Source of the DNA: a virus
IMG/VR virus record: IMGVR_UViG_3300030085_001951
Location: 475 to 25,034 of that record
Direction: 5' to 3' (one strand)
Length of the DNA: 24,560 nt
Position 1 is the stretch's first letter, and each line of letters opens with the position of its first letter. The notes under the pieces were generated by a model. The model did not search any database. It was not told the DNA's origin and saw only the letters and a list, made by a program, of their open reading frames with translations. Position numbers and translations under genes: made by a program. Positions 1 to 24,560 of this stretch are shown here, piece by piece.

Positions 1-458
1 ATCCAGTCGGGCACTGCTTTTTCTGGATGAATTAAAGCAGTAAAGGTATTGTCCAACGTGCCTGCCATGCAGTCCTGAGCCGCATGCCAGCCTTCATGCC
101 TAATGACCTGAATTATCTTTGTTGGCTGATCAATATAGAACTCATTCAGGAAGATGTTGTTACCACGCACGTCATATACCCCGCGCATGCGAAAAGCGAA
201 ATATTTCTCATCTGCGATATACACTGCAGCCCCAACCTTGTCTAAGGCCTGAGCAATGCCGTTTAGTTCTGCTGCGGCAATTTCATATTCAGGGCCAAGA
301 TCCTCCCAACTTTTGATTTGTCTTACGCCTTCAGTACACTCCTTGAGCATCATGCAGCCAACTGAATCAAAGCTGCGCCAAGATTTCACTTTGTCCTGCG
401 CCAACGCTGGCGTGGCAATTGCTGCTGAAGCCAAAACTGAAGCAAGAAACTTTTTCAT
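1..458 (-). CDS. Exported HExxH-motif protein, C-terminus beyond window edge
   Basis: An open minus-strand frame starts at the ATG at 458 and runs to the window edge without a stop (152 residues seen, 3' end missing). It begins with a clear Sec signal peptide: MKK, a hydrophobic stretch, then ATPALA before Q21. The mature part has C35, C41 and C130, which could form disulfides in the periplasm. Residues 121-125 read H-E-G-W-H, the HExxH zinc-binding and catalytic motif of zincin metallopeptidases, inside a predicted helix (VIRHEGWHAAQDC). The third zinc ligand, if any, may lie beyond the edge. It starts 3 nt after the stop of the C39-type peptidase gene, so the two are cotranscribed and probably coupled. 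No convincing Shine-Dalgarno precedes it. The reading frame and export are well supported. Peptidase activity is inferred from the motif and context only. Confidence 0.85.
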   Translation of the reverse strand, partial: MKKFLASVLASAAIATPALAQDKVKSWRSFDSVGCMMLKECTEGVRQIKSWEDLGPEYEIAAAELNGIAQALDKVGAAVYIADEKYFAFRMRGVYDVRGNNIFLNEFYIDQPTKIIQVIRHEGWHAAQDCMAGTLDNTFTALIHPEKAVPDW

Positions 459-461
459 GAC

Positions 462-1211
462 TCACTGATTAACGAGGATCACCCAGCCAGTTCTAGGTCC
501 ATTCGCTTGCCAGCGCTGGTGGAATGCAGCCTGTCTTACGCGAACATTGCGGCCAAGGTGTGGGTTGCTGTGGCCACCTTTTTCCATCTCTGGGTAGCCG
601 CGTGGATCTTGCATGATCCACTCAGGGTCATTGCTGTTTTTCCCTGCGTAACCACTAATGACGCTCCAATGTCCGCAGCCTATGCCGTTGCACATAGGTG
701 CTTCGCCGCGAAGCATGTTGCCGTGATGCAACCAGCCAACCAACACTGGTCGTCCAGCCTCGACCTCCAGCTCTACTAAGTCAGCATCGCCGTCTTGCCG
801 AAACTCAGCCTCTAAACCAAGACTGCGCAACGCTGCAAGCTGGGCATCTACTGACGTGGTGTCCCCGAATTTGGCGCGAATTTTGCTGTACTCATCATCC
901 GTACGAACCTTCTTGTAATAGGCCGCCACCATGGCTGCTGCTGAACTAAAGCACTCTCGATAACCAGTCCCTGTCTTGTTGTCGAGCTGCTTGAAGTAGG
1001 GCATGTAGATCTGCTGGTCATAGCCGCTTTCTTTCCAGGCTTGAAACCAATCAGCTTCGTCTTCCTCCAGTAGCTCCGATGGCATTGACTCCTCAAGCTG
1101 TTTAATAGCAGCCAGCTGGTGGGGCGTACCACGGAAAAACTGGAAAAACGGCAATAAAGCAAAGGCCATGCCAAGCAACAGCAGGGTCAGCTGGATGATG
1201 CCGGATGACAA
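462..1211 (-). CDS. Membrane-anchored papain-like (C39-type) cysteine peptidase
   Basis: 249 aa. Residues 4-26 form one transmembrane helix followed by an acidic linker (39-58). A papain-fold peptidase region starts near residue 68. The expected catalytic set is present in order: oxyanion Gln75 (PYFKQLDN), nucleophile Cys87 (YRECFSSAAAM), His181 (GCGHWSVISGY) and Asp202 (MQDPRG), the arrangement of C39-like and C70-like families. The start is TTG, immediately after the TAG stop of the 57-aa gene. An ATG exists at residue 15 but would cut the membrane helix, so TTG is preferred, with AAGG about 12 nt upstream. The protein is probably tethered to the inner membrane with the catalytic domain on one face. 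It could cleave peptide cross-links or host envelope proteins during lysis. The substrate is unknown, and C39 peptidases usually cut proteins after double glycine. Confidence 0.88.
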   Translation of the reverse strand: MSSGIIQLTLLLLGMAFALLPFFQFFRGTPHQLAAIKQLEESMPSELLEEDEADWFQAWKESGYDQQIYMPYFKQLDNKTGTGYRECFSSAAAMVAAYYKKVRTDDEYSKIRAKFGDTTSVDAQLAALRSLGLEAEFRQDGDADLVELEVEAGRPVLVGWLHHGNMLRGEAPMCNGIGCGHWSVISGYAGKNSNDPEWIMQDPRGYPEMEKGGHSNPHLGRNVRVRQAAFHQRWQANGPRTGWVILVNQ

Positions 1212-1385
1212 CTACTTTTCAATCCTTGTGTCAGGCAACAGCATTTCACGCACATGCTTGACCGCCAAGTCGTCCAAGTCGTTGTCCGTTCTCGCGACGA
1301 TCTTCTCCAGCATCGCGACAATCAGCTCCTTGAATGCCCTTGACTTCCATGCGGTCATCAAGATTGGCTTGAGGACTAAAAGCAT
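1212..1385 (-). CDS. Small conserved helical protein, 57 aa
   Basis: Start ATG at 1385, stop TAG at 1212-1214, 57 codons. The product begins MLLVLKPILMTAWKSRAFKE and continues with an amphipathic helix and an acidic stretch (RTDNDLDDLAVKHV). The N-terminal LLVLKPILM is hydrophobic but too short for a certain membrane helix. The stop abuts the TTG start of the peptidase gene, and the gene fills the gap between the coiled-coil gene and the peptidase, which supports reality despite the short length. I recall similar 50-60 aa proteins near lysis or tail genes of other phages, but no function is established. It could be a membrane-associated accessory of the neighbouring lysis-like genes. Confidence 0.8.
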   Translation of the reverse strand: MLLVLKPILMTAWKSRAFKELIVAMLEKIVARTDNDLDDLAVKHVREMLLPDTRIEK

Positions 1386-1412
1386 GAGACTGCTTTGAAT
1401 ATCACTAATACG

Positions 1413-1664
1413 TTAGTGCCTATCTGTATGCCCCTCAAGTCGAGCCACTGAACGCTCCAATTCGTTCAATCTGGCAAAGACCTCCATGTCTTTGGTCTTG
1501 ATGTCGTTGTGCAAGATATCTAGTCGACCTGACAGGTTGTCGACTGCAGCCGTGAGCCTGATCAGCGAGTCTTGGCCCTGACGAGCTTGGCGGTTGATGC
1601 CCGAGACCCCAACACCAGCCACTGTTATTGACGCGCCTGCAACGGCGGCCCAGACTTCTACCAT
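1413..1664 (-). CDS. Small membrane protein with coiled coil, 83 aa
   Basis: Residues 5-22 are hydrophobic (VWAAVAGASITVAGVGVS) and read as a single membrane helix. Residues 32-77 show heptad-like spacing of leucine, isoleucine and valine with alternating charges, a coiled coil. The C-terminus is charged and His-containing. One membrane anchor plus a coiled coil is seen in phage lysis accessories (spanin-like or holin-like) and in small virion proteins, and neither can be chosen from sequence. It is the first gene of a minus-strand operon leading to the 57-aa protein, the peptidase and the HExxH protein, and its start lies only 26 bp from the divergent plus-strand cassette. No strong Shine-Dalgarno is seen; GGCGGA sits a few bases before the ATG. 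Confidence 0.78.
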   Translation of the reverse strand: MVEVWAAVAGASITVAGVGVSGINRQARQGQDSLIRLTAAVDNLSGRLDILHNDIKTKDMEVFARLNELERSVARLEGHTDRH

Positions 1665-1690
1665 GATCCGCCGCTAGCACTGGTTTCATC

Positions 1691-1972
1691 ATGGCAGAGA
1701 CCAAGGAGACGAAGTCGGAAGAACAAGAAGATCATTCCAATGGGTGGCTTGGCGACTTCGTTCGCCTAACAATCATGGTTTGGGCCATGGGTGTCATTAC
1801 CGCTAATTACCTGGGCATTTTTAAGCAGTCCATCGACGTGACCTTCAGTGCATCACTGCTGAGTTCTACGGCTGCCAGCTACGGACTATCCGTAGGCCGC
1901 AACGGCCAAAAGAAGAAAGAGGAGAAGAGCGTTATCGTTGAGAACAAAGACACCAAAACCGGCATCAAATGA
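1691..1972 (+). CDS. Holin-sized membrane protein, 93 aa
   Basis: The N-terminus is highly charged (Glu/Lys, residues 2-15). One strong membrane helix follows at about 23-43 (VRLTIMVWAMGVITANYLGIF) and a weaker hydrophobic segment at about 50-68. The tail is very charged (QKKKEEKS and onward). Size, one or two helices and a charged tail fit holins or related small phage membrane proteins, and I recall similar proteins in marine cyanophages. It heads a four-gene plus-strand cassette, and its stop overlaps the next start as ATGA. The start ATG has no evident Shine-Dalgarno. The holin role is an inference; a membrane anchor for the exported proteins encoded downstream is equally possible. Confidence 0.8.
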   Translation: MAETKETKSEEQEDHSNGWLGDFVRLTIMVWAMGVITANYLGIFKQSIDVTFSASLLSSTAASYGLSVGRNGQKKKEEKSVIVENKDTKTGIK

Positions 1973-2460
1973 ACCGCGCACTTTTGGTATTGGGCATCAC
2001 ACTTGCGTCTGCCTTGCCTGCTCGTGCTGATTTGACTCATAAAATTATGTCGTCAGTCTCACTCCAAGTTGGCGGCGCAGTAACAACTGCTGAGCGAATC
2101 GGAAGTTCCTTCTCCATCAGTGGTTCAAATATCGACACCACTGACGGCAATACCGCCAACACTGTTTCGGCTGGGACAATCACCAGTGGTATTTACGCCC
2201 CTGGCACGATTGCGGCCACACAAGACACTCCTGGCGAAGCATTCTCGTTCAGCCAGTCTTATACACAAGCTGATGCTGTGCCTACGTCAGCAATTACGAC
2301 AGGTGACACTGCTAACTTTGGCAGCGTCATTTCTACCGCTGGCGGCACTGCAGGCAGCTTGGCAGGTGTCATTAATGCAGATCACACCATGACGATTACG
2401 GCTGGTGGCGCGAATACTTTGGCGATAGGACAGCTGACCTCAGAACTTACCATCAAATAA
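1969..2460 (+). CDS. Exported Ser/Thr/Gly-rich beta protein, 163 aa
   Basis: It starts within the ATGA overlap with the upstream membrane protein. A textbook Sec signal peptide covers residues 1-20 (MNR, hydrophobic core, ALPARA before D21). The mature part is rich in Ser, Thr, Gly, Ala and short beta strands (SVSLQVGGAV, MTITAGGA), with no cysteine, and is probably an all-beta secreted or surface protein. I recall this family as one of a set of three consecutive exported proteins in marine cyanophage genomes, with no function known to me. Its stop TAA is directly followed by the ATG of the next gene, so the cassette is translated as a coupled unit. Confidence 0.85.
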   Translation: MNRALLVLGITLASALPARADLTHKIMSSVSLQVGGAVTTAERIGSSFSISGSNIDTTDGNTANTVSAGTITSGIYAPGTIAATQDTPGEAFSFSQSYTQADAVPTSAITTGDTANFGSVISTAGGTAGSLAGVINADHTMTITAGGANTLAIGQLTSELTIK

Positions 2461-2907
2461 ATGTGGCTTGGGGTTTGGCTCGCTTGGGGCGTACTTTGCG
2501 TTGTTGCGCTTGCTGCGCCCGAAGCTAAGTCCATACCTGTGGTTCCAAATTTCCAGCAAGGAACTCTCAAGTCCACGACTACTACGAAGACCAAGGTCAA
2601 CGAAGTCATTAACTCTTATCAGTACCGCACGGGCTACGAATACACAGTGACGGGTACGAACGTGAAGCCAAGTGGGCCTATAGCCCCAATGGACTTAGTG
2701 ACAACAACAAATACCCTGAATGGGGTTTCTAGTGTTTGGCGTGGTCTTGATCCTGCTAAAAAACCATCGTGGAGAATCGTCAACGATGCCGCTTCATTCA
2801 GCTTCAGCGAAACTCTTCAAGGCCCAGGACTGACGGAGCACACCATCATTACCCGTGAAACTGATGTTGAATCAATCACGGAAACCCTTAGTACCTTTAC
2901 CCAATGA
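2461..2907 (+). CDS. Exported beta-rich protein, 148 aa
   Basis: The ATG follows the preceding TAA with no spacing. The N-terminus (MWLGVWLAWGVLCVVALAAP) is an unusually Trp-rich signal sequence or membrane anchor lacking early basic residues. The mature protein is Thr-rich with alternating beta patterns (GTLKSTTTTKTKV, YQYRTGYEYTVTGTNVKP) and ends ETLSTFTQ. The motif NVKPSGPIAP and a Trp-Arg-Gly-Leu-Asp segment near residue 93 are what I recall from the corresponding cyanophage family. The last codons overlap the next gene's start as ATGA. Function is unknown. Context suggests it acts with its two exported neighbours in the host envelope or on the virion. Confidence 0.83.
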   Translation: MWLGVWLAWGVLCVVALAAPEAKSIPVVPNFQQGTLKSTTTTKTKVNEVINSYQYRTGYEYTVTGTNVKPSGPIAPMDLVTTTNTLNGVSSVWRGLDPAKKPSWRIVNDAASFSFSETLQGPGLTEHTIITRETDVESITETLSTFTQ

Positions 2908-3635
2908 AACGAGTCATTGCAGCGCTTTTGCTGTTTTCTGCACCAGCACAAGCTCAAGTCAGCAGCACTGCTGCACCAGTCGCCAATAGTTCCGGGAGTG
3001 TGACCAATCAGGCTGTGCAGGTTGTGCCAAGCAAGCAATTTACGAATACATACGGCGGAGGTATTAGCTGCCAAGGCGCAACACTGAACATCAATCCGTT
3101 CATTAGCTCCACAACTAGCTGGGCTGATCCATACGAATCGCATTACAACGAGCCTGTTTATGACACTCTCGATCTCACTGGCGCGTTTGATCCGGAAGGC
3201 AATGCCGTCCCCGATGGCCGGCCCGATAATCCGGGCAATGTCTTGTTCTATAAGCCTGTTCGCACGGGCCAGAAAACAAATTTCTCGATCAATGGCGGAA
3301 TTACTGCCACCCTCTCGATTCCGCTAGATCGACATCACGTCAGGACTTGCCGCAAAGCCGCAGAGAAGCAGGTGGCATTGCTAGACGCAAAGCTTGCTAA
3401 CGAACGCATGGTCTACGAGATCAAGCGTCTGAAAAATTGTGCCGACCTTATAAGAGATGGCGTTGGCTTTCACCCAGATAGTCCTTACTCGGCGATTTGC
3501 GCAGACGTAGTCGTAAACAACCCACCACCGAAGATTCCTCCCCACACTCACAAAATTATTTACGCAAAGCCCTCTGAAACTTCCGACGCTGCCAAGCAGA
3601 CTCAACAACCACCTTCTTCCCCAGCTTCGCCTTGA
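2904..3635 (+). CDS. Exported cysteine-containing protein, 243 aa
   Basis: A clear Sec signal peptide covers residues 1-17 (MKRVIAALLLFSAPAQA). The mature part has a beta-rich N-terminal half, then a DPEGNAVPDGRPDNPGN loop (about residues 96-112, Asp/Asn/Gly-rich and calcium-loop-like). A helical segment of about 143-185 is charged and coiled-coil-like. A C-terminal cysteine cluster (C149, C179, C199, with C56 upstream) suggests disulfides, and the tail is proline- and histidine-rich. It is the last gene of the plus cassette; its final 80 bp overlap the 3' end of the minus-strand gene from 4314. A plus-strand intrinsic terminator lies about 335 nt beyond its stop. The family recurs in marine cyanophages as far as I recall; function unknown. 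Confidence 0.85.
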   Translation: MKRVIAALLLFSAPAQAQVSSTAAPVANSSGSVTNQAVQVVPSKQFTNTYGGGISCQGATLNINPFISSTTSWADPYESHYNEPVYDTLDLTGAFDPEGNAVPDGRPDNPGNVLFYKPVRTGQKTNFSINGGITATLSIPLDRHHVRTCRKAAEKQVALLDAKLANERMVYEIKRLKNCADLIRDGVGFHPDSPYSAICADVVVNNPPPKIPPHTHKIIYAKPSETSDAAKQTQQPPSSPASP

Positions 3636-4314
3636 TCTTCTTGATCGTCTTTTTGACGATGGGCTTTACAACCTTCAGCAAGATGTCGCCTAACGGTTTA
3701 ACGAAGATGGCAACCGTGGTCGCGACAGCCACAGTTGTTGCAGTCGTCGCCACAACAGGCGCAGCAGGAAGATAGTTGCCGATAATCGTTGGTACGTCCA
3801 GCGGTTCATAGATTGCTTGGCATTTGCCATCGACGCGCTCGTAACCAATGATGACGGCGGTTTGAGATTTGTTTTTCGCACCTAAAGGAATTGCGTCGGC
3901 AGGAGGACATGGCAGCTCTTTGACTACGTTTGAAATGTCGAGATCAGCACTCGGCGGCGAAGAGGTGGGTCCCGGCTGACTTGAGACATCAGCCGGTTTT
4001 TTTATGTCTGTGTCGATAGCAGGTGGTCTTGCTTTCGAGTAGTTGAGCGTCCCAGGCGTGAAGTTAAGGGGCTTGTATGAAGGCATCTCCGCTCCGCAGA
4101 CAATGAAGTTGCCTCGCGGGTCGTTGCTGTAAACCTGCTTATCGCCAGCTGCTGAAGTTCGAGTCTCTACGCAACCTGGAACATCAGCTACTGGAAATCC
4201 AAGTTGCAACGTAATAGGCGGAGCATCTGGAATGCTTTGCGGAGGCAGCGCTCTCCACTCCGGAATCTCTGGAACGTTGATTCGACTAACGCCAATCTCA
4301 GGAATTTCCGGCAT
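3556..4314 (-). CDS. Pro-rich, membrane-spanning, basic-tailed phage protein
   Basis: 252 aa in three parts. The N-terminal half is proline-rich with PEIPE repeats (residues 2-35) and four cysteines (48, 73, 136, 165). A hydrophobic Ala/Thr/Val helix spans about 186-206. The C-terminus, 207-252, is strongly basic (KKTIKKIKAKLGKKV, ending WQRRKFQRALRK). The layout suggests a single-pass membrane protein with a nucleic-acid- or lipid-binding tail; I recall similar proteins in marine cyanophages, possibly virion-associated. Its start overlaps the DUF3310 gene by 17 nt, so it is third in a minus-strand trio. Its 3' 80 bp overlap the convergent plus-strand gene, and codons around residues 105-115 contain a plus-strand terminator. 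Function unknown. Confidence 0.83.
   Translation of the reverse strand: MPEIPEIGVSRINVPEIPEWRALPPQSIPDAPPITLQLGFPVADVPGCVETRTSAAGDKQVYSNDPRGNFIVCGAEMPSYKPLNFTPGTLNYSKARPPAIDTDIKKPADVSSQPGPTSSPPSADLDISNVVKELPCPPADAIPLGAKNKSQTAVIIGYERVDGKCQAIYEPLDVPTIIGNYLPAAPVVATTATTVAVATTVAIFVKPLGDILLKVVKPIVKKTIKKIKAKLGKKVVVESAWQRRKFQRALRK
3972..4003 (+). terminator. Intrinsic terminator inside antisense coding sequence
   Basis: Plus strand: a perfect 8-bp stem CCGGCTGA / TCAGCCGG (3972-3979 with 3989-3996), loop CTTGAGACA, then seven T (3997-4003). It has all hallmarks of a rho-independent terminator and is the only good candidate after the plus-strand cassette, whose last stop is at 3635. The same bases encode part of a Lys-Lys-Pro-Ala-Asp-Val-Ser segment of the minus-strand gene at 3556-4314. 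Read on the minus strand it has no T tract, so transcription of that gene should pass through. Confidence 0.8.
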
Positions 4315-4531
4315 TCAGGCGCAAAATCGCACGACTTAAATACCAAGAAGCCTTCTGCAGGTCTTGTGACGCATCTTGCTTATGCCATGCACGCAGCAGA
4401 TACTTCAACGTCTGCCCAACCAAGTACCCCACGACGGGCTCTGGGGCACCAGCAACTACATCTTCAATGATCTCGATCGCTTCTATCCGACCTTTGGTGT
4501 AGTGAGGAGGAGAATTGACCTGATCACTCAT
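4298..4531 (-). CDS. DUF3310-like small phage protein
   Basis: 77 aa. The N-terminal VNSPPHYTKGRIEAIEIIED and central GYLVGQTLKYLLRAWHK match the pattern of the DUF3310 (SaV-like) family of small phage proteins: an N-P/S-P-x-H-Y element, an I/V-E-x-I-E-I helix, then a (N/Q)-x-x-KYLLR helix. The final helix WYLSRAILRL also fits. Family members are usually encoded near nucleotide-metabolism genes, often called nucleotide-kinase-like, but their function is unproven. The start overlaps the stop of the preceding membrane-protein gene as ATGA, and the stop region overlaps the next gene by 17 nt, so translation is coupled along the trio. Confidence 0.85.
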   Translation of the reverse strand: MSDQVNSPPHYTKGRIEAIEIIEDVVAGAPEPVVGYLVGQTLKYLLRAWHKQDASQDLQKASWYLSRAILRLNAGNS

Positions 4532-4761
4532 GGAAGTTTGAACGGAACAGCAGGTCCAGTGCTTGTTGGCAGCTCAGGCATAGCCTCAGTAATCTGCCCA
4601 GACATCATATTCGTCATGACCTTAGTCATCTCCAAAGTCAACTCACTCATGTAGTACTTAGTGAGTGATGGAATGCGGGTGTAAAGCAACACTGACCCAG
4701 CAACCATCCCTGCAGACATAGTGAATGCTGCAACAGACATTACGTTGAAAAGCTTTTGCAC
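4528..4761 (-). CDS. Small Met-rich single-pass membrane protein, 77 aa
   Basis: GTG start at 4761; an internal ATG at residue 8 is an alternative. Residues 8-27 form a membrane helix (MSVAAFTMSAGMVAGSVLLY). An amphipathic helix containing several methionines follows (LTLEMTKVMTNMMSGQITEAM), then a proline-rich end (STGPAVPFKLP). I recall proteins of the same pattern in marine cyanophages, with no function. It is the first gene of the minus-strand trio and must be transcribed from a promoter in the CTAG-rich island upstream, where I see no convincing -10 box. Neither start has a strong Shine-Dalgarno. Confidence 0.75.
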   Translation of the reverse strand: MQKLFNVMSVAAFTMSAGMVAGSVLLYTRIPSLTKYYMSELTLEMTKVMTNMMSGQITEAMPELPTSTGPAVPFKLP

Positions 4762-4788
4762 TTGCCAAGATTGCAGGTCAATGGCATG

Positions 4789-4987
4789 CTAGCCCTACCG
4801 TGCTCTAGGACATTTGGGCCTAGGGAGCCTACGGGCTAAGGGATCGAGGAACTAGCCAGCCTCTGGTAACAAAACACGGTGCTCTTAGGAGTGGCTATCG
4901 CTAGACCTAGTTCCCAAGCTGTTAGATCAGCCTCTGTTCTGCTAGAGCGTCGGCACCTGAGAACCCCGTCCTAGGCGGGGTTTTCTT
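4789..4987 (+). ncRNA. Candidate structured small RNA ending at terminator
   Basis: No plus-strand gene precedes the plus-oriented terminator at 4962-4984, so that terminator needs a transcript to end. The 170 bases before it can fold into several hairpins. One is a 6-bp TAGCCC/GGGCTA stem enclosing GCTC/GAGC and TAGG/CCTA pairs. Another is the 8-bp GGAACTAG/CTAGTTCC long-range stem. Short hairpins also form at 4919-4932 (GCTG/CAGC) and 4932-4945 (CTCT/AGAG). No tRNA, tmRNA or riboswitch I know fits, and no promoter is obvious. The proposal is an inference and the 5' end is a guess. Confidence 0.3.
4962..4987 (+). terminator. Intrinsic terminator, plus orientation
   Basis: Stem AACCCCG (4962-4968) pairs with CGGGGTT (4976-4982), with the loop reducible to CTA through extra T-G and C-G pairs. 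It is followed by TTTTCTT on the plus strand. On the minus strand the stem is followed only by TTCTC, a poor tract, so plus is the likely direction. No annotated plus gene lies just upstream, which makes its purpose unexplained. Confidence 0.7.
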
Positions 4988-4999
4988 GTGTAATGGCAA

Positions 5000-5036
5000 G
5001 AAAAAACCCCTCCTGCTGTGTGAGACCAGGAGGGGT
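5000..5036 (-). terminator. Intrinsic terminator ending the tail operon
   Basis: Perfect 10-bp stem ACCCCTCCTG (5006-5015) with CAGGAGGGGT (5027-5036) and an 11-nt loop. On the minus strand it is followed by TTTTTTCTT (complement of 5001-5006 and beyond). It lies 27 nt after the stop of the beta-barrel gene and is the evident end of the long late operon that enters from 24555. Confidence 0.9.
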
Positions 5037-5063
5037 GCAATAACAACTGCAGCTTTAGCTTAA

Positions 5064-5432
5064 TCAGAAGCTGTACTTCATGCCAACCTTTGACCCAACT
5101 GACAGCTCATCACCAGTGATGCCGCTCAGCTCGCCATAAATGGAAGCTTTCTCGCTGACAGCAACAGAACCGCCGAACTTGCCTGCAAATTCAATTTCGT
5201 TCTCAGCGCCGTTAGGCATCACAACGGCAGGACCACCCTGGATATAGAAGGAATAAGCGCCTTCAGACAGCTCATAACCTACGTCCAGCGTAAGAACTCC
5301 GCCGTTGTAGCTGTCGCCATAGCTTGACCCATTAAATTCTGGGTTCACATAGATGTTGCCTTCTGCGAGAGCAGGAGATGCCAGCGCAGCTGCTGAAACG
5401 GCGACACCACTCGCAATGAGAGTTTTGATCAT
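5064..5432 (-). CDS. Small outer-membrane beta-barrel protein
   Basis: 122 aa. The signal peptide covers residues 1-23 (hydrophobic core, SPALA before E24). The mature protein, about 99 residues, alternates polar and hydrophobic residues in strands (NIYVNPEF, VLTLDVGYEL, YSFYIQGG, FAGKFGGSVAV, ASIYGELSG, KVGMKYSF). It ends in Phe preceded by alternating hydrophobics, the C-terminal signal recognised by the outer-membrane assembly machinery. It is acidic and cysteine-free, like small 8-strand barrels. It is the last gene of the tail operon, 11 nt after the 41-aa gene, and is followed by a strong terminator. The position next to fibre genes recalls lambda lom, whose product is an Ail/OmpX-like outer-membrane barrel, but I see no direct sequence match to Lom. 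It could mask receptors or alter the envelope of infected cells. Confidence 0.85.
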   Translation of the reverse strand: MIKTLIASGVAVSAAALASPALAEGNIYVNPEFNGSSYGDSYNGGVLTLDVGYELSEGAYSFYIQGGPAVVMPNGAENEIEFAGKFGGSVAVSEKASIYGELSGITGDELSVGSKVGMKYSF

Positions 5433-5443
5433 TGGAAAGAGGA

Positions 5444-5569
5444 TTAACGTTTTCCCTGTCCACGATACTTCTTTCGTCCATGGGACGGTTTCGAATGTGA
5501 TCCATTCCCTTGACGTGTCTTTTTCGGCTTGCTAGGGACGAAACTTTGCCCGCTAATTGGTTTCGCCAT
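5444..5569 (-). CDS. Very small basic protein, 41 aa
   Basis: ATG at 5569, TAA at 5444-5446. The product has 13 Lys/Arg in 41 residues, with segments SKPKKTRQGNGSHSKPSHG and RKKYRGQGKR. No hydrophobic core is visible, so it is probably disordered until bound to nucleic acid. I recall the KKTRQG...RKKYRGQGK pattern as a short protein common in marine T4-like and other cyanophages, which argues the frame is real. The start ATG overlaps the stop of the 64-aa gene by one base (TGATG). The gene fills the space before the beta-barrel gene. RNA, DNA or protein binding is an inference from composition; no function is known to me. Confidence 0.82.
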   Translation of the reverse strand: MAKPISGQSFVPSKPKKTRQGNGSHSKPSHGRKKYRGQGKR

Positions 5570-5763
5570 CAGATCCCGTCAGTCGAATTTAGAGTCTGAT
5601 ATTTAAGAGCCAGCCCAGTAAACAAGCCGCGTTGGGGGTGGCTGATCTGGTCGCGGCCATCCAAGAAATACAGCTCTTCAAGCCATAGCGTTCTAGCCGC
5701 CATTGCTTGCACGTCTTCCGCTCCAGGCTTAGCCGCGATCATCGGATCAGGTCTCTTCATCAT
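5569..5763 (-). CDS. Small conserved phage protein, 64 aa
   Basis: The frame is open further upstream (to 5913), but that part is antiparallel noise inside the previous gene. The plausible start is ATG 5763 (MMKRPDPMIAAKPG), within the 3' end of the fibre-assembly-like gene, or the ATG at 5742 (MIAAKPG), which has AAGAG upstream. The C-terminal part (TLWLEELYFLDGRDQISHPQ, then RGLFTGLALKY) matches a small protein I recall from marine cyanophages near tail-fibre genes. The protein is soluble and mostly helical. Its stop shares a base with the next start (TGATG). Function unknown. Confidence 0.78.
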   Translation of the reverse strand: MMKRPDPMIAAKPGAEDVQAMAARTLWLEELYFLDGRDQISHPQRGLFTGLALKYQTLNSTDGI

Positions 5764-6295
5764 CTGCTGGGGCATTGTCAGGATCAGCCGTCCACACGTT
5801 ATAGCTGCTGCCTTCGATGTATTCCTGCAAAGCTTGGACTCTGCCAAAATCTGCAAAAGGCGACGTGTCACCAACACTTGCAGTCTCTTCAATCTTGGCC
5901 ACCATCGCAGCACACTCAGTCCTGATCGTGGAACGCCAAGTGCTCCAAGGTGATGCGTTGTAAGCAGTCTTGGCTGCAGAGAAGCTGCTGTTCTCGTCCT
6001 GCAGCTTGGGCCACAGATAATCAGACGGCTGCAACAGCTTGTATGCAGTGTCCTTGGTCTGAGCGATCCAGTTCGCCTTGAGATCGGTGTAGGTCTTCGG
6101 AATCAGGTTGCCACCAGCGTCATAGCCCCAATAGAACTTCTGGTTCCAAGTAGGGCTGTTATCGACCCAGACAATGCCAAGCTCTGCACGATCTTGTGCA
6201 GTGCTCAACCGCAACCAGTTGGCAGGGTACTGAACACCATCGTGCTCCCAAGGCACATCAAGCTGCAGTGTGCGGTCGCCAAGTTGATAGGGCAT
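5747..6295 (-). CDS. Tail-fibre assembly/chaperone-like protein
   Basis: 182 aa, Trp- and Asp-rich. The N-terminus (YQLGDRTLQLDVPWEHDGVQ, then YPANWLRL) carries the alternating L-G-D and W-L pattern seen in phage tail-fibre assembly proteins. A helical region (residues 100-150, TAYNASPWSTWRSTIRTECA) and an acidic end (ADPDNAPADDEET) follow. It lies directly after the 1690-aa adhesin, the usual place for a fibre chaperone, with a 23-nt gap and no strong Shine-Dalgarno. The 64-aa gene starts inside its last codons. The chaperone role is inferred from position and pattern; a small structural protein of the fibre base is the alternative. Confidence 0.7.
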   Translation of the reverse strand: MPYQLGDRTLQLDVPWEHDGVQYPANWLRLSTAQDRAELGIVWVDNSPTWNQKFYWGYDAGGNLIPKTYTDLKANWIAQTKDTAYKLLQPSDYLWPKLQDENSSFSAAKTAYNASPWSTWRSTIRTECAAMVAKIEETASVGDTSPFADFGRVQALQEYIEGSSYNVWTADPDNAPADDEET

Positions 6296-6318
6296 GGATC
6301 TGGGGCGATAAGTCGATG

Positions 6319-9300
6319 TTACCGCGCACGGGCGGTTTTGAAGGGATGCTCACAGAATGCTGCCCAAATGTATGTAGCGCCTGAATCGTTAGAAGTGCCG
6401 CCTGTAGAACGCAACTTAAATCCATTGCTTGTGAAATCTACAAGTGTTTGGCTTGCAAAACCTATGTACGATGAATTGTTTTCTTCGTAGCTGTGGTTAG
6501 GCGCTAATTTTGCTGTCTCCCCGTCATTGAACGTATCGCGAGCAGAGTCGATAATAATCCAGTTACCAATAGCAGAACTGCATTTGAACAGCAAAAACCT
6601 TGGCCTAAACCCGGTGTAAACAAACGGACCATCAGATGAACCGTTGCCGGTGTACGAACCAAACGCGCTATAGCCTGCGACCGGTGCAAAACAGTAGGCA
6701 ACATAATCATATGGATTGTTGACTCTGTTTGAGTTCTCTTTTAAGTAAACAACACTGCTTGAAGGGTGCTGGCTGTCAAACATGCTGGTTGACTCCTTTG
6801 CATTTGTATCATCAAGCCTGTAGGTTGCACCAGCCCCGCCTCCTTTGTGATACACAGCCCAGTTTGTTGAACTATCGCGGTTTTTGATGATTACAAACTC
6901 AGGAGCAGCGTTAAGTCCGTGCCCAAAGCTTTCAGTAGAGCCATCGCCAATTCCCGTGTAAGAACAAATCGAGAACCCAGCAGACGCATTGGCGCGGACA
7001 TTAGCAGTGATGCTGCCGTCAGTGTTGCTAACCGTTGACGCTCCAGCGTCCCATGCCCAGCCAACAAACGTATCGTTGTTTTCATTAACAGCCTGTTCGT
7101 TGCCAAGATCAAATCCGTCGCTGTTGAAAGCAGTCAAAGATTGAGAACTGTTTAATTCAGTAGTGGTGCTGTTGGACTGAAGACGTTTTGCGGCTCCGCG
7201 CACAGTATCAACCCAATAATGCACATAAGCGCCAGATCTGCTCTTTATCCAAGCGAGATCAGGGCTGAATCCATAGCCTGTAATACTTCTAGACGAGCCA
7301 GTGCCAGTCCACAACTTCGCATCAAACGCCGTCGAACCATCGGCAATTGTTGGGTCGGCAAGATTCTGCGTGCAGAGTGACTTGTGACCTGTTGGCGGCG
7401 TGTAAACAAATGGACGTTGGCCGAAGTTTGCAGACAAATCTGAAACTTGACGATTGTAAATTAAAGGAATATACGTTCCAGCAGGCAAGTTAGTCTTAGC
7501 GTTTCCTTGACTTGCTCCGTTTTTGTAAAAAGCGATTGTGTTGTTGTCAATGTCCAGCGCAATGCCAATTACATCTCCAGCAGATTGCCATGATGCACCG
7601 TAGCTAGACTCCGACCCATTAAATCTGAAGGCACCGTCGTCTCTGTAAATTGATTCTTCACTTGTCCCTTCTCTGTACCATCCAACTCCATTAGTAAAGT
7701 TTCCCGCGTCATGCTGGGTGACTTCGTAATACCACTTTCCGGAGGATGCGCCAAACGTTCCAGCTGTCTCTTGGTTATTTCCAGTAACGTCTAAATTGCC
7801 ATTGGTGATTGTTGGAGATGTTCCAGAACCGACAATGGCAGGCGCATGTAAAGGATTTAGCGTGCAATAGTTGCCACCGTTATTGCCGGACGATGCGTCG
7901 TAGTTTGTCGGCGTGTCGATCAGGCTGTCAACACCTGAACCATCAGGCGTTCCAGCAAACGCCATGTAGATGTATGTATAGCCAGACTGGTTTGTGCCAG
8001 TGTTTGTTGTCGTCAGCTTGAAACCATCGTCTAAAAATTCCACTGTATTGGTGGACGTGCCGCCGAGAGTAGATGAATCGTTTTCAGCAGCAGACAAATC
8101 CGACGCAAGTTTTTGCGTACCACCTCTGGTGGCGTCGATTATTTGCCAGTGACTGGAATGGCTTGAGCTTTTAATTAAAACAAAAGCGGTCTTAAACCCT
8201 GTTGTAATTGTCCTTGGGTTGGTTCCACCGCTGTAACTACCAAACTTGCTAAATCCGCTAATCTCGCTCCAGCAGTAATAAACCATGTCGCCACTGTTGT
8301 TTGCATTATTACCTGAAATAACGCTAAACGTAGAGGTGCCAATACTGTTATAGTAGTTTGACACAGTTTGTTTAGCAGCAGTAGTATTAAGCCTCATAAT
8401 TTCATCTCCGCCAAGGCTTGCGTGCATCACATTCCAGTCATAAGTAACTGTTCTGGATTTGCTAATTATTACGCTTGGGGTTGCATTTAATCCATGTCCG
8501 ATAGAAACGGCATTGTTGCTTGGGGAAGTGGAAACGATCGAAAACCCATATTCTTGATTTGCCTTGACAGTTGACTGAATGCTGCCGTCGAAGTTCGACG
8601 CTCCAGCAGTGCTGTTCGTATTGATCTGACCGCCCATCCCTGAGTGGTTTGCACAGCTGTAATACAGCGTTGCTACGCCAGTTCCAAGAACAAGTGTTGT
8701 CTTGGCTCCTGCGCTGCCAGGCGTTCCGGTGTGCGTTACGCCCGTGGTGTAGTCAGTCCCGTTAGCAGACGTTCCAAACCTAATCGGGTGGCCTGCGTTG
8801 CTGCTATCGGATTGGTCAAAGACGTAGGTGCTGCCTTCCTGCAGGTCGAGCGTTACAGCACTAGTGCCAAAATCGTCAAAGCGATACTTGTTTCCGCTGT
8901 CGCTAACAACCTTGACGGTGTAGGTCTTGTTGCTATTTGCCCCAGCGTTCCATGCCCAGGCCACATAGTTCTGGGAAGTGCCATTAACCCGACCACTGTC
9001 CCCAAGCGTGAAAGTATTGGCATCTGCAGCCGTTACACCGTTTGTATTTGTCTGCTCTGCACTTGTGCTATTTGACCGCATATTTTCAGTCAAGCCATTA
9101 ATGCTATTTGCTATGTAATGGCCTTCAGTTCCGCTAGAGCGTGACTTAATCCATACCAAATCAGGCTGGAACTTTAAAGGTGCGCCGGCGCCGTCAATAA
9201 GTACAGTGCCATTTATTTCAACTGCATTTAGGTAATCGTTGTTGTTACTCCCTTGCCCAGGCTGTCTGTTCCACTCAAAGCTGGTAAGTGTATTGTTGAT

Positions 9301-11391
9301 ATTGGAAAGCGCAGTAGAAGAAAAAGAGTACCAACCACCATTGCCAAAATCGTAGTTAGTCTCAATCGTTGTACCGTTCAGTTTAATCGTGCCACCCTGT
9401 CCATAGCTTTCTGAATAAAAACGCAAAGAAGTGACGTTGCTCTGAGAACCGCCAATTGGCGTAAATTTAATTCCATTGAATGTATACGCAGAGTTGCTTG
9501 TGCTGCCATTAAAAGCACGACCTGGATTAGTAACTGTCTCGCTTGAGCTAACGGCAGACAAAGTTTGAGTGCTATAAGCCGGCCCACCAATAACTTGCGC
9601 TCCACCGTTGCCGCTGTAAGTAACAACGTCAAAACCCGCCGCACCATCAGCGCCAGCAGTTGCAACAAGGTTGTTTACGTCGAAGTTATTGCCAGGCCGA
9701 TCCGCAAATGCTGCGTAGATGTAAGTTCCACCTGTGGCATTCATGCCAGAAGCAGTGCCATTAACGGTAAAACCGTTGGCAGTTATTGTAATGCTGTAGC
9801 TGCTCTCTTCATCATCTGGTAAATCAGCCCAAACAGTTTTGCCAGTCCCTCTTGCCGAGTCAAAAATAAACCAATTCCCGGTTGAATCTGTTCTCTTAAG
9901 CAGTACATAACGAGGCTTAAATCCAGTTGTGACAGCGTTGCCACTTGATCCTGAACCGCTATAGCTACCAAACTTGCTGAATCCGCTGACTTCGCTCCAG
10001 CAATAGGCCACGAAATTATAAGAGCCATCAAAGCTAGTTCCAAGCGTGAATACGCTATTTGTTGGACTTGTGCTGTCCCAAAGAGCCGTAGTAGTGCCTG
10101 CAGCCGCGCTTGTAAAATATAAATATCCTGTATTGCCCAACTCTTCACTGTAGATGTGCCAATTAGCCGAGACGTTTGAAAGCTTTACGAGCATAAGCTT
10201 GGGCGCAGTGTCCAGCCCATGGCCATAGGAACTCACGCCCGACGAGGGAGTTGTTCCAGTTACAATGCTGAACCCGTAATCAGTTGATGCCGATACTTGT
10301 GAAGTAAGCGAGCCGTCGGTATTAGATACTGCTGCTCCACCTGCTTTCCACGCCCAACCGACGTAAGTCACATTAGTGACGTTTGGGGCAGTGTTGCCTG
10401 TTCCCGCACCAAGCTTGAATCCGTCAGATGTAAATTCAGTTACGCCATCAGCGTTTGTAGTTTCAGCACCCGTTTGGTTTGCCTCAAGAGTTTTAGTGGC
10501 TCCTCTGACTACATCCTGCAGGTAATGGTCATAAGCTGCACTTCTTGCTTTAATCCAAACAAAATCAGGCTGGAATCCCAAACCGCTAATTGTTTGCGTG
10601 CTGCCGTTGCCAGTCCAAGTGACGACATCCATGCCGCCATCAGGGTTTGGACTTGGGGTGGCTACAGACTGGTCGTAACCAAGTGCTTCGTTGCTGCTGT
10701 TGTCAGAGAAGTTGAGCTTGAAACCATTGGTGCCATACGTTCCAGAAAACTCCTTCGGGTTCCAGTTGTTGTTATCGTCGAGTTCACCGAAGTCAGTCGC
10801 AGCAAGTGCTTGACCGTCAACAAAATGCACCTCGGTTAAGTAGCCGTTTAGAAAAGCGGTGTATGAGGTAGCAGCATTCTCTCCTACATAATGAAGTGCG
10901 CTGCTATTCATGTATAGCTGGTGATTTTGCGACGGATAACTTGCAGTCGCGAAACTTGTCTGTTGAGTGCCATTTATATAAATTTTTACTCTATTAGCAG
11001 CAGTGGATTGCGTTGTGTCTACTGCTATCACAACGTGATACCACGCTGATGGATCACGCAAGATTGCGTCTGTTTTAACTTGAAATACAACACTAGAACC
11101 ATTCCACTCAATTATCCTGAAATTGTTATCCCGAAAATCAATGGCTGTGTAGGGAGTTGAACCTGTGCTTGCGCTAAATATAATTTGCTGTATGCCTGCT
11201 ATTTTCGGCGCTTTTACCCAGCAGCTAAAAGTAAACGTCCTGCGGTTGCCTGCAGACGACGGAGTTCTGCTCAAATATGCACTATCAGCACTGTTAAACC
11301 GCAAGCTGCGATCTACCTGGAATGCAGCAGCAGGTCCCGCCGCTGCAGTTGTAGCCAGCAGCAGAGGTGTTGCACTTCCAGGAATACTCAT
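6319..11391 (-). CDS. Giant mosaic tail adhesin: LamG, cupredoxin, SPRY, repeats
   Basis: 1690 aa, the likely distal receptor-binding protein. Domain order: LamG/concanavalin-type sandwich (27-205); repeat module 1 (272-565); discoidin-like beta sandwich (600-735); repeat module 2 (740-1147) split by a cupredoxin-like domain (821-924); SPRY-like domain (1211-1335, SSGKWYYEVTQHD ... FYKNG); repeat module 3 (1374-1681). Each repeat has three parts recognisable by PD-(F/L)-x-W-I-K-x-R-S, G-H-G-L-(N/D)-x-(A/T)-P and TGF(K/R). The modules resemble a repeated domain of unknown function common in marine phage fibres. The start ATGA overlaps the end of the preceding fibre gene. Multiple carbohydrate- and protein-binding folds imply contact with several surface ligands. 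Cleavage or glycosidase residues are not visible. Confidence 0.9.
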   Translation of the reverse strand: MSIPGSATPLLLATTAAAGPAAAFQVDRSLRFNSADSAYLSRTPSSAGNRRTFTFSCWVKAPKIAGIQQIIFSASTGSTPYTAIDFRDNNFRIIEWNGSSVVFQVKTDAILRDPSAWYHVVIAVDTTQSTAANRVKIYINGTQQTSFATASYPSQNHQLYMNSSALHYVGENAATSYTAFLNGYLTEVHFVDGQALAATDFGELDDNNNWNPKEFSGTYGTNGFKLNFSDNSSNEALGYDQSVATPSPNPDGGMDVVTWTGNGSTQTISGLGFQPDFVWIKARSAAYDHYLQDVVRGATKTLEANQTGAETTNADGVTEFTSDGFKLGAGTGNTAPNVTNVTYVGWAWKAGGAAVSNTDGSLTSQVSASTDYGFSIVTGTTPSSGVSSYGHGLDTAPKLMLVKLSNVSANWHIYSEELGNTGYLYFTSAAAGTTTALWDSTSPTNSVFTLGTSFDGSYNFVAYCWSEVSGFSKFGSYSGSGSSGNAVTTGFKPRYVLLKRTDSTGNWFIFDSARGTGKTVWADLPDDEESSYSITITANGFTVNGTASGMNATGGTYIYAAFADRPGNNFDVNNLVATAGADGAAGFDVVTYSGNGGAQVIGGPAYSTQTLSAVSSSETVTNPGRAFNGSTSNSAYTFNGIKFTPIGGSQSNVTSLRFYSESYGQGGTIKLNGTTIETNYDFGNGGWYSFSSTALSNINNTLTSFEWNRQPGQGSNNNDYLNAVEINGTVLIDGAGAPLKFQPDLVWIKSRSSGTEGHYIANSINGLTENMRSNSTSAEQTNTNGVTAADANTFTLGDSGRVNGTSQNYVAWAWNAGANSNKTYTVKVVSDSGNKYRFDDFGTSAVTLDLQEGSTYVFDQSDSSNAGHPIRFGTSANGTDYTTGVTHTGTPGSAGAKTTLVLGTGVATLYYSCANHSGMGGQINTNSTAGASNFDGSIQSTVKANQEYGFSIVSTSPSNNAVSIGHGLNATPSVIISKSRTVTYDWNVMHASLGGDEIMRLNTTAAKQTVSNYYNSIGTSTFSVISGNNANNSGDMVYYCWSEISGFSKFGSYSGGTNPRTITTGFKTAFVLIKSSSHSSHWQIIDATRGGTQKLASDLSAAENDSSTLGGTSTNTVEFLDDGFKLTTTNTGTNQSGYTYIYMAFAGTPDGSGVDSLIDTPTNYDASSGNNGGNYCTLNPLHAPAIVGSGTSPTITNGNLDVTGNNQETAGTFGASSGKWYYEVTQHDAGNFTNGVGWYREGTSEESIYRDDGAFRFNGSESSYGASWQSAGDVIGIALDIDNNTIAFYKNGASQGNAKTNLPAGTYIPLIYNRQVSDLSANFGQRPFVYTPPTGHKSLCTQNLADPTIADGSTAFDAKLWTGTGSSRSITGYGFSPDLAWIKSRSGAYVHYWVDTVRGAAKRLQSNSTTTELNSSQSLTAFNSDGFDLGNEQAVNENNDTFVGWAWDAGASTVSNTDGSITANVRANASAGFSICSYTGIGDGSTESFGHGLNAAPEFVIIKNRDSSTNWAVYHKGGGAGATYRLDDTNAKESTSMFDSQHPSSSVVYLKENSNRVNNPYDYVAYCFAPVAGYSAFGSYTGNGSSDGPFVYTGFRPRFLLFKCSSAIGNWIIIDSARDTFNDGETAKLAPNHSYEENNSSYIGFASQTLVDFTSNGFKLRSTGGTSNDSGATYIWAAFCEHPFKTARAR
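6349..7272 (-). repeat. Adhesin repeat module 3
   Basis: Residues 1374-1681 of the adhesin: GFSPDLAWIKSRS ... FVGWAWDAG, then FGHGLNAAPEFVIIK ... VAYCFAPVAGYSAFGSYTG, then YTGFRPRFLLFK ... ATYIWAAFCEHP. Same order of sub-blocks as modules 1 and 2, the most diverged copy at DNA level. It ends the protein. Confidence 0.85.
7387..7761 (-). other. SPRY-like domain of the adhesin
   Basis: Residues 1211-1335. SSGKWYYEVTQHDAG, GVGWYR, GDVIGIALDIDNNTIAFYKNG and YIPLIYNRQ are the diagnostic SPRY strands (W-Y-E-V, G-D-x-I-G-x-x-x-D, x-F-Y-x-N-G). SPRY folds bind protein or glycan partners. It sits between repeat modules 2 and 3. Confidence 0.8.
8229..8278. repeat. 50-bp DNA repeat, copy 1
   Basis: About 43 of 50 bases match 9956-10005 by eye. 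Both encode Cys-Trp-Ser-Glu-(Ile/Val)-Ser-Gly-Phe-Ser-Lys-Phe-Gly-Ser-Tyr-Ser-Gly within repeat modules 2 and 1 of the adhesin. A potential site for recombination between modules. Confidence 0.8.
8620..8931 (-). other. Cupredoxin-like domain with type-1 copper ligand pattern
   Basis: Residues 821-924 of the adhesin. Beta strands YTVKVVSD and TYVFDQSD, then GHPIRFG with His868, and near the end YSCANHSGMGG with Cys913, His916 and Met919. Spacing C-x2-H-x2-M is that of amicyanin-type blue copper proteins, and a His about 45 residues before the Cys completes the four ligands. I recall similar segments in other marine phage fibres. Confidence 0.75.
9187..9594 (-). other. Discoidin-like beta-sandwich of the adhesin
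   Basis: Residues 600-735. NPGRAFNGSTSNSAY, FTPIGGSQSNVTSLRFYS and GTIKLNGTTI suggest an F5/8-type galactose-binding-like sandwich. It sits between repeat modules 1 and 2, entered through the same linker style (VVTYSGNGG) that precedes modules 1 and 3. The fold is a guess from pattern. Confidence 0.5.
9697..10578 (-). repeat. Adhesin repeat module 1
   Basis: Residues 272-565: GFQPDFVWIKARS ... YVGWAWKAG, then YGHGLDTAPKLMLVK ... CWSEVSGFSKFGSYSG, then TTGFKPRYVLLK ... TYIYAAFADRP. Uninterrupted copy that defines the three sub-blocks shared with modules 2 and 3. Confidence 0.85.
9956..10005. repeat. 50-bp DNA repeat, copy 2
   Basis: Matches 8229-8278 at about 43 of 50 positions by eye; encodes the same GFSKFGSYSG segment in module 1. 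Confidence 0.8.
10777..11313 (-). other. LamG/concanavalin-like N-terminal domain of the adhesin
   Basis: Residues 27-205: SLRFNSADSAYLSRTPS, TFTFSCWVKAP, AWYHVVIAVDTTQ, NRVKIYINGTQ and GYLTEVHFVDGQAL are the characteristic strands of LamG-like jelly rolls (L-x-F, F-T-x-S-x-W-V-K, W-Y-H-V, Y-x-N-G, E-V-x-F-x-D-G). A carbohydrate-binding role is typical of the fold. Confidence 0.8.
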
Positions 11392-13811
11392 GACACGTTC
11401 AGCAGCGAGGTGACCGTAATACGGGTCGAGCTTTCTACATAGTAGGCAAGAACATCAACTGCACTAGCCGTTGTCGTCAAAGTCGGCGCCGTTCCACCAG
11501 CAAACTTGTACGCCGAGTTGTAAGCCAGTGTCCTAGACCCTGTGCCATCCTGCGTGACCACAATCACACCAGATTGACCAGCAGTCACGTTTGTTGGAGC
11601 GCCTAATGTCCGGTTGCCTGCAAGCGTCACCGCGAAATTGTTGCCAAGACTCAGGTCAACAGCAATCGTTCCCGCATCCTGCAAGTCAACAGGCGTTCCA
11701 CGCTGTGCTTTCGTAAAGCTCTGAGCAACAGCAAGACCAGCAACAGTGGTTGTTGCATCAGGCAGCGTAACCGTTACGTCAGCAGTCGGGTTACAAGTCA
11801 ACGTCAGCTCGTAATCATCAGCCGACGTGCCCTCCATCACGATGTTGGCGTTAAACGTCGCAACACCCGCAAACGTTGAAGTGCTGTCGAACGTCGCAAC
11901 ACCCGTAACGTCCAGCGTTCCAGGGACATCAACATTGCTGGTGAACTCAACGTCAGTGCCGTTAGAAGCGGTCTGCAGCAACTGACGAGCACTGCCGTTT
12001 GCAAGCTTGCTGACTGCAATTTCTGCAGATGCACTGATGTCACCATCCACAATGGTGGTGTTAGCGATCATCGCGCTGGTGACTGTCCCCGTATCACCTG
12101 TCGTTACGACATTGCCACTGACATCTGGGAACGTAATTGTGCGATCAGCAGTCGGATTAGTAACTGTGATTGTGGTTTCGCTGCCGTCATCAGAAGACCC
12201 TTCAAACGCCAGCACAGCGTTTTGCCCAAGCAGCACCGTCCCAGTAAACGTTGGGCTAGCAGCGCCGATCTTTTCAGAATCAAGTTCTTGCAGTGCAGCC
12301 TGAACATCAGTCGCCGCAATGTTTCCTGTAGAGACAACAGAGATGTTTGCTGCGGTCTGACCAGCAATAGCGTTTGAAACGTCAATCAACTGAAATGTGT
12401 TTCCGCTACCAAGCGAAATCAACATGTCAGGTGGTGCCAAAGACACAGCGGGGGCATTTCCTGAACCTGTGCCCGAGTCGCTGACGACGACGTAATAATT
12501 TAAATTTCCCGGCGCAGGATTCGGGAGGGCACCTCCTGCTGTAAAACCAGCTGCAGAACCGGCAGTCGTGACTGTGCCTACAAGATTGGTGTTGGCGTTA
12601 TACGTTCCAGCGTTTACAAGGTTGCCACTGATAACGGTAATAGGCAGGAACGATTGACCTGTAAAGATATAAAGGTCTTCATTCTTCTCATCGAAGAAGA
12701 ACTGGCCTTTAAAGTCGCCAGCAGGGAAGGTGACAACGTTATCAGTAGCACCTGCACCACCAAATTTAGTGACAGATTGATCGGCAAGTTTCGCTGCCGT
12801 CACAGCATCTGTGCCAATCCGATCTGTCGGAATTGTTCCGCTGGAAATCTTCGATGCCGGAAGATTGGGAATATCAGATTCAGCAAGAGTTGTTCCACTT
12901 GAAATATGACCTTGACCGTCAACCGTGACTTTCGTGAAGGTGCCAGCAGTCGCTGTATTCGTGTGATTTAGGTTGCCGCTTGCGTCAACTTCTAGCCCCG
13001 TACCAGGAATCACCGCACCTTTTGCAGTGCTGGTCGCAGCAGGCAAGTCGCTTGCAGAAAGCACGCGACCACCAGTAATCAAGCCTTTGGCGTTGTAAGT
13101 AACGACATGGTGCGTCGTACTTGCAGTGACATCGTTATCAACTTCAACAGTGTCGCCATCCATGCGGAGGCCTTCACCATTGACGATTACAGCGCCTTTA
13201 GCGCTAGTGGTCGCTTTGGGCAGGTCACTGCCGTCAATTGTCCTAAATGCAATTGCTCCAGCCGCGCCCGTAGGGCCAGCCATGAACTGATTCGCTGCAG
13301 ACGTGTTATTAATCACGGCAGCGACTGTGGCCGCCCCGCTGGTCGTGGTGACCGTAATGTCGACAATGCCAGCTGTGCTGCCTAAAACACTGCTGATTGA
13401 CGCAGAAGCCTTAAGGCTTAACCAAGACGATCCGTCCCAGCAATAAAGGGAGTTGTCGTCTGTATCAACAGCCAGCTGACCTGTAAACGCTCCGGATGTA
13501 GGCAGCGTCGTGACTAAATCAACAGTTGATTCGTCGGCAAGCTTGGCTGCCGTTACACCGTCGTTGGCGATCTTGGCAGTTGTGATCGCTGAATCGGCAA
13601 CGGCTGCTGTTGCAATATCGCCCGCACCAAAAAGGATCTTCGCGCCAGGGATCGTGTCGTCGCTGATCAGAGTGACGCCATTGGCGACTAGATCACCAAC
13701 CGTCAGTTTCTTGGTCTCACTGGCGCTGCTATCGACAACAGCAACCAAATCGGCAGTCGCCAAGGCGGAGCCAGCAAGCGCATTAAGCTCGCTAATTTTG
13801 AGGTCGGCCAT
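11388..13811 (-). CDS. Tail fibre protein, 807 aa
   Basis: The N-terminus MADLKISELNALAGSALATA is the start I recall for many cyanophage fibre proteins. The body is repetitive and beta-rich with recurring A-K-L-A-D and A-K-I-A elements (TAAKLADESTVDL, TAAKLADQSVTK, GAVIVNGEGL, GAVIPGTGL), typical of trimeric shaft repeats. A C-terminal domain of about 110 residues (AQRGTPVDLQDAGTIAVDL, LAGNRTLGAPTNVTAGQSG, ending LLNVS) is a common marine phage fibre end. A collagen-like G-x-y stretch is limited to one short segment. It has a decent Shine-Dalgarno (GGAG, 12 nt before the ATG) in the 17-nt gap after the tail-tube gene, so its translation may be independently strong. It overlaps the adhesin start by 4 nt and probably forms the fibre carrying it. 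Confidence 0.87.
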   Translation of the reverse strand: MADLKISELNALAGSALATADLVAVVDSSASETKKLTVGDLVANGVTLISDDTIPGAKILFGAGDIATAAVADSAITTAKIANDGVTAAKLADESTVDLVTTLPTSGAFTGQLAVDTDDNSLYCWDGSSWLSLKASASISSVLGSTAGIVDITVTTTSGAATVAAVINNTSAANQFMAGPTGAAGAIAFRTIDGSDLPKATTSAKGAVIVNGEGLRMDGDTVEVDNDVTASTTHHVVTYNAKGLITGGRVLSASDLPAATSTAKGAVIPGTGLEVDASGNLNHTNTATAGTFTKVTVDGQGHISSGTTLAESDIPNLPASKISSGTIPTDRIGTDAVTAAKLADQSVTKFGGAGATDNVVTFPAGDFKGQFFFDEKNEDLYIFTGQSFLPITVISGNLVNAGTYNANTNLVGTVTTAGSAAGFTAGGALPNPAPGNLNYYVVVSDSGTGSGNAPAVSLAPPDMLISLGSGNTFQLIDVSNAIAGQTAANISVVSTGNIAATDVQAALQELDSEKIGAASPTFTGTVLLGQNAVLAFEGSSDDGSETTITVTNPTADRTITFPDVSGNVVTTGDTGTVTSAMIANTTIVDGDISASAEIAVSKLANGSARQLLQTASNGTDVEFTSNVDVPGTLDVTGVATFDSTSTFAGVATFNANIVMEGTSADDYELTLTCNPTADVTVTLPDATTTVAGLAVAQSFTKAQRGTPVDLQDAGTIAVDLSLGNNFAVTLAGNRTLGAPTNVTAGQSGVIVVTQDGTGSRTLAYNSAYKFAGGTAPTLTTTASAVDVLAYYVESSTRITVTSLLNVS

Positions 13812-13828
13812 GGGCGACTAGCTCCGGG

Positions 13829-14698
13829 TTAAACGTCCTGCTGTAACAGCAGTTTAGCTGCACTGTCTTGATCCAAGCGTATGTCACCAGAGTCCTCTTG
13901 CAAGAGAGCATCTCCGGTATCTATCAAAGCTTTTATTTGAATTGGGCCTGTAGTTATAAAGTCTGCGGTGATCTGCACCAATGAATTTGGATTGAACTGA
14001 ACCGCGCAAGCGGTCAAGACACCTGTCACTTCATACCAAAGCTGGTCATCGTCTGCACCAGCGTGACCGGCTGGGTTGTACGCAAAAGTCTTCAAATAAA
14101 ACTTTGCCGCAAAAGAGCTACCAACTTTTGTTCGCAATGCCAGCTCTAGCAGGTAATGCGGCAGTTCCTTGACTGTATCCCCTGTGTACTCCCACTCACA
14201 AGACAGCCTGCCCGAACCGGACATAACTGTGCTTATCTGACTACGGAACTCATCAGAAAGCGTTGTGGTGTCTACTGTTTCGCGAGTAGTGTTTAGCTCA
14301 TAGCTCTGCACTCTCCCCAGAACGCGATACGCAGCGTTTTCAACAGCAACCTTGATTGGGATCGCACTTGCTGGTGATGCAAGGACCACAGCGTTTGCCG
14401 AGTCGCCACTCATTGCATGAGCGAAAGTGTTGAAAAGCCTGACACCATCTAACTCGTCAACATGAATAAACTTCTTAATGCTTGTACTTGTATGCCCATT
14501 TACGAAGCTTAAAGCTGCATTATTTGTGCTTGTAATTTCAATTTGATCCCCAGTGAGAAGCTGACCGTGCTCAAAGTCAAAGCTAAAACGTTTTGCAGTT
14601 GCGTTTACATCTGCAGGGTCAACTGTAGAGGTCAACTCACCTCCATCAAACTGACGTTTTAATTCGACCTCCCCAAAAGTCCCTAGATATACAGTCAT
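13829..14698 (-). CDS. Tail-tube-family protein, long paralogue (289 aa)
   Basis: Residues 128-170 (VLGRVQSYELNTTRETVDTT and the TLSDEFRSQ that follows) carry the T-T-x-L-x-D/E-x-(F/V)-R signature of siphovirus tail-tube proteins. They align without gaps to residues 20-63 of the preceding gene's product. This copy has an N-terminal extension of about 120 residues and a C-terminal tail LLQEDSGDIRLDQDSAAKLL, a repeated acidic/Leu pattern I have seen at the ends of phage structural proteins. The start shares a base with the previous stop (TAATG). It may be a second tube protein, a distal tail ring or a fibre adaptor, since it lies between the tip genes and the fibre rather than before the tape measure. 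Confidence 0.82.
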   Translation of the reverse strand: MTVYLGTFGEVELKRQFDGGELTSTVDPADVNATAKRFSFDFEHGQLLTGDQIEITSTNNAALSFVNGHTSTSIKKFIHVDELDGVRLFNTFAHAMSGDSANAVVLASPASAIPIKVAVENAAYRVLGRVQSYELNTTRETVDTTTLSDEFRSQISTVMSGSGRLSCEWEYTGDTVKELPHYLLELALRTKVGSSFAAKFYLKTFAYNPAGHAGADDDQLWYEVTGVLTACAVQFNPNSLVQITADFITTGPIQIKALIDTGDALLQEDSGDIRLDQDSAAKLLLQQDV

Positions 14699-15129
14699 TA
14701 GATTGATACCGTAGAAAGCTCTCCAGTTGCCTGGAATGAAATTTCAGCTCTAACAATTTCACCTGTAGCTGCTCCAATAGAAGCGCTAGTAATGTAAGCA
14801 TTCATCTTGATATCATTTTCATCTGATCCGTCCTTCCAGCGAAACGTCAAATCGACAGTGTCGCTAGCGCTAACTCCATCACCTCCTGTTTTATAAAGCT
14901 TATTCAAAAGGCTTGTAGTGTTGATCGAGTTACTGCTGTTCTTGTAGTACAACAACGTAGCAGTGCCTGTATATCCAACAATGCCAGGGGTGTAGTGGCG
15001 GACGCTTTCCCCAAGGGTCGTAGTTTCTAGTACGTCCAGGCTTGAAGACACCTGAAAACTGACGACCTTGGCAATTGTGTTATTGCCATGTCGCATAATG
15101 CCATCTCTGCCGGTGTAGACCTTTGCCAT
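14698..15129 (-). CDS. Tail-tube-family protein, short paralogue (143 aa)
   Basis: GRDGIMRHGNNTIAKVVSF, LETTTLGESVRHYTPGIVGY and TGTATLLYYKN match the core of small phage tail-tube proteins (TP901-1/phage tail type): an N-terminal strand pair, the TTTLGES loop, then the beta barrel. The C-terminus EIVRAEISFQATGELSTVSI closes the barrel. Joined by one-base overlaps (TAATG) to genes on both sides. Polymerisation as the tube is the standard role of the family; in this position, a distal or hub ring is also plausible. Confidence 0.83.
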   Translation of the reverse strand: MAKVYTGRDGIMRHGNNTIAKVVSFQVSSSLDVLETTTLGESVRHYTPGIVGYTGTATLLYYKNSSNSINTTSLLNKLYKTGGDGVSASDTVDLTFRWKDGSDENDIKMNAYITSASIGAATGEIVRAEISFQATGELSTVSI

Positions 15130-15533
15130 TAGACCTGCAGTACACCAATCAAATTCACTGTAACAGTGCTAATCCCAGGGCGCACCTGAACTAGCTGCGG
15201 AGACTTTTCATACCGAAAGCTGTTTCCATGCGCCCCGGCCCCCAAAGCGTCCTCGTTTCCTTCCCAGCCTTTCTTGCCACTACTCATGTCGATTGACAAT
15301 GTCCCAAACGTGCCTTGCACTGAGTCGTAGTGATCCAGGATCTGCTCAGCCTGAGCGTCCGTGATGTTCGCGAACGTCAAAGACACTTTTAGATTGGTAC
15401 GACGGCTGCCGTACAGCACTCGATGCTCAACGCCGTTTTGCGTCTTATAGGTTTTTACGGGGAAATCGCCAGGTTCAAAAGTCCGAGCGGTTGGTTCTAT
15501 TGTGGGGAATTTCGCGAATGGAGCTGTGGTCAT
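15129..15533 (-). CDS. Minor tail protein, 134 aa
   Basis: The N-terminus PFAKFPTIEPTARTFEPGDF and the middle LTFANITDAQAEQILDHYDS are patterns I recall for a small minor tail protein in cyanophages that follows the tip gene. No membrane or catalytic motifs. The start overlaps the stop of the J-like gene as ATGA, and the stop shares a base with the next start. It probably sits at the tail tip or connects the tip to the tube-like proteins, an inference from its position only. Confidence 0.78.
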   Translation of the reverse strand: MTTAPFAKFPTIEPTARTFEPGDFPVKTYKTQNGVEHRVLYGSRRTNLKVSLTFANITDAQAEQILDHYDSVQGTFGTLSIDMSSGKKGWEGNEDALGAGAHGNSFRYEKSPQLVQVRPGISTVTVNLIGVLQV

Positions 15534-18500
15534 TGGATGTCCTCCACTTTCACAGAATCTGGGTCTTTGATGAATTTAGCAAGCTTGCTATGCCTGTCAT
15601 CGTTGCATTGGTGCTCGGATGCCAAGATGTCTACTGTTCCTTCTTCTGAAAATGTCAGCTGCTCTACGACGTATACATGAGCACTGGTCTCTTTTTTATT
15701 GATACTAAATACAGAATCGTGGAACTTCGTGTCAGAGACCTTGCCATCAGTTATTTGCATGTCTCCACCTTCTATGTCATCTGAGCTTGTTTTGTAGAAA
15801 GTGACGTTATAAGTGCCGTCGGCAATAGGCTCGACACTTGTGACGACGCCTGTTGAGCTAACTACACCGTTTTGGGCGCTCGTGTATGGCGAAGACTCAG
15901 TAATTACCTTGATGTATGAACCTGCTTTTAGGTTCAAGCCTTCAACCGTCGTAGAGAAGCTGATTGTATGAGTGACGAACTTTCGGAGGCCTAAAAAATA
16001 TTTTGCAACCTTGAGAGCGTGATCTCTTGAAGTGCAGAACTGCGTCAGGTCAAACTGCTCTTCAGGTAATTCAGACTTTTGACTGCCATCTACTTTCACT
16101 TTCATCACCCTTTCTTCGGGCAGCTTGTTTCGAGACTCGAAGCGGTAGCGAACAGTTGCAGAAAAGTCTCTGCGCTCTTCGCTCCTAAGGTATTCCACCT
16201 TGTAGCTGTCTTCCAGAATGTTGCCTGCCGTGAACAACTGATCAATAGGCACCGGACCGTCATTGATGTTTCCACTTTTCTTGTGCGCGGGAATAGCTGG
16301 CAGCAATGAAAACTTGCCGTCTGACATCACAAAATTGCACAAGAAGAATGGCGCAACATCCATGATGTATTGACGTAAGTTAGTGCGTTCTGCGATAACT
16401 CCATTAAAGAACAACTCCTGTTTATGAATGAACCTTGAAGTGTCTTTAAAGTCTTCCACGTTCAACAAAAATGCATCGACTGGGCTCATGCCAGTCAGAT
16501 TGCCGGCCCCGCCTTGCTTGTCTGTCAACAGGTAGAACGCAAGATCTGTAAAGAGATGACTCGGTCCGTAAGTTTCCTTGAAGAAAGTGTCACCTGACTC
16601 GTCATATGGATTGTTGTTGTCTGAACTGACATCAGGATGCAGGCGCCTAACAGGAATGCCTTGGCCCAGCCAAACACGCAATGAATCCAAGCTTGTGAAA
16701 TTACGGCTTGCCTTTAGTGACAATCCACAAATCGTAAGACCGTTGTACTCCGGCACTTTGCTGTTTTCAAGTATCTCGTTGACGTACACCACCTTGTGCT
16801 CAGGTTCATTGTCATTTGACTTTTGAACCAAGCCCCGATAGAAACTTATGTCCGCATACTGACTGTCCCTTTCAAATTCAGTTTCGCCGGTAAATGTTCC
16901 GGTCCCAGGGACTACGCCGACATCATTAATTCTGTACTGAAAGCCCACTCTGTCGTACGTCCAGTAAAAAGGATTATTGGAAGCGTTGATTGTTTCAAGG
17001 TGCTCGAAGGTGTCACCTTTGTCCCAAGCAGCGTTTGTGTAGCCGTCATCGACAATTTCAATTGGTCCGTTTAACTCCCATTTTTTGGTGAGGCCAGTGA
17101 AGTGACCGCTTGGCAATTGCACGACTTTTGCGTTAAGGCGGAACCTAATCTTCTTGTTGCCCTCTTGAATTGCTTTTGTAGCGCTTTTAGTTTTGCCAAG
17201 CGGTTCGCTCTCTGCGTCACCAAAAACTTCGTAGTAGTAACCACCAGAACGGCCTTCAGGCACACTTGTGGTTTCAATATCGGTGACCCTGAAATACCAA
17301 CCTGACCAGCGAATTAAAGAACCAGAGGGGTGATTGCCCCTAAATTTGTTCTCACTTCCATATGCTGAGTTGCCGTAACCAGGCTCGCCTTCAGCCGCCG
17401 TTGAGCCTTCGCCGCGCCTAACAAAGAAAATGTCTCCTTTGCCCCAGCGAGGAGAGCTGCCGGTGACGGCATAGCCAGCCAAAGCCCACACATGAATTTG
17501 ACCTTGTCCAACTCTTGCGTAATGGTCTGCAACCAGTTCGTTTTTTTGGACAGTCCATCTGATCCTGATCCATCTGTCTCCAAAGACCTCACGAGTCTCT
17601 TTGGACCTTTGCGTTCCGACGCCACCACCATCGTTATCTGGGTTGCCAAAAATTTCCCACATAAATGTGCCTTGACGACCCGGCGGATCAAGGTTGCCAT
17701 TGCTTTCTCCAATTTCTATCGAAATTGCACGCCTAAACACGCCTGCTTTTTCGTCAGGTCTAGGGCTAACATGCTCGACTGCCGAAGGAATGCTTTTAGT
17801 GTCTGAACCGACTACTTTTTTGGGCTTGCGGAGGAACTCCTTGTTTTTTTGAATATCTTTTTTCCTAAGCTCCACGCCAGCGGTTTCAACAATAAATTTG
17901 CCAAGATTTCCTACTTGGGGCTTCCTAACAAGACTTGGGCTGTTCGCATCAGATATCGATGCTGAAAGCAAAATAATTTTTTGATCATCATCGAGATTTG
18001 CTAGCTCAGCGCCTGCGATCGGCACAAACTTGTACTCAAGTTCAGTCTTTTGAGGATGCTTAAACCTAATAAAGTTGTACTGTTCTGCGGGTGAATTACC
18101 CCTGACAGCGAAGAGCAAATCCATGCGGCGGAAACTGAAAGCGTTGTCGCCATTGTCAACACCTGCCTTTCGTACATAAACTTGAAACACAGAAGTTCTT
18201 GTGATATTGCCGGTATAGGTGCCAGCACGCACTTGCACTTCTTCGTCATCAAATTTGTCAAGTTCGTCTGGTGTTGGAGTGCTGTTGAAAGCAGCTAAAC
18301 CTTGAAGTCGCTGAAAAACTTTGCTGCGAATACCCACTTCAGTTACGACTGCTGGCTTATTGTTGCGCACTACGGCCGCAGCGATTCTTGTGATGGGATA
18401 AAAAGTAGGCCTAACTCCTTCTTTGTCGGCTACATACCATTTGCGCAAAGTGTCGCCATCTCTAACGTATGAACGAGCCTCAGGCTGCACGACTTTGTCG

Positions 18501-20011
18501 TCATTGACAAAGCCAATACGAGCATCTTGAGACTCCTTGGTGCTAATGCATCGCAAGGTGATCACTTGTTCTTTATCTTTGTCTGGATCAAACTGTTGAA
18601 GCTTTCTTCTTTGGACGACAAAAAGAACGTTGCCGATGGCAAACTGCTCGCCAACCTGCAATGCATCATCAGCTGCTAACTGCTCTGATTCAACAGTTGA
18701 GTTAATGTCATCGACGGGCTCGCCACCTCTATTGTTTGAGCGTTGATATATATCCTCAGGAACACCTCCCGGCCTTATCGTAAATTCTACGGTGTCGCCA
18801 ACTTCAATTTTATCTCTTTCCGTCAGAGCATCAAAATCCGGCTGCAATACGCTTCCATTTGCCCTTACTAGTTTTGTTAATCCCATGCGTGGGCTGTATT
18901 GACGACCTTCGCCTTCCATATACATTTTTCTAATTTTTACCAAATGACCTTCGTCTTTTACGGAAAAAGGCGCGTCGCTATCATCACGTTTTGCACCAGC
19001 GATCTTCCATCGACGAATTGCGGATGCATGTCGCTGTTGCTGATCGGTTCCATCAATGATCGATACAACTTCCCAGTTCAGCTTGAAGCCGGTTCCATTA
19101 GGCAGTGAACCATAGGTCCCGAAATCTGTGTTGTTTGCCGGGCTGTATGCATGGCAAAAGCTTTTTGAATCCGAACGAACCTGATTTGGACATTCAAATA
19201 CGTCTTGCTCGGTCGCATACTGAAAAGGATCACCTTTGCTGCCGTCGCCAGCTGAGCCATAAAACAAATTATTTCTTGTTAAACGATTGAATCCTGATGC
19301 GGAATCCACAAACCCATTGGTGAGCATGGGCGAGTTGCGCTTCCAGTAAAACGCGAAGAAGTCTTCAAAAAGCGCATCTAATGCGTTGTTGCCAAGGAAA
19401 ATTCCTTCTAAGTCCGGTTCAATGATTCCATCAGGACCAGTCCCATCTGCATGACCGTGCTCTCCAACAACAAACATCAACTTTGCTGACTGCTGTGTTC
19501 CGTGACTAAGCATCCGCGACCAAACAAGCTTTGGTGTCGCAAGCAATCCACCAACCTTTTTGCTTTTGATGTAACGGCCAAAAATAATAGGAATCGGCGA
19601 ACCATAGTCCGCTAGCTCCATCAAGCTGTCAAATCCACGGCTAGGTGTGAAACGATTCGCTGCGTTAGTGCTTCCAAGATCAAGTTGCGTTCGCTTCGAT
19701 GCCTCTGGAGCCTTTGGCTTAGGAGTCAATAAATATGCAGCACCAGTCAGAACAAGACCAATAGCTAACTGAATCAAGAACGGCTCAAAGCCCGTCGCTT
19801 TCACGTCGGGAATATGCGCGTACTCAGCTGGCCTTACCGTCCCACGACGCCTGACCTCAGCGGCAAACTTGCGATATTCCTCTTCACTAAGCCCAATCGT
19901 TGCAATTAACTGCCTTTCATACGGAAGCAGTGGTACGTCGTAAACAGACGGACCGAAGACCACTGAACCTTCTCTGACATTCGATTGACGTACAAGATCC
20001 CCGTCTGCCAT
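15530..20011 (-). CDS. J-like tail tip / host-specificity protein, 1493 aa
   Basis: The position after L-like and K-like genes and the length (lambda J is 1132 aa) identify it. Residues 138-155 (GSPIPIIFGRYIKSKKVGG) are the conserved entry motif of J-type tip proteins. Around residues 1100-1260 lies the tip-core region (SLDSLRVWLGQGIPVRRLHP ... NLRQYIMDVAPFFLCNFVM ... GKFSLLPAIP). A hub-like part follows (RDHALKVAKYFLGLRKFVTH, TTVEGLNLKAGSYIKV). A hydrophobic helix at 75-95 (FEPFLIQLAIGLVLTGAAYL) followed by TPKP resembles the end of lambda gpI, for which no separate gene exists here. The start overlaps the K-like gene by 106 nt; a GTG at residue 17 is an alternative, still overlapping. It determines receptor contact with the fibres encoded downstream. 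Confidence 0.88.
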   Translation of the reverse strand: MADGDLVRQSNVREGSVVFGPSVYDVPLLPYERQLIATIGLSEEEYRKFAAEVRRRGTVRPAEYAHIPDVKATGFEPFLIQLAIGLVLTGAAYLLTPKPKAPEASKRTQLDLGSTNAANRFTPSRGFDSLMELADYGSPIPIIFGRYIKSKKVGGLLATPKLVWSRMLSHGTQQSAKLMFVVGEHGHADGTGPDGIIEPDLEGIFLGNNALDALFEDFFAFYWKRNSPMLTNGFVDSASGFNRLTRNNLFYGSAGDGSKGDPFQYATEQDVFECPNQVRSDSKSFCHAYSPANNTDFGTYGSLPNGTGFKLNWEVVSIIDGTDQQQRHASAIRRWKIAGAKRDDSDAPFSVKDEGHLVKIRKMYMEGEGRQYSPRMGLTKLVRANGSVLQPDFDALTERDKIEVGDTVEFTIRPGGVPEDIYQRSNNRGGEPVDDINSTVESEQLAADDALQVGEQFAIGNVLFVVQRRKLQQFDPDKDKEQVITLRCISTKESQDARIGFVNDDKVVQPEARSYVRDGDTLRKWYVADKEGVRPTFYPITRIAAAVVRNNKPAVVTEVGIRSKVFQRLQGLAAFNSTPTPDELDKFDDEEVQVRAGTYTGNITRTSVFQVYVRKAGVDNGDNAFSFRRMDLLFAVRGNSPAEQYNFIRFKHPQKTELEYKFVPIAGAELANLDDDQKIILLSASISDANSPSLVRKPQVGNLGKFIVETAGVELRKKDIQKNKEFLRKPKKVVGSDTKSIPSAVEHVSPRPDEKAGVFRRAISIEIGESNGNLDPPGRQGTFMWEIFGNPDNDGGGVGTQRSKETREVFGDRWIRIRWTVQKNELVADHYARVGQGQIHVWALAGYAVTGSSPRWGKGDIFFVRRGEGSTAAEGEPGYGNSAYGSENKFRGNHPSGSLIRWSGWYFRVTDIETTSVPEGRSGGYYYEVFGDAESEPLGKTKSATKAIQEGNKKIRFRLNAKVVQLPSGHFTGLTKKWELNGPIEIVDDGYTNAAWDKGDTFEHLETINASNNPFYWTYDRVGFQYRINDVGVVPGTGTFTGETEFERDSQYADISFYRGLVQKSNDNEPEHKVVYVNEILENSKVPEYNGLTICGLSLKASRNFTSLDSLRVWLGQGIPVRRLHPDVSSDNNNPYDESGDTFFKETYGPSHLFTDLAFYLLTDKQGGAGNLTGMSPVDAFLLNVEDFKDTSRFIHKQELFFNGVIAERTNLRQYIMDVAPFFLCNFVMSDGKFSLLPAIPAHKKSGNINDGPVPIDQLFTAGNILEDSYKVEYLRSEERRDFSATVRYRFESRNKLPEERVMKVKVDGSQKSELPEEQFDLTQFCTSRDHALKVAKYFLGLRKFVTHTISFSTTVEGLNLKAGSYIKVITESSPYTSAQNGVVSSTGVVTSVEPIADGTYNVTFYKTSSDDIEGGDMQITDGKVSDTKFHDSVFSINKKETSAHVYVVEQLTFSEEGTVDILASEHQCNDDRHSKLAKFIKDPDSVKVEDIQ

Positions 20012-20277
20012 GTGACTGCGAATGCCCAGGATTGCTGCGGTAGCAGCAGAATGTCTCCATCATACTCAGGCTTTTTGACGCGAAAACCCCAACTCATTAG
20101 GTCACGACAAACTTGCCACTTGCTCGCTTCATACCACGACTGCTTAAAAGGTGGCGCTTCGATGCCCATTCGCCCTAGGGCCTGATAACACAAGTGAATG
20201 CAATCGATATAACCGTCGCTGCCATCAGCCCCAAGCCGATACGGCATTCCGATTAGATCACTGCAATCGGACGCCAT
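19906..20277 (-). CDS. NlpC/P60-like tail assembly protein (K-like)
   Basis: 123 aa. Residues 8-30 (LIGMPYRLGADGSDGYIDCI) fit the NlpC/P60 opening G-x-P-Y-x-x-G-x(n)-G-x-D-C, with Cys26 as nucleophile. GDILLL at 74-79 is the second conserved block. The expected catalytic H-V-G block is replaced by WAFAVTWQTGILYVNR (84-99), so the canonical His is absent. Cyanophage relatives that I recall share this substitution. In lambda, K carries a Mov34-type plus an NlpC/P60 domain; here only the latter is present. It overlaps the L-like gene by 20 nt and the J-like gene by 106 nt. It may have lost peptidase activity and serve in tip assembly, or use another residue. Confidence 0.8.
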   Translation of the reverse strand: MASDCSDLIGMPYRLGADGSDGYIDCIHLCYQALGRMGIEAPPFKQSWYEASKWQVCRDLMSWGFRVKKPEYDGDILLLPQQSWAFAVTWQTGILYVNRMSEKVQWSSVRLFTTYHCFRMKGS

Positions 20278-20758
20278 TGCTAATCGGCAGGTTGCCTACA
20301 AGTTTTTGAGTCAATGATCGGTTTGGCACGTCCGTTCCAACAGCATCCAAAATCGAGCTGAGTTCAATGTTCAGCGACACGTTATCCCACTGACCGCCGG
20401 TTACAACACCAGTGTATGTATGCACAACGTCATGAGTCTGAGACGGGCCGGTGGTATGGCTTGGATCGTCAATGATTAGCACTTGAACTAGCATTGTGAA
20501 GTTACCCTCAATTGCCTCTACCCCCCAAGACCTAGCAAGTTCATTGTTTGGGAAAACAAGCGATGCTTCCATCCCGTCGCCAGTGCGGTTCAATGTGACG
20601 CCAGAAAAGCCGAAGGGCAAAAAAGTGAATTCTGCCGTCGTGCCATCAGCGCCTTTATGGCTCGTCAGTTTTTCGTTGATAAAAAAGTTCTGATACCGCA
20701 GATCAGCCTTGCCATCTCGAACAATCTGCAACGTATGGCCAAATGCAAATTGCGTCAC
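20258..20758 (-). CDS. L-like minor tail protein, 166 aa
   Basis: The start is GTG in a GTGA overlap with the tape measure stop, with TTAGGA as Shine-Dalgarno. Beta-rich, with FLPFGFSGVTLNRTGDGMEA, LVFPNNELARSW and SSILDAVGTDVPNRSLTQKL as recognisable segments of a cyanophage minor tail family that I recall before the K-like gene. Lambda order is H-M-L-K-I-J; this gene takes the L slot, with M missing. Lambda L binds an iron-sulfur cluster through four cysteines, but this protein has no cysteine, so it is not an Fe-S protein. The likely role is a tip-ring component. Confidence 0.8.
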   Translation of the reverse strand: MTQFAFGHTLQIVRDGKADLRYQNFFINEKLTSHKGADGTTAEFTFLPFGFSGVTLNRTGDGMEASLVFPNNELARSWGVEAIEGNFTMLVQVLIIDDPSHTTGPSQTHDVVHTYTGVVTGGQWDNVSLNIELSSILDAVGTDVPNRSLTQKLVGNLPISNGVRLQ

Positions 20759-23700
20759 ATTCCTAACCTCTTGCGTGTACTGCTACTCATTTGAAGCCGC
20801 CTGAGTGCTTTCTGCTCACCCTGTTTAGCACCTTGATCAGCGGCCTGTCTCATGCCTGCTTGGAACTCTTGAGCGGTTACATAGTCAACGCTATTGATAC
20901 GTTCGACGTTGTAGCGAACGTCAATGGGTTGCGGAGACGCTTCCCCTCCAAATCGACTTGGATCATCGGTGCCGCCAGAGCCAACAGACCCACGACCGTT
21001 GTTCTGAACCGAGTAGCGACTCATTGCTTCTAGTGCATTGCTGCGACCTGCAACCTCAACGCCAAGCTTGCCATTGTTGCCACGCTTCAGAGGCATAATC
21101 GCCTCAGGCCCAGCTTCTCCCATTAGGCCAACAGCTCCTCCTGACATTGGGAACACTGTTGGCTCAGCAACGATCCCACCTTTGGCGTAAGGCTTGATGC
21201 GACCGCCTTGAACAACATTGCCATCAGCGCTGGGATAAAAGATCTTTTTAAGTGCGCCGGCAATCGCCGCTTGTATCATGATTTTGGCAATATCTTTCAA
21301 AATTGCCGCAGTCATTTCTGCGAAATTAGCCTTGCCGGTTGTAATAAATTCAATCAACCCATCTGTCATAGTTCCGATCGCGTTTAAGGCGACCCCTGCA
21401 AGCCTCGGACCAACCTCCATGAGGTCTTCTAAGCCTTTTTCAAAATCCTCCGAAAACTTCTTAAACTCGCTCTTGTCTTTGTCATAGTTGCCACCTGCCG
21501 TTGCACCTTCCCCGTCAACGCCTTCCGCATCTTTCTTCGCTTTCTTAAGTCTCTCTAGGGCCTCAATCTCTGCCTCGGTAGCATCGTTTGCGTCAACCTT
21601 TGCCTGAAGTATATCGATGTAAATTTGCAGTATTTCGATGGTCTTTTTCTTTTCCTTTTCAATGGCGATAATCGCCTTGGCCCGCTCAGGACCAATGCCC
21701 TTGGCGAGAAGTTCTTTGGTGCGTTCCTCAACGCTCACCTTGTCTTTGACTGCCTGAACGGCATCCTGCAACGGCTTCAGCGCGTTCTCGCTGATCTGCT
21801 TGACGCGCTCTTGCAGCAATGCCGCCTGCTCTTGTACTTGAAGTTCTTGTGCTGCAGCAGTTGCACGATCCAGCTCTTCTGTCGTCCCTCCTTCCTTGAG
21901 TTTTGCAATTCTGTCCTGCAGTTCAGCACGCTTGTTCTCTTGCTGTACAAGGAATTTGCCTAATTCATTTTCTTGCCTTGCGACAGCAAGACGCCGGGTC
22001 ATGCTGGCTTCTAGTTGTTGGGCTTGGGCAACTCTCCTGGCCAAGTCTTTTGCTGCTTGGCTGTCAACAGTCCCTCCATCGGAACCGCCCGGCAATCCTT
22101 TGCCAGTATTGAACTCTCCAAACTTAAAAGGCTTGAATTGAAATTGCTCTAAAAGCTTCTGCCTGCGTTCTGGTGAATCGTCTACACGGCCTCTACCTTG
22201 CTCTCTTAGTATTTTTCTGCCCTCAAGCATTGCAGATTTAAGCTCAACGGCAAAAGCCTCTCCTGCATTCTTTTGAAATTCAAGAAAATTTAGGCTGCCT
22301 CCAGGCGTAACATTTCGAGCCTGCTCTTCTGCTCTTTGCCGTGCGGCTACAGGGTCAAAGCCTCCAGCCCCCAACTCTGTTTCTCTCCTTATGCCTGCGT
22401 AGACTGCGTCTACACCTTGACTGAACAAGTTAACTATTCCGCCCAATACAGGCCCAAGAGTTTTTTGTATGTTTTCAGCAACATCGCCAAAAACTTCTTG
22501 AATCTTTTCGCCAGCAATAATAAAATCAACAATCATATTTTGAATTACGCTTGCGTTATCGTTCGCAAAGTCAACGATTCCTTTGAACAAATCCTGGAAG
22601 CCAGCGCCAACTGTTAAGAAGAACCCGCCGTAATTTTCTACGGCTTCATCCAGGGCAAGCTTCAGCCTTGCGCCAGCCTTTTCAGGTGCGTCCCCTATAA
22701 GCTTTGCTACCTTGTCATAATCAAGTAACTGTTTCTCAGAAAAATCTACAAAGTCAGAGATTTGAACCGTTCCTGCCTTCAAATCTTTTGCAAGTTGTGG
22801 CAGAGACCTGCCAGTTGCCTCCGCAAATTTTGCAACGGCTCCGGGCAATCTTTCACCGATTTGCCCCTGAAGCTCTTCTGCACTTAGCTTACCTTTGGAC
22901 AGAACTTGAACGGTAGCCCGAACAATTGCGTCGATATCTTGTTGCGACTTGCCGAAAGCTACGCCAGCGGCGACGAGTCCCCTGTAGATAGTTTCGGTCT
23001 CGCCTAAGGTCAAATTATTTGCCCTGGCTGCGACTGCAACCTGGGAAAAACCTTCAATTGTTCCTTTTAAACTAACAGCGTAATCTTGACTAATATTCCT
23101 TGCAACTTGAAGAAGCTTGTTGTATTCGTCTTGGCCATTTGCAGCCAATGCAAGGGTTTGCTTGGCAAGATTTAGTTTGGTAGTGTATTCGGCTAGCTCT
23201 GCAAGTTGCTGCCTAAGCTGACTTGCGACCGCGCCTACCCCTGCACCAACGACAGCGCCAGGCACGCCTCCCAGGGCGAATCCTCCAGCCGCACCAATAG
23301 CGCCTTCTGGCCCGCCAAATATACCTGCAGAAGCAATAGTTCCTGCCCCCTGAAGCAGGGACTGCTTATTGATGCGAGGCTTGCGATTAAGTTTTTCAAG
23401 ACGTTTGTCTAGCCTTTCAACTTCTTTTGTTACCTGCCTGAAGTCTTGACTGGTGGGGTCAAGAACATCACGCAAACTCATGAATGCAGCACGCTGGCCC
23501 TGCAGGCTTGAGATGCTGTCTCTACTCGCAAGAGAAGTTCGCCTGATGTCATTAGCTACTTTTTGGTAGCTATTGCCCATCATCTCAATCTCAGCAGCAA
23601 TGCCTGTGCTTTGAATCTGCCCAATCGATTTATATAAGTTACTCAGCTCACGGGTTGGCATTGCTGGTGAAGCAATGTGAGCACCCAAAGCTGCGTTATA

Positions 23701-24555
23701 TTCAGCGTCTGCAGCTGATTGATTTGCAAGAAGCCTTTGCTTCCGACCGCGAGAACGCTCAGCTAGTTGCTCAGCTCTTCTTTGTTGATCAGTAACACCT
23801 TTAATCGCCTCAACCCTTCGATTTGTCGCGTCTGCGAGGCGTTTTTCAATTTCAATAATCTCACGCTGAGTGTCTCTATACTTTTCGCTGCTAAGGTTAG
23901 TGTCAACTAAAGTTTCCTGTAATTCAGACAGTCTTAGATTTAAAGCTCTTGTCGTATTGGGGAGTTCTTTGTCAAGCTGAAAAAATGTTCTCTTGTCAAC
24001 TGGCCCTTCGGCTGCAGTTTGCGCTCTTCCAATAACTGCTTGCCTTGCTTGCGCTTGACTAAAGGCTTGCTCTCTTTCTTGAATCTGACGAAGCAGCCTC
24101 AAATAAGCGTCACTAGTAACTGAAAGCTCCGAAAGACCTTTATTTAGGGCTGAAATTTGCCGGCCAAACGCAGCAGGCTTCCTTGCTGGGATTTGGCCGC
24201 CCAGCACTTGATTGACGGTCGATAATTTTTCTGCCGTGCCTCCTGCTGTTTTGCCTAGCGATTGAAGCCTTTTCTCATACCTTTCAATGTCTCTTGTCAG
24301 CTTGATATAAGATGCACCGCCAAGTTGAGCCTGCTCTCTTAAGCCTTTCAGTGCAGTGATCTGGCCTCTGAGTGTCTTTTCGCTTGAGCCAACGACTCTG
24401 GAATAATTTTTGATGCCAGTCGTTAACTTATCAATATCCTTCTCAGACAGCTTTGTCGCCTGGGAAAGCTGGCGCAGGGATCCCTTCAGGGCTTCTACGC
24501 CTTCAATGCCGTCAACGCCCAGCTTGATAAGAAGGTCGCCAACAGTCTTAGCCAT
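20755..24555 (-). CDS. Tape measure protein, 1266 aa
   Basis: ATG at 24555, with only 5 upstream bases in the window. Residues 1-390 are long helices rich in Gln, Arg and Leu. Residues 403-444 are a Gly/Ala-rich hydrophobic stretch (GAIGAAGGFALGGVPGAVVG). Residues 445-635 contain the tape-measure N-terminal domain (GETETIYRGLVAAGVAFGKS, LSAEELQGQIGERLPGAVAK). Residues 830-1000 are coiled coil. Residues 1078-1160 include a hydrophobic helix and the GEAGPEAIMPL box typical of lambda-like tape measures. The protein sets tail length; at about 0.15 nm per residue the tail would be near 190 nm, a long non-contractile siphovirus tail. It heads the visible part of the tail operon, and its stop overlaps the L-like gene as GTGA. 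Confidence 0.95.
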   Translation of the reverse strand: MAKTVGDLLIKLGVDGIEGVEALKGSLRQLSQATKLSEKDIDKLTTGIKNYSRVVGSSEKTLRGQITALKGLREQAQLGGASYIKLTRDIERYEKRLQSLGKTAGGTAEKLSTVNQVLGGQIPARKPAAFGRQISALNKGLSELSVTSDAYLRLLRQIQEREQAFSQAQARQAVIGRAQTAAEGPVDKRTFFQLDKELPNTTRALNLRLSELQETLVDTNLSSEKYRDTQREIIEIEKRLADATNRRVEAIKGVTDQQRRAEQLAERSRGRKQRLLANQSAADAEYNAALGAHIASPAMPTRELSNLYKSIGQIQSTGIAAEIEMMGNSYQKVANDIRRTSLASRDSISSLQGQRAAFMSLRDVLDPTSQDFRQVTKEVERLDKRLEKLNRKPRINKQSLLQGAGTIASAGIFGGPEGAIGAAGGFALGGVPGAVVGAGVGAVASQLRQQLAELAEYTTKLNLAKQTLALAANGQDEYNKLLQVARNISQDYAVSLKGTIEGFSQVAVAARANNLTLGETETIYRGLVAAGVAFGKSQQDIDAIVRATVQVLSKGKLSAEELQGQIGERLPGAVAKFAEATGRSLPQLAKDLKAGTVQISDFVDFSEKQLLDYDKVAKLIGDAPEKAGARLKLALDEAVENYGGFFLTVGAGFQDLFKGIVDFANDNASVIQNMIVDFIIAGEKIQEVFGDVAENIQKTLGPVLGGIVNLFSQGVDAVYAGIRRETELGAGGFDPVAARQRAEEQARNVTPGGSLNFLEFQKNAGEAFAVELKSAMLEGRKILREQGRGRVDDSPERRQKLLEQFQFKPFKFGEFNTGKGLPGGSDGGTVDSQAAKDLARRVAQAQQLEASMTRRLAVARQENELGKFLVQQENKRAELQDRIAKLKEGGTTEELDRATAAAQELQVQEQAALLQERVKQISENALKPLQDAVQAVKDKVSVEERTKELLAKGIGPERAKAIIAIEKEKKKTIEILQIYIDILQAKVDANDATEAEIEALERLKKAKKDAEGVDGEGATAGGNYDKDKSEFKKFSEDFEKGLEDLMEVGPRLAGVALNAIGTMTDGLIEFITTGKANFAEMTAAILKDIAKIMIQAAIAGALKKIFYPSADGNVVQGGRIKPYAKGGIVAEPTVFPMSGGAVGLMGEAGPEAIMPLKRGNNGKLGVEVAGRSNALEAMSRYSVQNNGRGSVGSGGTDDPSRFGGEASPQPIDVRYNVERINSVDYVTAQEFQAGMRQAADQGAKQGEQKALRRLQMSSSTRKRLGM

Positions 24556-24560
24556 TTGCC

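Follow-up and report, generated by a model that had tools for sequence, protein, structure and literature searches.

A conserved cassette of exported and membrane proteins in cyanophages as a candidate lysis module

A conserved core and its neighbours

The first 5,432 nucleotides of a 24,560-nucleotide stretch of viral DNA (the window; IMG/VR record IMGVR_UViG_3300030085_001951) hold a conserved core of four plus-strand genes, 721 (start 1691), 564 (1969), 650 (2461) and 848 (2904), and the convergent gene 570 (4314); phrog_568 (4761) is a frequent companion. We regard this core, often with 568, as a candidate late-expressed lysis module of picocyanobacterial phages, a reading that in our judgement stands about evenly between right and wrong. 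Genes are named below by their PHROG numbers:

1..458, minus strand: phrog_591, HExxH protein, secreted, 219 aa long in the full contig; found beside the core on occasion
462..1211, minus strand: C39-type cysteine peptidase of the phrog_10051 endolysin family, N-terminal membrane helix; neighbour of the core
1212..1385, minus strand: phrog_2738, a 57-aa product with neither signal nor helix; neighbour in loci of siphovirus and podovirus type
1413..1664, minus strand: phrog_26178, 83 aa with a membrane helix at the N-terminus and a tail resembling a coiled coil; neighbour in loci of siphovirus type
1691..1972, plus strand: phrog_721/DUF6450 (PF20048), 93 aa with a clear membrane segment, a second, weak one and a tail rich in lysine; core
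1969..2460, plus strand: phrog_564, beta-type protein exported by Sec and a paralogue of 650; core, though podoviruses lack it or carry it merged
2461..2907, plus strand: phrog_650/DUF6322 (PF19847), Sec-exported, very long beta strands predicted; core
2904..3635, plus strand: phrog_848, Sec-exported, with a conserved segment after the signal, a beta domain and a long helix; core
3556..4314, minus strand: phrog_570, N-terminal part acidic and rich in proline, membrane helix towards the C-terminus followed by a basic tail; predicted N-out/C-in; core
4528..4761, minus strand: phrog_568 (labelled 'plasmid stability'), N-terminal membrane helix and short extracytoplasmic segment
5064..5432, minus strand: Phage_OMP (PF24653, phrog_417), secreted, with a predicted beta-barrel fold; neighbour independent of the core

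Sec-type signal peptides are present in 5 of the 12 genes of this region and a membrane helix in five others, leaving only 1385-1212 and 4531-4298 with neither. All ten open reading frames for which the first-pass annotation had claimed such features exist at their starts, and the calls were upheld for most of them by a rule-based scan and by family-wide rates. To the right of this region none of the 10 genes has a signal peptide; hydrophobic stretches occur there in the tape measure, a gpJ-like protein, a fibre and one 289-aa protein. The density of envelope proteins thus stood, whereas the idea that the ten form one set did not: the core was separated from its neighbours because the two differ in synteny and co-occurrence, and the OMP, HExxH, C39, 83-aa and 57-aa genes are each distributed separately, so that a ten-gene single system was rejected.

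The core was found in cyanophages of siphovirus type, in T4-like ones from marine and fresh water and in T7-like ones, and is kept in five phage groups with rearranged gene order. Among 25 phage records 848, 570 and 721 are all-or-none (all in 17, none in 8), even where 721 is unlinked. More than 450 phage records and many uncultured viral contigs carry cassette genes, whose distribution is confined to cyanophages. The families themselves are not new, since each already has a PHROG or Pfam entry. A host origin was considered and rejected: one genome-contig profile scan with the 848 alignment gave 18 loci, mostly MAG or single-cell contigs that resemble phage DNA in title and length, with no clear bacterial homologue among them.

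Exported proteins 564, 650 and 848

Signal peptides and membrane helices were called by the rule-based scan together with hydropathy, and exact cleavage sites (^) are a reading by eye. The rule is passed by the reading frames starting at 458 (MKKFLASVLASAAIATPALA^QDK), 1969 (MNRALLVLGITLASALPARA^DLT), 2904 (MKRVIAALLLFSAPAQA^QVS) and 5432 (MIKTLIASGVAVSAAALASPALA^EGN). The 650 protein of the window has no K/R before its hydrophobic core and, taken by itself, fails; its relatives carry ordinary signal peptides ending at a conserved IPVVPNF, and 72% of the family pass, as do 94% for 564 and 89% for the OMP family. In 848 a hydrophobic core with AxA is found in 170 of 177 members. No lipobox ends the signal peptides of 564, 650 or 848, the 15 pattern matches in 564 being a VSC inside the hydrophobic core. 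The OMP gene matches PF24653 with 104.8 bits (cut-off 27).

AlphaFold2 models reached a pLDDT of 83 and a pTM of 0.39 for 650, and 62 and 0.27 for 848. Foldseek searches of the PDB with both models returned no match at E<=0.001; matches to pore toxins, collar proteins and TolC were non-significant and are not taken as evidence, and the significant matches in the viral library include cyanophage members of the very family queried. Sequence searches against solved structures brought up nothing significant for 848, 650, 564 or the C39 protein.

Membrane proteins 570, 721 and 568

Clear membrane helices lie in the products starting at 1211 (aa 5-23), 1691 (aa 26-44), 4314 (aa 187-205) and 4761 (aa 7-25), and a weaker one in that at 1664 (aa 2-20, mean hydropathy 1.66), which is nevertheless present in 37 of 37 family members. 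Independently, GenBank notes on P-SSP7 give '1 TM' for the 570 homologue, '2 TM' for the 721 homologue (gp43) and 'possible SignalP' for the 650 homologue.

The genes of 570 and 848 overlap by 80 nt at their 3′ ends. The charge of 570 is -8/+13, with the C-side higher in 377 of 380, and the protein apparently has an N-out/C-in topology, as judged from its sequence. In published work, a proline-rich protein of this shape has been put forward as what an overlooked spanin might look like (PMC6139136). Such a topology would require that an N-tail of ~190 residues be exported with no signal peptide to direct it. The anatomy of 721 is holin-like, with mean hydropathies of 1.73 and 1.27 for its two segments; its matches were to PF20048/DUF6450 and PHROGs of unknown function, and none to a holin family. 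As for 568, it accompanies the core in siphovirus-type and marine T4-like phages and is absent from podoviruses. Its label invites the idea of a selfish, mobile cassette that this 'plasmid stability' protein carries along, and the position of the cluster does shift among T4-like phages, for which mobility has been proposed (PMC3037559). In the analysis 568 proved to have a membrane helix and no match in Pfam, podovirus-type loci retain 650, 848 and 570 without it, and this idea, already weak because the core is conserved without 568, is highly improbable.

Genomic position and promoter motifs

In T7-like phages the cassette is placed near the site of T7's lysis genes, with the small terminase gene immediately after it; among podovirus-type loci, 70 of 71 have a small-terminase gene next after 848. 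In the T7-like phage S-TIP37, which has been engineered on Synechococcus WH8109 (PMC8776855), the homologue of 650 occupies 39456-39755. The cassette genes of P-SSP7 stand between tail-fibre genes and terminase, an interval that in T7 holds the 17.5 lysis protein and the Rz-like 18.5. In T4-like phages, late-promoter motifs precede the first genes of both arms: TAAATA occurs 18-50 nt before 564 in 32/54, 27/48 and 41/47 distinct regions (background 5.5, 9.6 and 19%) and before 721 in 26/43, 14/33 and 19/35, with none before the internal genes 650 and 848. The published late promoter is NATAAATA (PMC2984593), and Syn9 and S-SM1 were used in a motif control. The motif is absent from siphovirus loci and is also missing before 564 in Syn9 and S-SM1. 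Sigma-70 and terminator scans did no better than shuffles, and there was no Rfam match.

The late motifs, together with tail-fibre genes that adjoin the cassette both in the window and in podoviruses, would also suit virion or adsorption parts (collar, tail or fibre accessories) that are made late and cross the envelope, or whose N-termini are not true export signals; 650 also resembles phage collar proteins structurally, weakly and not significantly. We consider this unlikely, given that signal peptides with cleavage sites are conserved, that T4-like copies sit among replication genes, and that the portal-tail and capsid parts of P-SCSP1u, which has 650 and 848, are gp16, gp19, gp22, gp23 and gp28 (PMC10575957), numbers not matched to 650 or 848.

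Exclusion genes usually act early. The same late motifs and the terminase-proximal slot of T7-like phages speak against a change of the cell surface during infection, by superinfection exclusion or receptor masking, even though the proteins are exported, outer-membrane-like and confined to cyanophages; no link to a receptor-binding protein was seen except the adjoining fibre genes in the window, and we hold such a role to be improbable.

The cassette's neighbours in S-SM1 are hsp20, DUF680, pstS and phoA, and talC, pstS and petE lie near it in P-SSM2, which would agree with a module that stabilises or feeds the envelope of the infected cell (host maintenance, nutrient uptake) instead of breaking it. 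These metabolic neighbours are not kept in siphovirus- or podovirus-type loci, and Pfam, solved-structure and genome-contig searches found no host homologue or transport domain, so that such a function appears quite improbable.

A possible lysis module

The first-pass annotation had proposed a system for envelope remodelling, lysis or surface exclusion. It is the lysis branch that gained support, from the T7 lysis slot, the late motifs in T4-like relatives, the adjoining C39 gene of an endolysin family and the spanin-like topology of 570; surface exclusion gained none. The C39 gene probably encodes an endolysin, as predicted from its match to phrog_10051 (E 2.8e-59) and to PF13529 above cut-off, and its family is fused to a glucosaminidase in S-CBS1 and PSS2. 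A phrog_10051 or glucosaminidase endolysin is lacking in 8 of 9 cassette-bearing reference genomes; this complementarity of endolysin and cassette is suggestive only, few of the genomes being independent.

A lysis module might work as follows. The cassette would be made late, as the promoter motifs of T4-like relatives indicate and as may hold for this siphovirus, and Sec would send 564, 650 and 848, by their conserved signal peptides, to the periplasm or outer membrane. On its charge distribution, 570 would sit in the inner membrane, its basic tail inside and its acidic, proline-rich arm reaching into the periplasm, and 721, perhaps with 568, may act there as holin or holin partner. Once the peptidoglycan had been cut by an endolysin, in the window probably the C39 peptidase next to the core, 570 and the exported beta-rich proteins could rupture the outer membrane, either by bridging it to the inner one or by assembling within it. 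Spanin-type work would thus be done with no need for a lipoprotein.

A spanin survey lists 23 cyanophages without a spanin (PMC6139136), and cassette genes are present in 17 of them. This count favours a lysis module, as do the conservation of the core, the all-or-none pattern of 848, 570 and 721, the terminase-side slot, the TAAATA motifs, the charge bias of 570 and the glucosaminidase fusions of the C39 family. Against it count the six spanin-less cyanophages without the cassette (PSS2, Pf-WMP4, P60, S-CBS4, S-PM2 and Syn5), the eight of nine references without the endolysin types named above, the lack of a lipobox, the N-tail export problem of 570, the lack of a late motif in siphovirus loci, and structure models of modest confidence with no significant PDB match.

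The survey suggested that the outer membrane of picocyanobacterial hosts may simply be fragile (PMC6139136). The cassette offers a specific alternative for outer-membrane breakage in their spanin-less phages and may be the missing tool; lysis of picocyanobacteria releases part of ocean primary production. Still more specifically, and only tentatively, with the chances somewhat against it, T4-like, T7-like and siphovirus-type phages of marine picocyanobacteria may share a lipoprotein-free outer-membrane lysis machine, unrelated to spanins in sequence, in which an N-out/C-in proline-rich inner-membrane protein joins two or three Sec-exported beta-rich proteins, perhaps as an envelope-spanning ring or pore.

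Comparison with known systems

Compared with class II holins (T7 17.5, S21), 721 has a weak second membrane segment and no holin-family match; it resembles them in its small size, its membrane location and its charged tail rich in lysine, and also in its place, close to a probable endolysin gene in the window and within the T7 17.5-19 interval in podoviruses.

Two-component spanins (lambda Rz/Rz1, T7 18.5/18.7) share with the cassette a presumed disruption of the outer membrane, late timing, a proline-rich component and the T7-like interval. Different from them, the cassette has no lipoprotein, more components and, in 570, a C-terminal anchor helix; no sequence similarity was found between the two. 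The N-terminal helix of an i-spanin (N-in/C-out) is not present in 570, whose helix is C-terminal with reversed charge bias. An N-terminal helix like that of an i-spanin does occur in 568, which is, however, short and absent from podoviruses. With the unimolecular spanin T1 gp11, 570 shares a C-terminal membrane helix and an extracytoplasmic N-part, but it has no N-terminal lipoylation signal and its exported partners are separate.

The T4-like version was described in 2010 as a conserved hypothetical cluster with no function assigned, comprising T4-GC 218, 219, 234, 235 and 237 and present in 15 of 16 genomes, S-PM2 being the exception (PMC3037559). Unlike that cluster, the window lacks T4-GC219; it has homologues of the other four (721 of 218, 570 of 234, 848 of 235 and 564 of 237) with the 'plasmid stability' gene (568) adjoining. 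From annotation and HMM matches, clustered homologues of 218, 234, 235 and 237 are seen in S-SM1, Syn9 and P-SSM4. What is new here is the addition of 650 (T4-GC 236), the T7-like and siphovirus-type members, and the evidence from export, late promoters and the lysis slot.

Envelope genes of the window

The window covers positions 475–25034 of a 25,034-base IMG/VR record. The first-pass annotation had claimed a dense set of envelope-directed products in 1–5432, five with signal peptides (458, 1969, 2461, 2904, 5432) and five with membrane helices (1211, 1664, 1691, 4314, 4761). All ten are real ORFs with these starts, and they make up 10 of the 12 genes in the interval. A rule-based scan recovered the signal peptides except that at 2461, which is weak in the window sequence alone and clear among relatives; the five membrane helices were all found. 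The same scan detected no signal peptide among the remaining window genes, which are tail genes of a siphovirus (tape measure, gpJ-like protein, major and minor tail proteins). The gpJ-like protein (15530–20011) is strongly hydrophobic at residues ~78–96, a possible membrane segment. The cassette consists of the following genes, named by phrog family.

721, start 1691, plus strand, membrane protein
564, start 1969, plus strand, signal peptide
650, start 2461, plus strand, signal peptide
848, start 2904, plus strand, signal peptide
570, start 4314, minus strand, membrane protein, convergent
568, start 4761, minus strand, one helix, often present

Conservation and co-occurrence

HMMs of the window proteins were iterated over 413 loci (viral contigs and reference phages), giving the layouts below.

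Gene layouts of the cassette and its neighbours (plus and minus, strand)
Siphovirus type (window-like): C39−, 57aa−, 83aa−; 721+, 564+, 650+, 848+; 570−, 568−, OMP−
Marine T4-like: 564+, 650+, 848+; 570−, 568−, 721−
Freshwater T4-like: 564+, 650+, 848+, 570+; 721, HExxH and C39 nearby
T7-like: 57aa+, 570+, 721+, 650+, 848+

Within 3 kb flanks of loci fetched by 848, 650, 848 and 570 are present in all loci of five groups, 564 in all but those of podoviruses, and 721 in 70–100%. Families 848, 570 and 721 are all present in 17 and all absent in 8 of 25 phage records, a split to which no probability is attached given that the records are related to one another; the pattern persists where 721 lies distant from the other two, as in S-TIM5. 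The 564 model matches 650 with an hhalign probability of 99.2% and also the 650 homologue of P-SSP7, and by this similarity 564 and 650 are paralogues.

In the phage collection, all 848 matches are Synechococcus, Prochlorococcus, other cyanophage, or marine/uncultured virus records. The cyanophage 848 protein is also encoded on contigs assigned to unrelated bacteria or to MAGs (L422, L424–L429, and L423, a 188-kb contig of Nonlabens xiamenensis 1Q3), which are probably cyanophage DNA within those assemblies. In T4-like phages a further gene, T4-GC219, separates 568 from 570 (loci L083, 7673–8266; L172, 21710–22270; L173, 25857–26492); its protein combines an N-terminal membrane helix with a hydrophobic, glycine-rich hairpin at the C-terminus, and matched no Pfam family.

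Exported and membrane proteins

Signal peptides are found by rule in 94% of 564 and 72% of 650 family members, and a hydrophobic core with AxA in 170/177 members of 848; judged by these signals, all three are exported. Structure prediction gives 650 as an elongated beta protein with strands of 23–24 residues. For 848 the model, of modest confidence, has a conserved segment behind the signal peptide together with a beta domain and a helix of 42 residues. In T4-like loci (L144, 526–1425; L083, 5776–6639; others) the longest 848 ORF begins within the 650 gene. Public annotations often choose that start, and the signal peptide would then be masked.

The N-side of 570 contains 15.5% proline and has a median net charge of −8, against +13 after the membrane helix, the C-side charge being the higher in 377/380. 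Through the positive-inside rule, this bias suggests an N-out/C-in topology. The 3′ ends of 570 and 848 overlap by 80 nt in the window (3556–3635), by 53–83 nt across siphovirus loci and by 113–329 nt in P-SSM2-like phages, an arrangement open to antisense regulation. In the 721 protein, a putative holin, the first membrane segment is clear (mean hydropathy 1.73), the second is weaker (1.27), and the tail is rich in lysine. Homologues of 568 labelled 'plasmid stability protein' (L083, 8263–8478; L172, 21393–21713) look like small membrane proteins, and the label has no Pfam support.

Late-promoter motifs and genome position

The cyanomyovirus late promoter has been published as NATAAATA (PMC2984593). 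Among the distinct upstream regions of 564 in T4-like phages, TAAATA occurs 18–50 nt before the gene in 32/54 (marine), 27/48 (P-SSM2-like) and 41/47 (freshwater); the respective backgrounds, taken from the remaining long ORFs in these loci, are 5.5, 9.6 and 19%. The motif also precedes 721, the start of the other arm (26/43, 14/33 and 19/35, respectively), and in these loci never the internal genes 650 and 848. As a control, Syn9 and S-SM1 have the motif before the tail tube, sheath, portal, scaffold and hsp20 genes and before members of further clusters that look late, and before none of the replication genes examined, nor before their own 564. Siphovirus loci do not use this motif, so that in the window the cassette is only presumably late.

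In P-SSP7, the tail fibre and its accessory genes are followed by 570 (gp42), 721 (gp43), 650 (gp44), 848 (gp45), gp46, a homologue of the small terminase (gp47) and maturase B (gp51). Of the 71 podovirus-type loci with enough flank, 70 have a small-terminase homologue after 848; an upstream tail-fibre homologue was recognised in only 20/39. Between tail fibre (17) and gene 19, T7 carries 17.5 ('lysis protein'), 18, 18.5 ('homologous to lambda Rz lysis protein') and 18.7. The cassette occupies this lysis slot in the T7-like relatives. S-CBP2 has no cassette; there, a gene for a C39 'lysozyme' is found between tail fibre and maturase B.

Neighbouring genes

The C39 neighbour falls in an endolysin family of cyanophages whose S-CBS1 and PSS2 members carry a fused glucosaminidase domain, and therefore its product is probably the endolysin of the window phage. 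The secreted HExxH protein (window 1–458; 219 aa in the full contig, L421, 273–932) has HEGWH and a downstream Glu-rich motif as typical for zinc peptidases, with four residues unreadable (X) in the record. The gene-free interval 4762–5063 contains two back-to-back stem-loops, each followed by a T run; that after the OMP gene (minus strand, ~5038–5003) is conserved in ~40 siphovirus-type loci. The structured part of ~170 nt has an MFE of −79, versus −67 ± 4 in shuffles, and no match in Rfam.

A proposed role in lysis and comparison with known systems

The conserved export signals, the late-promoter motifs of T4-like relatives, a position matching the T7 lysis slot and a neighbour from an endolysin family together point to a role of the cassette in lysis. 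The main weaknesses of this reading are that most cassette-bearing reference genomes have no recognised endolysin and that an N-out 570 would need unusual export of its long N-tail. Its strongest external fit is a survey listing 23 cyanophages as spanin-less (PMC6139136), 17 of which carry the cassette, 13 checked for 848, 570 and 721 and four (P-HM1, Syn1, S-ShM2, Syn19) counted on 848 alone; it is absent from PSS2, Pf-WMP4, P60, S-CBS4, S-PM2 and Syn5.

Sullivan et al. (2010; PMC3037559) gave the T4-like cluster (T4-GC 218, 219, 234, 235, 237) without function. As far as the searched open-access literature shows, the following are new: the T7-like and siphovirus-type members, the inclusion of 650 and its paralogy with 564, the evidence for export and for late promoters, the correspondence to the T7 lysis slot, and the overlap with the phages listed as spanin-less. 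The cassette falls outside the known spanin types, with no lipobox and the anchor at the wrong end, and our claim is therefore that it works like a spanin, not that it is one: its proteins would form a complex and would rupture the outer membrane.
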